DNA from: Nannochloropsis oceanica
Lineage: Eukaryota > Sar > Eustigmatophyceae > Eustigmatales > Monodopsidaceae
NCBI GenBank assembly: GCA_004519485.1
Contig: CP038124.1
Coordinates: 228,387 to 292,386, forward strand
DNA: 64,000 nt
Reading direction: 5' to 3'
Both the position numbers and the translations under genes were made by a program. Shown in pieces: positions 1-64,000 of this stretch (within the stretch, counting starts at the first letter, position 1; each line of letters starts with the position of its first letter). Below the pieces are notes generated by a model. The model was not told where the DNA came from. It saw nothing but the letters and a program-made list of their open reading frames with translations, and ran no database searches.

Positions 1-2
1 GC

Positions 3-3000
3 ACTAAAGTAGGTGGGAAAAAGGCGGGGAAAGCAGCCACTATTGTAGACGTCGAAGTTGGGGCAGCGTATCCTATGCTTAGTGTGGCAGAAGCTAGACA
101 AGGTTGCCTCTCGGGCTTTTCGGAGGTAAGGATGGCGGCTCTCCGCATGCTGGTTGCCTCTCCCAAGACCACCACTATTCCTACACTTGCAGAGCAAGCC
201 TTACTGGAGGAAGCACTGCCTATCGCCCTTAAGGCGCCTCTCTCAAGCCAGCGTCATGGGTTGGAAAGGGCCCTGCGCCCCCTCTTTCTCCGCTATCAAG
301 AGGCATTGCGGGTAGCCCTGGGCAAACTGCACGCTCAAATCCAACGAGGAGGAAAACTGTTGCCGAAGGGATCTTCCCTTCTTCTCTCGCCTCACCCGTC
401 TCTCCCGACACAGGAAGAAGCAGCTATACAACGGATCGAAATCTGCATCGCCCGCATCGGTAGAATTCTCTGCGAGGGATTCTATCCCGGCACGAACGTT
501 TCGCGAAACGCTCCCACTCTGGACGTGCTCGCGCTCTACCTAGCCATCATCCAACCCCCAAAGTGTGCTGACGAAATTACCTCTGCTGTGTATGCTCGTG
601 CCTTGCACCCCATTCATGCATCCTCTACAACAGTACACACCCTCCTCAATCTTTTCCTTGCGCCCTGGGAACGCACACGTAAAGCAGCTTTTGACCTATT
701 GGTCTCTTTCCCGGCTCCTTTGTGTGGCTTGGGGGACACGCCTGAAGACTTGGCGCCTGCTGTGGCATGGGCGCTGCAGCTAACCCTGTCAGCGAGGAGG
801 GGGGAGAGCGAGGCGGGTGCCTTGATGCTGCGGCTTGTTTTTGAGGTGTATGTGGTAGGGTTGGGATGGGAGGGGATTCCGTTATTGGGTAGCAACAGCA
901 GCAGCAGCAACAGCAACAGCAGCAGCAGTCGATGTACTAATAGCAATTGTAGAAGAAAGGGGGAGAGTCGTACTTTGTTTTTGCAGGAGCTCGTAGAATT
1001 AATTGAGGTACGATTGGCAGCTTTTCAAAGAGGGCTAGCCGCGTGGGGGCATAAGAAAATAGTACAGGGGGGAAGGAAGAAAGGCGGTGATGGTGATGGA
1101 GGAGGAGGAGGAGGAGGGGGAGGAGGAGTGACGATGGTGTACGGCGCCATTCAAGCGGCCAAGTACGTGTTGGAGGAAGCAACATTGAGCTGCAGTACTG
1201 TTGGTGAGAACAAGGGTTGGAATGAAGCTGTGGTTTCGCTGATGACTGTGTTAGATCAAGCGTTAGAGGTGTCGTTGGGAATAATTGGAACGGCAGGCGA
1301 GGGGCTGCCGGATTCGTTGTTTTCAGAACTCGGAGATGAGAATAGAGAGGGAGGAGGTAAGGAGGGAGGCGTGGAAGAGTATCGAGAGGAAGCGGCGTTG
1401 CATACGGCGGGGCCAGGCTTGGTTGTGGATTGCCGAGGGCATTTGATTCGACGGGGTAAATCGGATGGGGGGAACAAAGGTAGGGAGGATGGGATGAATT
1501 GCACGCAGGACAATGGCAAAGATAACGAAGAGGGGGGAGACGAAGACGATGATGCGCGTCAGCGACTTATTGTCGGGGGTTGGATGATGGTCAAAGAAGT
1601 GGGGGCCTGCTTGGCCGAGATCGTCAGTCAGGCTGTCGCTCCTTACTCGACCGCCATCGGCAGCAACACCAAGTTTAAGAACAGGAGGCAGCAGAAGCAG
1701 CAGCCAGATGCCACAGTCCGTGGCCATGTAAAATCAGACATGCCAGACCTGCTAGCATGTCTGGGTGGAAGCACCAAGATAGATTCTACCGGCCGAAGCT
1801 TACTCGAAGCTCTTGGACGGATGAAACACATGGGCGCTATTCAAGTCACCCAAGCAGCGCTCCTCGCTGTCTCCAAAGCCTTGCTCCTCTGCTCTTCCTA
1901 CCCTTCCTTAGCCCTCCTTCCTCGCACCTGGATGGAAGGTCTCTTAGACCGGCTCCGCAACCCTCGGCAGCATTTTGTCCTCCGGCGTTCCGCTGGGCTC
2001 GCCTCTGGTTTCCTCAGTATCGTCGGCGCCGAGCCAGCCAACCGCCCGCCCGTTCTCCTCCCAACTCTCATGACTCAACTCCTCTCCCTTGCAAGCGACA
2101 GTAACAACAACAGCAACAGCAGCAGCAACAGCAGTAGCAGCGATAATGGCGACTGCTGGCGCACACGAATCCACGCCCTGAATGTGTTGCGGCTCCTCCT
2201 CCTAGATTCAGGTCCATCCCGGGATGTCGCCCAACGCTTTATGGCCCCAGCTATGGAGGTGGTTTTGGAAGGGTTCCGCGACTCCCGGTGGGCAGTTCGC
2301 AATTCAGCTCTCATGGTCTTTGGTGCTTTGATCAATTCTGTTGTGGGCAGCGGGAAGAACTGCTTGGGTGCCGCGGACAGTGGTGAAGGGGAGCGAGGAG
2401 GGGGAGGGGGGCTGGCTGGGGCGGCTGCAACGCAGGCGGGTCCATCGAGTGCCCATGATTTTTTGAGGCGGCATCCAGATTTTTTATTTATTGTTGCGGG
2501 GGAGCTGAAGAGGGGGATGGAAGGCGAAGTCATGAAGCAAGGGAGGAGAAACTCAGCGTTAGTCCTAGCTTTAAAAAATTTGGCGAGTGTGGGGGTTGCA
2601 GCTGTGGCTTCATTTGAGAATGAAAAGTCGACGAAGGCAGTGACGACGAATCCCTCTCTTTTCCCCTTGATATTGCTCTTATCCCGCCTCAGGCCCCCTT
2701 CGGAACAGCTAGCCGAGGACGAGACAAGCAGTGCCTTGGACTTGTCCCTAAAGGAATGCCTTCCCTCGGTCGCTCAATGTGCATGTTTGCCGGACGGGCT
2801 GATGCGACTCACGGCCGCTCGCGCCTTTGCATCTTTAGTAGGGCCATCCCGAGCCCCTTTGGTAGTGGCGGCACTGGTATCAGCCCTTCCTTCTTCTCCT
2901 CTTTCTTCCTCATGCGATGGTAGGGCTTCTGCTTCTCTCGATTGCAATGTTCTCCATGGCATCCTGCTCATGACCAACGCCTTGCTTCGAGGGACCATAA

Positions 3001-5102
3001 GTGTAACGCGGCGTCTGTACCATGAAAACACCGAGGACAGGGAAGTCAAGATGCTCCTTTCCTATCTAGCCCCACTGTTTTCAGCCGGAAAAGGTGTGCA
3101 TGTGTGGGAGGAGAAGACGTGGCTGGCGGGCCCAACAATGACTTGCCCACCAGTAAGGGAGGAAGCGCTACAGATGTTTCTGCATTTCCACCATCTCTTT
3201 GCTTTGTTCGAACAGCAGCAGCAGCACCACCACCAGTACCAGCAACAGCAGTTTTTACTGCACGAAATTCTCTCTAACTCCCTCACGGACCTACTGGACA
3301 TAATTCGCGACGGCGACAATCGCATTTCCTCTCTCCCTGGTTTTGCTGGTCTTCTGGCCTGGGCCACAAGGTGGGGTCTTTTGCTTTCTCTTCAAAATAG
3401 AGATAAAGCTGGAGACCGAAAGGGAAGCCTTTGTCTTTTAGAGAAGTTTTTGACCACTTGGATAAGGCATGGTGTTGTTGAAGTACGGCAAGAGAGCCTG
3501 CGTGTTTTACTTTTTCTTCTGAACAAGCGTGGGGTGGATCTGGGGGAGGGAAAGACGGAGGAAGATGAAGCTGACGAGTATCATCTTATGCATGAGACTG
3601 TATGGCGCGCGGGGCGACAGCAATACATGCCGGGGGATGCCTTGTGGGAAGAAGCGGAGATGGCTTTGATAGCGCAGGTGGAGGGGTGTGAGCGGAATCC
3701 CAATCTGATTAAGGGCCAGATGGCGGCTTTGTGCTTGTTGTTGGAGAGGAAGAAACATCATCCAGGCCTCGAGAGGGAGGAAGAGACGGCAGGAGGCAAA
3801 CCTGGGTACCTATGGCGGCTGGTATCGGATGCCTCGTCGCAAGCTTCTTCTGCGTCTGCGTCGTCATCGTCCTCTGTGTCGGTCATCTCAGGGGGAGGAG
3901 GGGACATAGCTGCGCGGGCATTGGAATTGATGGGTCACTTTGTGCGACAGGAAATGGACAGAGAGGAAGGGGTAGTCATCCCTTCACCTTCCACTTTATC
4001 GTCCCACTCTCTCCCCAAAGTGGTGGAAGGGTGGGTTGGGTTGTTGGAAGCAGCAGCTGTGCCTGAGCAGGCACCGGCCATGCGCATGGCGGCCCTACAG
4101 TCCGTGCGGGCATCGAATCTTATGACGCAGCTCCAGCACACAAGCACCACTGTCCCCTGGCAGGGCCCCCTCCTTGTTCGTACCCTCTTTATCGTCTCCT
4201 TGCTGGCACAAGACGACGAGGACGATGTTCGCGAGGCAGCACGCGCAGCCTTGGCAGACGCTGTTTGCGCCTGCGATGAAAAACAAAGCACAGACCCAAC
4301 TCTCGCTTCTGCGACAGCGAGTAGATCCTCTCCTGCTACTCCCTGTTTGGACCTCATCGCTGGCCGTGCCTTGGCTCGCCTGGCAGCGCATAATCCTGCT
4401 GCCGGTAACGCATGGACCCGGGCGGTTGTCCGGTTGGTGGCGTTGCGGATACAAGGGCTGGCAACGACGCTGGAGGATACCATTATCCCTCCTTGCCTGG
4501 GCTTGCCTCAGCAGATTTTTAGACCGGAGCCGGATAATGTCTATGAAGAGCAAGCTGTGGTCTGCTACTGGGCCGTGCGCTCTTTGTTGGTGGCGTTGGC
4601 GGCGGAAGAGGAGGAGGAGAAAGAGGAGTTGAGGGACAACAGAAGCATTTACTGGCAGGAGGGAGAGATGGAGGAGTTAAGGAGCAGCAGCAGTCCGCTG
4701 AAGAAAGTGGAGATAGAGGATTTATTTCCCCTCCACCAGTACGCTAGCCTTCTGGCAAAGGCGTTTGAGTCGTCTGCGTGGATCGGAGGGCTGACAAACC
4801 ATCCTGATGTCTTCTCGAAGCTCTTTGCCGCTTTCTTGGGATGGGTGCTTAGGACGGTGCTACAGGGGGAAGGAAAGGGCGATTATACTGAAAAAATTAC
4901 GACTGTATTAGAAGTTCGAGGGACGGATCACCCACTCATGGCGTGGGCGCTGAGAAGTGTGTTGGTGATTTTGATGAGGATGAAAAGTGAGACTGGAGAG
5001 GAAACAAGTGGCAGTGTCGGCTCACGGGCCAGGACGGTCTTAAAGACGGTGAATTGGGCAGTGGTGGACGATTATGCACCTTTTGTACGGCCGTCGTTGT
5101 AA
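3..5102 (+). CDS. THADA/TRM732-like HEAT-repeat protein (5' partial)
   Basis: A long intronless frame that stays open to the left edge (at least 24 codons before the first in-window Met at 75), so the true start lies outside. THADA/Trm732 proteins are large helical-repeat scaffolds; Trm732 partners the Trm7 methyltransferase for 2'-O-methylation of tRNA position 32. Recognition rests on the DUF2428-type core around residues 600-760 from the in-window Met: a VLRRSAGLASGF stretch, then RIHALNVLRLLL, then WAVRNSALMVFGALI. These match the family pattern of RRSAG, HALN and WAVRNS blocks. The remainder is helical with low-complexity insertions (poly-Ser/Asn near 890-930 and 2100-2145, poly-Gly near 1098-1128, poly-Gln/His near 3212-3252). 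In-window length (1675 aa from 75) is slightly below usual THADA size, consistent with a missing N-terminus. The gene converges on the thioesterase downstream. Family call fairly sure; tRNA role is by homology. Confidence 0.75.
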   Translation, partial: TKVGGKKAGKAATIVDVEVGAAYPMLSVAEARQGCLSGFSEVRMAALRMLVASPKTTTIPTLAEQALLEEALPIALKAPLSSQRHGLERALRPLFLRYQEALRVALGKLHAQIQRGGKLLPKGSSLLLSPHPSLPTQEEAAIQRIEICIARIGRILCEGFYPGTNVSRNAPTLDVLALYLAIIQPPKCADEITSAVYARALHPIHASSTTVHTLLNLFLAPWERTRKAAFDLLVSFPAPLCGLGDTPEDLAPAVAWALQLTLSARRGESEAGALMLRLVFEVYVVGLGWEGIPLLGSNSSSSNSNSSSSRCTNSNCRRKGESRTLFLQELVELIEVRLAAFQRGLAAWGHKKIVQGGRKKGGDGDGGGGGGGGGGVTMVYGAIQAAKYVLEEATLSCSTVGENKGWNEAVVSLMTVLDQALEVSLGIIGTAGEGLPDSLFSELGDENREGGGKEGGVEEYREEAALHTAGPGLVVDCRGHLIRRGKSDGGNKGREDGMNCTQDNGKDNEEGGDEDDDARQRLIVGGWMMVKEVGACLAEIVSQAVAPYSTAIGSNTKFKNRRQQKQQPDATVRGHVKSDMPDLLACLGGSTKIDSTGRSLLEALGRMKHMGAIQVTQAALLAVSKALLLCSSYPSLALLPRTWMEGLLDRLRNPRQHFVLRRSAGLASGFLSIVGAEPANRPPVLLPTLMTQLLSLASDSNNNSNSSSNSSSSDNGDCWRTRIHALNVLRLLLLDSGPSRDVAQRFMAPAMEVVLEGFRDSRWAVRNSALMVFGALINSVVGSGKNCLGAADSGEGERGGGGGLAGAAATQAGPSSAHDFLRRHPDFLFIVAGELKRGMEGEVMKQGRRNSALVLALKNLASVGVAAVASFENEKSTKAVTTNPSLFPLILLLSRLRPPSEQLAEDETSSALDLSLKECLPSVAQCACLPDGLMRLTAARAFASLVGPSRAPLVVAALVSALPSSPLSSSCDGRASASLDCNVLHGILLMTNALLRGTISVTRRLYHENTEDREVKMLLSYLAPLFSAGKGVHVWEEKTWLAGPTMTCPPVREEALQMFLHFHHLFALFEQQQQHHHQYQQQQFLLHEILSNSLTDLLDIIRDGDNRISSLPGFAGLLAWATRWGLLLSLQNRDKAGDRKGSLCLLEKFLTTWIRHGVVEVRQESLRVLLFLLNKRGVDLGEGKTEEDEADEYHLMHETVWRAGRQQYMPGDALWEEAEMALIAQVEGCERNPNLIKGQMAALCLLLERKKHHPGLEREEETAGGKPGYLWRLVSDASSQASSASASSSSSVSVISGGGGDIAARALELMGHFVRQEMDREEGVVIPSPSTLSSHSLPKVVEGWVGLLEAAAVPEQAPAMRMAALQSVRASNLMTQLQHTSTTVPWQGPLLVRTLFIVSLLAQDDEDDVREAARAALADAVCACDEKQSTDPTLASATASRSSPATPCLDLIAGRALARLAAHNPAAGNAWTRAVVRLVALRIQGLATTLEDTIIPPCLGLPQQIFRPEPDNVYEEQAVVCYWAVRSLLVALAAEEEEEKEELRDNRSIYWQEGEMEELRSSSSPLKKVEIEDLFPLHQYASLLAKAFESSAWIGGLTNHPDVFSKLFAAFLGWVLRTVLQGEGKGDYTEKITTVLEVRGTDHPLMAWALRSVLVILMRMKSETGEETSGSVGSRARTVLKTVNWAVVDDYAPFVRPSL

Positions 5103-5540
5103 TGAGATAGCGATACGAAAGTGGGGCGATGAAAGGTAGCGTGCTTACGCAGAACATGAAGTGAGAAAGTTTGTAAAGTCGATTTAAACAAGAAAGTAAT
5201 AAAAGAACACGAAAGCAGAGATTCTTGTCAACGAATTGCTCATTTTTCATTACTTTAAGAATAAATTGTTTCCTTTTCACTGCCTTCGCTCGCTAATCTC
5301 TTCGCTTTTCAGCAAAACATCAACATTCCTACGCCAATACTGAAACCCCGACGGACTCTTCTTCCAAATAAGACAAAATTAACACTCCACACAATCCCAG
5401 TTTACGCAATATACTACGGTTTTAACTCGATTGCAGCAGAATTCTAAGAGGACATACTGAAATATCATTACGAAATGTAATGGTGCCCCATTTCCCTCAC
5501 TCCTCTCTTCACCTCGGTCCATCTTCTCATCACGGTTCCT
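5103..5540. other. Convergent intergenic region (3' UTRs)
   Basis: Lies between the 3' ends of the THADA-like gene (+) and the thioesterase (-). AT-richer than its flanks, with AATAAA hexamers on the + strand at 5198 and 5260 that could serve polyadenylation of the THADA-like transcript. No coding signal seen. Confidence 0.5.
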
Positions 5541-6864
5541 TCACTCCTCCACCACCTTGCTCAGCCACGCCAGCAAGTCAGCCTCCTTCTCCTTCAAAAA
5601 GAAATGCCCCCCCGGAAACGTCTTTATCTGAATCCCCGACGTGGTATACCTTTCCCACTCCGGCAGTTGCTCGGGAGGAGAACGGGGGTCATCTACCCCA
5701 CCGATCACCCACAGGGGCGTGTGAACCTTCTCAGCGGACTCGTTCAAGACGTATCTGTCCATACAGAGGTGGTCCATCTTAATTCCAGCCAGCACTGAGG
5801 AGATCAGGAGCTGTATTTGTGATAGTCAATGGGGGAGAGTGTGGTAATTATCGATTATTTTCGTTTTCAGGGAATGTGTCTTTTGTTCTCCTCCACCCCT
5901 GAAGCAGCTTTTTTGCATGATTTTCATGCTCGATTTTTCTATCCTTCCCTCCGTGATACCTTATCCTTAGCCATCTCCTTGGTCATCCCTCCACAGTCGA
6001 CCATGCTCTGGATCATCTCGTCATCGTCCTCCTTGTAGTAGGACATGGGGAAGCCCCACCTAGGTTTTTGAAAGGTTGAAGTGTAAAGAGTAAAATGGAC
6101 GATGGTTTGGAGCGTTGCCTGGTCCACATTTATTTTGTTCTCGTCCCATGCCTCATCTTTTCTTGCCATATACTCCCCTCTACCCTTTATACCACCCACG
6201 TACCGATGCAACGGCCGACATCCCCCAAACACGCACATCTTCGGCACATAGTTGTACTCCTGCTTCATCACCCGAGCCACATGAAGACCAACCATAGCCC
6301 CAAATGAATGCCCAAAAATTACTAGTGGGATTTGAGACGCGTAATACCCGAGGACAGAGCAAGCCTGTGCAATTTTCTTCGCAAGGAGATTGACGTCATG
6401 GATCGGTTTGTCATTGAAGCGGGCGTTGCGTGCCGGCAGCTCCACCTTGACCACCTCCACCGTCTTCAAATCCCAATTCTTAAACACCCCCGAATTGCTC
6501 CCCGCCCACCCTAGACAAATCATTCGAGCCTTAGCTCCACCCACACACTTTCCGTTCGACAAGAGCCACTTTTGCGCGACGGCTTCGGTCATGATGGCTG
6601 CACGACGCTGAGCTTGCAAAACAGGCTGTGCTGTCGCCATTGGCGCAGATTTGGCAGCTTTGGCTTCGGCGGTATGGGCTTCGAGCGCCTTAATGACTTG
6701 TGGAGGCACACAGCAAGATGGTCCACAACCTGGAGGGAGGGAGGGAGGAAGGAAGTAAGGGAGGGTAGGGACAATTGCGCAAGCGAGCATCTTTATTGCG
6801 AGGATTACCGAGGGAAGGTAGGGAGGGAAGAGTAAATAATCAAACAGTATGTTCACTTACCCAT
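5541..6864 (-). CDS. Type II thioesterase-like alpha/beta hydrolase with N-myristoylation-type N-terminus
   Basis: Three coding exons: 6864..6861 (only ATGG), 6729..5960 and 5810..5541, giving 347 aa. Splicing ATGG onto GTTGTGGACC creates an N-terminus MGCGPSCC, a Gly2 N-myristoylation context with adjacent cysteines suited to S-acylation, which suggests peripheral membrane attachment (inference). The body is a thioesterase of the kind that edits polyketide or peptide synthases (LgrE/TEII-like): an ICLGWAGSNSG oxyanion region, VELPARNARF, and the nucleophile elbow GHSFGA. The second junction restores frame in phase 0 and adds the acid (IGGVDDP) and catalytic His (GGHFFL), completing a Ser-Asp-His triad. 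Donors gtaagt and gtatca; acceptors follow pyrimidine tracts. Substrate unknown. It is divergent from the MYB gene upstream. Confidence 0.72.
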
Positions 6865-7795
6865 TTTTTCGATGTTGGTAGGTCGTCCTCGATTTGTGAG
6901 GCGGCTTTGGTGTTCTTGCTCGGAGGACCGATGCCCTGCTCTTCGTATGTCGATCACAGAGAGCTATTTGTCGTTAAGAAATGCGCTGCTTGAGTTGGAT
7001 ATTCGCTTGAAGACGGGGATCATGCGCATGTGAGAAGAGATATCGAGTGTGTTGCTCAGGCGACGGATGAGCTTGCAACGGCTTCTTGACCAGAACGGCG
7101 TTTCACACTGAAGTGGCAACGGCCCTCTCCCCCATTTGCTCCTTGTATGTTGTGTTGTTTGTGGCATGCTCTTGCTCCTGGGTTATGTATGAAAGTACAT
7201 ACCTCACTTCCCTTAGGCTCAAACCCCTTTGACATTGCCAGCCTGAGCTGCGTTTCCCCGGATGTCCTGCACCCACCATCATGTCTTTTGAGTTCGAACT
7301 CGACGGAATCCGTTGGACATTATTGCACCCCTTCGTCTTCAACAGCATCTACGGAACTCTGACAAGGACTGAACCTGCCCCTCCCCGCACCAGGAACGGA
7401 AGTATAACAGGCAAACGCCCAGCTTCAAGCGATCGGTACGCAGACACATTGACCATGGTTGCGCCCGCGTTTGTTCCTCAAAGTAAGTACTTGCCCTGCC
7501 CTCATCAAGGGAGGCACGGAATGGAACGTTACGTTGCGCCGTTTCTACCCCTACGCCCTCCCTTGCTAGAAGTTGCTGTACACACACCAGGCACTGCATG
7601 CAGCACACATGAAGCACTTCCATTCTATCTTTGATGACCATGCTAATTCAGTAGTGGCTGTCCACTTGTGACCTTGCCTCTGGCCTTCCCCTATGTCCCT
7701 TTACCAACGGCTTCTTGATAGGTTGGTTACCATCGCAAGTCCCCCGCTGACCCACGACTCATATCTTCCCACACCGCACACACGCAAACACGCGC
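6865..7795. other. Divergent intergenic region between thioesterase and MYB genes
   Basis: Contains the 5' UTR of the thioesterase (exon 1 leader just above 6864) and the presumed MYB promoter. Frames here of 70-117 codons lack family signals or good starts. A CA-rich stretch with an acceptor-like cacacgc...catacag before 7807 could mark a 5' UTR intron of the MYB gene. No tRNA or repeat noticed. Confidence 0.4.
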
Positions 7796-10186
7796 ATGCA
7801 TACAGGCCGGCCCATTTTCTCTCCCCCCGCAGCCGCCGGTTCCTTTATCCTTCCTTCTTGTCCTCCTCCTGCTGCAGGGGCCATCCACGCCGCAATTGCA
7901 CTAGCAACTGACATTCCCTCTTCTTCTTCTTCTTCTTCTTCTTCTTCTTCTTCTTCTTCTTCTTCTTCTTCTTCTTCTTCTTCTTCTTCTTCTTCTTTTT
8001 CTTCTATGTTGTCTCAAAATCGGAAGCGCAAATCTAGTAAAGGAGAGGAGACGATGCCGGAGGACGGGAGACAGGAAGATAAAGCAGCAGCAGCAGCGGA
8101 AGGGCAGGGTGCCCGTTTCTGGTTTGAGGAACATGATGAAAAGTTGCGGGCAGCTGTCATGGTGGAGGGTCCTCGGAACTGGAAGAAGATCGCTGAAGAT
8201 TATTTTGGGAATGAATACAACGATACGCAATGCTTGAATCGGTGGTTCAAGGTCTTACGGCCAGGGTTGATTAAGGGCCCATGGACAGTGGAGGAGGACG
8301 CGATTATCGTTCAATGTATGCAAAGCGGTTTGACGAAATGGGCTGACATTGCAGGGCGTATCCCTGGACGACTAGGAAAGCAATGCCGGGAACGTTGGTT
8401 GAATCACCTGGACCCGAATGTGAAAAAAGATGCCTGGACTTTTGAAGAAGACGCCATCCTCGTCGAAGGTCAGAAGCGTTATGGTAATGCTTGGGCTACG
8501 ATTGCAAAATTGTTGCCCGGTAGGTCAGAGAATGCAATCAAGAATAGGTGGAATTCAGCAACACACTCTAAGATGCGACACGCACGAGGCCGCCCTGCTA
8601 CGGGCTCTGCAGTTGCCGGCGCCACTGGCTGTGAACGCTCTGCAGTTCCCCGTCCCTATCCCTCTCCTCCAGCATGCCCTCAGTGGGACTATGCTCTCGA
8701 GGTTTCCATGGTACAATCCTACTGTAGACATCTCCTCTCCTCATCGTCTTCCTCTAAAGCAGCCGCAGAACCAGCAGCAGCAGCAGCAGCAGCACCGGCT
8801 GCCTCACCAGCAGCGACACCAGCAGCGACACCAGCAGCGTGGAACTATACCTCTCCGACGGCCAAGATGATGACAGCCCCCTTAGAAGAAATCTCGGATT
8901 TTATCCCTTGTGTTATGAATGCCCTACAGCAAGCCAAGCCCACGACATATGGTTTCATCGTCTCCTCATCCCCCTCTTCCTCCTCCTCGCCCTTCCCATC
9001 CTTCCATCTAAGTTCCTCTCAGCTGAAGTCTCTGCATGCCCGTCTTTGGGTAGCCCTAGAAAAAGAGGCTCATCGCCAAGGACCCGACAGCTGTCTCTAC
9101 CACACTGTCTCTCGAGCAACCAATAAGAAAAGGATGAAGCAGTCGACATTCCTGGAAGCATCTGATGCCGGGACTTTAACGTGTTCGTCTCTCAGCGTAG
9201 GTGGAACAGGGCGCCAAAAGCACGAATCGTCGACAGTCCTTTCTGCAGCCGCCGCACCAGGCACCTTCACTTCTCCTCTCGTGGCAGCTCCATCAAGCAA
9301 GGTGACGACGGTAACAGAGAATTGCAAGGAAACAGAGGCTGCAGTGTCCGTCGTGCTTGGACAAGGAAGGCCGAAGGACGTGTGCGAGGCTGCTGCACCT
9401 CCTGCTGCTCGTTCGCCCCCTCCTCCTCGAAAGCAGCAGCAAGCAGCAGAGGCCGTGTCATTTCTCCGTGATCATCGTCATCCCCGGCCCCAGCAGCAGC
9501 ACCACCACGGTCGGCCTCATGATGAGGAGGATAGTATATCTTCCATTTCGGCAATGAGCTCAGAAGCCAGCGTTGGGGACACGGAAGATGAGCAAGAGGA
9601 AACCAGTCCCAGACCAAAGGCACACATTTCTCTTACTGTCCCCCATAATGCCGCCAACCCCGCACCTTCCCACTCCTCTCCCTCCTCTTCTTCTTCGTTC
9701 TCGGCCGTGGAGGAGCACAGTGGATTGCAAAGCCTGGCTTCGGCTGTCAGCTCTCTCTGTACCCCCATGTCCATGGATGGCAACACCGATCACGGCCGCG
9801 GCAGCATTAGCACCTGTAAGCTTGCCTTATCATCCTTTCCCCAAAAGAAGAAGAAGAAGCAGCAGCAGCAGCAGCAGCAGCAGCAACTGCAGTCTGGAGC
9901 GTCAAAGCCTTTGTTGGTGCCCTCTCAGTGCATGCGTGATGTCATTTCCTTGCTCTTCTTTGCGGTGCGACAGGAAGAGGATGGGGCGCGTCGAGGACTG
10001 CTTCAAGACGCTCTCCATGCGGCCACTCAGGAGGTACCGGCCATGGTAAATTTGGTGGAGGGAGTACTAGGATGTACTGGTAGTGGTTTTAGCTTGACGA
10101 ATGAGGATGATCGTTTGTTCTTGTTGGACCACCTCATGACGGCGACTCATAGGGGGGTGTTTGGACCTAGGAGCCACCATTGGTAG
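7796..10186 (+). CDS. Three-repeat (R1R2R3) MYB transcription factor
   Basis: A DNA-binding regulator of the c-MYB/3R-MYB type; in plants and animals this class commonly controls cell-cycle genes. Three tandem MYB repeats sit near the N-terminus. R1 begins [10 protein letters not shown] with [11 protein letters not shown]2 begins [13 protein letters not shown] and contains [11 protein letters not shown], and R3 has [14 protein letters not shown] with [12 protein letters not shown]. The Trp spacing is intact except for an aromatic replacement at the first R1 Trp. The rest is disordered: poly-Ala near 8780-8835, poly-Gln near 9855-9885 and Ser-rich blocks. The frame can start at 7796, which puts a long poly-Ser run (from a TTC-strand repeat) in the protein, or at the Met at 8006 (726 aa). 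The latter leaves that repeat in the 5' UTR and puts R1 at about residue 37. I favour 8006 biologically but give the full open frame. Confidence 0.82.
7918..8005. repeat. (TTC)n microsatellite
   Basis: About 25 uninterrupted TTC units (7921-7995) with a short degenerate edge, immediately before the Met at 8006 of the MYB gene. In the MYB frame it reads as a serine run. Confidence 0.95.
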
Positions 10187-10827
10187 CATAGAGGAGGATG
10201 TCGATGGCGGAAGATACGTGCCGTGATAGGGTGTAGTAGTGGTGGTAGTTGAGTCTATTGATTATTTTTTATTGCTATATTTATGAGCAAAGAGAATATG
10301 TAAGGCACCGCACACGTGCATTAGATCTATACAAGCAAGCAAGGAGTATGTGCGAGGATGCGTGTAGAAACATAGGAAAGGATCTCTTCAGTGAAGGGAG
10401 AGTTTTCTCCCTCTGGTCACTGTTGAAAAGAAAATGACCCAAGCCCCGTGTGCACTTAGTCGTCCGCCAATCCACAGATAAATCACGTAAAAGAAAAAAA
10501 ATGTGACCCGCAATTCTGGTGTTTGGTTGGTTGTGGTGCTGCCTGCAATCCTTGTAGCGGGGCCGTTGCAGTCTCCCAAAGTGAGTCGGATTCGATTTGA
10601 GGGGCCAGCAGATGCCCTTTCTTATGCTCCTCACTGATGTACCGAAACTCGTGGAGGCTTCTTGAATAAGTATGTGCGGAGAGCAATAAACGATCGCCGG
10701 AACATATCTGTATCCTCGGAAATTGGGGATACCCGGAGGTCTCCGGAGGCACTCTTCACCGCACCATAAACACAGACAAATAAACCTGACCAAACCCCAA
10801 CTGCGCTTACAACCATAGGGAACACAC
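10187..10827. other. Intergenic region between MYB and APH-HAD genes
   Basis: Head-to-tail spacer with an AT-rich stretch (10255-10310) that probably belongs to the MYB 3' UTR. The overlapping minus-strand frame of 255 codons has no recognisable domain and overlaps the APH exon antisense. No RNA gene seen. Confidence 0.4.
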
Positions 10828-13077
10828 ATGGATCCCGTCCAGGTGGCCTCACTGGAGCGGTATTTGCCCCAAGTTCTCCCCGCAGCACTTCTGCGTTCCC
10901 CGGCCTCTTCACCGACCTCCTTCCCCCTGCCTCCCCTCAAGATCAGAGCCACCATACTTGAAGGCGGCCAGAGCAACCCCACGTTTCTACTCACGCTGCA
11001 GCCGTCAGGGGATCGTATCGTGCTGAGAAAGAAACCGGCACTTGTCAAGGTGGCGTCGGCGCACGCAGTAGAGAGGGAATACCGGGTGCTCCAAGCCTTG
11101 CAACATTCGGCCGTGCCCGTCCCACCAGTCTACCTCTTATGCGATGATGCCTCGATAGTGGGTACTCCCTTTTACCTTATGGGTTTTGTCGAAGGGCGTG
11201 TTTTTCGCGACCCGACCTTGCCAGGCGTAAAGGATCCAAAGGAGAGGAGGGAGTGCTTCCAGGCCATGCTGGAGACATTAGCCGCTATTCATACAGTAGA
11301 TTGGCGGGGAAGGGGCCTGGGGACTTTTGGAAAGCCGGAAGTTGGTTATTTTGGTCGGCAGCTTAAGAGACTGAAAAGTGTGATGGAGAAGCAGGCGGAG
11401 GACGCGGGTTACTTTCCCGGATCAAGGGAGTTAAGTGAGGATATGCTAAGGGTGGTAGCACAACCTGGAGGGGCAGTGAGGGATGATGAGACTTGTTTGG
11501 TGCATGGCGATTATAAGGTAAAGTATTTTCTTGAAAAGGGAGAGTGGGCGCGGGGGCGCGCGGGGGCGGGGGGGATATTGTCCAGGGATGCGTGATGGTT
11601 CTCCCTGCCCCCATTCAAAGCTTGCATCCCACTACATAATCCTCACGCCGGCACGCGTACGAAACCCAAACACGTTGCTGTCTCTCTCGCACAGATAGAT
11701 AATGTGGTCTTTCACCCTAGTGAGCCGCGGGTCGTCGCTGTGCTCGACTGGGAGCTTTCTACCCTTGGGCATCCCATGGCCGACCTCGCCAATCTCTCAA
11801 TGATGTTTTTTGTCCCTTCGGTCCCTCACTCCCCGGTCTCGGGCTTGCTAGGGCTAGAGTTAGACCAGTTAGGCATCCCAGATGAAGAGGATTTGGTGAA
11901 AGAGTACTGCCAGCTGGTAGGGAGGAAGCCTCCGGGGAGGGAGTGGAGGTTCTACACGGCCTTCTTGTTCTTCAAGAATGTGGTGGTCTTGCAAGGGGTC
12001 GAGGCGAGAAGGCGACAGGGCGTGGCCTCATCAAAGCTGGCTGTGAAACTTCTAGATCTAGCTCCGATTCTGGTGCAGATTGCGGCACAGCATTTGGAGG
12101 AGGCGCAAGAAGCTGGAGGAGGAGGAGGAGGAGAAGGAGGAGGAGGAGGAGGAGGAGGAGGAATTAGAGTAAGCAACACAGCAGGAGTAGCAGAAGGAGC
12201 AAACTTTCCTTCTCCACACCTTCAAGAACTACCACAAGGACAAGTCGACGGTATCTCGACCGTAGTCTTTGACTGGGGCGGGGTCCTGACCTCCCTCTCC
12301 CCCCTCTCCTCTATTCGCGACTTCGAAGCCTCTCACAACCTCCCCAAGGGCTACATAAGTATCGCCATCCACGCAGCAGGCGACGCCCACGGCCTGTTCC
12401 AACGGGTAGAGCGAGGCGAATTGCCTCTAGATGACTCGTCGCTGCGAGCTTGGGAGGTTGAACTAACCTCTCTCAAGTCCCATCAAGCTTATGCTGCAGT
12501 AGCCGAACGTTTCTCAGGAATGAAAGCGCAAGATCTTCCCTCCTCTTTTTTCCCCCGTCGTCTCGATACCCGTTCCATGTTCCGGCATATTATCGAGGCT
12601 TCTGTCACAATAGACCCAAGCATGCTTGCCGCTGTGCGGGCCCTGCGTGCCGCCGGTTTTCGAACAGCAGTACTGACAAATGATTTTCGAGTCGCCCCTG
12701 GTGTTTTTTCTTCAGCTCACGAGAGGGAAGCTTGGCTATGGGCACGGTTGGACATTATGGGGCGTGTGCTGAATGATCGTAGCTTGTTTGAGGTCGTCGT
12801 GTCGTCGGCGGCGACCCGGGCCCGTAAGCCGGAGCAGCGTGTGTATGAAGTGCTGTTTGAAGCATTGGGTCTGCCGATGAGCAGCGCAAACCAGATTTTG
12901 TTCTTGGACGACATTGGTCGTAACCTCAAGGCAGCCCAGGCCCTGGGGATTCGGACGGTTCTTGTGACGGACGAGAACCGTGAGCAGGTGGTGGCGGCAT
13001 TAAAGGGGCTTGCAAGATCAAGGTTGCAAGCAAAAGCAGGAGGGGGGAGGTTGACGGAGCGGGGATCACGACTGTAG
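10828..13077 (+). CDS. APH-family kinase-like domain fused to a HAD-like hydrolase domain
   Basis: Two exons, 10828..11517 and 11695..13077 (690 aa). The N-terminal half is an aminoglycoside phosphotransferase-like domain as found in ACAD10/ACAD11. It has IVLRKKPA (nucleotide-binding Lys), LVHGDYK joined by the intron to IDNVVFHP (HGDxxxxN catalytic loop), and VLDWELSTLGHPMADLA (metal-binding Asp). The C-terminal half is a HAD domain: motif I VVFDWGGVLTS, motif II AVLTNDF, motif III Lys in ARKPEQRVYE, and motif IV FLDDIGRNLKAAQALG, closest to the ACAD10/epoxide-hydrolase N-terminal HADs. A Gly/Glu-rich linker (12110-12170) joins them. Vertebrate ACAD10 has HAD then APH then an acyl-CoA dehydrogenase; here the order is APH-HAD with no dehydrogenase. 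ACAD10/11 act in 4-hydroxy fatty acid breakdown, so a lipid role is possible but inferred. Confidence 0.8.
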
Positions 13078-13692
13078 GGGACGCCACATGCAAGGCAAAG
13101 GACGAAATGAAGATGACTAAAAACAAAAATAATAATACCAAAGTACATATTTGTCCAGGCGAGGACTCTTGAAAAGCGCGGGCGAGAAGCAAGTGGAAAA
13201 TTTGAGGCGATTCTCCGAACCCATATGTTCTTTGCGGGTCTTCTTGCCTTTTTTGAATTTCTTGGCGTGCTTGCATGCTTGCTTGCTGGCTTGAACTGCT
13301 GCCTTACCTCTCCAGTGCACGACACGCAACTGCACACACAACACGCGCATGCAGGCCAGCCTTGCAGCCGTTGCAACACTTCTTCAGCGATCGTGGGCGT
13401 GTGGGCGAGCAGCAGCACACGAGGGAGGCCCATCACCCCCTGCATGTGCATTCTTGCCTTCTTAGGATTATATCCAGCCGGCCGCCGGCCAAAAACATCT
13501 GTTTTGGCCATATCTACACACACAGCACATGACACCTTACATTCTTCTTCTCCCATGCTGGTCACAATAACCTGAGACGCTTGGTGCCGCATTCAAATTT
13601 GCAATGGGCCTGCCTCATACCCACTCACAGAAAACACATGGTCCCTTTCCTCACCCCACATTCCCCACAGCGACAAAAAACCAACAAGAACC
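13078..13692. other. Intergenic region upstream of the prolyl hydroxylase
   Basis: Spacer holding the 3' UTR of the APH-HAD gene and the promoter and 5' UTR of the hydroxylase. Short frames on both strands (77-116 codons) are Cys/His-rich and lack domain signals. Nothing else recognised. Confidence 0.4.
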
Positions 13693-15060
13693 ATGCGCTT
13701 CACCGCGACGGTGCTGCTGCTCCTACCTGCGGCCTCGCAAGCTGTGCATCATTTTAAGGAGCTCAACAGCATTCAAGACTTGGAGTTGCTGGGCCTGATC
13801 AACAAGGATAGAGGCATGGCCCAGAAGCACCTCCTCCTCGGCTTCAGCAACGCGGAATGCGTCGACAAAGTGCGCAACGTCGGCTTTCCTTACGATTACG
13901 CCGCGTTGGGGGAGCACGTGGAGACGGGGGAAGTCATGCTGGAACGGGACGATGAGCTCGCCCGAGCGTATAACATCACGGAGTGCAACCAATACGTTTA
14001 TGTCCCCCGTGGCGGCGACGTCCGCACCGACTTTGACGTGCTTAGCGCCCATGACAAGCTGCAATTGCATAATTGGCTTTTTACGCACCTGGCTATCGAG
14101 ATTGAGATTGTAAATGACTTGCCTTTTGACGTCTCGATTAAGTGGGAGGACACCGGCCGCCGTGAAGGCCCACACGATCTTATCGCCATCCCTCGGGGGA
14201 AGTCAGCCTCGGTCCACACCTTTGAATCGCACCACCTTCGCTTCGTTAGCCACCAGCCTGGGGCGGGGTCGGAGACTTTCTTGCGTGTGCGTGTTGATGG
14301 GTCAGAGACGACGTTGCGGCTTTCGGATTACCTTTCTAATGACGCTTCTAGGCAATGTGCCAATCCCCTCGACTGCTCTGCAGGTGCAACGGGCGCACTG
14401 CCCAAGAACGTGAATAACGAACATGGGTCCTCGGATGACATCCAAACAGCAGTGGAAGATATGGAAATCTGGCGAAATCGAGACAGCGAAAACCGAGCCC
14501 GAGTCATCCGCAATGAAAACCAACCACAAACCAAACCCCGGTACACGCCATTGGGCTTCAAAAGAGCGCGTATTCCCGACGATATCTACAAAATGATGCT
14601 CCATAGGTACAATACCGGCGAGCGTATCTCGGAGCCATGGCCTAAATCAGATTGTCACACCAATTTTTTCGAGGCCCCCTCCACGATGGTCTACCTGACC
14701 GACGCGGAAAAAAACCAAATTTTCGCGGCAATGAAGCCGGTTCTGAGTGAGTGGGCGGGGGGGGTGAACTTATTTCCGACTTCTGTGTATGGTGTGAGGA
14801 TCTACCACAACGGTTCGTGGTTGAGGGAGCATGTGGACACGGGGGACACGCACATTATTAGTGCCATTATGAACATCGCTCAGGACGTAGAGGAGGATTG
14901 GCTGTTGACCTTTATCGACCACAATGGGGACAGGCATTTCATTACCTTGGAACCAGGGGATGCGTTGTACTATGAATCGGCCTCGTGCTTGCATGGGAGG
15001 CCTGTAGCCTTCAAGGGCTCTTTCTTTGCGAATGCCTTTGTGCATTTCAAGGTGGTTTAG
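13693..15060 (+). CDS. Secretory prolyl 4-hydroxylase-like 2OG-Fe(II) dioxygenase with VHL-beta-like segment
   Basis: Intronless, 455 aa. An N-terminal signal peptide (hydrophobic TATVLLLLPAASQA) suggests entry into the secretory pathway. Residues about 134-215 (IEIVNDLPFDVSIKWEDTG, an IPRGKS turn, then VHTFESHHLRF) resemble the beta domain of von Hippel-Lindau proteins; this is a pattern-level resemblance. Residues about 300-455 form the P4H catalytic core: VYGVRIYHNGSWLREHVDT supplies iron ligands His380 and Asp382, LHGRP supplies the distal His434, and the nearby Lys441 is the likely 2-oxoglutarate ligand. Such enzymes hydroxylate proline in collagen-like or HIF-like substrates using O2 and 2-oxoglutarate. 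Enzyme class is confident; the VHL-like part and substrate are not. Confidence 0.8.
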   Translation: MRFTATVLLLLPAASQAVHHFKELNSIQDLELLGLINKDRGMAQKHLLLGFSNAECVDKVRNVGFPYDYAALGEHVETGEVMLERDDELARAYNITECNQYVYVPRGGDVRTDFDVLSAHDKLQLHNWLFTHLAIEIEIVNDLPFDVSIKWEDTGRREGPHDLIAIPRGKSASVHTFESHHLRFVSHQPGAGSETFLRVRVDGSETTLRLSDYLSNDASRQCANPLDCSAGATGALPKNVNNEHGSSDDIQTAVEDMEIWRNRDSENRARVIRNENQPQTKPRYTPLGFKRARIPDDIYKMMLHRYNTGERISEPWPKSDCHTNFFEAPSTMVYLTDAEKNQIFAAMKPVLSEWAGGVNLFPTSVYGVRIYHNGSWLREHVDTGDTHIISAIMNIAQDVEEDWLLTFIDHNGDRHFITLEPGDALYYESASCLHGRPVAFKGSFFANAFVHFKVV

Positions 15061-16365
15061 AAGGAGGAGAGAGGAGGAGTGGTGGGGTGAACCAAAGGAA
15101 GGATGAACAGAGCGGATAGGCCGCTCCCCCCCCTAGCTCTCTGTATTTCTTCTTCCATTGGCAAAGCGGTAGCATACATACATGCATGTAAAGAAAAGAA
15201 CTCAAAAAGAAGGGAAGAGAGGGAAGGAGAGAGAAAGAGAGCGTCCTACTTCGCGCACGGAAAGATAACATAAGGGTCGCAGCAGCCCAAGGACAGAAAG
15301 AGACGAGGAAACACGCCTCGGCACCAAAGCCAAAACAATGGATAGGCAATAGACATGAGGAGGACGAAAAGTAAACAGAACAAAACGTGCAACACTTACG
15401 AGCAAAAAAATAGGACAATTTGTTTCCTCTTTAAGAAGGGATGTACAGGCAGGCATATCGATGCTTCTTTGCCGTGATTTGATCATTTCACCGATAAAAA
15501 TACGCGCATTCGGTCACCCATCCAATTGACTCCAAATCTGGTCGTGGAGGTGGAGGTGATGCGCCTATTTTTCCCCCTACATTTTTTCCCCACTTTTCTT
15601 CGCCGATTTTTTTATAATTGTAGAGTATGGCATAGGGCATGCAGATCTTTTACTTCTTGTTTGTCGTCGTCGTCTTCTGGCCCTAGGGCGGGGGGGGGAG
15701 GAATGGAGGGCGGGACAACACCAATGCGCGGGGAATCCAAAACAATCACACAGCCCAACAGAGGTGCTCGGGGCGACACGTACCGCGCCCAGATGACAAG
15801 GTACAAAGGGGGAGCTAGAAGCTGACTGGTGGGCGGCTTCTTGCTTATCGTCAATTGGTGTCATCGTGGGGGCGCATGACTGTAGGGGTGTTGGGGGAAG
15901 GGGAGGAGGAAAAGGAAGCAGGACCGCGCCATCACACACAAGATAACGGACCTCGTCAGCAGCTTGAGAGAGAGGATGAGGGAGACTGCTGGTGGCTTGT
16001 CGGCTCTTCTCAGATCCGGCTACTGCGGGTAGGAAAGAAGGGGAGAGAGGGAGGGAGGAAGGAAGGGGATTTTTTTTTCTCTATCTGTTTTCGAAATTTG
16101 ACTTCTGTATTGTCTATTTCTGTCATTCTCACTCACTCACACACTCATTCACACAACAATTATCTCACTCACTCACGCGCTGCCATGCAAGGGGCAGAGT
16201 ATCGGTTATGACCCAACTAAATGCCTGTTGCACCGACATGCCAGCAGCCCACCGACACACACAACACGCAAAAATAAGCATGACTGCCCGAGCTGGCTTC
16301 AAGCTCGCGTCGAGGTAAAAAGACCTGGATAAAGGAGAATACAACATGGCTCAGGGCGCTTTGTC
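15061..16365. other. Convergent intergenic region
   Basis: Lies between the hydroxylase (+) and DUF3605-like gene (-) stop codons. It contains purine-rich GGGA/GAGA tracts and CTCACTCA/CACA tracts near 16130-16175. A minus-strand frame at 15854..15612 looks weakly protein-like but has no start, family or clear splice partner. No confident gene. Confidence 0.4.
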
Positions 16366-18546
16366 TCATCCCATCTCTTGCTCTTCCTGAAGCTTTTGCT
16401 CGTGCGCTTGAACGGTCGCTGGGCTGTCAACAAGGGAGCAGGAAGGGAGGGAGGAGGGGGGTGGTGACAAACGCTGTTTTTTCTCCCTTTTCTTCATCTC
16501 CTTCCTCTTTTTCCTGCGCTCTTTCTTCGCTTCCTCTGTCTCATCTGTCTCCTCTTCGTCCCGCAAGTCATCGCCATCCCTCTTCTTGCCCCTGCTTCTG
16601 CTGCTCCTACTGCTGCTGTCATGCTCGTCCTCGTGGCCATCGGCGGAAGGAGCTTCTTCATTCCCTGCGGCTCCTGCTGCTACTGCCGCTGCTGCCTCCT
16701 CCTCGGTGGAAGGGTTGAGACCGACGTCCTCGTCGGGGACCTCCTGTGTGAGTGAAGGGGGTGGAGGGAGGGAGGGAAGGAGGGAGGGAGGAGGGGAGGG
16801 ATATAAGAAGGGGACGATCAATGAATAAGGGTTTCTTGACATGAGAGAAAATAACCACACCTGTGTACAAACACACATCTTCCCCCCTTCCTCCAGCCCT
16901 CCCTCCCGCCCTCCCTCGCCTACCTGTACGTAAACATGGACGTGGTAGATTTGGATGGACCTCGAGGCATTCTCGTCAAGGTTCCACCGGCGGACCTCCC
17001 TCCCTCCCTCCCTTCCTTCCTTCTCCATCCAGCCCGACATGAAGGCCTCCACGTCTTCCAACGACAACTCCCGCCGAGCCCAGAGCGTCATATGCCTGAT
17101 CCCTTTGGGGGTGTTGTACCTGGAGGGAGGGGAAGGAGGGAGGGAGGGGTGACAGATCTGAGTCTAGAGAAGGCATAACGGAATGAAGGAGGGAGAGAGG
17201 GGAGGAAAGAAGGAAAGGAGGGCGGATGCGCCATGCTCATGGGAATTTGTGACATTTTCTCTCTCGTACAGGATTGATTGTGAGGGAGGGAAGGAGGGAG
17301 GGGGGGAGGGACAAAGGATACTTACGGAAATTTGTTGTCTTCCAGAACAATGTCCTCTTCATGGAGGACAGACTGCAGGATCCATTCTTCCCGCGAGGCG
17401 TAGGTGGCATCGATGTAGTCCTGGTCAGGAGGGAGGAGATAGAAAGGGTGAGAGAAAGGGAGGGGGCGAGGCATGAGAGGGGCGGGACACGAAAAGCTGA
17501 GCTGGGCCTTAACGTGGTGACGGAAAACAAGCTCAATTCAACAAGGAAACACACAGATATACACGCACGCACACATACATACATAGTTGAATCAGTAAAC
17601 AAATAAACCACAGTTTTAAAATAATGAATCAAGGGTCCCATGGAACTAAACAACAAACCACCCACCACGTGGCCTAGAGCCCACATACCACTACTAACTA
17701 AACAACATACCACCCACCACGTGCCTAGAGCCCACATACCATATGATCCCACTTTCTCTCCTTGCACTCCCGCGTTCGATCCCAGTACTCGATCTGTAGC
17801 GTCCGTTTACATGCAGGATTCACGCTTGTCGGATGCTCCCAATTCTGTTCCGCTCGGAATCTGTCGTCCACTTGCGAGCCCCCTTCATCCTCCCCTCCAT
17901 CTCCATGTCCCTGCTTCCCCTCCTCTTCCTGTTGCTGCTCATCGGCGCCGCTGGCTCCCTCCGTCTCCTCCTTCTTTTTGGACGTCCGCATTGAGCCCAA
18001 GCGGTATCTCTCTTTGTCTTGTCGCCTGTCCTCCTCATCGCGCGTAGGGGAGGGCGAGGCAGATCGATGGTGGTAGGAGTAAGAATGATTGTGCCGGCGA
18101 TTCTGAGTCGACACCGAAACAGCTGGCGGCTCAACAGGCGTAGAGCTGACTGCTTTGACTACTCCTTCTACTCCCCCTTCGACCTCTGGCAAGACAGTAT
18201 CGAGTCGATCTATAAGGCGGCCTTTCCGATAAGGAGAATTGCTGGAGGTGGAGGTGGAGGTGGAGGGCGGGAGGGATGAAGGGGAGGAGGCAGCTGTGAT
18301 TGGCGGCAAACCACTCACCTCCCGAGCCTTATGTTTAGTGTTGCTTTTGATACTGCTGATGCTATTGTTGCTGTTGCTGCTGCAGCAGCTGCTGTCCTCG
18401 CGACGGAGACGGGAAGGCCTGGACGGTACGGAGGGGGGTTCGTGGTGAGCAAAGGCCTCATTCTCACTGATGGTGCTCATACTGCTACTGCTGCTGCTGG
18501 CGATAGTATCGGCAGTTATCGTAGTCGCGCTCGTTCCAGGGGGCAT
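16366..18546 (-). CDS. DUF3605-like protein with long Ser-rich N-terminus
   Basis: Four exons: 18546..17740, 17420..17326, 17119..16924 and 16743..16366 (491 aa). The first ATG after an in-frame stop is at 18546. Exon 1 is mostly disordered (Ser, Glu/Gln) but ends in a conserved-looking LQIEYWDRTRECKERKWDHM. Exons 2-3 hold the recognisable domain: EEWILQSVLHEEDIVLEDNKFP, YNTPKGIRHMTLWARRELS, VEAFMSGWM, WNLDENASRSIQIYHVHVYV. The pattern of a proline before 'GI.H..LW', then a Trp-Asn and a His-x-His strand is that of DUF3605, a family of unknown function known in fungi and other eukaryotes. Exon 4 is acidic/basic and low-complexity (KKERRKKRKEMKK), perhaps nuclear. All junctions keep phase. The 180-nt last intron is stop-free in frame. 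Divergent from the WDR53-like gene. Confidence 0.6.
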
Positions 18547-19237
18547 GGGGGAGGGCAGAGAGAAGAGAGAGGCTTTATTTTGTGTAGACAAGGACGAGAG
18601 CGGCTCGCAGGGGAAATATCGAGCTCTGCGCCGGAGAATCCAGGGACTGCCGCTCGGCAAGTAAACGTGTCAGCTTTTGCACCTGCAGCAACTATACGTC
18701 AAAGGTGTGGGTTGGAATGTGAAAGGGGTTAGGGTAAGGGCAGTGAAATTTCTCCTTTTTTGCTGCCGTCAGCACATTTAACAACTTCTTTCACAAACAC
18801 ACACGACAACAACAAAGAATCCTACCCTCGCCTCAAGGACAACATGTAGGGGGTAGTTGATGTTGTCCGAACAGCAGCAGCAGTAACGGCATGATTGTGC
18901 GTTGTGGTGGACTGGCAAGTGCGTGCTGTGGAGAGCATCGGGATTTGGGAAGGGGTGAGGAGGGATGACGATCAGGGTAGACTGACAGGGACACTGTGGA
19001 CCAAAAACGCAGCGCAGTGCTGCATCTACTCCACAACTGCGATGCTACAAGTCCCCAGTCTATGCATTGAGTGTGGTGCAAGTGAAATGTGGGGTTTGTG
19101 ACCTGGTGGTCTCTCTACAAAGCGGGTCTCCTTCGCATCACGTCATCCAAGTCGATCGCAAAAGCCCACGTCGTTTACGTCACTTGAATTTTCACGCCTT
19201 TTTTGCTCCAGTACCACAGGCTTAGCCAGCTCCAGTC
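18547..19237. other. Divergent promoter region (DUF3605-like / WDR53-like)
   Basis: About 690 bp holding both 5' UTRs and promoters. No TATA box or RNA gene I can defend; the plus-strand frames here are out-of-frame shadows of exon 1 or lack starts. Confidence 0.4.
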
Positions 19238-20713
19238 ATGGACGATGACGAAGGAAGAGGAGAGCGGTATGCACCGCATGCCCTGTCGTTTTCCATAGAC
19301 CTGGACAGCGCTTCATGGTCGATGCTGAAAGGCCACCGTGGGGAGGTTCTATCTCTCGACATTTTAGGGCTCGAGCGGGCAGGAACAGGGCGTGACGCTT
19401 CCGGCATGGTTTTACTGGCATCGGGAGGGGAGGATTCAACATGCCGGGTGTGGGATGTGGCGGCCGGCCGGGCCATTAAGTGCTACACGGGCATGTTCGA
19501 GGATAACGAGGGAGTCGGGGCAGTGGCATTCGTCGATGCCTCCCGCCTCCTTGCTGCCACCAGCACCTCAATTTACGAACTGGACTTAAACTTCCCAGGT
19601 GTAGTTGTCAGAGAAGCATTGGGTACACTCCCATCAGTGACCAACGATGAGATCAACCAAGTAGCCGTTCATCCTAGGAAGGGCAACAACCATGTGGCCG
19701 TTGCGGATGACAGTGGTACTGTTACTCTCCTTGACTCTTCTGTCCGTCCACCCAAGCCCATTCGAACCCTTCGAAGATCCAGCGACAATTATGACTTGTG
19801 TACCTGTGTCGCATTCCGACCACGGGTGCCATATGACTTGGCGTGTGGGTTTCATAGTACGTGCACAGTGGGCCTATGGGACTTTTCGAAGGGCCAGAAA
19901 GGCTGTCGTGCTGTCGATGTATCGGCAGCAGCAGTAGGAGAAGGGGAATGTGAAGATGACGATCCCACTATAGCACCGTCAGCGGCGTCTTCATGCCAGT
20001 TGTTCAATCCCCCGTATGTTAATTCTCTGGCTTTTTCGGCTTGTGGAAGGTGGGTGGCGGTGGGGAAGGGGAATGGGGAGGTTGGGATTTATGACTACGT
20101 AAAGGGGGGAGGAGAAGGAGGGGGAGGAGGCAGCGGAGAGGCTATAGCGGTGTTACAGGGCGGGCACACCACTAGTGTTGCGGGCGTAGTATTCCTGGAT
20201 ATGGGTGTCGGAGAGGAAAGGGGAGAGGGAAAAGGAAAGAGTAGGAGGAAGAAGGGAAGAGGAGGGGGTGGTGGAAGGGAAGAGGTAGCATTCTTGGCAT
20301 CAGTTGGCAATGATCGCATGCTCAATTTCTGGGAATGTTCGCTTCCTAGACTTGCCGGTAACTGCAGCAGCAACAGCATCAAAAGCAACACCAACTTCAA
20401 CAGCAACAGCAGCAAGTTAAGACGGCCGCGGATTTTGAAGCAATTTACTGATTTGCCGGGGAAGCCAAATTGGATGGTCAGCACCGTTCTGATGTCTGAT
20501 TCTGCTGCTACTGTCGCTCCTGCTGCAGCTACTTCTCAGCTGGAGGTTCGCGGTGAAGAAAATGAAGAAGGAGGGAAAGAGGCAGGCAGGGGAAAGGGGG
20601 AGGACGGTGTGACACAACGGTCTTTGCGAGTGTTTGTTGCGATGACCACCTCGGAGATCGCGGTGTTGAATGTAGATATCAGTGTACAGCGGGAGACGCA
20701 TCAGCAGTCGTAG
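19238..20713 (+). CDS. WDR53-like WD40-repeat protein
   Basis: Intronless, 491 aa beta-propeller. WD40 blades are visible as LKGHRGEVLSLDI followed by LASGGEDSTCRVWDV, then DEINQVAVHPRKGNNHVAVADDSGTVTLLD, CTCVAFRPRVPYDLACGFHSTCTVGLWDF, LFNPPYVNSLAFSACGRWVAVGKGNGEVGIYD, GGHTTSVAGVVFLD and LASVGNDRMLNFWEC. The ADDSGT blade, the VAFRP blade and a QLFNPP..NS strand are characteristic of WDR53, a small propeller linked in animals to CUL4-DDB1 ubiquitin ligases. Low-complexity inserts interrupt loops (Gly/Glu near 20105-20140, basic Gly-rich near 20215-20285, Asn/Ser near 20365-20415). The stop lies inside a tandem duplication that continues into the 3' UTR, so the last residues are repeat-derived. 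Confidence 0.68.
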   Translation: MDDDEGRGERYAPHALSFSIDLDSASWSMLKGHRGEVLSLDILGLERAGTGRDASGMVLLASGGEDSTCRVWDVAAGRAIKCYTGMFEDNEGVGAVAFVDASRLLAATSTSIYELDLNFPGVVVREALGTLPSVTNDEINQVAVHPRKGNNHVAVADDSGTVTLLDSSVRPPKPIRTLRRSSDNYDLCTCVAFRPRVPYDLACGFHSTCTVGLWDFSKGQKGCRAVDVSAAAVGEGECEDDDPTIAPSAASSCQLFNPPYVNSLAFSACGRWVAVGKGNGEVGIYDYVKGGGEGGGGGSGEAIAVLQGGHTTSVAGVVFLDMGVGEERGEGKGKSRRKKGRGGGGGREEVAFLASVGNDRMLNFWECSLPRLAGNCSSNSIKSNTNFNSNSSKLRRPRILKQFTDLPGKPNWMVSTVLMSDSAATVAPAAATSQLEVRGEENEEGGKEAGRGKGEDGVTQRSLRVFVAMTTSEIAVLNVDISVQRETHQQS

Positions 20714-20908
20714 GAATAGCAGCAGTATCATTTGCAGCGGCAGCAACAGCAGCAGCAGCAGCATGAGGAGGCTGGGAAGCAGCGTGATCATCAGTGTACA
20801 GCGGGAGACGCACAGCAGCAGCAGTCGGAGGAATAGCAGCAGTATCATTTGCAGCGGCAGCAACAGCAGCAGCAGCAGCAGCATGAGGAGGCTGGGAAGC
20901 AGCGTGAT
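20678..20908. repeat. Two-copy tandem duplication (about 112 + 119 bp) spanning the WDR53-like stop codon
   Basis: Copy 1 runs 20678-20789 and copy 2 runs 20790-20908. Both begin atcagtgtacagcgggagac and end gctgggaagcagcgtgat. They differ by a few indels in CAG/GCA triplets and by the stop (tag in copy 1, gag at the matching site in copy 2). Confidence 0.93.
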
Positions 20909-21572
20909 GAAGAAGGCATCGTTATGTACATATAGAACACAATTTTGATTGGGGGGATGGGGCGTTGGAGTGAAAATCAGAAAATGTCAGGAAGGTGGCA
21001 GGAAGTGATATTGTCGCGCTTTGTTCTACTTCGCTTTTTTTGTTCTCTTGATATTCCCACTTATCGTTCCTTCGCTCCTTTTTTTAGTTATTCGTCTTCT
21101 TCATCATCTCTAGTCTTCCTTTTTGGCAACTCTTCCTTTCTCACTGCCCCAGGGGATGCGACTGTTCTCTCCTTCTTTTCTGCCCATCCCCTTCCCCCCC
21201 CCCCTCTTCCCGCGGCAGACAGATACACCTGTACCTGGTCCCTCCCTCACCCCCCCCCCACTCTCTCTCTCTTTCGAGCTCTTTCTATTCATGCCGGGTC
21301 TCGCGGTCCGAGACCAGGGATCCAATGCGATGCAATGGAATCCTCAAGCGGAAGGGAAGAAAAGGAATGAGGGAATGAAGGAGGACGGGAACAGTCACCT
21401 TCATCGCACCTTGACGCCTCGAACTTTTTATGCAGCTCCTAATGTTTCACCTTTTCTCTCCGTAACACTCTCTGTATATGCTCCTCTCCGTCTTTCTTTT
21501 TGTTACTCTACAACGCTAGTACACTACTATATTGCTGCTTCATCCCGCCTTCCCGCCCTCCCGCCCTCCTCC
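20909..21572. other. Convergent intergenic region
   Basis: Between WDR53-like (+) and ABC1-kinase (-) 3' ends. Contains poly-C and CT-rich tracts near 21190-21275. No confident coding sequence; frames are proline/serine-rich translations of CT repeats. Confidence 0.4.
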
Positions 21573-24500
21573 TTACAGCTGCCTTTTTCCGCTGACCAAC
21601 ATTCCTGATGAGACCGCTACTCGACCCCTCTCCCCTCCTAGCTGCTGCTGCAGCAGCTGCCGCTGTTGCTGCTGCTGCTTCTCCTTCTCCCGCTGCTGAC
21701 GCCGACGAGAGGCGCTGTTGAGATTGGAAGGAGAGTGCAGCATTTTCTCGACACGGTGGAAGACTCCCCTTAGGGCCCGAGTTGCCTGAATAGGAGGGAG
21801 GGAGCGAGCGAGCGAGGAAGGGAGGGAATAGAGGGGGGGAACGAGGTGGGAGAATGTTGCGGATTAATGAGCAAGAATGGAGGAAGGGGGCGAGGGAGGG
21901 AGTAACCATACCTGTCGTTCGGTATAAACAGCGAGCACCTGCCGAGACAAGTCCGCCAGCGCTTGGGCTTGTATGGCCGATGGGCGCCGTGATGACCCTG
22001 TAGCAGCAGCAGTAGTAGCAGCAGCATCTGCAGCAGCAGTAGTAGGGAAGGTAGTTATGGGGAGGAGGGAAGAGACCCCGCGCTCGGCTGCCATTTGCCG
22101 CAGATTTTTTAGCAGGGAGCCGACGACGGCCAGGCGGTCCTTGTCAGGGAAGGCGGAGGGGGGCGGGATCAGGCCCCCGGAGAGGAGGGAGAGGCCACGG
22201 AGGACGACAAGGTTCGCGTCGTCAAGGGCGCCTAATATATCCTCTATTAAGGCTTCCCTTAAAAAAGCCCCGTTGTCACTTAGGATGTATGCGAGGATTA
22301 GATCCAGTGTTTCTTGGTTGCTAATCAACCCCCCCCCTACTCCTACTCCTACTCCTCCCCCTCCGCCTTCGGGGGGAACTCCAACCACTACTGCTGCTGT
22401 TGATGTCGCCGCTGCTGTTGCTGCTGTGGCTTGAGGGCTCAAAAGATCATTCACAGGGCGAGAAGACGCTTCAAGCATGCCTGAGGGAAAGAGGAAGGGG
22501 GGAGGGAGGGAGGGAGTGGGGTGGGGGCGAGAGGGTAGGAGGGAAAGATCACGTCACTCTGCTGCTCAGTACCTTCCTTGCCTCTCCCTTTTCCTCCCTC
22601 CTTCCTTCCTCCATTCCTTACGTTCCAATCGGCTCCATCTTATCTTATAGCGAGTCCGACCAGGCCGGGTATAGATGTCCTCACCCCATCTGTCCGGGGG
22701 CTCTTCCACAGGAACGAGGAGAATCTCTTGGAGGGCGAGGCGGAGGGCGGGCGTGCCACTGCTCTTCAGTAAATACTTGAGAATGAAGGGGTAGACGGCC
22801 TAGGAAATGAGGGAGGGAGGGAAGGCGGGACGGAGGGAGGGGGAAAAAGATGAGCGAGAGAATAGGAAACAGGAGCGGGCCGCCGAAGCGACAAAAAGTC
22901 GTCGAGTAAATGGGTTGGAAACATGAAAGAGAAAGGGAGGAAGGAAGAAAGGAGGGAGGGAGGGGGGGAGAGACGGAGAGAGGCGTAGTGACCGACCTGA
23001 ATAACCTTGAAACGGGGATTAAAGCTTAGTGCTGTTCCTTCGCAAATGGCCAATGTCCGAATCACGAGTGACCAGTAGGGGGGAATGCGGACAGGGAAAC
23101 GATACGCCACGTCCTGTGTGTGTGAGCAAGGGGAGGGAGGGAAGGAAGGAGGGAGGGATATGAGTAAGTGCTGTCTCCCAATTTGGTGTGGCAAAAACTA
23201 AAAGCGAGTCAATTAAAGAGTCACGCTATCGCATCACCCTTCCCTCCCTCCCTCCCTCCCTCCCGTCCCTCTTCCGCACCTGGATGTTTGCCGACAATTT
23301 CGCAAAATTCAAATCCATCAAAGAGTTGTCCCCCCCCGAAGTGGAAGCGTTCGTGAATGCTGCTCGCAAGGCCGGCCCAAACCCTTCCAGGGCAGAGGGA
23401 TCGCCGTCTTTGGACACGAAGCCCAAGTCCACGAAAGACCCGGCTAATTTGTCAAATTCTTTGTTGTAGAGGAAGGAGACGGCTTTGATCAAGGCGAAGC
23501 GTTGTTCTTCCGTGATCTGGGTCAGCATCCCGTGGTCGAGGTAGGCGAGGTCGCCGTTGGTTGTTCGAAGGAGGTTCCCCTGGGTGTAAAAGGAGGAGAG
23601 GGTGGGAGGGAGGGTGGGAGGGAGGGAGGAAGGAGAAACGATGAGTACTTATACCCCTCCATCTCTCCTTTCTTCCCATGTCTCCTCCTCCTCCTTCGAA
23701 GTAAACATACCGCGTGCGGATCCGCGTGCAAGAACCCCTTCTCGAGCAGCTGGTAGGTGGAGCATTCAAGGCCTAGACCGATGAGTCGCTCGGCGTCATC
23801 GCCCCACGGGAGCTTCGTGCCTTCAATCCACTCCATCGTCAAGACGCGCTTGGTCGTCAGCTCATCAACCACCCGAGGGGCAGTGACTCCCTCCAGCACG
23901 GGGGCTGCATAATACCTGTTGAAAAGAAGCCGGGGAAAAAATAGGAGAAAAATGAGGCAAGGGCACGCGTGCTATTGGGAAAAAAAGAATCGGAAACGAG
24001 AATACCAAGCCCCATCCAGAGTAAAACGTAGACCCGAACACTCTCTCTATCAATTCTTCCCTCGCATCAATTAAATCCAACGTCTCCAACGTCGTAATTA
24101 GGGTAAAGAAGATCGCTCAAAGGATACACGAAATAAAATTAAGAAATATGATGAAAAGTATAATAAATAAATACTAAAAATGAATGAAGTCAAGTCAGTA
24201 CTTACGCCCGAAACTTCTTGCAGTTCTCCCCCTCGTGAATAAAATCCAACTCCTCCCAGAGAGTCTCTCCAAACTCATCAACAATCGCCTTCAAATTCGA
24301 CCGCAACCTCCGCGACTTCTGCAGATACCCTGCCCCCGTTCTTAGTATAGCCAAGTCAGCCTCAGCCGTCCTAAAAATATTGGGTCTTTGCACCTTTACT
24401 GCCACCAATTGCCCGGTGGCCCGTATTCGTGCCTTGTACACTTGGCAGAGAGAAGCGGAGGCGACGGGGCCTGGTAAGCCCTCAAAGTCGAAGATTTCGT

Positions 24501-25101
24501 CGGCGGGCCGCCCAAGTTCTTCTTTGACAATTTGAATGGCAATGTGATCGGGGTATGGTTTGACATTATCTTGCAATTTCTCCAATTCCCTCACGTAAAT
24601 CGGACCGACGATATCAGGACGATTGCTCAAGGCCTGGCCAATCTTGATGAATACCGGTCCCAGCGACACCAGCATCTCACGGAGTTTCCTGGCATGTATC
24701 CGCTTGCGGTCCTCTGACCCGCTCTGTCCCATCATTTCATCAAAATTGACCAGGGTCAACCACGACAAAATGGGCAGCCCCACATCCCTAAATCGTGCTA
24801 GCACTCGCCACCATTCCCGCACGGCCAGCTTGCTAATAGCATCGCCATCGTACTGAATGAATTGGTAATTTGTTGGGCGCGACGCTGAGATGAATTCGCT
24901 GCTCGACTCGGTCGTGGCGTGGCGTGGGATGACGGACGAGGATCGCCATAGAGGGAGGGTTGGTAGATGTCTCCATCCTTGGCAGCAGGGAGCCAGGATG
25001 AGGGCTACGCCTAGTGTCAGGATGACAAGGCGCGGCAAAGGGGAGGAGGTGGTGAATGCGGTGCCCAGCCCGTTGTGTCTTGAGGCATGTCGTGTGTGCA
25101 T
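21573..25101 (-). CDS. ABC1/ADCK (UbiB-family) atypical kinase, probably plastid
   Basis: Seven exons: 25101..24206, 23915..23711, 23579..23280, 23113..22997, 22799..22622, 22480..21912 and 21785..21573 (825 aa); every junction is in phase. A hydrophobic N-terminus (LPRLVILTLGVALILAPCC) precedes a transit-like region. Kinase hallmarks: FIKIGQALSNRPD (KxGQ motif), the Ala-rich loop GPVASASLCQVYKA, VAVKVQRP (Lys), EELDFIHEGEN (ExD), LTMEWIEGTKL, and HADPHA joined by splicing to GNLLRTTNGDLAYLDHGM (HxDxHxGN loop and a DHG metal motif). The family supports ubiquinone, plastoquinone and tocopherol metabolism; plant members act at plastoglobules. The C-terminal third (exons 6-7) is Ala/Gly/Gln-rich with a helical segment, longer than bacterial UbiB. 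Divergent from the CX9C gene. Confidence 0.85.
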
Positions 25102-25485
25102 AGGAGTCTGGAGAAGCGAGCAACGCCTAGCTTGATCTGCTGCTATCTGCCCTTGTCCATGTACGTTGTCTAGACGCTAATGGCTCTCCGCCCTGTGCGT
25201 GTGGGTGCGTGTAAACTGTGCATTGTGCGTAAGCTATCGAAGGCGCCATGCGGAATGACTCATAACATCAAGTGCAACACGAGATGCAGCGACAAGGGCG
25301 CTAAGACCTTCCAAATCGACCCCGTCCTTTGGACAAAGCGCATCACAACGCCTCGTTAACCATCCTGGCAATAATTGACATCATGACGTGCCATAGACTC
25401 ACTTGAACCCGCCCTCTTGCATAATAGGGGAGGCTGGGGCCCGACACGCAGCCGTATCACTGGAGATCATCATCATCACTGGAGC
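25102..25485. other. Divergent promoter region (ABC1 kinase / CX9C protein)
   Basis: About 380 bp between divergent start codons, presumably a bidirectional promoter. No recognisable core element or RNA gene. Confidence 0.4.
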
Positions 25486-25692
25486 ATGGCACCGCCGCCC
25501 ACGGGAAGGGGAACGTCCAAGTTTCAGACGGCCTGTGCCTGGGAGATGCAAAACAGTCTCAAGTGCATGGAGACGGGAGATAAGGAGAAATGTGCCGATG
25601 TGATTGAGATGTACAAGGACTGCCGGAAAGAGGAATCGGACAAGAAGAAGGAGGTCCGGGCTGCGAGTGGAGGGGGCGGATTCAAGTGGTGA
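25486..25692 (+). CDS. Twin-CX9C (CHCH) mitochondrial protein, COX23/CHCHD7-like
   Basis: A 68-aa ORF starting MAPPPTGRG. It holds a perfect twin CX9C motif: the first pair brackets AWEMQNSLK, the second brackets ADVIEMYKD, followed by RKEESDKKK. Such coiled-coil-helix-coiled-coil-helix proteins are imported into the mitochondrial intermembrane space by MIA40 and oxidised to a two-disulfide hairpin. The second helix and CRK-E-KK tail resemble COX23/CHCHD7, linked to cytochrome oxidase assembly. An in-frame extension upstream to 25417 exists but is His-rich and unlikely. The next gene on the same strand starts only 45 nt after the stop. Confidence 0.75.
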   Translation: MAPPPTGRGTSKFQTACAWEMQNSLKCMETGDKEKCADVIEMYKDCRKEESDKKKEVRAASGGGGFKW

Positions 25693-25737
25693 TTGTGAGA
25701 CCTCATACCCACCATCACGGAATTCACGCGGGGAGGA

Positions 25738-27450
25738 ATGACACAAGCTACCATGCGGTGTGCTGTGCTGTTAGATTTTGCGGCGGTGCTAAAAGTACTG
25801 GTTTTGACGTCGGGCCTGCTGTGCGTGCAAGGATTCTTCTATCCAGCTGGTCAGTCGACTCGTCATACCCACACCTGGAATAAAAGACCATGGCATACTC
25901 CATCGCCATCCTCCATTTCAAGTCCCTTCTTCTTGCCCCACACCATCTCTTGCCAAAATACAATGCTCGGCGGCAGACGTTCCGGGAATGACAATCACCA
26001 CCACCAGCAACAAACCCTTCAGCACTTTAGAGACAAGGACAAAGCGGGGCCCCTCAAAGCCCTCCGGCAAGCCGCTGCTCTCCTAAATAGCGTTCTCCAG
26101 CTAGTCTTCTCCTCAGGTGATGTCTTTGGTACCTATTCTTCCCTCCCTTCTGACACTCCCACGCCAGATCTGGGGCGACGGCGGGGGGGGGCGAGCAGAA
26201 GCGGCGGTGGCGGCCCTCGGTGGGGACGTGGCCGCATTGATGGGCAGGGGGAAGAAAATGGTGGTGATGACGATAAAGCAGAAGGTTATATGGGAGCGGA
26301 GGGGGGAGGAGAGGAGACAGAGGCAGGGATTGAGAGGTTAAGTGATATGGTAAGCCAGCGGGATCTAAACTCGTGGGAAGCCTGGCAAGGAGGCAGCCCT
26401 CGAAAGCAACAAGTGGCTGAGGAACAGCGGGCGCAACGCAAGCAACGACGACGGAAAAAGATGACGTTTTCGACCCGATATTCGTGTGCGGTGAGCGTGG
26501 CGAATGCATCGCGGTTGGATGAGTACATGGCTTTGCCCTTTGATCAATATTCCCTGTTGGACCAATCTTTTATATCTCGCGTGGAGGGGAAAGAGAACGA
26601 GCAAGGCAATGTGTTTCGGTTCATGGTCCCAGCAAATGAGTTGGTTGGCTTGCAGACTGTGCCCATTGTCGATTTGCGCGTGGATGTGGATGCGCGGAAA
26701 CGCCAACTGTCCATCACCTCCATCTCGTCGCGTTTCGTCGCTCGGGCTTCCGATGGCACCATTCTAGGGACACAGTCCATGAGCCTCCTGACTAATAACT
26801 CGCTTGCTTTCTCTACGCGAATCATTTGGGACAGCAAGGTCGCTAGACAAGGTGGTAAGCTGGGCTCTGTGCCTTATGCGGGCACCCCGTCTGCTACAGG
26901 TGCTGCTGCTGACGAATGGGCTCGAGATGTACCAGCAGAGGGTGGCGGAAACGGACCAGGGGCCAACTTGGCGCGTTTGCGATGGCGTATCTTCCGTCGA
27001 GGCGGTAATGCAATCAAGGCGGCGGAGATGGAGCTGCCGTTGAATGACAAATTAACGGCGGGATCAGATTCTCCCCCCGAGCTGGTTAATCTGGACGTGG
27101 CCTCCCAACGACTGCGTAAGCTCTCGTGCCGGGCAAATTTGGAGGTGGGTGTGGTAGTTCCGCCACCCTTTTCTTTGCTTCCTGGACTGATCCTACGACA
27201 GGGCGCCTCTCTCATCCTCTCAACGTTGGTGGGCACGCTGGTGAATCGCTTTTTGGAACTCTTGATCGAAGATTACCACAAATGGCAAGACCAAGCGAGT
27301 CGGGAAGCGATTGCTGGGGCTTTACTGGGTTATGACCCTGAGCGGTTCGACGAGCGAGAGATTGAAGTGTCGGAGGCGGATGAAGATGAAGATGATCCGC
27401 CGCCTCCGCCGTGCATGGATCCACTTCTAGAACCCGAGTACATTATTTAG
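25738..27450 (+). CDS. DUF1997-like plastid protein
   Basis: Intronless, 570 aa. The N-terminus has a signal-peptide-like segment (VLKVLVLTSGLLCVQG) followed at once by FFYPAG; a Phe at the cleavage site is the hallmark of heterokont plastid presequences, so plastid targeting is likely. A disordered Gly/Glu/His-rich region follows to about residue 235. The conserved domain (about 245-530) shows MALPFDQYSLLDQSFISRV, FRFMVPANELVGLQTVPIVDLRVDVD, an LSITSISSRFV strand, an LEVGVVVPPPFSLLPGLILRQGASLIL amphipathic stretch and RFLELLIEDYHKW. These match DUF1997, found in cyanobacteria and plastid-bearing eukaryotes, of unknown function. The tail is acidic and proline-rich. Transcription may be linked to the CX9C ORF 45 nt upstream. 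Confidence 0.62.
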   Translation: MTQATMRCAVLLDFAAVLKVLVLTSGLLCVQGFFYPAGQSTRHTHTWNKRPWHTPSPSSISSPFFLPHTISCQNTMLGGRRSGNDNHHHQQQTLQHFRDKDKAGPLKALRQAAALLNSVLQLVFSSGDVFGTYSSLPSDTPTPDLGRRRGGASRSGGGGPRWGRGRIDGQGEENGGDDDKAEGYMGAEGGGEETEAGIERLSDMVSQRDLNSWEAWQGGSPRKQQVAEEQRAQRKQRRRKKMTFSTRYSCAVSVANASRLDEYMALPFDQYSLLDQSFISRVEGKENEQGNVFRFMVPANELVGLQTVPIVDLRVDVDARKRQLSITSISSRFVARASDGTILGTQSMSLLTNNSLAFSTRIIWDSKVARQGGKLGSVPYAGTPSATGAAADEWARDVPAEGGGNGPGANLARLRWRIFRRGGNAIKAAEMELPLNDKLTAGSDSPPELVNLDVASQRLRKLSCRANLEVGVVVPPPFSLLPGLILRQGASLILSTLVGTLVNRFLELLIEDYHKWQDQASREAIAGALLGYDPERFDEREIEVSEADEDEDDPPPPPCMDPLLEPEYII

Positions 27451-27672
27451 GAAACGGAGATCACTTTAGGGAAGGAGTACCATTTAGGAGAAGGTGTGGT
27501 TGACCAGCTGTGAATAAATGAATGGATAACAAGGCTTAAATATAGACAGCCACATGGACTAACTTAAAGTCACTCAATTTTTAAGTTGCGCTCTCGCACA
27601 TTTTTCCCCTGCTTTCTCTCTCAGTTGTGACCACTCATAGAGCCGTATCCCCCCACTCCCCACCCAGGAATC

Positions 27673-28632
27673 ATGAATAAGGTCCTTCGCGTGGTGGACT
27701 GGTTCGTTCGGACGCCCGAGATACCCATAGGTAGTGCTAAGCTTGTCTCAATCCCCTTGTCGCACTACTGTGAAAAGGCTCGTTGGTGCCTCGACTTATC
27801 GCCGCTCCGCGACACGTACATCGAAGAGGCGCACGCCCCTGTGTTTCACACCAAGCATGTGGTCTCCTTGACCAATAAACGCAGCGCTTCAAGCACCCCT
27901 GTGTTCGTCCTGTCTGGAAACAGCACGAGCGACCCACCAACCATAATCCAGGGCTCTGCAATGATCCTCGCGCACCTGGCCCAGACCTTCCCTGCCGAGC
28001 TTGGACACCTCTACCCTCCCGGAGAAAAGGGAGAGCGTGTGCGCACTCTCGAACAGGTCTTGGACAACCAATTGGGTCCACAGTCGCGCAAGCTGGTGTA
28101 TTGGGCAATGTGGCAGGCCCGGCAAGAGGGACTGTCCACATCCAACCCCTTGTTAGACGCGCTTGTACCTAAGGTCGAAGCCCTGCTCTGGAATCTGGGG
28201 GAGGGCAAGATCCTGTTCAAGATGATGCAAGCGATGAATATTGACGCCGATTCCATTGTCACTGCCCTGGAAGACTGTCGGCAAGTCTTCAAGGAAGCCT
28301 CCGCCATGCTGGCGGGCGAGGGCGAGGGGGAAGGCAAGGGCCAGCAGAGAAAGTACCTTCTAGGCGGAGAGCGCATGACGGCTGCAGACCTGACATTGGC
28401 TGCCTTGGCCTATCCCCTCATTAATCCGCCTGCATTTGCCTCACTGGGCCTCTCTGGGTCTAGCGCTTCCCCCTGGACCATGAAGCTGGGTGATTTGAGT
28501 GCCGAGTTCCGAGCTACCCCTGCGGGTCAGCATGTCCTCCGGCTGTATGCAGAGGAGCGATTTCCTGCTGTGGATGGAACAGGCACGTTGTGTCTGCGGA
28601 CGGTGAATTGTAACAAGATGCCATGGCAGTAA
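27673..28632 (+). CDS. Glutathione S-transferase-like protein
   Basis: Intronless, 319 aa. The N-terminal thioredoxin-like fold has LVSIPLSHYCEKARWCLDL, the canonical GST strand-helix 'S.yc.KarW.Ld', then STPVFVL (cis-Pro region) and IIQGSAMILAHL (glutathione-binding 'dS..I...L'). The C-terminal half is helical with GGERMTAADLTLAALAYPL, the N-capping GST C-domain motif. A Gly/Glu-rich loop (GEGEGEGKG) interrupts it. Such proteins conjugate or reduce substrates with glutathione; no particular class is assigned and no targeting signal is evident. It ends convergent with calmodulin. Confidence 0.75.
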   Translation: MNKVLRVVDWFVRTPEIPIGSAKLVSIPLSHYCEKARWCLDLSPLRDTYIEEAHAPVFHTKHVVSLTNKRSASSTPVFVLSGNSTSDPPTIIQGSAMILAHLAQTFPAELGHLYPPGEKGERVRTLEQVLDNQLGPQSRKLVYWAMWQARQEGLSTSNPLLDALVPKVEALLWNLGEGKILFKMMQAMNIDADSIVTALEDCRQVFKEASAMLAGEGEGEGKGQQRKYLLGGERMTAADLTLAALAYPLINPPAFASLGLSGSSASPWTMKLGDLSAEFRATPAGQHVLRLYAEERFPAVDGTGTLCLRTVNCNKMPWQ

Positions 28633-29229
28633 ATTAGAACTGGACGTGATGTTTCTTTAATTTCGGTCTTGGTGACGCCCGAGGTTCGTACGTACGTACA
28701 TGATCGGTAAAGATCGCTAACTACTAGAATCGAGCTCCAAGGCCTAACGAAATCATTTCATTTTACGATCAACGTGTTTCTTTCTCTTCCTTATTTCTTC
28801 TTTTCTTTCTCACAAAACGGATGACTCCTTCCCCCATTCAAATTGTTCCCAGCGACTCGATCGATAAGTGTGTCTGACTCATGCGAAAACGGAATAGAGA
28901 AGGGTAAGAACAGACGACAAGGGGTCCATCCTTTGCTACATGGCCGCTCTTTCCCCATTCACATGGGATAACAACATGATAAAAATAAGTGTATATATCG
29001 CCGGAAAATAAATGAAGGGGTCCACCGCCCTTCCCCCCTTCCCTTCCACCCCTCCATTCTCGCCCATAACGCTGCCTGCAACGAGAGGGGCCGTGAGCAC
29101 ACTTCTTTCTCTTTAGCCCTTCTACATCTCCCTCTTCCCTCTTCCCCATTTACCCGTACGCTCCTTAATTTTACGCTCTCCGTCCGTGTTTTAAGTTGCC
29201 TTGCCTTCCTCTCTCGTTCCCTCTCCTCC
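28633..29229. other. Convergent intergenic region (GST-like / calmodulin)
   Basis: 3' UTR sequence with a short palindromic gtacgtacgtac at about 28688 and CT-rich tracts. No gene supported. Confidence 0.4.
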
Positions 29230-30028
<799 letters not shown>

Positions 30029-31306
30029 GGTGTGAGTCGGAAAGTGGTGTGGTTGCCTGTGCGTGCGTGTGCGTGTGGATGTACATGGGGAGAGGTGAGC
30101 AAATCGTTTGAGGCGACATCTCTCTTTATCTGTTGCACATCGTAGACGACAACGCGGGAAACCCAAAAAAAGGATAAGAATGGCAACAAGGCGCGTTGAG
30201 ACGCGTCCCATGATGTCCAAAGTTTGCTCATGAGGCCCCAAATACCCTGGGCGGGGAGGGAGAGAGCGAAGGAGGGAGGCCGGGCCACACCTAAGGGCGC
30301 CAGGGGCCCACGCAAGCTCCCATGGGCACGACAACTCCACGAGTGGTGCGTCTTAGTAAAAAGTCCAACACCGTAAAAAGACGTGGACAACCACCAGGTA
30401 TGATAGTTTGGAGTAGCTCGGGTGCCATGCGAGGTATTGTTCCCACCCAGCGCCAGTAATGAAGAACTCCCGCCGGCTTCGCTTTCGAGTTGCGCACCCT
30501 AAGGCCAGTTATAAGCCATGCAGCAGAGCATGCTTGGCTCACGCAGATCTTCCGTCGCTCATGTTCGTGTTATCTTCGTCCATCATGCTAGTCGTTCATT
30601 CCTCCCTCCAGGTGCATAGAGAACTCTAATGATGAACGTAGGCGAACAACCAGGCGGCGCTTCTTTTGCTTTTGACTTGCTGTAGCCACCGCACAGCTGC
30701 CATCCGCATCTTCCAGCGACTCGATAACTTCTCTACCTATGTGAGTATGTGTGGTGGCGGAGATGGTGGATAATGTGGGTGATTTGCGAGAGGTTTCTTT
30801 TAGTTTGACCGTATCGAGGAATCATCGACACGCAGGACAAGGGCACTTGTCCCTCGCCAAAACCAAAAATGCTCCGCCAAAGCAACTCCAACCATAGCAC
30901 GCGCAAGCTTTTGCGCGTAACAATCAAAAAGTGTAGGACGGCTCCATCCTGTCTAGAGGTGGGACGTGCGTCTGGTGGATCAGACGTATTTGTGCCATGG
31001 TTTTTTAAAAATAAAGGACAGGCGCTCCCTTCTTCTTCGTCATCACTGTCATCACAGCTGTGGGGGGAGCGGCTCGGAACGCACATGCATGTACAGTAGT
31101 GTGGATGAGATAATAGCTGAGATTTAAAAAAAAGGACTAACCATGCAAGCGTCTCAGGACTCAAAACTATTTATTTTGTACAAGCTGTATCAACAATAAT
31201 CCCTTCGCGTCATGAGCATCCTCCTCATCCGCCTCTCCATCGCCAAATCGCTCGACGTCTTATTCGTCGTTCCCATCGCATTTTCCCTTCACATATATCA
31301 ACATGA
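30029..31306. other. Intergenic region upstream of calmodulin
   Basis: 1.28 kb between the calmodulin start and the SNAP-25-like stop, both on the minus strand; expected to hold the calmodulin promoter. ORFs here are short, lack domains and overlap each other. No tRNA cloverleaf recognised. Confidence 0.4.
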
Positions 31307-32779
31307 TCATCCTCTCGACCCTTTCAAAGCTGCAGTTCTCCATCCCCCCAGTACCCCTTGCCTATTCCTCAGCTCCTCTTCCGCCGCCAACTCGGCCGGT
31401 GTCTTCTTGTGCATTATCTCCGTGACGACTTCCGTCGTCCGGTATGTCTCGCAATCCATCAATTCAAATAAGGCTGCCTTTCCTCTCTCTTCCATTCCAT
31501 ACCCCCCCAACCTCACATCTTGCCCTCGCCCTTCCCCTCCTCCTCTTCCTCCCTCCTTCCCAGGTACCAACATCAAGTACCCTCCATTTCCCCAATTCGC
31601 CGAACACGACAAAAGGAATGCTCCCCCAGGCTTGCCCCAGTCCACCTCCCACTCCTCATTCTTTCCTAGCCCCGTACCTCGAACACCGAGAGCCCCGGTG
31701 ATCCAATGCTGCCCAAGCCATTTCCTAGATAGGACTGATTGTAAGCCCGTTAAGGCCGTCTGGCACGTGTAGGCCGCAAACTGACACGCCTTGGTCATGT
31801 GTGGCTCCTGTAACTTAAGCTCCTCCCCTACCACACTCAAGAACAATCCCGTGCGCAACTCGCGAAAGGCTATGAACTTATGCAATTTCGGTCTCTCCCC
31901 CACCCACCCTCCTTGGGAGCGGGATACACGAGCGGCCTTGCGGACCACTGCACGGGTCCGATCATGGAGCCCCTCACTACTCTCTCCCAATCGATTTATT
32001 TGCGCCGCTTGCTCGGACAAGGCTTCGTGTAAGGTCCCTCCAATGGCCCGTTGTTCATCGACGCTCTTGCTCAGTTTTTCCAGGTACGTGTCTTGGATAT
32101 GCGCGACTCGGGCCAGGGTCGCCGGTGGGGCTGATCCTGCTTGAGAGCGTGTGGCTCGGGCATCGGTGGCGTTCCCCTCATGTCGGAGAGAGTAAAGCTC
32201 TTGACGCTCGTCACTGCTGCTCTGGGTATAGCCTTGTGGTTGATCTTGCCATTGTGCCGCCATGCTGTTTCTGCTGCTGATGCTGCTGCTAGTAGGAATA
32301 CTACTTCTTCCTGTTGCTTCTTCTTGTTGCTGCGGCTGCTGCTGCTGCTGCTTGGTCATCCAGCTCGACGCCTTAGGGCGCGGTGCCGCAGGTTCTTCCG
32401 AAAAAAAATTCTTGACAGAGCCCCACCAAGACATACCTCGCAATGATCTGGCACTTTTATCGATCAAGTACCGATTGGAATCCACAACGGCTTCGGCCCG
32501 GTCTAAGGACTCTTGCTGCCCCGCTACTGCCGTCAGGGTTTCCCGCCCCATCGCTATGGACTCTTGCGCAACTCGTAGGAAGCCGTTATATTCCTCCTCA
32601 GTCTTAAAATGGTGGGGTCTCTGCTTTGTGCGGTCGTGTGATGTTGTATGAGATTTGGGTTGGGTGAGATGAAGGAGGGAGGTGGGGTACGAGGGAGGGG
32701 ATGGAGTGCTTACCTGTTGCTGCTGCTGGTTGGTTTCCACGCTCCCATTGCCGCCGCCGCCGCCGCCTCCCCACTCCAT
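31307..32779 (-). CDS. SNAP-25-like Qbc-SNARE with extra C-terminal domain
   Basis: Two exons, 32779..32714 and 32620..31307 (459 aa); donor gtaagc after a poly-Gln end, acceptor aaagcag. Two SNARE-type heptad regions occur. The first (HFKTEEEYNGFLRVAQESIAM, AGQQESLDRAEAVVDSNRYLIDKSARSLR) is Qb-like; the second (LARVAHIQDTYLEKLSKSVDEQRAIGG, LSEQAAQINRLGESSEGL) is Qc-like. There is no transmembrane segment, as in SNAP-25/SNAP-29. These proteins bridge vesicle and target membranes in exocytosis. The last 190 residues (LHKFIAFRELRTGLFLSVVGEEL, EEWEVDWGKPGGAFLLSCSA, GGYLMLV, then AALFELMDCE) look like an all-beta, trefoil-like domain not normal for this family. A Gly/Arg/Glu insert near 31500-31560 derives from GGGA repeats. 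Divergent from SEC15, another exocytosis gene. Confidence 0.7.
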   Translation of the reverse strand: MEWGGGGGGGNGSVETNQQQQQVSTPSPPSYPTSLLHLTQPKSHTTSHDRTKQRPHHFKTEEEYNGFLRVAQESIAMGRETLTAVAGQQESLDRAEAVVDSNRYLIDKSARSLRGMSWWGSVKNFFSEEPAAPRPKASSWMTKQQQQQPQQQEEATGRSSIPTSSSISSRNSMAAQWQDQPQGYTQSSSDERQELYSLRHEGNATDARATRSQAGSAPPATLARVAHIQDTYLEKLSKSVDEQRAIGGTLHEALSEQAAQINRLGESSEGLHDRTRAVVRKAARVSRSQGGWVGERPKLHKFIAFRELRTGLFLSVVGEELKLQEPHMTKACQFAAYTCQTALTGLQSVLSRKWLGQHWITGALGVRGTGLGKNEEWEVDWGKPGGAFLLSCSANWGNGGYLMLVPGKEGGRGGGEGRGQDVRLGGYGMEERGKAALFELMDCETYRTTEVVTEIMHKKTPAELAAEEELRNRQGVLGGWRTAALKGSRG

Positions 32780-33134
32780 GCTTTGGAATCTGTGTGTTTC
32801 TGGTCGGGGTGATAGATGCGCCGGGTTTGAATTAGGCCAAGGAAGGCAACACTTGCGACTCAAAATGAAGACCTATGGAAGACGCCGATGATGATGATGC
32901 GTTTGAGCCTCAACTTTGTTTGTAATGCATTTTTTCTAGCAAAATACAGCATGACGAGCTCCTTATCGAGGCCCAAGACTCCCACACCGGCCCGTAGCGG
33001 GGGGTGTAAAGGTCTGCAAACGTGCCGTCATTCAAGGACCGGCCGCCTTGACCCTCGCCAAAATCGTGCATTCTGCGCGCTTACCTATCTCGTCGTCTAC
33101 TCCCATAACACAAAACACATACACACAGCCAGCC
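32780..33134. other. Divergent promoter region (SNAP-25-like / SEC15)
   Basis: 355 bp between the two start codons, likely a shared promoter for two exocytosis genes. No motif identified. Confidence 0.4.
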
Positions 33135-36100
33135 ATGGTGCTGGAGGAGGAGCGACAACAAGAAGGGATCGACTCCATGATCCTGGAAATGGTAACGGGC
33201 CCACCAGAGCAAGTGGCACCCTGCATTCGCAACGCCCTCGAGGTACGTCTTCGGATTGGCCGCCGTCTTCCACACCTGTTCCCTTCCCCAATCGGCCTTA
33301 TCACGCATCCCATTCACTTGCCTCGATATCCTCTCCCTTTGAGCTCTGATTGTGCGTTATTTAGTTCTCCCCTCCATCACCTCTAACTCGGCACTCCCCA
33401 AAACATATCTATCTTCTCACCGGCTTGCTCGTCTAATCTTCAAAAACATAGCGTGGCTGGGAAAAAGCGCTTCCAGGGACCCTGATCGAGTTCCAACGAC
33501 GGCGCAAGGAGGAAATTGAGCGGATCTGTAGTCGGTACTACTCCGAATTTCTAGGTTCGGTCCAAGAGCTCCTGACAGCTAAAAGCCGACTTGCCGCCTT
33601 GAAGCACCAAATTGTCCGATTCAACGAAGACATCAAGCTCACAGGACAGGGCACCCTCAGGACAGGCCACGAGCTCCAACGTCAAAAATTCGCCCACCGG
33701 AATGTGCAGGCTGCTATTATTGTGCTCGCGCAATGCCGAGAGTTGACCTCGCTCCTGGCCTTGGCCAAGCAGCAGATCGAGGAAGGGCGGCATTGCCCTG
33801 CCTTGAGGACGCTCGATAAAATCAGTCACCAGTTGAGCGTGGCGGTGGACCAACCCTTCACACGGAGGGTCGAGGCTTGGTTGCCTGAGTTGGAAACACG
33901 CCTTAAAGCAGCAGCCTTGAGAGACGTGGCCCAGTGGCTGGTGGACATCAGAGGGAAAACCGTTTCTATTGGTAAAGGCGCCCTGCGGAAATGCGTTGGT
34001 TACATGACCGGTCAAGGGGCGTCTGCGTTCAGCAGCTGCTGCTGCTGCAGCAGCAGCGGTCCGGACCACCATTGGCGGCGGCGCCAGCAGCAGCAGGAGC
34101 AGCAGCAGCAGCCGACGCAGCAGCCGACGCAGCAGGAGGGCACGACGTTGACGCCGGCCCAGTTGTTGCTGCAACAGGTCCGTCACTTCGTGGATTTTTC
34201 TCCCTGGATGGCTGAAGACGACCTCCTTGTGGCCCTTCCTCCCTTTCTCCGCTCCATCGACGGTGAAGAACAACAAATTTTGAGCTTGCTGTCCGAGAAG
34301 CTAGACCCATTACACCGCGCGCTACACGTTCACGCCCACCTTGGCGCTTTAGACGAGCTTGCACTGTTTTACGTCAACAACCGCTTTCCCCAGGCAACGC
34401 TACCCTCCGGTGGCTCCTTCACCTCCTCGACATTGTCGATTCCAGCAGCAGTAACAGTGCCAGGAGGAAGACCAGCAGCCAATAGCCCAAGGCCTAGCCC
34501 GATGGAAAGAGAAAAGAGGGGAGAGAGTACGGAGGAATGGATAATGCAGATTCAGGAAGCTATGCTTTATTTTGCCGGATTTTTCGTCACGGAACACCTT
34601 GCCCTACGTGCCACTGATCATCCCGAAGGCCTCTTGCCTGTTGCCAAGCTGGAGGAATGCTGGTGGGGGATTCAGAGGGATTTATGCACGCAAATGGAAA
34701 CGAAAACAATGATTGCAGTGTCGCCGGCGTTGCTTCTGCAGTTGAAGCAGACGGCGTTGTTGCTGGCGTTTACCTTAGGGGAGGATTGTTTTCGGTTTAA
34801 CACGCAGCCGTTACTCGAGTCGGTGAGGGGCCTACTGAGAGAAAGGTATATTGACGCACAGCTAGGGAGCTTGGAGAGGGTGTGTAGGGAGATCGTGGAG
34901 AAGGACGAATTTCAACCGATGAATGTTGCGTCGGAGAGGGAATGCAGGGCTCTCGTCTATCCTTTTGGCTTGGAGAAGCGGGTGGACCTGGTGGTGCTGT
35001 CAAAAGGAGGGAGGGAGGGGAGGGAGGAAGGGGAGAACGTTGAAGCAGGCTCGATGGCGTTGAGTCCCGTTGGCTGGACCGTGGGGAAGAAAGGGGGGGG
35101 AGGAAAGACAAGAGGGACGGGGAGCTTCCCGAGGACGTTCCCATTTTCGGTGGTAGTCCCTCGACTGTCGCTTGAGGTGTATAGGATGATTTTGTTTTGT
35201 TTTCTGTTTGGGCTCCAGCTGCAGCATCTGGAAGGGATGGAAGGCACATTGTTGAGGCTTACGGAGGAAGGGCTTGGGGTCCTGAGCCAGTTGCTGAACA
35301 ATGAATTGGAGGGCGCGATGGAAAATGGCGCGAATTTCCCTATTTCGAAGGCCTGTCAGATCTCCGTGGATGCGGCAGCGTTAGCGCTGATGACGTTTAA
35401 GTTGGAAAGATTGCTTGTGGGGGCAGCTGCCAGATTTGGGTCGTTGACAGAGTCGGCGAGTAGGGGGATCCCGGCATTGGTGAGGGAGGGAAGGAGGGTG
35501 CTGGAGAACACGGGCATTGCGGCGCAGCATTTAGTGTTTGAATTAATGCAGGCGAAAATCGATGAGTTGTTGATAGGAGGGATTGGATTTGTGGAGTGGG
35601 AGGCGAAGCGGGTCGAGGCAGTACCGAGGCCGTATGTTGAGGATTTGGTGAATTATATGCAAGGTAAGGAAGGGAGAGGAGGGAACGGGGGGACGTGCGC
35701 TAGAATATTTATGAGTTGTTGGTAGGCAAGAGAGAGGGAGGTGTTGAGGGAGGGCTGGGGATCAGTCATTTATCTCACTTCTCGGGGGCGCCTCTCCCTC
35801 CACCCTTCCCTCCCCTGCATCCCCCTTAGTGACCTTTATGTGCCTGACCTACCTGCCCCAGACGGCGCGCGAAGGACTGCATTTCGCTTCGTGTGCGCAC
35901 ATCCATACAGTGATGCTTTCTACCTTGCTGGATCCCCGGAAGGTCACAGCAGTGAATACCACCGGCTTGTACAATTTAAGTCTGGATCTGAGGGCGCTGG
36001 AGGCGTTCGCTGACTCGTGTGGGGTGGTGCATTTGAGAGAGTGTTTCGCCGAATTACGACAGACTTTGGGCGCACTGTTACACAGGGACATTCATACTTT

Positions 36101-36332
36101 GATGCTTGACGCAGGTTTGAGACTAGGGGTGTACCCGAAGCTCCAAACAGCGAATCTGGTGACAATTTTAGAGAAATACAAGCCCTTGGGGCTCTTGGCG
36201 CAGGTAAAAAATCAACGGGGGGGGGGAGGGCACGGAGGAGCGGGAGCGGGGGTCGATTTGCCGTATTTGGAGAGGAAAAAGGTTGTGGAGTACCTGAAAG
36301 CCTTGCACAAACAGCTGCAGCACCAGGGGTAG
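33135..36332 (+). CDS. SEC15: Exocyst complex component SEC15 (EXOC6)
   Basis: Three exons: 33135..33242, 33452..35663 and 35830..36332 (940 aa), all junctions in phase. Exocyst SEC15 links Rab-GTP on secretory vesicles to the tethering complex at the plasma membrane. Family-like blocks: RGWEKALPGTLIEFQRRRKEEIERIC at the exon 2 start, HRNVQAAIIVLAQCRELTSLL, HCPALRTLDKISHQL, LRDVAQWLVDIRGKTVSIGKGAL, then VEDLVNYMQ joined to VTFMCLTYLPQTAREGLHFASCAHIH, ending VYPKLQTANLVTILEKYKPLG. Length is near the usual 800-900 plus low-complexity inserts: Gln-rich near 34081-34135, a Gly/Arg/Glu run from GGGA repeats near 35003-35036, and Gly-rich near 36215-36250. Divergent from the SNAP-25-like SNARE. Confidence 0.85.
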
Positions 36333-37296
36333 AGGCAGCACCATGGGCAGTATTGGGATTAGGAGGGGGAGGAGGAGAGGTGCGGAAATCAAACCGTATA
36401 TTTGTGAATTATGTACGAAAAGAGGAACACTGTCGAAATCATCAAACAAAAACACCGAAGAAAAGCATGGCCGCCATCACTTGTTCTAGGATTGTATGAT
36501 TGCTACAACAGAAAAGAACTAGCTATAGCTTGATGAGGAACTTGTTCAGGGAAGGTTTTGTTCGACCTTGTTGAAGATGGTCGGCGAGTCCTTCTGCTCG
36601 AACCCCACCCCTTGCGCCTGGCACATGCCTTCATGACGAGGGATCGTGAAACGCATTGATGGCACAGGCCTTAAGCATGCTTTTCACGTCGCAGATTTTG
36701 GCCTGTGTCTCATTCTGCTATTCGCGACCTGGCCACCATCCATCTTGAACTTGATTGCAGGATCTTCTTGATGCGTCACAAAACGAACCTTCCATTTGAG
36801 CATTTGTTCTCGTACGTCCATAAAGCCGCCTCGTCCCATCAACTACAAATTGGCTGCCGAGAAGCGCTGATATCCTCGGACGCTTCAGAAATATGGGACA
36901 TGCATGCACTGCTAAGCTGATATGCTGATCGATGATGGTGATGAAAGTCCGCCGCTGCCGGCGCCCCTTCTCTCTCACGTATATATGTACCATCCTTACA
37001 CGCGCGTGCCCCGCTAGTTTTGCCCCTGCACTAACTATCCCACGACCCGCAGCTCACGACTTCCATGCAAGACGATGGCGATACCTTAGAGTTGGTGTGA
37101 GAGCGTGGCGTCGTTTCCATCTGCTGGCTGGCCTTGCGACGAGCGGGATGCCGACGCCCCACTCAAGGCAGCTGCAACTGTGGTTCCCGTCGCCCTCGTC
37201 CCAGCTGCATTCATCCATCTCACCCCCTTCATACCATCTACAACTACACAGTACACTTTTCTCGCTTTTAAAGCACCCCAACCCTTCTCATCAGCA
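36333..37296. other. Intergenic region upstream of cytosolic GAPDH
   Basis: 965 bp holding the SEC15 3' UTR and the GAPDH promoter. The 60-91-codon frames have no family signal. No RNA gene recognised. Confidence 0.4.
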
Positions 37297-39623
<2,327 letters not shown>

Positions 39624-40949
39624 GGTAGCGCAAGGCACGTCCCAAGCACAATCACCGTCTCTTGCTGCTGCTGCTGCCGAAGCAGCAGCAGCAATGGTGG
39701 CTGCTGTTACTATTTTCAATATCAATTATTATTTAGTCGTTTTTTTCCTTTCTTTCATTCGGTTCGTCGGAAGTGAGGGAGGAAGAGGGAGGGGAGGGAA
39801 GAAAGGAGATTATGTATCGATTTCTGATTCCTTTCGTTTTTCTCTTGCTTGGGCCGTAGAAAAAGGAGAACGAAACGGAGAGATAGTCATTTTTTCCTCT
39901 TTGTTGTAGGCTAGCAAAAGAGAGCTATGGAGGTAGAGAAAGGAAAAAGGAAGAGATAGGAGAGAGGGAGGGAGAGAGGAAAGGAGAAAATCAGGAAAAG
40001 AGAATGGTACCTCAGAGAGAAAATAGATGGAGAGAAAGGAGGGCGAGGAACATCGAGAGAGGGGGGGGGAGGAGAGGAAGGAGTATATTGCAACCGCACT
40101 CTGCACTCCTGTCTTGCAGCAGCACAGCGGCAGCAGGAGATGCAGGGAAATGAGAAGGAAGATGAATCAGTCCACCAATGTGTCTGTATTTTTGTTCCTT
40201 TTTCCGTCTCGTCTTCGTTTCGGTGAGGGAGATAGAGAGAGGGGCGGCAGGATCAGGGGAAGAATAGGAGTAACAAAGAAACACGATGTTGGAAGGAAAG
40301 AAAAGTGGGTGGTATTTTTTCTTGTTTTGAGAGATTGTTTCATTTTTTTCTTTTCTCCAAGTGTTAGCCGCTCGCTGCTTCTGTCCTTCATGGAAGATGT
40401 GGTGAGCGACAGGCAGTCAATGACATAGAAGAACCACCGCGAGAAGAGTCAAGAAAGAGGGAAGAAGAAAGGAAGAAGCGAGTCTTGTACGGGTTTTTTT
40501 CGGGAGTGAACGTATTTTTTTTCCGTAAAGTTGGTCTTCCCCCCCTCTCTTTAGTTTGTTGTTTGTGACGGATTTATTTCTCCTCCCTCTCCTTCCTACA
40601 TTTTCACCACATCCACAAACAAAAAGCATACGTCACACATGGGTTCTCCGCGCACTAGTGCCGCTCCCTCCCTCCATTCCTCCCCCGAAAAGAAGAAAAA
40701 AAAAAGAGAAGAACAACTATTTTGCACATGCAGAAGAAAACATCAAAAAGGGCAGCCCCATCCCAATCCCTACGAATGCCTCTTGACACACGAGAGACAA
40801 AGCAGACACAAAGCACACAAGGACCACGCCTTACACATAAAATTGTCGCTGCTGCTGCTGCTGCTACTACTACTGCTACTCCCTCCTAGCACAAGGCACT
40901 GCGCGTACAAAAACTACAGCTGTTGCTGCTACTGTTGCAACTAACAGAT
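39624..40949. other. Convergent intergenic region between the two GAPDH genes
   Basis: 1.33 kb of 3' flanking sequence, rich in GA and T tracts. Minus-strand frames of up to 98 codons are translations of these tracts. No gene supported. Confidence 0.4.
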
Positions 40950-42083
<1,134 letters not shown>

Positions 42084-43629
42084 TTAGACAGGTGAGGGTC
42101 GTCGAGGGGTGCTGTAGGTGCGCGTGTCAGAGGGAAAAAGGACAAGGAGAGTGGAGGGTGAGTACGTGTTGTGTTTGCTTGGTATGGGAAGATGGCTTGG
42201 AGCGGTTTGTCTCCGCCTCGTCACGCTCTCTTCCGTGCATGTACAAATACTGATCCAACTTGACCTCCAGCGGGCGTGCAAGACAACAAGAAAGACTGCC
42301 CACTGCCCCAATCCACACATGCGGGACACAGTGTGCTGGTGGAGGAAGCTGTGGGGACGCTGCTTACAAGGTCAAGGCCAGGCAATATAAAATGGCAAAG
42401 GCCAGAATATTGTGGTTGCTTTCGCCTTGCACCAGCCACTCACGAGCGAGCCGCCATCGTGTGCAAGCTCGGGGGTGGTAGCGGAAGGGACGACGCATGC
42501 AGCCACGGGCTTGAACACCGCCTGTGGTAGGTTATGGGTGGCGTGCGAGGTAGATGTGCGGTCGTGCTAGGCTAAGGATGGACCACGCAGCACAACAAGG
42601 TGAGACGAGCCAGGGCTATTTTTAAGAAGCACGCCACAAGACAGGGACCAAGAACAGAGGCAAAAAGTTGCAGTCTGCGGCTGCAAGATCCGCTGCGAGC
42701 CAGAATCTCGGTACTACTCGTTTGCCGTGTTAGGGAGGAGGTCACTTTTTGTTGCCTAGAAGTTAAAAATATGTAAAGCAAACGTCTCCCAAGGCAATGA
42801 GGGAGTACACGCATGCCACACAAGATCTGGCCGAGTCAGGGCGATGTTGGGATGGCAGAGGGCGACGGCAACCTTGGCTCGCGTTGGAAACGAGAGGAGA
42901 GAATGAGCGAAGAGGGACAGGAGGTTATTTTTGTGTTCATTTCTTGTTTCTGTGTCTCGGTCGCTAGGACCATTTCTCCTCTGACATTGCTGCCATGATC
43001 TTGAATTTTTTTTGCCATCGAGCCGACGAGCCGTGCCTTTCAAAACCCTTCCTTTATACTGCTGTCTCTTCTTTCTCTATCCATTTTCTCCTACTTCCCC
43101 AATCCTGTATGCACACGGCAGATGCAAACAGATCGACCGGCAGCAGAAGTCCCATTAGGCATCTTGAGGTTCTCCTATAAGTGGAGCTGTAGTTCTGCTG
43201 CTGCTGTGGCTGCTGTCGCTACTGCTGCTGCTGCTGTCGCTACTGCTGCTGCTGCTGTCGCTGTTGCAGGTGCGGGGGGGGGGTGCTTGATGTGTAGTTG
43301 TGATTTAAGTCGTGGATGCACAATAAGTTTATGTAAAAAGCGCTGGTGTACACAAAAACCGCCATGTAATAAAACATGTGGGGGAATCCTGGCCTTCTCT
43401 CCCTCGCTCTCTCTCTCGCTTTCCTTCTCCCTCCCTCTTTATCTCCGCGTAATCCACTCCAATCGAAGCCTGCTTCCCATCCCATTTTTTCTCTCCGTCC
43501 TCTTTTCCTCACTATTTCTTCCTTAAGGTCTCTTTCCGGGTCGTCTAACAGATATTTTTCAAAGGCAACATCTTGCAGTCACTGGATTTCCACCCCTCTC
43601 TCCCTCCTTCCCTCCCTCTCTCGTTCCGT
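42084..43629. other. Intergenic region upstream of plastid GAPDH
   Basis: 1.55 kb between two minus-strand genes, including the plastid GAPDH promoter and the TPS/TPP 3' flank. Contains a CTG-rich direct repeat (separate entry) and CT-rich tracts at 43400-43630. No gene or RNA recognised. Confidence 0.4.
43192..43268. repeat. CTG-rich tandem repeat
   Basis: Includes two perfect 21-bp units (actgctgctgctgctgtcgct) at 43221-43241 and 43242-43262, flanked by degenerate CTG triplets; non-coding on both strands. Confidence 0.85.
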
Positions 43630-46600
43630 CTACCTCCGAGTCATCTGCCTAAAACTGATCGATGCGAAGTCCCTCAACAATCTTCTCACATCCAACAAAT
43701 TTTCAACATGGTACTCCGCCTGGCTGTACGTATTCCCAACATGCACCGTAAAAACTTTCGCATCGCGGGTCATCAAAGGCATTTCCCTCCCTCCCATCCC
43801 TCCCAGCGGTGTGCAAGGAAAAGGCGGGTCATCCGGCAGCATCAAGGTTGTCGCTGCTGCTGTTGTTACTGCTCCTGCTGTTGTGAGGTCCGAATCATCC
43901 GCCACCATCAAGTGCTGAAGTCGGTCTTTAATAGTAATAGGGCTTCCTGGAACGTCCCGCCCTCCTTCGCTACCTCTCGCCCGCCCTTCATCCATATGCA
44001 CGGACGCCTCACCGACCACATGTGCATCCTGCTGCTGTTGCTCCGAAGTAGGAAGAGGTACAACTGTGGATTTCGGCAGCACTGTCGGCTGCTTTTGGGA
44101 TAACCCTCCTCCACCTCCTCCTCCTCGACTCGGGGTATTAGCAAAAGAAGCAGCAGCACCACCAGCCAAACCATTCACTGTTCCACCAACATGCTCAAAC
44201 GCCGAGATTCTACTGCTGCTGCTAATACTGCTGCTGCTGTTACTATCGTTCGCAGTACTAGGAGTAGGCATCGACGCAGTGGGAAAAGAAGGTGGACGGG
44301 CCTCGGGCTGCCCACCCCCTTCTCCTGCTCCTGCTCTAGCCATCCCCTCCACGTATATCATCCCTTCCCCTCCCCCCGCCAGCGACGACAAGGGGGTCAT
44401 CCCTCCCCCCAATCCATACCCTACCCCTCCTGGATGATAGCCCCCTACCGAGTTCGGAAATGAAGAAAGGGCAGCGAGCCTCGCCGCCTCCGCTCGAAAT
44501 ATTTTCAGCACCTGAAACATGTCTTCGTCCGTCCGATCGTCCCCGACACAAAAAATGAAATCCACAGGTCCATCTGCGACTTTCTTACCCCCTCGCAAAG
44601 GATCTGCCATATGCCTCAAAACAGTCTCAACCACCATCCCTTTACTCGCCCCCTGATGCCGCACTTCCACCATCCGATTCCCTTGAATGATCTCCAAAGG
44701 CAGATTAGACAGCACGTCCTCCAACTGGATCTGCATGTCCTTCGCCTGCCAGCTCCCAAAATTAGGGTCCGCATCTCGGTAATGCCACGTCAAACTACTC
44801 TCCTTCTTCTCGATATAAGTCCCAGGCGTCCGCTCTGTGAAGTATTCCAATATCGGCCTCACAATTTCTCGCCACGAGGTGTCTACCTCGGGAGCCATCG
44901 TCTGCCAGGCCTCCTCGTCCGGCATGCGATAATAGAACCCATACTCAGCTGCCAAGGCCATTTTGAGCTTTCCTAGCCACGTATCCATGAATCGCTTTTC
45001 CCTCCCACTCACAATCACAACGGTGTTCTTAGGGTCCTTACTGAGGGAATCGAGCAAATTTGTAATGTAAGGAGAAGGGGTCGCAAGCTGAGGGACAGAC
45101 TGGAGCTGAGTCAGAGTCCCATCGTAATCCGCGACGATCAAACGGTTCTTCGCTCGTTCATACGCCGCACGCGCAACGTCAAAAGGCAAACGGGGGAGCT
45201 TGGACAAATTAGGCTTGTTCGCGCACATGGTCCGCAATTCCGTGACGAAAGACTTCGCCCATGAGCTCGCCGTATTAACCGAGACATACCGTGATAGCTT
45301 CAGCTGCCGAATTTCCCTCTCGGCACGCGAGAGCGTCAGTGCCTGCTGAATCGCATGACAGACCTCCTCCGTATTCCAAGGGTTGATCCTAATAGCCCCA
45401 CTGAGGGATTGGGCGCTCCCGGCGAATTCACTCAGCACCAACACCCCCGGTCCGTCCTTCTGGTGGATTCCAGGCATTTCTTGCTGCGCCGCCACGAACT
45501 CATAACTGACAAGATTCATTCCATCCCTCAACGAGGTGACTAAACAGACATCCGCGATATTATAAATGGCTACCAACTCCTCCTGGGTAATGCTCTGGTT
45601 GATATAATGTACAGGCGCGTATTCCAAATTGCCAAACGTCCCGTTAATCCTCCCTACCAGCTCATTTACCCTTTCACTCAACCGCTGATACTCAGGCACC
45701 TCCGTCCGACTTGGAACGCCGACTTGTATCAAAGTGACCTTCCCTCTCCATTCCGGGTGCCGGGTCAGAAACAGTTCGAGTGCCAACAGCTTGTGTGGCA
45801 TGCCCTTAATGTAATCAAGCCGGTCCACCCCCAGCAGGACCTTGCGCCCTCCAAACGTCTCCGTCAACTCAGCAATACGCGCATGAACCGTCGGACGCTT
45901 CAAGATATTCGTGATGTGCTCCGGGTCTATCCCGATCGGGAAAACGCCCAAACTTGTAAAATGACTTGCATATTCCAACCCCCTCGGAGTCGTATCAACC
46001 TCCAAGACCCTCCCACACGCCGACAAAAAGTGTCGTGCGTAATCATAGGTATGAAACCCTAGCAAATCCGCGGCCAATAGTGCTTCCAACAACTGCTTGC
46101 GCACCGGCAGAATACGATAGATCTCGGACGACGGAAAGGGTGTGTGCAAAAACCAACCAATATTCGCGTGCTTAAACCGTTGTCGCAGTTCCAGAGGGAG
46201 CCACATCAAGTGATAATCATGCACCCACACAAAGTCTGTCTCCAACAAAATCTCAGCCACGGCATCCGCGAATAAGACGTTCGCCTCCCGATACGCACTC
46301 CACAACCCAGTGTCAAACCGCTTATCCGAGCCGACCTCCGTCTGATATATAGGCAAGGGCATGTAGTGAAATAAGGGCCAGAGCACATCATTGGAGAATC
46401 CATTATAATACTTATTCACCATCTCATCACTCAAAAATACCGGCACGGCATTGTACTCCCTCAACAGCTTCTCCCTCACTTGCGGCCGGTCCTCCTCCGG
46501 AATCTCCTGTCCCAACCAGCCAATCCACAGCGCATTCAGCTCCTCTCTCGACCCCTTCAGCGCAGTCACAAGTCCTCCTGAACTCATCTTAAAATCCCAC

Positions 46601-47088
46601 TCTCCCGTCTTTTCATCCCTTCCCCCCGAGACCGGCAACCGATTCGCCACAATTATCACCCTGTGCTTGGGCTGGCCCTCCGCCTGGTCCTCCCCCCCTC
46701 CAGGTTCGTCCCCCATGTCTTTCTTCTCTTGCTCGCTCTTCACCTTCCATAATTGCCGCTGGAGCTCTTGGATGTTGGCTAGAATCGCTTGTTCCTGTAG
46801 ACTCATGGCCTCTGTCGGTGTCTTTCCCCGCTTAAGTGCCATCGCCTCCTCGGCTGCTATTGCCTTCAACAATTCCTCCGCACCCATACTCCTAGGCGAA
46901 GCCCCACTCAAGAACGAACCTGCTGCACCCACAGCCCCACGTGGGGCTCCTCCTGCTGCAGCAGTGGCATCGGATCCGGCTACTTCGAGGTCTGGTTCCA
47001 CGGCGAGCTCGGGAGGCAATGCCACCTCTTCTTGGAGAGCGGCGGCCTCCTTCATCACATCTTCGGCGGCGGTGGATGAGGAAGACAT
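43630..47088 (-). CDS. Bifunctional trehalose-6-phosphate synthase/phosphatase
   Basis: Intronless, 1152 aa. The GT20 synthase domain (about residues 140-610) has VIIVANRLPVSGG, WIGWLG, VWVHDYHLMWLPLELRQR, IGWFLHTPFPSSEIYR, GVDRLDYIKGMPHK and SLRDGMNLVSYEF, with the residues binding glucose-6-phosphate and UDP-glucose present. The HAD phosphatase domain begins at about 645 with LIVADYDGTLTQ (DxDGT nucleophile), then VIVSGREKRFMDTW and FCVGDDRTDEDMF, so both steps to trehalose look active. A disordered insert of over 200 residues (about 870-1095; Gly, Ser, Thr and Gln rich) lies before the last conserved strand and helix of the phosphatase (VFTVHVGNTYSQAEYHV). The N-terminal 140 residues are Ala/Glu-rich with no clear targeting signal. 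Trehalose or its phosphate probably acts in osmotic and carbon signalling. Confidence 0.93.
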   Translation of the reverse strand: MSSSSTAAEDVMKEAAALQEEVALPPELAVEPDLEVAGSDATAAAGGAPRGAVGAAGSFLSGASPRSMGAEELLKAIAAEEAMALKRGKTPTEAMSLQEQAILANIQELQRQLWKVKSEQEKKDMGDEPGGGEDQAEGQPKHRVIIVANRLPVSGGRDEKTGEWDFKMSSGGLVTALKGSREELNALWIGWLGQEIPEEDRPQVREKLLREYNAVPVFLSDEMVNKYYNGFSNDVLWPLFHYMPLPIYQTEVGSDKRFDTGLWSAYREANVLFADAVAEILLETDFVWVHDYHLMWLPLELRQRFKHANIGWFLHTPFPSSEIYRILPVRKQLLEALLAADLLGFHTYDYARHFLSACGRVLEVDTTPRGLEYASHFTSLGVFPIGIDPEHITNILKRPTVHARIAELTETFGGRKVLLGVDRLDYIKGMPHKLLALELFLTRHPEWRGKVTLIQVGVPSRTEVPEYQRLSERVNELVGRINGTFGNLEYAPVHYINQSITQEELVAIYNIADVCLVTSLRDGMNLVSYEFVAAQQEMPGIHQKDGPGVLVLSEFAGSAQSLSGAIRINPWNTEEVCHAIQQALTLSRAEREIRQLKLSRYVSVNTASSWAKSFVTELRTMCANKPNLSKLPRLPFDVARAAYERAKNRLIVADYDGTLTQLQSVPQLATPSPYITNLLDSLSKDPKNTVVIVSGREKRFMDTWLGKLKMALAAEYGFYYRMPDEEAWQTMAPEVDTSWREIVRPILEYFTERTPGTYIEKKESSLTWHYRDADPNFGSWQAKDMQIQLEDVLSNLPLEIIQGNRMVEVRHQGASKGMVVETVLRHMADPLRGGKKVADGPVDFIFCVGDDRTDEDMFQVLKIFRAEAARLAALSSFPNSVGGYHPGGVGYGLGGGMTPLSSLAGGGEGMIYVEGMARAGAGEGGGQPEARPPSFPTASMPTPSTANDSNSSSSISSSSRISAFEHVGGTVNGLAGGAAASFANTPSRGGGGGGGLSQKQPTVLPKSTVVPLPTSEQQQQDAHVVGEASVHMDEGRARGSEGGRDVPGSPITIKDRLQHLMVADDSDLTTAGAVTTAAATTLMLPDDPPFPCTPLGGMGGREMPLMTRDAKVFTVHVGNTYSQAEYHVENLLDVRRLLRDFASISFRQMTRR

Positions 47089-48017
47089 GGTTCGGGGCTT
47101 AGGAATGGAAGTGATGCTACTGCTACTGCTGCTGGTGGTGATGCTGCGCTGTTGTTGCTGCTGGATGGTGGTGGGTTGGGTTGCGCGGTGTGATGATGAT
47201 GATGATTACGGCGCTACGGCGTTTCTCGTGTCTTGTCTTGCGGCTCCTAGGCTTAGGTCATTCGCAGGGCAGGAGAAAAAAGATGAGACGAGGAGGAGGG
47301 CGAAGAGATGCTTGAGAAAGTAACTGTGATGGTATTGTGTTGCTGCCGTTGCTCCTGCTGCTGCTGCTGCTGCCCTGCTGCCCTGTTGCGCCCGATTGAT
47401 CGAAGCGATTAAGTGATGCTTCTACTTCTTTTTGGGTGTGTCGGTTGCTCTTGTTGCTGCCTGTGACGTGAAGGAGAGGAAGGAAGACGGACATACACGT
47501 GAGTAAGTATGACATCATTACTTTTGCAATGGTCAGGGGCTCGCACAGCAGCCTGTAGAACCAAAAGGGGCGTGAGGGCTCGACAAGAGAATGGTAGGAA
47601 GGGCATGGGACAAAACGAGACGGTCGCCCTCGGAGACGGAGGAGGTGGAGGCAATAGAGACGGGCTTGCGAGGAAAAGGTACAAAGGAAAGGCAAAGGAG
47701 GCGTAGAAAAGCAGTACAGCGACATGCAGCTACAGTCTTTATCTAGAAGTAAGAAGGAGGCACGTGCTTGGCTTTCGTTATCAAGAAGCACCAATGCAAA
47801 ATGTAAAAGAAAGCACGAGACATATACGCACAGGTTGATGGGCCACCACAACTGCACCTTATTATTCTTTTGTTTGTCTTTTCACAATACGTCACCTTAA
47901 TCAGTAGAGCACGCTCCTTTGTAGCCATCATCTCTTTTAATTTGATTTCAACAGTAAAAAGAACAGTCCTCCTCCTCCCTCTCCCTCTCCTCTCCTCTCT
48001 CCCTCCCTCCCTCCCCC
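47089..48017. other. Intergenic region upstream of TPS/TPP
   Basis: 930 bp between minus-strand genes, with the TPS/TPP promoter and the downstream flank of the phosphatidyltransferase. GCT-rich triplet runs at 47105-47165 and 47341-47385. No gene supported. Confidence 0.4.
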
Positions 48018-49318
48018 TCACTTCTTGCCCTTGCCCGTAAGTGCCGGCCAGGCTGCTTTGACATAACCCACCGCCGACGTTACTGTCAAGAAGGCGGAAA
48101 ATGCCAGCAAGCCAATCCCTACTTCTAGCAGTTTATGCGCAAATGCATCATGCAAGGCGAGAGGAGGTTGGACGAAAAGCAAGACTGACAGAGCAATCAT
48201 TTGTGTGGCTGTCTTGATTTTGCCCCAGTATCCCACAGCGACTGTATCACGGGCACCCTGGGAAGCCATCCACTCGCGTAGGGCAGAGACACCTATCTCC
48301 CGACAAATGATGATGGCAGTGGAGACGGTAACGATGGGAGAGTCAAGTCTGTCGGCCATGAGCACGAGAGCGGTGGCCACCATAAGCTGAAGGAGGAAAA
48401 GAAAAGGATGAGGGGGGCAGGGAGAGAGGAGACGATGAGTCGAGAAAGATAACAATGCCATCGTGGCAGCAAAGGGAGGGAAAGGGAAAGGGAGGGGGGA
48501 AGGAAGGGCTGGCTTACCTTATCAGCCACAGGATCGAGAAAGGCGCCGAGGGGAGAACTGAGGTTCATTCGTCGGGCAAGATAACCATCCAGCCAGTCAG
48601 TCATTGCGGCAAAAATAAACAGACCAGAACAAGCCGCATTGCGCCAGGACTGAATGTGATTCGTTGATTGTAGAAAGTCGGGAGAGAATGAGGGAAATAT
48701 GAACGTATTTGAGTCGTTTTGTTTCGAAAAGCAGCATGCAGTGCAGACACGTACTACGCACCACAATGACGCCACTATAGAGTGTGACTACTACTCACCG
48801 TATTCATATAAAAAATGCCCACTAGCACGGGAATGGAAAACACGCGCATCAAGGTCAAAATGTTAGGCAAATTCCACAGGGAGGGTTCGTTGCTACCGCC
48901 ATTCCTCCCCGCATTGGAGGGCGCGTTCTTGCCGCCACCCATCACACGTGCAAGTTTGGAAAAGTGAAAAGGTACAATCTTCTTGTTGCGGAGGCTATTG
49001 CTGCGAGGTAAGACGATCGGATGCACCTTGCCCACAGGGAGGGCGAAGGCGGAGGAGGCGGAGGAGGCGGAGGAGGCGGACGCGACTAAACCGAGCAGAC
49101 GAGCACTTCGACGGGACGAACGCAAGGCGGACAAGCTTTGAAAAGAGCAAAGAAGGCTATGAAGGAATAAAGGGGCGGGGGGCGTGAAGGGTAGGTATGC
49201 AGGGGCGTCTCGTACACGTGTCAAGAGCAACATCTCACCTTGGGCTTGTTATTGTCGCGCAGGTTGCGGCGGGAAGAAATGCAAGTATACTCTGTAGGAG
49301 CAGCTCACCTTTTCTCAT
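48018..49318 (-). CDS. CDP-diacylglycerol-glycerol-3-phosphate 3-phosphatidyltransferase (PGP synthase)
   Basis: Four-exon model: 49318..49239, 49135..48799, 48649..48518 and 48386..48018 (305 aa). The first step of phosphatidylglycerol synthesis: CDP-DAG plus glycerol-3-phosphate gives PGP and CMP at a membrane. The CDP-alcohol phosphotransferase motif is perfect: [23 protein letters not shown] (D-G-x2-A-R-x8-G-x3-D-x3-D). Upstream [22 protein letters not shown] and downstream hydrophobic helices fit PgsA. Model choice: exon 1 encodes [21 protein letters not shown], a signal-peptide-like start, and splices in phase. An unspliced alternative starts at 49233 (311 aa). Both keep [10 protein letters not shown], an ASAF-like plastid motif, so plastid targeting is likely; mitochondria are not excluded. 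Divergent from the LYR gene. Confidence 0.8.
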
Positions 49319-49669
49319 TTGGTTCTCTCTGTCGTGCTCGTCGTCACGGCTGCGCAGTTGGGTGGTTGAGTAAGTATAGAGTGAGAAGGAAGGCAAGCAA
49401 GCAAGCAACATCACGAACGGCGAGGGAGCGCAGCAACAGCGAGGGAGACAGATGCCTTCTTTCCCCCGAAAGTCACCAATGCACATCCACCATAAATTCA
49501 CTAGAAAGTGTAATCAGGCGCTTCTTCTTCTTCTTGTGCGTGTAGATGTCGTTTTTCGTCGTCACTCTCATGTAGAAAGTCCAGGGCAAGTAGGTCAAGC
49601 CAGCCAGCCTCCCCAACCCTCGTCTCTACAGTATCACAATGCTTTATCACTTATCAACCACAACACACC
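49319..49669. other. Divergent promoter region (PGP synthase / LYR protein)
   Basis: About 350 bp between start codons of opposite strands; 5' UTRs and a probable shared promoter. An unrelated short plus frame spans part of it. No further element recognised. Confidence 0.35.
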
Positions 49670-50507
49670 ATGCCATATAGACAGCCCCAGCTACGCGCAT
49701 CGGCCGTCACCATGGCTATGTCCTCGGCGCACGCCGCCACCCTCAAGAATGTTGCCGGCAAAAGCGCGGTGCAGGTAAGACGACAGCTTTTGTGTGCGTG
49801 AACAGAAGTTCTACATCAAAACGCACGTATCCGTGACTCATCGCTCTCTACGCATGATACAGTTGTACCGGGACTGTCTCCGGGTCGCTGACCACATAGC
49901 CAGCAAGGTGAGCATATTATTTAAAGCCCTTGGCTTGATTTCTGTCGAGCGTTCATGTGGCCTACGGAGCTCATTATTCCTTTTCCTTGACGTCCCCTCT
50001 TTTCCACTTCCATCTTCAGAGCCCCAAGGGCATCGCCTTGCGGAATATGCTTCGGTCGGAGTTCAAAAAGCACGCCAACGTAGAAGACGGCAAGCAGGTG
50101 GAGCAGCTTAAGATGAAGTGAGTCGTAGTTGTTTCAGGAAAGGTTCTAAAAGTGTCAACACAAGACATTTATCACTTTCTTTTCCTCAACACATGACAGC
50201 GCGGCAAGAGGGCTGGCCAACTACCTACTGTACGAGTCAGGAAGGTGCGTTTTTCTTAATTATTTTGTACAATACAATTTCTACTGGGTCCCTGATGTCA
50301 CTTTCTCATTTGATCGCATGCTACACCCCTCCTTCCTTCTCTCCCTCCCCTTGCAGCAAAGAGCCCAAGATCCGCGCCCGCATGAACAAAACCACCGCCG
50401 ACATGATCAAGCAATGCATGGACAACGCCAAGCGAGAACGAGAACGGAAAGAAAAGGTCGAAAAAGGAGAGGGTGCAGAATTAGAGCATGTCCACGTGAA
50501 AATCTAA
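49670..50507 (+). CDS. LYR-motif (Complex1_LYR-like) small protein
   Basis: Five exons: 49670..49774, 49863..49907, 50020..50117, 50200..50244 and 50357..50507 (147 aa), all in phase. Exon 2 starts with LYRDCLRVADHIASK, the Leu-Tyr-Arg tripeptide of the family. Then come GIALRNMLRSEFKKHANVED, the conserved basic/Phe helix, and QLKMNAARGLANYLLYESG. The C-terminus is highly charged (AKRERERKEKVEKGEGAE). LYR proteins are small helical mitochondrial factors that bind acyl carrier protein and help assemble respiratory complexes or Fe-S clusters; the specific member is not identified. A second in-frame Met at 49712 has a stronger start context (133 aa); the upstream 14 residues could form part of a presequence. 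Confidence 0.7.
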
Positions 50508-51262
50508 GAAGAGGTCGATACATTGATACGAGATGTGTAGTAGTGTAATGTGTGTGGGGTTGACCACGGGGGAAAGATATGAGGGAGACAAGGGTTCAAA
50601 ATGAAAACCAGAAAATATGATAAAGTGGTTGACCGTCGGTTGCTGTCGAAAACGTGCCCTTGCTTCTCTTGTCTTGTCTTGTTGCTTCTGTGTGTAACTT
50701 CGAGGAGGGCTTTTCACGGGACATGCCGAAACAGACCGACTGCGCATCATGCAGACCATTATGCACCCCGGAGCGTGGTGCTTGGATCCGATAAATTTGA
50801 ATCAGCCCGAACCTCGTGCCGCTCTAATATGCGTATGTGGGTCCTGGACGATTCGCTCGTGGTCTGCAGCTTTGAGCAACCTCCTACCTCTCGGCCAGGC
50901 CGTTGGACAGTCCCTGGCAGAACACGTCAAAAACGTTCTTCTGTGCCCTGGCTGCTTGACCACCCCAACACACGAGACAAGAGGGTTCAGAGAAGCACCC
51001 GATGAACAGCAGCGTTCTAATCCAGTTCCATAGAGGATGTAGTTGTCACCTTGCTTTTTGCGTGGCTGCCTCATGAGCTGTTCTGTTCCGGACAAATTGT
51101 CGATGAGATAATTGATTTTCACTTGAGTTTTCACATAAGCATCAGTTGCCCCATTCCCTTGGCAGGGATGTCCTTACCTTACCTTAAGCTACACGGGCGT
51201 ATGCCTTGACACTAAAAGTATTGCCCCACACTTCCTCTCTACTCCGCACAGTCTGACACAAG
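50508..51262. other. Intergenic region
   Basis: 755 bp head-to-tail spacer. A plus frame of 94 codons (50749-51033) with several Cys looks mildly protein-like but has no family match I recognise and no supporting splice context. Otherwise nothing seen. Confidence 0.35.
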
Positions 51263-53122
51263 ATGATGCTCATGTGTCCTACAGTCGATGTTCCCCTACG
51301 CGGCGAAGTCGTAGGCTTAGGGTTGGTCGTGGGCATCGGGGCCATCTTCATCTTCTTCCCCTTGCTTCTTCGCTTCCTTCCCGGCTTGCGGCGGGCGCTA
51401 CCAATGCATTACACACCCCTCTCGGACATTCCCGGCTGCCCAGAGCACTACGACGAGGCCTTGATCTGCGCGCTCTGCACCCTGCCGGATCCCAACAACT
51501 TCTTGACGGTCTACAGCTATCTCCCCCTCGATGACGGCGTCAGCTTCCGACACCCAAAAATGCCCAAATGTCGCTATTTCTCCATATCTCTTTATGCCGG
51601 CCTCTACGATCCCGTCCAAGACAAAGTCCCTCCCAGCTCTTGTGACCACGAGCTTGCCTACAACGAGGACGGCAGCTTTGACGTTGCCATCTGCGATGAA
51701 GAGGACAGGCCTGCTGACATCCCGAAAAGTAACTGGCTGCCTCGACAAGGTGTACGAGATGGCTTGTTTGTCGTGCGACGCTATGGCACGCTTCCGGGGC
51801 AACGAATCGATATGCCTTCTTTCTGGACCATGCACGCTAACAAACCTCGGCAGATCAAGCCTACCTACAGAAGCTTTTCCGGGGCACAGTACGCGGAAAA
51901 GGCCCCGGGGCATCGATATAATCGCTTACTTACTCTATTAAAGTATTTTGGGGTAGTTTACGCTATCCTGCTCTTCGTCGGGCGCTGGACCGTGGCGGAG
52001 GTGAACGTTGTGATTCTGGTCGCGGCGGCCTTGCCCGCGGGGCTCCTTCAAGTGTTGTATGTCAAGGGCTTGAACAGGGCGAAGAAAATGTGTGACAAAC
52101 AGACGCAAGGCAAGGTAAGTTAAAAGTGATCCATGCACCGCCTGATTTCTGTCCCCCACCCTGCCTCCCTCGATCGGAGGTATTGTTCATCTAAATTAGG
52201 TCCATTACCCATCACCACTTCTCTCCTTGCTCCACTCAATCCTTAATATGAACTCATCAACGCTCTCCTTCCATACCTCTGTCCTTCTCCCCCTTCTTCA
52301 CTCGTCCAGCTCCACGAATTTTTGGACCCGACCTCCCTCCTCACCTATGACGCCGAGTCCGCCAAAGCCCACCCCGAGCACAGATATTACTGCTGCATCT
52401 ATGATGCAAATCAAGGTACGTATAAGAGCAAGCACCATGCCGGCTTCCATTGGTTGTCCTCCCTTTATCCCGTTTTCCCTTCACCATTCCTCGAACAAAT
52501 GCAATCGCTGTGTCGAGTATGTAAGCCAACTAAGTTTCGTGTTGAGTAGAGAAGCTGCGTGCGTGTACCGGATCCTCCTCTACTCCTTTCCCTCTGTTCC
52601 TGTCAGTCAAGTTAACCTTTGAACCCCCCCCCTCCCTTCTTTCCTCCCTCCCTCTCGCCCTCCCTCTCGCCCTCCCTCCCTCCCTCCCTTCCTTCCTTCC
52701 TCCCTTCCTCCCTCCTTTAAGGCGACATTGTCATCACGGGTCACTTTTTCCCGGGGCAGCAGAAGATGTGGACTTTTGTGGTGTATGCCGAGAACGGTCT
52801 TCCGCACCACCACAACTTCAATGACGAGACCATCACCAGCACATCCACCGATACCATCTTTCCTTCGAGCAAAAATGGACAGATCGGGAGGGGGGGCGGG
52901 GGAGACGGAAGTTTGACGGCTCTGTCGTACAGGGTGGTGTTGACCAAGGACCCATTACGCATGCCCCAGGGACGGGAGAATGTGGTTGATGTGTCGAAGC
53001 TGCCGCGGGGGGCGGTGATTCTCCGTCTCATTTATCCGAATACGAAGGAAATTTTTGACCAGAGCAAGCCTGATGTGAAAGTGGTGTCGGTGCAGAAGGG
53101 AAGTTGCAAGAAGGAGGCCTAA
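51263..53122 (+). CDS. DUF1214-like membrane protein
   Basis: Three exons: 51263..52114, 52310..52415 and 52722..53122 (452 aa). One N-terminal transmembrane helix (VVGLGLVVGIGAIFIFFPLLL) and a pair near residues 230-270 (FGVVYAILLFVG, VVILVAAALPAGLLQVLYV) are visible. Between them, YFSISLYAG, LAYNEDGSFDVAICDEED and KSNWLPRQGVRDGLFVVRRYG match the DUF1214 pattern of a DGS strand, NWLP and 'l.lRlY'. After the second membrane segment, GDIVITGHFF, WTFVVYAENGLP and AVILRLIYP form another beta-rich unit that may be a second, degenerate copy. Function unknown; DUF1214 usually pairs with DUF1254 in bacteria and algae. The second intron ends in a long CCCT tract. Confidence 0.55.
52624..52717. repeat. 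CCCT/CTTC pyrimidine tract at a 3' splice site
   Basis: Nearly pure C/T over about 95 nt made of ccct, cctt and ctcgccct units, ending at the acceptor cctttaag of the DUF1214-like gene. On the complement it is a G-rich GGGA array. Confidence 0.9.
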
Positions 53123-53539
53123 CTTGCGAGTTGAGAAACTAAAGCCAGGACAAGCATTAATAAATAGATAGGTTTTTAGCATTTGCATGCAATTGAGAAG
53201 ACATTGTATAGAGCGGATCGCGTGAGGATTCTGCAAGGCGCGAAAGAGGAAAAGACGTGAGTGTGGGTGTAAAGTGGAATACGACATGAAAGTCACTGAT
53301 GTGAGAGCGTGGAAGAGATGTCCCAACCTAAAAGTGTGAAGACAACTGCAGGAGCAACCAAGAATAAGCAGGGTCTTTATCAGTGATTTCTTCACCATCC
53401 TTGCCATTTTTATGCCCAGCAGCACTGTCTTGTTCCCTTTTATGCTGTGCCTGTACTGACACTACACATTCATCTCCCAACCACGGATCCGACCATTTTC
53501 TTTCCCTTCCTTCCACCCTTATTGTCCCTCATTCTCAAT
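53123..53539. other. Convergent intergenic region
   Basis: 3' flanks of the DUF1214-like (+) and MCM-binding (-) genes. No gene or RNA recognised. Confidence 0.4.
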
Positions 53540-55792
53540 CTACTGCGCCACATTTCCTCCTTGAGTCCCTTTCACCCTTCTCCTCCTCTCCGCCTCCATC
53601 TGCTTCATCCTCTCCCAATGCCTCATCCCACACGTTTCACTGCCTCCCTCGCTCGCACACAACAACCTCGTCATCTCCAACCACCGTCCTAAATCTTCCC
53701 ACGTCAAAAGCTTTCCCTCCTCCGTCCCTCCCCCCCTCAGACTCACGTACTCATTCTCTGCCTGGCTTGCCAGCGCCTTGTCAATCTCCACCGGTAGACC
53801 AGACAAAGCAGCTAGATACCGACGAAGGTGGGACAATGTCTCATGTGTTGCCACCCTATCCAAGGACGATGGTAGCACTGCTGGTGTCGCTGCTCCTGCT
53901 GCTCCTTCTGCTCCTCCTGCTCCTCCTGCAGCTCCAGCTAAAACTACCGAAATAGCAGCAGCAGCAGCAGCAGGTACCAATGGCACTTCACAGAGCGCCC
54001 CTCCCGAAAATATGGACTTACTTTTTGAGACTACGAGTATTGGACAATCTGCCTCAAACTCCAGCTCGTAAAACCCAAAACTACACATGGTCTTCTGCTC
54101 CTCGATCAGCTTCTTCACGCATCGAACATTTGTCACACCTACCCCATCCAGCCTCCCTGTCTCCAAGCCCGTTTCGTCCAGTATCAAAGCCGTGCCTGGA
54201 CTCACCTGTAAGGACGTAGAAGATAGCAGCATGTTGCTGGTATAATCCTTACGGGGGATCCACTTGGTCGCATCGCTGAGGGACGGCAGGTCTACTTCCA
54301 TCCTCACGGCGCGGGCTACCACGCTCCCCAACAACTCCTGCAGTCCCTGGGCAAATCCTGGGATGAAAACGCGGCTCAGATTCAAAGACAAGGGTCCAAC
54401 GACTACTTCGCCTGCTGCTGCTGCTATTGCTCCACCTGCAGTGGCAGCAGCAGCGGTGGTCCGGAGACGCACGCGGGAGAGGAGGGAGAGAAGAAGGTAT
54501 TCGGCCGCGAGAGCATCCCCGGCTAGGGAGTTAGTGAAGTGAGTGAGTAGCTCAGTACGTGCTTGAATGATGGTATGGTTGGCCGGAATGAGGAGAGAAA
54601 GGGAACGCGGGGCTGGGGAGGCCGATCCGGTGAAAGCTTGAACAGAAGCCGAGGAGGACTTGTCGCTAGCAGCAGCAGCTGCTGCTGCGGCATCGGTGTT
54701 GAGAGGAGGGAGAAGGAGACTTGCCCTTTCCCAGAGTAGGACGTGCAACCGTGGCTCAAGAACGAGCATCAAATTATCTATGGCTGCGTCAGGGTCGCCC
54801 TCGTCCATCCCGACTGCTCCTCCCTCGGCACCTTCCCCTCCTCGTCCATCCATCATCGACATCATCTTTTCTTTCTCTGCGGCAGTGGTGTAGGACAGGA
54901 CCGCAAGCACATCCAATGCCTCGTTAAGCTTGGGAGGGTGTGGTCCGTCGTCTTCGCTGTCGTAGAAGTAGGTCAAGCAACGAAAAGGAGTGGGAGGAGA
55001 AGCGACGGATGTCGTCGCTGCTTTGGGCTTGGGAGGGGGCAGGGAGGTGGAGGAGGAAGGAGATGTTGTAGGAGTGGTGCTGGTGGTGGAACAGGAATCG
55101 TCCACAGCCATCATTGCATGACTTTCGCCGGAGCTGTCTTCCCTCCGGGCCATTTTGGGCCGTCCTTTGGCCTGTGTGTCTCCTTTCATCGTAGTCGGTG
55201 TGGTGCCAGCGACCACGGCATATCCCCCTCCGGCGCCCGCGCTCTCACTGGGTAAAGGCCTTTTATTGCTGCTGCTGCTGCTGCCGCTGGTGCTACTTTT
55301 ACTCCTGCTGTTCGTCATCGTCACCCAAGCAGCCTCTCCAGGGATAGGCCCCAAAATCAATGGACGGCGTTCCATGGTTTGGTGCGGCTGCCATTCCCCG
55401 CCGACAGACATTGCCTCCACTTCCTCCGCCGCCAACGTATCCCGATACATCGTGCAAAGCAGCTTACCCGTGCTTGGGTCTTTGTGTGCACCAACAAAAA
55501 ATTGCGGGTCGAGCATGTCGGTGACCATGCCCCGGAAACGGACGAGGCAGTGGTTGTGGAGGGGCCCGCCAGGAGCCGAGTCTTGGGGCCAGGTGGACGG
55601 CTGGATCAAGGGTATGGTTGAAAGCGCCTTGGGGTGTGTATGCAAGAATCTTCGGTAGGCATCTGCAACACGGGCGTGTGGAGAGGGTGTACTGGACGTG
55701 GTGGTGTTGGGGGAATGCAGGAAGCAGTCTTGGACCACGTTCAAAGGGGTCAGCAGGAAGTCTTCGGCAGGGGCTGTGGCACTGGAGCTCAT
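53540..55792 (-). CDS. MCM-binding protein (MCMBP/ETG1-like)
   Basis: Intronless, 750 aa from the Met at 55792; the frame stays open to 55999, but that extension overlaps the divergent SNARE leader and looks non-native. MCMBP binds the MCM2-7 helicase, helps unload or store it and supports sister-chromatid cohesion. Family features: LVRFRGMVTDMLDPQFFVG near the start, then FRCLTYFYDSEDDGPHPPKLNEALDVLAVLSY, VLLWERASLLLP, LSLNLSRVFIPG, and TGLETGRLDGVGVTNVRCVKKLIEEQKTMCSFGFYELEF. Low-complexity inserts between these blocks (Ser/Thr, Ala) lengthen it relative to the roughly 640-aa human protein. Closely divergent (254 bp) from the VTI1-like gene. Confidence 0.85.
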   Translation of the reverse strand: MSSSATAPAEDFLLTPLNVVQDCFLHSPNTTTSSTPSPHARVADAYRRFLHTHPKALSTIPLIQPSTWPQDSAPGGPLHNHCLVRFRGMVTDMLDPQFFVGAHKDPSTGKLLCTMYRDTLAAEEVEAMSVGGEWQPHQTMERRPLILGPIPGEAAWVTMTNSRSKSSTSGSSSSSNKRPLPSESAGAGGGYAVVAGTTPTTMKGDTQAKGRPKMARREDSSGESHAMMAVDDSCSTTSTTPTTSPSSSTSLPPPKPKAATTSVASPPTPFRCLTYFYDSEDDGPHPPKLNEALDVLAVLSYTTAAEKEKMMSMMDGRGGEGAEGGAVGMDEGDPDAAIDNLMLVLEPRLHVLLWERASLLLPPLNTDAAAAAAAASDKSSSASVQAFTGSASPAPRSLSLLIPANHTIIQARTELLTHFTNSLAGDALAAEYLLLSLLSRVRLRTTAAAATAGGAIAAAAGEVVVGPLSLNLSRVFIPGFAQGLQELLGSVVARAVRMEVDLPSLSDATKWIPRKDYTSNMLLSSTSLQVSPGTALILDETGLETGRLDGVGVTNVRCVKKLIEEQKTMCSFGFYELEFEADCPILVVSKSKSIFSGGALCEVPLVPAAAAAAISVVLAGAAGGAGGAEGAAGAATPAVLPSSLDRVATHETLSHLRRYLAALSGLPVEIDKALASQAENEYVSLRGGGTEEGKLLTWEDLGRWLEMTRLLCASEGGSETCGMRHWERMKQMEAERRRRVKGTQGGNVAQ

Positions 55793-56046
55793 GGCTTGCT
55801 GGGCTTGCTTGAGATGGCAGGCAAAGGGTGTCCTCCTAGTGGTGTAATTTGTATGGTCGGGATCGTTTGTGTCGTGAGGTCGACAGACACATGCGGAAAG
55901 AACACAGAAAAAGCAAGCGAAGCGACGCCGCCGGCGACTCGGACGAACAAGTAAGCGATGAGCGATACCATGCTCACCTCTTTGCATCGCACCACTCACA
56001 CCTCACACACTCTTTCTACACACAGAGCCGCTGCCGCTGTCGGGAG

Positions 56047-56511
56047 ATGATGGCAGCAAATTATCCTTCCGCGTCCACGTACGGTGCCGTGGAGGATCCG
56101 CGTGTGGTAAGTCCTCATCTCTTTCCGACCTCCCCACCCCGGCCATGCCGCTTGTCTGACTAGTGTTGTCGTCTTGCGGCACGAATTAACGGTCATGCTC
56201 ACACACCTATACTCTCACAGCATGATCGTACGGCATTGCTCAAGGGCACCATTCAGCTGACGAACGAGACGAATGAGCTGGCTGCGGGCATTGGGGAAAA
56301 CCTGCGGGAACAACGGACCTCCTTGGAGGACGGGTCGACACGCATACGAGAGATGAAGGGGTTTGCAGGGGAGGCACGGCGGCTTCTCAATCAAATGGCA
56401 CGGCGTGCAGCTTGCCACCGTGTCACATTGTGGGGCATCATTGTGTTCTTGCTGGTGTGTATCGGCTTGACCGTCTATCGACTTCTTACAAATCGCGGGC
56501 ACATCATATGA
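56047..56511 (+). CDS. Short VTI1-like Qb-SNARE
   Basis: Two exons, 56047..56106 and 56221..56511 (116 aa). A single SNARE motif (LLKGTIQLTNETNELAAGIGENLREQ, SLEDGSTRIREM, EARRLLNQMARR) is followed by one C-terminal transmembrane helix (LWGIIVFLLVCIGLTVYRLL) and a short lumenal tail. The layout NETNELAAGI, then LNQMARR just before the membrane, is typical of VTI1, which acts in Golgi, endosome and vacuole fusion. The N-terminal Habc-like three-helix domain of VTI1 is absent; the N-terminus is only 20 residues (with ASTYGAVED). It could alternatively be a BET1-like protein. No additional upstream exon fits. Confidence 0.65.
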
Positions 56512-56970
56512 GAGCAGAAAGCGAGGGCCAGGGAGGGGAGACAAGAAAGGCAATTTTGTCCAACCATCGTACATTTAGAAAATAATGTAAAACGATAGTA
56601 GCAGAGGGAGTGCGTAAAACAGGTGCATGGATGAGGACGACATTTTGTCATGCTTTTCTTGGCCTACGATTTGTTTGTTCTTTTGTGCTTCCTAAATTGA
56701 TTTGGTTCAGCATTGGAGAGAAGAGAAATGAAGACGCAAACACAGCATGCTTTTTCATGTATGATTACTTGATGGGATCGTAAATGCCGCCATAGATAGA
56801 CATGGAGAAAAATCGACATTTGCGCAGCTTGTGGGTGTCGGAAGCGGATGTCTTCGTGAGCGATGGAGTGGACAGAGCGAAAGCATTTCGTTGTATGATA
56901 CAAATAAATTTCTTTGTCTACATACGCTCGTTCTACCCTCCTTCCTCCTCCCAACGTCCCTCTTTTCCTC
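56512..56970. other. Convergent intergenic region
   Basis: 3' flanks of the VTI1-like (+) and AAA ATPase (-) genes; AT-rich, no coding signal. Confidence 0.4.
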
Positions 56971-59835
56971 CTATTTCTGTCCATGCAAGCGGTCGAAAGC
57001 TTTGAATCGCTCAAGACTTTCCATCGACGTGGTGGACCGACAAGACACCAGAGCCTGCTCCACATCCTTCCAGCTGATCGCTGGCGGGGGAAGAGGAGAA
57101 AGAGGAGGGAGAGAAAGAAAGGATGTCTTACCACTACTACTGGACGGCTGCTGCTGCTGCTGCTGCTGTTGCTGTTGCCTGGCCAAAGCATGCAACGCCG
57201 CCCTTCTCACCAAATTTGCCATATCTGCCCCCGAGAAGCCCTCTGTACGTTCCGCCACCTCTTCCTCTCTCCCTTCCTGGTCATTCTCCTCCCATAACAT
57301 TTTCTTTTTCAACCCTTTGAACATTTCCAATCTCTCTTTCTGGTCAGGTAAAGGCACGTACACCAATTTGTCAAATCTCCCGGGTCGGAAAAATGCTGGA
57401 TCAATCGCCTCCGGTGCATTCGTGGCCGCCAACACACTCACAAACCCTCTTTCTATCTCTCCCTCCCTGTCTCCCTCCCCTCCTCCTTCCACCCCTGATC
57501 TCAGCTCATCCATACTCAGAAGCAATTGCGTCGCCAGCCTCGCTCCCCCCCCTCCCCCTTCACCTCCTCCTCCTCCCCTTGCTGTGAAGAGTGCCTGAAA
57601 CTCATCAATGAAGACAACACACGGCCTGGCTCTCCTGGCAGCTCTCAGAGCCTCTCTCACTATCTCTTCCCCCCTCCCTACCTCCCCCCTCACCACATCC
57701 GATATTTTCAAACTTAAAAAGCCCGCACCCGTCTGGCAGGCAGCAGCTTTGGCAATCATCGTCTTGCCGGTCCCGGGTGGTCCGTAAAGGAGAAGACCTG
57801 CGGGTGGCTCAAGGCCCAAGCGACGAAACGCCTTTGGGCGGGCGAGAGGCCATGAAATCATTTCTTGGACGGCGATTTTGGCGGCCGTCAGTCCCCCTAT
57901 ATCGGACCAGCAGATAGGAGGGTCGACAGTCGACACAGCAGGGAGGCCTGCGCCGTGTGAGAGTTGCTTCCTTCGTTCTTCGGTGACTGAAGTTGCTAGT
58001 GCTGTGAGCCATGTCTGGCAGGAGGAGGAGGAGGAGGAGGAGGAGGAGGAGGAGGAGGAGGAGGAGCAGCAGCCGCAGGAACAGGAGCAGGAGAAGGAGA
58101 AAGATGCAGCAGCAGCGGTGGCAGCCGTGCTACTGATCTTGATATTGTTGCTGTGACTGCTGCTGCTGCTACTGCTGTTACTGCTGTTGAGCTGCTGTAC
58201 AACATACCTTCTTGCCCGTCGTGCTACAGCTGCAACCCCACCTAGGGTAAACCCTTGACAGCTTCGGGCCACGTATTCCAAGTCATCTTGAGTGAGTGTA
58301 TGCTTATCGGTGGCATGGTGATGATGAGAGGCTAATGCATGTGCCTTTTCTTCATCCTCCTCTGGATGCTGCTGCTCCTTTGGATGCTGCTGCTCCTCTT
58401 CCTCCTCCCCGAACTCCCCTTCCTCTTCCTGCTTGCGAACGAATCCATCCTTGTTCTGGTCCTTGCCTCCTCGTCCTCCTTTATTTTCTTCTCCACCATG
58501 ACACGGTGGCTGCTGCTGTTGCTGCTGTAGACACTGCTCCAAAACCCTCATCCGCGTCTGAATCCTTTCCTCCCCAGCACGGATACGCATTCTCCTGTCC
58601 CGTTTCACCCCTCCCTCCCCCCCCCTCCACCCCGTCCTCGCCGTCATCACCACCACAACCCTCCCTGATCCACAGTCTCTCTCCCCCCCGCCCTCCAGCC
58701 CTCCAAGCTCTTCCACTCGCGCTAGCCACCGCTCTAAGCCTCGGTCCACATCTCCCCTGCTTGTACGCATCACCCCTCCATCCCTCCCTCCCTCCCTCCC
58801 TCCACCTCCAAAAATCATCAAATCGACATTATCTATCAACAACAACGCGGGGCCGAGGGAAGTAGCAGCAGCAGCAGCAGCATTTAAGGCATTGTCGGCA
58901 TGTACATCGTGAGATGCGAGGAGGTGGCCAGGGGTGATGATGACGGTGCAGAGATTGAGAGCTTGGGCTGCTGCTGCCACTAGGGACGTTTTTCCACAGC
59001 CGGGGGGGCCTTCGATCAGGATAATACCAGGGGCCTTAAAGTGTGATCCCCGTATGGCTTGCTGCTGCTGTTGTTGCTGCTGCGGGTTAGGAGGAGGGGC
59101 TGGAAGCTGTAATGCGAGTCGCATCCGTAAACAAAGCTCGTCGAGGAGAGAGGGGTCGGAGGGTAGAATTCTCGCACCACTGTTGCTATTATTGGTGTCC
59201 TCAGTGTTTTTCCCTAGGTAGGAGGTCCAGCTTGCGGTTGGTGGTGGTGGTGGTGGTGGTGAAGAAGCTGGGGGAGTGGAGGGAGGAGTACAAGGGGCGG
59301 TGGGATGGGGGAATAGCCAGCGGCAGGTTTGGCCATTGATGAGGAGATGTGTTTGGGGGGTCACTAGACCTTCAGCCGGTTTTTGGAAAGTATAGTATCT
59401 CTCTCTTCCTTTTTCTTCTCCTCTTTTTCCTCCTCCTTTTTCTCCTCCGAAGGCACTCCTCCCCATCCCATCCGCACCATTAGCATACTCCCACACACGG
59501 TGTACCACCACACTATACCTCACACATATCCTCCGTCCCTCTTCTTTCTCCCTCTCATTGTCATCCTCTTCCTCGTTTCCACAGGAGAGAGTCAAGGTTA
59601 ATACCACCTCTCCTGTGGTTGGCACCCGGCGCCCGAGCAACAAACGATGAAGAACGCTCTCGGGCGGTGGAAAAAGAAACGACTTGAGTGGGGAGTCACA
59701 AAATGAATTTTTGGAAATGGGCAAAGGTGTGATGAGGAGGACGGTGATGGGGGATATGAGGTAGGAAGGGGAGGAGTCTTGGCGCGGAAGAAGCGGGGCG
59801 CCATTATGTTCGAGACGGAGACGGAGCCCATCCAT
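56971..59835 (-). CDS. Tandem AAA ATPase, AFG2/SPATA5-like
   Basis: Intronless, 954 aa, two AAA modules. D1 (Walker A IEGPPGCGKTS at about 275) has a Walker B of ALLLIDNVD, where the catalytic Glu is replaced by Asn. A long acidic, Gln-rich linker, then the D1 lid (ARSCQGFTLGGVAAVARRARR), follow. D2 begins ICWSDIGGLTAAK and has LYGPPGTGKTM (about 681), CVVFIDEFQALF, the sensor ATNAPEAIDPAFF and the arginine-finger RPGRFDK, so it should hydrolyse ATP. Its lid ends with TEGFSGADMANLVRRAALHAL. Organisation fits CDC48-type type II AAA proteins; the DEF Walker B and overall divergence favour AFG2/SPATA5 or a peroxin (PEX1/6)-like role. Poly-Ser, poly-Gln and Gly runs are frequent. It sits 59 nt downstream of a small same-strand ORF. 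Confidence 0.72.
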   Translation of the reverse strand: MDGLRLRLEHNGAPLLPRQDSSPSYLISPITVLLITPLPISKNSFCDSPLKSFLFPPPESVLHRLLLGRRVPTTGEVVLTLTLSCGNEEEDDNEREKEEGRRICVRYSVVVHRVWEYANGADGMGRSAFGGEKGGGKRGEEKGRERYYTFQKPAEGLVTPQTHLLINGQTCRWLFPHPTAPCTPPSTPPASSPPPPPPPTASWTSYLGKNTEDTNNSNSGARILPSDPSLLDELCLRMRLALQLPAPPPNPQQQQQQQQAIRGSHFKAPGIILIEGPPGCGKTSLVAAAAQALNLCTVIITPGHLLASHDVHADNALNAAAAAATSLGPALLLIDNVDLMIFGGGGREGGRDGGVMRTSRGDVDRGLERWLARVEELGGLEGGGERDCGSGRVVVVMTARTGWRGGEGGVKRDRRMRIRAGEERIQTRMRVLEQCLQQQQQQPPCHGGEENKGGRGGKDQNKDGFVRKQEEEGEFGEEEEEQQHPKEQQHPEEDEEKAHALASHHHHATDKHTLTQDDLEYVARSCQGFTLGGVAAVARRARRYVVQQLNSSNSSSSSSSHSNNIKISSTAATAAAASFSFSCSCSCGCCSSSSSSSSSSSSSSSCQTWLTALATSVTEERRKQLSHGAGLPAVSTVDPPICWSDIGGLTAAKIAVQEMISWPLARPKAFRRLGLEPPAGLLLYGPPGTGKTMIAKAAACQTGAGFLSLKISDVVRGEVGRGEEIVREALRAARRARPCVVFIDEFQALFTARGGGGGEGGGGGARLATQLLLSMDELRSGVEGGGEGDREGEIERGFVSVLAATNAPEAIDPAFFRPGRFDKLVYVPLPDQKERLEMFKGLKKKMLWEENDQEGREEEVAERTEGFSGADMANLVRRAALHALARQQQQQQQQQQPSSSSGKTSFLSLPPLSPLPPPAISWKDVEQALVSCRSTTSMESLERFKAFDRLHGQK

Positions 59836-59894
59836 TTATTTCCGGCAGAGGGGAGATGGACCGCGATGCTTTATAGATTTTTATCTTCCTTTTA

Positions 59895-60119
59895 TTACTT
59901 CGTCTGTCCAGACGACGACGATGACGAGGACGAGGAAGCTGCGGATGAGGAGGCAGTGCTCGGCAACTCGAAGCGGAAAGCCCTCGGATTGTGCAAAGGG
60001 ATTTTGACCCGTTGTTTTCCGTCCTTCCTGTCCAACGCTTCTTTCAATGCCACGCTCAATAAAACGGCTGCACTTAGGGCCAGTAATGGCCCCGTTATTT
60101 GCGGGGGAACACCAGGCAT
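59895..60119 (-). CDS. Small hypothetical protein with one transmembrane segment
   Basis: 74-aa ORF: a hydrophobic helix GPLLALSAAVLLSVAL follows a Pro/Gly-rich start, then a basic/amphipathic part (KEALDRKDGKQRVKIP, RAFRFELP) and a Ser-rich tail ending in tandem stops. An acceptor-like ccctcacacaatcccacag lies just before the Met, so this may be the last exon of a gene with upstream exons or a 5' UTR intron. I do not recognise a family. Its stop is 59 nt before the AAA ATPase start on the same strand, so it could share that transcript or be a leader ORF. Tentative. Confidence 0.38.
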   Translation of the reverse strand: MPGVPPQITGPLLALSAAVLLSVALKEALDRKDGKQRVKIPLHNPRAFRFELPSTASSSAASSSSSSSSSGQTK

Positions 60120-60588
60120 ATGCTGTGGGATTGTGTGAGGGTGGAAAGCGAGGGAAGGATTGAAGGGGGGAGGAGGTTAATTTTGAGCCATTAAGCATTG
60201 ATAAAGCCACAAGCAGCGTCAGTGGCAGGGCCAGCAGTATGTCAGGATTGTTGAGATATTGTTCGTCATTATTTCCTGTCTGCAGGAGAAAGATACACGA
60301 ATGACTCAAGGAAAGCTCTGCTTGCAAAGCAAAAGCAAAACGCGGCTGCAGCCGTTGGGAATATCTCAATGCCGGCTGCCACACATTCTACCTCTCTACA
60401 AACACACATACGAGTGCGTATGTACACATACGCACTCGGATTAATACCCTGGTCCTCTCCATACCCTTGCACTCCTCACAGGAACCTTTTCTTACCCTGG
60501 CGCTTCCTTGACCGTCAATTACCATCGATCCGGCTGACCTCCTCTCCCCCTCCACCACCCACAAGTATACAAGCGCACAAGCGCAAAT
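60120..60588. other. Divergent promoter region
   Basis: Between the minus-strand small ORF/AAA gene and the plus-strand NOL11-like gene. Minus-strand frames contain a hydrophobic stretch (about 60245-60180) that could be an upstream exon of the small ORF; I could not find a convincing donor. Confidence 0.35.
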
Positions 60589-63276
60589 ATGGCCGGCAGC
60601 ACGACTAGCAGCCTCGGAGCCTCCACCATGTTCACCAAAATAGGCACCATCAGCGTCTCCGGCAAGCCCGTGGGCCTTAGCTGGGTGGGTGGACGCGGAG
60701 AATATCTACTCTTCACGTCGCCATCCCAAGTCATATTGTATAGAGTGCAAGATGGTTCCCGGTTGCGAGAATGGTCCTTCCGACCGACGAAAGTCTTGGC
60801 TTTTATATCCGCCGTGCGTGCAGCCTCTGCACAAGGGCTATTAGTGGGGTTGCAGGGGAGGCGTAAGCTAGTAGCGTGGTCGGACAAAGGTTCTGTAAGT
60901 TTGGCTGCTGGAGGAGCGGGAGGAGCGGCAGGCGTGGGCCCAGAGGGGATGAAAAGTGTCGAGACGACTTTTCCTGTTTCTCACTTGGAAGTGAGCTCTG
61001 TGGGTGTTGCATGGTGTATTGGCCAGGAGGGTGATAGGCTGCAAGTGGCCTGTTATTCGACTGTGGGCAAAACGGCATTGACTCTCCTTGCGTCCTCCTC
61101 CTCCTCCACCTCACAATCCTCACCATCCTCTACATCATCCTCAGTGTCTTCGTCTCTCGTACACCCTTCAAAGCGCCTCTTACTGCTTTTTACCACTGAC
61201 GGCACCCTTTACCTCTACCGTTGCCCTGAAACCACCATTCCTTCCTCCTCCTCCTCCTCCTCCTCCTCCTCCAAAAATAAGAGCGCGCAGCAGACACTGA
61301 CATCCCCTGCTGCTCCTCGACCGCTCACCATCACAAGTCTCTCTCCTACCTCCTCATCGCTCGCCCTCCACGCGTCGGGAATGATGTGGAGCGGCATGGG
61401 TCAAGACATGGTTTACTTGTGGACTGTTGAGAAAGGAGAAACGGAAGGAGGGAGGGGAAGAGGGCTTTTCCTACGCATGACGCGCGTGGCAATCGGAAGG
61501 GATGTAGGGAAGGAGGAAGGGGCGGCAAGGCTTTCAAGTATCAAATTATACACCAAGACGCTGGTCGATCCAGCAGGGGTAGAAACAGCAGCAGCAGTGG
61601 CGGTGGCCTCCTCCTCCTCCTCCTCCTCCTCCACCTCAAAAAAGAGGTCAAGCCCCACAACTTCCTACACCCCTCCCTGTTCTTTCCTCCCTCTCTCGGT
61701 CCAGACAGTGGGCATGCAAGCACAGGGTCTTATCGTTACGGCCGTGGAGGAAGTAGAGAGAAAGGGCAGCGGGGAAGGAGGAGTCCGGTTGCAAGCATGG
61801 GATGCAGAGCACGGAGTAGTCGTAGGAGAGGCCTGCCCCCCCTCCTCCTCGTTCTCCCTCCCTTCCACTTCGTCCCTGTTTGCATGTGGTGAAGGCGTCA
61901 TAGCTAGTGGTAGTCCTTCTACCGATAAGGTGGCTGCATGGAGGGTGGAGTCAAGAGAAGGAGGAGGAGAAGGCACTGGGCTAAGACGTGCCTTGGGGAA
62001 ACTCGCTGTAACCACTGCTGCTGCTGCGGCATGTGCTACCGGTACTGTTGCTGCTCCCCTTGTGACAATGACATTTAAGAGCAGTGAGGTCGGTTGGGTT
62101 TGTCAGGAAAGAGAAGAAGACGCAACAGGGGCAGCAGCAGGAGCTGCAGCAGCAGCAGCGGGTGGTCTGACGCCGGATGATGCAGTCGATCAGTTACTCC
62201 AATTGCTCTTCGCAGCAGAGCAGGAACAGCAACAGCAGTACCAGCACCAGCACCAGCACCAGCAGAATGGAAAGGCTGATACGAAGAAGAAGGAGGAGGA
62301 AGAGAGAAACGGTAGTGGCAAAAGCTGCAGCAGCAGTAAGAAGAGAAAGCGTGCCAAGCTCACAGGAGCCGTGCTTCTGGCCCGTACCCCTGTAGCAACA
62401 CAGACAGCCCTGTATGTTGCTTCTCTTTGTCTTGCCGAGGAAGATGAGGAAGGGGGGGAGGGGATTTTGGAGGGAGGGAGGGGAAAGAAGGCACGGCGCA
62501 GGAAAAGCAGAGAGGGGCAGGGGGAGGGAGCGACGGAGGGGCGGAAACAGGAACGACAGGCGGGGTTATGGCGTCTCCTACAGGCCTTGATCGAAGCGGG
62601 AAAATATCCATTAAGGGAGCATCCTACTCTCCTGCTGCAGTTGCTGCAGCGAGGGAGAAAGGAAGTGGTAGCAGCAGCATTGGCAGGGCCCGGTGACTTG
62701 TCTGAAAAATCCATCGTCCAGTCACTACACGCGGTGTTACGTAGCCCCTCCTCCCTTCCTCCCTCTTCTATCACCATCACCTCGCAAGAACAGCAGCAGC
62801 AACAGCAGCAGCAGCTGAACAATGGGGTGTACGCACGCGAAGTTTTTAAGCTCGTCGGGCTTGCTGTTTGTCGTCCTTGCTGTCCTGTCTTCCTTCGGGC
62901 TGCCTTGTCTGAAGGGATGGATGGACCCAGCGCAGCGCTACTGCTGGTGCTACTGCGGTCACTGCTGGAGAAAACCATAGATGGCAAAGCAGGCGGTGGT
63001 GGGAGGGAGGAAGAGTGTATTTTGACATGGTTAGAAGCGCTTTTGGATGCGAAGTTTGTCAGTATGGTCGTTCAGGGAAGTAGGGAGGGAGGGCAGGGAG
63101 GGAAGGAAAGGGAGGTTGTGAGGAAAGTGTTGATGGGGGTGAGGGAGTGCGCGAGGAGGGGGGCCATGGCTTGTGAGGCACTGGAGTTAGTGGGAGGGTA
63201 TTTTGCTCAGTTTAAGAGGGCGGGACAAAGTTTTCAGGCCATTTCGGATTACTCCCTTGAGTCGATCAGCATTTGA
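60589..63276 (+). CDS. NOL11-like nucleolar beta-propeller protein (putative)
   Basis: Intronless, 895 aa. The N-terminal half reads as a divergent WD-type propeller: VGLSWVGGRGEYLLFTSPSQVILYRVQDGSRLREW, LLLLFTTDGTLYLYRC, MVYLWTVEKGE, VRLQAWDAEHGVVVGEA. The C-terminal half is helical (LWRLLQALIEAGKYPL, HPTLLLQLLQRGR, FKLVGLAVCRPCCPVFLRAAL, ILTWLEALLDAKFV) and ends ISDYSLESISI, which resembles the NOL11 end. NOL11 is the metazoan member of the t-UTP complex linking rDNA transcription and pre-rRNA processing. Resemblance is at the level of layout and a few blocks; another WD-alpha scaffold is possible. Numerous Ser, Ala and Gln runs. No targeting signal. Confidence 0.45.
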   Translation: MAGSTTSSLGASTMFTKIGTISVSGKPVGLSWVGGRGEYLLFTSPSQVILYRVQDGSRLREWSFRPTKVLAFISAVRAASAQGLLVGLQGRRKLVAWSDKGSVSLAAGGAGGAAGVGPEGMKSVETTFPVSHLEVSSVGVAWCIGQEGDRLQVACYSTVGKTALTLLASSSSSTSQSSPSSTSSSVSSSLVHPSKRLLLLFTTDGTLYLYRCPETTIPSSSSSSSSSSKNKSAQQTLTSPAAPRPLTITSLSPTSSSLALHASGMMWSGMGQDMVYLWTVEKGETEGGRGRGLFLRMTRVAIGRDVGKEEGAARLSSIKLYTKTLVDPAGVETAAAVAVASSSSSSSSTSKKRSSPTTSYTPPCSFLPLSVQTVGMQAQGLIVTAVEEVERKGSGEGGVRLQAWDAEHGVVVGEACPPSSSFSLPSTSSLFACGEGVIASGSPSTDKVAAWRVESREGGGEGTGLRRALGKLAVTTAAAAACATGTVAAPLVTMTFKSSEVGWVCQEREEDATGAAAGAAAAAAGGLTPDDAVDQLLQLLFAAEQEQQQQYQHQHQHQQNGKADTKKKEEEERNGSGKSCSSSKKRKRAKLTGAVLLARTPVATQTALYVASLCLAEEDEEGGEGILEGGRGKKARRRKSREGQGEGATEGRKQERQAGLWRLLQALIEAGKYPLREHPTLLLQLLQRGRKEVVAAALAGPGDLSEKSIVQSLHAVLRSPSSLPPSSITITSQEQQQQQQQQLNNGVYAREVFKLVGLAVCRPCCPVFLRAALSEGMDGPSAALLLVLLRSLLEKTIDGKAGGGGREEECILTWLEALLDAKFVSMVVQGSREGGQGGKEREVVRKVLMGVRECARRGAMACEALELVGGYFAQFKRAGQSFQAISDYSLESISI

Positions 63277-63312
63277 GGGAAGGGTGGAGGGAGGGAAGGG
63301 TGGAGGGAGGGA
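63275..63312. repeat. GGGA/GGTGGA purine minisatellite
   Basis: Two units of gagggaagggtggaggga immediately after the NOL11-like stop codon; G-rich on the transcript strand and capable of forming a G-quadruplex in principle. Confidence 0.8.
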
Positions 63313-63862
63313 GAAGGGGGGGGTATTTGGTTCAGATAACAGATCGGGGTGGGCTTATAGGTCATGTGGATTCATATCATGAATGTGTCCAGATCAAGAC
63401 ATGAGCTAAGTAAGCTTGAACACGGGAAGGAAGATGAACTGAAGATGGGTTCCGGAATGCGTGTGCCTCAGCAGAGACGCAGCCATTTTCACCGTCGTTT
63501 CTTGTCCTAGATGCGTGGACTGAAATTGAGAGGTTCCGCTGAATTAGTGAGGAAGAGGAAGGGGGAAAGTGAGGGTTCGCTGGCTGAGCAAGGCCACAAC
63601 CCACAAAGTAGAAATACCTTGAAGAATTACCTTGAAGAAGAAACACTTTAAAAAAGAAACACAAAATACCAAGTTGGATGATACACGCACGGAAATTTCC
63701 GAAACAACAGAAATCTCATCACTTTTCATCTCTTTTTCTCTGATGTTGTTACTGCTGCTGTTGTTGTTGCTGCTGCTGCCGCTGCTGCTGCTGCTGCTTT
63801 GTGCTGGTTATGTGATACTTCCATCATCCTTCGCCATCCCAGCCCTCCTCCCTCCCTTTCAA
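63313..63862. other. Convergent intergenic region
   Basis: 3' flank of the NOL11-like gene and of the partial minus-strand gene; includes a CTG/TTG triplet run at 63745-63798. No gene seen. Confidence 0.4.
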
Positions 63863-64000
63863 CTATTTTCCTTCCCCCTCCTCTTCTTCTTCCTCCTCCT
63901 CCTCTACCTTCTCCTTCTCTTTCACCTCGTCCTTACCCTGCGATGTCTTATTTTGTCTGGCTGGTCTAGTATTGCAAGGAGGTATATATGCCCGCCCTCC
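63863..64000 (-). CDS. C-terminal end of a gene continuing beyond the window (partial)
   Basis: A minus-strand frame is open from the right edge to a stop at 63863 (45 codons). It encodes a polar stretch and then a charged tail (DEVKEKEKVEEEEE). A GTAAGG inside it could instead be a splice donor, in which case the coding part ends near 63938. The acidic tail is common in nuclear or ribosome-associated proteins, but no family can be named. Confidence 0.35.
   Translation of the reverse strand, partial: GGRAYIPPCNTRPARQNKTSQGKDEVKEKEKVEEEEEEEEEGEGK

What the first reader, a model, noticed from the sequence alone, without database searches (positions are those of the whole stretch)
13693..15060. 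Prolyl 4-hydroxylase carrying a VHL-beta-like segment in one secreted polypeptide
Seen: signal peptide, a beta-rich segment at about residues 134-215 with the VHL-type sequence rhythm (IEIVNDLPFDVSIKWED, a Pro-Gly type turn, VHTFESHHLRF), and an intact P4H catalytic core (His380, Asp382, His434). Known: in animals PHD hydroxylates HIF proline and VHL binds the hydroxyproline. Inference: here the writer and a hydroxyproline reader-like domain would be fused, perhaps for processive hydroxylation of secretory or cell-wall proteins.
Basis: partly seen in the sequence, partly recalled or inferred. Interest (0 to 1): 0.75.

Follow-up and report, generated by a model that had tools for sequence, protein, structure and literature searches.

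The report
VHL-like reader fused to protein oxygenase
A microalgal protein with a secretion-type start joins a domain built like the human VHL hydroxyproline reader to an oxygen-using enzyme domain shaped like a prolyl hydroxylase, two parts that are separate proteins in animal oxygen sensing; what it does has not been tested.

Summary
The open frame 13693-15060 (+, 455 codons) is real and conserved: four close orthologues, a full-length paralogue, two distant relatives. Residues 134-216 are a divergent VHL beta domain. Folded alone with only its own family aligned, the segment reaches pLDDT 85, and the 50 listed Foldseek PDB hits are all from pVHL entries (best E 7e-4). Profile comparison with 20 bacterial VHL domains gives 96.5% probability; 200 column shuffles reach a third of the real score. 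Trp88, Ser/Thr111 and His115 of the hydroxyproline pocket are kept in 7 of 7 algal segments, Tyr98 and Trp117 are not. The C-terminal domain has an oxygenase fold and iron triad, near P4H and PHD2, but no Pfam oxygenase match and Ser443 where PHD2 has its 2OG-binding Arg: 'prolyl 4-hydroxylase' is unproven. Its bacterial relatives follow a canonical P4H domain in 7 of 7 loci, with hydroxyproline glycosyltransferase-type domains in 3 of 7. Best reading: a secretory oxygenase using a VHL-type module to hold (hydroxy)proline peptides. Architecture is well supported; ligand and chemistry are inferred.

The parts
13693..15060 (+). Whole gene: 455-aa fusion protein (VHL-like beta domain + 2OG/Fe(II) oxygenase-like domain), one uninterrupted frame
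   Evidence: orthologues of 444-485 aa covering 98-100% of it
13693..13743 (+). Hydrophobic N-terminus, signal-peptide-like (residues 1-17, end judged by eye)
   Evidence: sequence; hydropathy; no predictor run
13744..14091 (+). N-terminal domain (residues 18-133), fold not established; element order is compatible with a degenerate thioredoxin fold
   Evidence: low-confidence model; only a non-significant thioredoxin match, E 1.8, third of three rows
14092..14340 (+). VHL-like beta domain (residues 134-216)
14143..14145 (+). Trp151, equivalent of VHL Trp88 (pocket wall)
   Evidence: alignments
14218..14220 (+). Thr176, equivalent of VHL Ser111 (hydroxyproline OH contact); Thr in 18 of 20 bacterial VHL domains
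   Evidence: role of Ser111 from a passage of PMC9528729
14230..14232 (+). His180, equivalent of VHL His115 (hydroxyproline OH contact)
   Evidence: role from a passage of PMC9528729
14341..14535 (+). Linker (residues 217-281), pLDDT under 50 up to 267, helix 253-275
14536..15057 (+). 2OG/Fe(II) oxygenase-like double-stranded beta-helix domain (residues 282-455)
14830..14838 (+). His380-Val-Asp382, first two iron ligands (HxD)
14992..15000 (+). His434-Gly-Arg436: third iron ligand and an Arg kept in 15 of 16 family members

Best explanation
A secretory-pathway 2OG/Fe(II) oxygenase carries a VHL-type beta sandwich as its substrate-docking module. Proposed mechanism: the VHL-like domain holds a proline/hydroxyproline-containing stretch of a secreted or cell-wall protein through the Trp151/Thr176/His180 pocket, and the C-terminal domain hydroxylates the same or a nearby residue, so that an existing hydroxyproline steers further oxidation. 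Shown by computation: the fusion, the VHL-type fold and core pocket residues, the oxygenase fold and iron triad, and their conservation in relatives. Inferred: secretion, that the pocket binds hydroxyproline, that the oxygenase is active, and that its substrate is (hydroxy)proline.
Confidence: 0.5

Rival explanations
1. The VHL-like domain is a general peptide- or protein-docking beta sandwich of VHL descent that does not read hydroxyproline; the oxygenase acts on some other residue or on a small molecule.
For: Tyr98 and Trp117 are not kept in the algal set. VHL domains also occur in peptidases: DPPIV_N in 15 of 20 scanned planctomycete frames. P0001 lacks the P4H/PHD2-type 2OG anchor, and the listed structural neighbours of the oxygenase domain include SnoN and halogenases.
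Against: The residues that contact the hydroxyl (Ser/Thr111, His115) and Trp88 are the ones kept, 7 of 7; Trp151 and His180 are the only columns of the segment invariant across the seven-member set that includes P0009. The peptidase hosts are of the DPPIV/prolyl-oligopeptidase family, so they may also deal with proline.
Confidence: 0.33
2. The segment is another beta sandwich (Ig-like or HGSNAT-luminal-like) and the VHL likeness is convergence.
Against: The 50 listed Foldseek hits are all from pVHL entries; the profile match spans 51 columns in register with the Asn78, Trp88, Pro-Gly, Ser/Thr111 and His115 positions; shuffles do not reach it.
Confidence: 0.07
3. The C-terminal domain is catalytically dead in this protein, which then is a binding or chaperone protein of the secretory pathway.
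For: Ser443/Phe444 at His+9/+10 in P0001, Ser at +9 also in P0002 and P0003; basic at +9 in only 5 of 16 aligned members (P0004, P0005, P0006, P0007, L009) (motif recalled).
Against: HxD...H is kept in 16 of 16, Arg369 in 16 of 16 and Arg436 in 15 of 16 members, so 2OG may be held otherwise. The domain is well kept among orthologues (162, 155, 148 and 138 of 174 identical); it is the best-kept of the domains in three of the four, the VHL-like part being slightly better kept in P0002.
Confidence: 0.1

Closest known systems
pVHL beta domain (Pfam PF01847), hydroxyproline reader of the animal VHL E3 ligase
   Same: Seven-stranded beta sandwich; Trp88, Ser/Thr111, His115 equivalents in 7 of 7 and Asn78 in 6 of 7 algal segments
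   Different: Part of an enzyme with a secretion-type N-terminus; Tyr98 and Trp117 not kept; no alpha domain seen after residue 216; reader-like and oxygenase domains in one chain
HIF prolyl hydroxylase PHD2 and bacterial/algal-virus P4H
   Same: Double-stranded beta-helix fold, HxD...H; among the best structural matches
   Different: No Pfam 2OG-FeII_Oxy match, no Arg/Lys at His+9/+10 in P0001, no significant profile similarity to the canonical P4H domains tested
Bacterial P4H + second oxygenase proteins (L008-L014), some with HPAT and GlcNAc transferase
   Same: Their C-terminal domain is the homologue of this oxygenase domain, best segments 33-43% identical
   Different: They carry a canonical P4H-type domain, and no VHL hit was listed for the chains scanned
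Planctomycete peptidases with VHL domains (DPPIV/S9)
   Same: VHL beta domain as an accessory module of an enzyme
   Different: Peptidase in place of oxygenase; Tyr98 and Trp117 kept, 20 of 20

Membership tests
VHL beta domain superfamily | Seven-stranded VHL-type beta sandwich | tested here: met
VHL beta domain superfamily | Profile similarity to VHL domains | tested here: met
   hhalign 96.5% for the family alignment, 80% for P0001 alone
Pfam PF01847 as curated | P0001 over Pfam's own cut-off | tested here: not met
   No VHL hit for P0001; paralogue P0007 over the cut-off, under it
VHL hydroxyproline reader | Trp88, Ser/Thr111, His115 | tested here: met
   7 of 7 algal segments
VHL hydroxyproline reader | Tyr98 and Trp117 | tested here: not met
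   No Tyr at the aligned place (a gapped stretch, alignment uncertain); position 117 is Leu in 5 and Phe in 2 of 7
VHL hydroxyproline reader | Binds hydroxyproline peptides | not testable with these tools
   Needs a binding assay
pVHL E3 subunit | Alpha domain / Elongin C box | tested here: inconclusive
   By eye only: residues 217-281 are a low-confidence linker with one helix (253-275), then the oxygenase; no dedicated search for the box
2OG/Fe(II) oxygenase fold | Double-stranded beta-helix with HxD...H | tested here: met
Prolyl 4-hydroxylase | Family profile (PF13640 or related) | tested here: not met
Prolyl 4-hydroxylase | Arg/Lys 2OG anchor at His+9/+10 (motif recalled) | tested here: not met
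   Ser443/Phe444 in P0001; basic at +9 in 5 of 16 family members, none at +10
Prolyl 4-hydroxylase | Proline 4-hydroxylation | not testable with these tools
   Needs an enzyme assay

The most novel reading that the evidence does not exclude
A hydroxyproline-guided oxygenase: the VHL-like reader binds 4-hydroxyproline already made by another enzyme, and the fused oxygenase, of a type that follows a canonical P4H domain in the 7 bacterial loci seen here, adds a second oxidation on the same or a neighbouring residue (for example the dihydroxyproline known from diatom cell walls). This would be a reader-writer enzyme for proline oxidation and would show VHL-type readers and hydroxylases linked in one chain outside animals.
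Probability: 0.2. Interest if true: 0.85.

Novelty: new variant of a known kind. Interest (0 to 1): 0.62.

Why it matters
In animals the hydroxylase and the hydroxyproline reader are separate proteins joined by HIF (established knowledge). A natural single-chain pairing of a VHL-type module with a P4H-fold oxygenase in a microalga, apparently in the secretory route, would suggest that the pairing is older or has arisen more than once and can serve protein processing as well as oxygen sensing. It can be tested directly with short peptides. It also points to a branch of oxygenases without a Pfam model that keeps company with hydroxyproline enzymes in bacteria and occurs in cyanophages.

Tried and rejected
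Pfam on P0001: two rows, neither significant. PDB sequence searches with P0001, P0006, P0007, A1 and the P0009 segment gave nothing meaningful; A3 gave antibody domains, which I count as evidence against, weaker than the fold and profile tests. Foldseek and VIA-align with the full-length model listed only the oxygenase domain, so the segment was folded alone. No relative of A2 or P0009 was found in viral contigs. Gammaproteobacteria: 0 of 369 genomes with a VHL match; the tool warned that nothing rang anywhere, and PMC9002001 (abstract) reports a VHL-domain protein from Litorilituus (Colwelliaceae; placed in that class from recall), so this is not absence. A further protein search with P0009 in the alignment found no new sequence. 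The thioredoxin idea for residues 18-133 could not be settled, because the genome search for PF00085 did not complete.

Eight bear on the fusion or its host, two on pocket residues and dihydroxyproline. One search found no paper; the others list 5 to 15 papers, in several cases a small part of those that matched (for example 10 of 43, 10 of 232, 10 of 7,073). None of the listed titles or abstract starts describes a natural VHL-oxygenase fusion; the nearest is an engineered hydroxylase-dependent proteolysis system in plants (PMC13223302, listing only). Seen beyond listings: outline and abstract of PMC9002001; passages of PMC9528729, PMC6464237 and PMC4557024. A 2010 paper by Iyer and colleagues on peptide-modifying dioxygenases (recalled) is not held and may hold a related observation.

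Full report
Observation. The window holds an uninterrupted frame of 455 codons at 13693-15060 on the plus strand. His380, Asp382 and His434 are present. The protein search found four close orthologues (93, 87, 74 and 71% identical; the last a Nannochloropsis gaditana hypothetical protein) and one distant relative, P0006; a second search with an alignment added P0009 and a very distant P0010. The window's own assembly (29.3 Mb, 32 contigs) has a full-length paralogue, P0007, a relative with DUF4286 in front of the oxygenase domain, P0008, and a third copy whose frame is interrupted.

The VHL-like segment. Pfam's VHL model does not hit P0001 but hits the same segment of P0007: 22.5 bits, over the cut-off, in the genome search; 19.2 bits, E 0.0012, under the cut-off of 21, in hmmscan. 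To test further I took VHL domains from planctomycete genomes (42 of 294 genomes searched have a match) and aligned 20 of them (A4). hhalign of the algal segments (A3, 7 sequences) against A4 gives 96.5% probability and E 1e-9 for the single pair. In the control run the real score is 53.7 and the best of 200 column shuffles 18.4; the P0001 orthologues alone score 32.7 against a best of 21.6 in 200 shuffles; P0001 alone gives 80%. Among 377 frames of at least 80 aa from the window and three loci, the paralogue's frame comes first and this gene's second.

Pocket. In human VHL the hydroxyproline site is formed by Trp88, Tyr98, His110, Ser111, His115 and Trp117, with Ser111 and His115 bonding the hydroxyl (PMC9528729, passages). 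The equivalents of Trp88, Ser111 (Thr or Ser) and His115 are kept in 7 of 7 algal segments; Thr at 111 is also the rule in bacteria, 18 of 20. Position 117 is Leu in 5 and Phe in 2 of 7, against Trp in 20 of 20 bacterial domains. His110 is His in P0001 and P0009 but Asn, Gly or Ala in the other five. Tyr98 has no counterpart, in a stretch where the alignment is uncertain. After residue 216 I see no alpha domain, so an Elongin/ubiquitin link is not expected. The site is that of a relaxed VHL pocket which keeps the hydroxyl contacts but has lost two walls; binding of hydroxyproline is plausible, not shown.

Context of that domain. A scan of bacterial and archaeal genomes matched 17 stretches, of which 7 encode a relative. 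In 7 of 7 the relative lies C-terminal to a canonical 2OG-FeII_Oxy_3 (P4H-type) domain; in 3 of 7 the chain also has HPAT (hydroxyproline arabinosyltransferase) and GlcNAc-transferase domains. Phages, mostly cyanophages, carry it too: 16 of 50,697 records match P0007, and in S-SCSM1 the gene lies beside an O-fucosyltransferase and another 2OG oxygenase. The company is thus proline hydroxylation and protein glycosylation, which favours a (hydroxy)proline-linked substrate.

Mechanism. Most likely the VHL-like module docks a proline/hydroxyproline peptide of a secreted or wall protein and the oxygenase modifies that or a nearby residue. In bacteria the neighbouring P4H domain could supply the hydroxyproline; in the alga the VHL-like module could find it. 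Diatom walls contain 3,4-dihydroxyproline (PMC4557024, passage), one possible product of a second oxidation in a related algal group; this is a lead only.

Verdict. Observation confirmed; interpretation partly supported. New variant of a known kind: both domain types are known, and the single-chain pairing was not found among the papers listed by eight searches, in a library that lacks most subscription journals and with lists that show only part of the matches.

Noticed in passing
L015, L025, L026, L028-L044 (planctomycete genomes): VHL beta domains with Tyr98, His115 and Trp117 kept (20 of 20 aligned) sit in DPPIV/prolyl-oligopeptidase-family proteins in 15 of 20 scanned frames, and once with ATLF and M90 metallopeptidase domains (L040); possibly hydroxyproline-guided peptidases. 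In L015 the VHL match was listed only by the genome search.
   Followed up: partly
L009, L012, L014 (Gammaproteobacteria): Single chains with HPAT, GlcNAc transferase, canonical P4H-type and a second oxygenase domain without a Pfam model: it looks like a hydroxyproline-making and -glycosylating polypeptide.
   Followed up: partly
L045:2977-3672 (cyanophage S-SCSM1): Stand-alone copy of the same oxygenase domain next to an O-fucosyltransferase and another 2OG oxygenase gene.
   Followed up: partly
L003:715-2142: Paralogue with DUF4286 (E 3e-14) ahead of the oxygenase domain and no VHL hit.
   Followed up: no
L004/L006: Third paralogue with an interrupted frame and HGD for HVD; a VHL-like stretch with Ser...His spacing is visible by eye.
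   Followed up: no
window 13744-14091: N-terminal domain whose element order resembles a thioredoxin fold, without a CxxC pair by eye; not established.
   Followed up: partly
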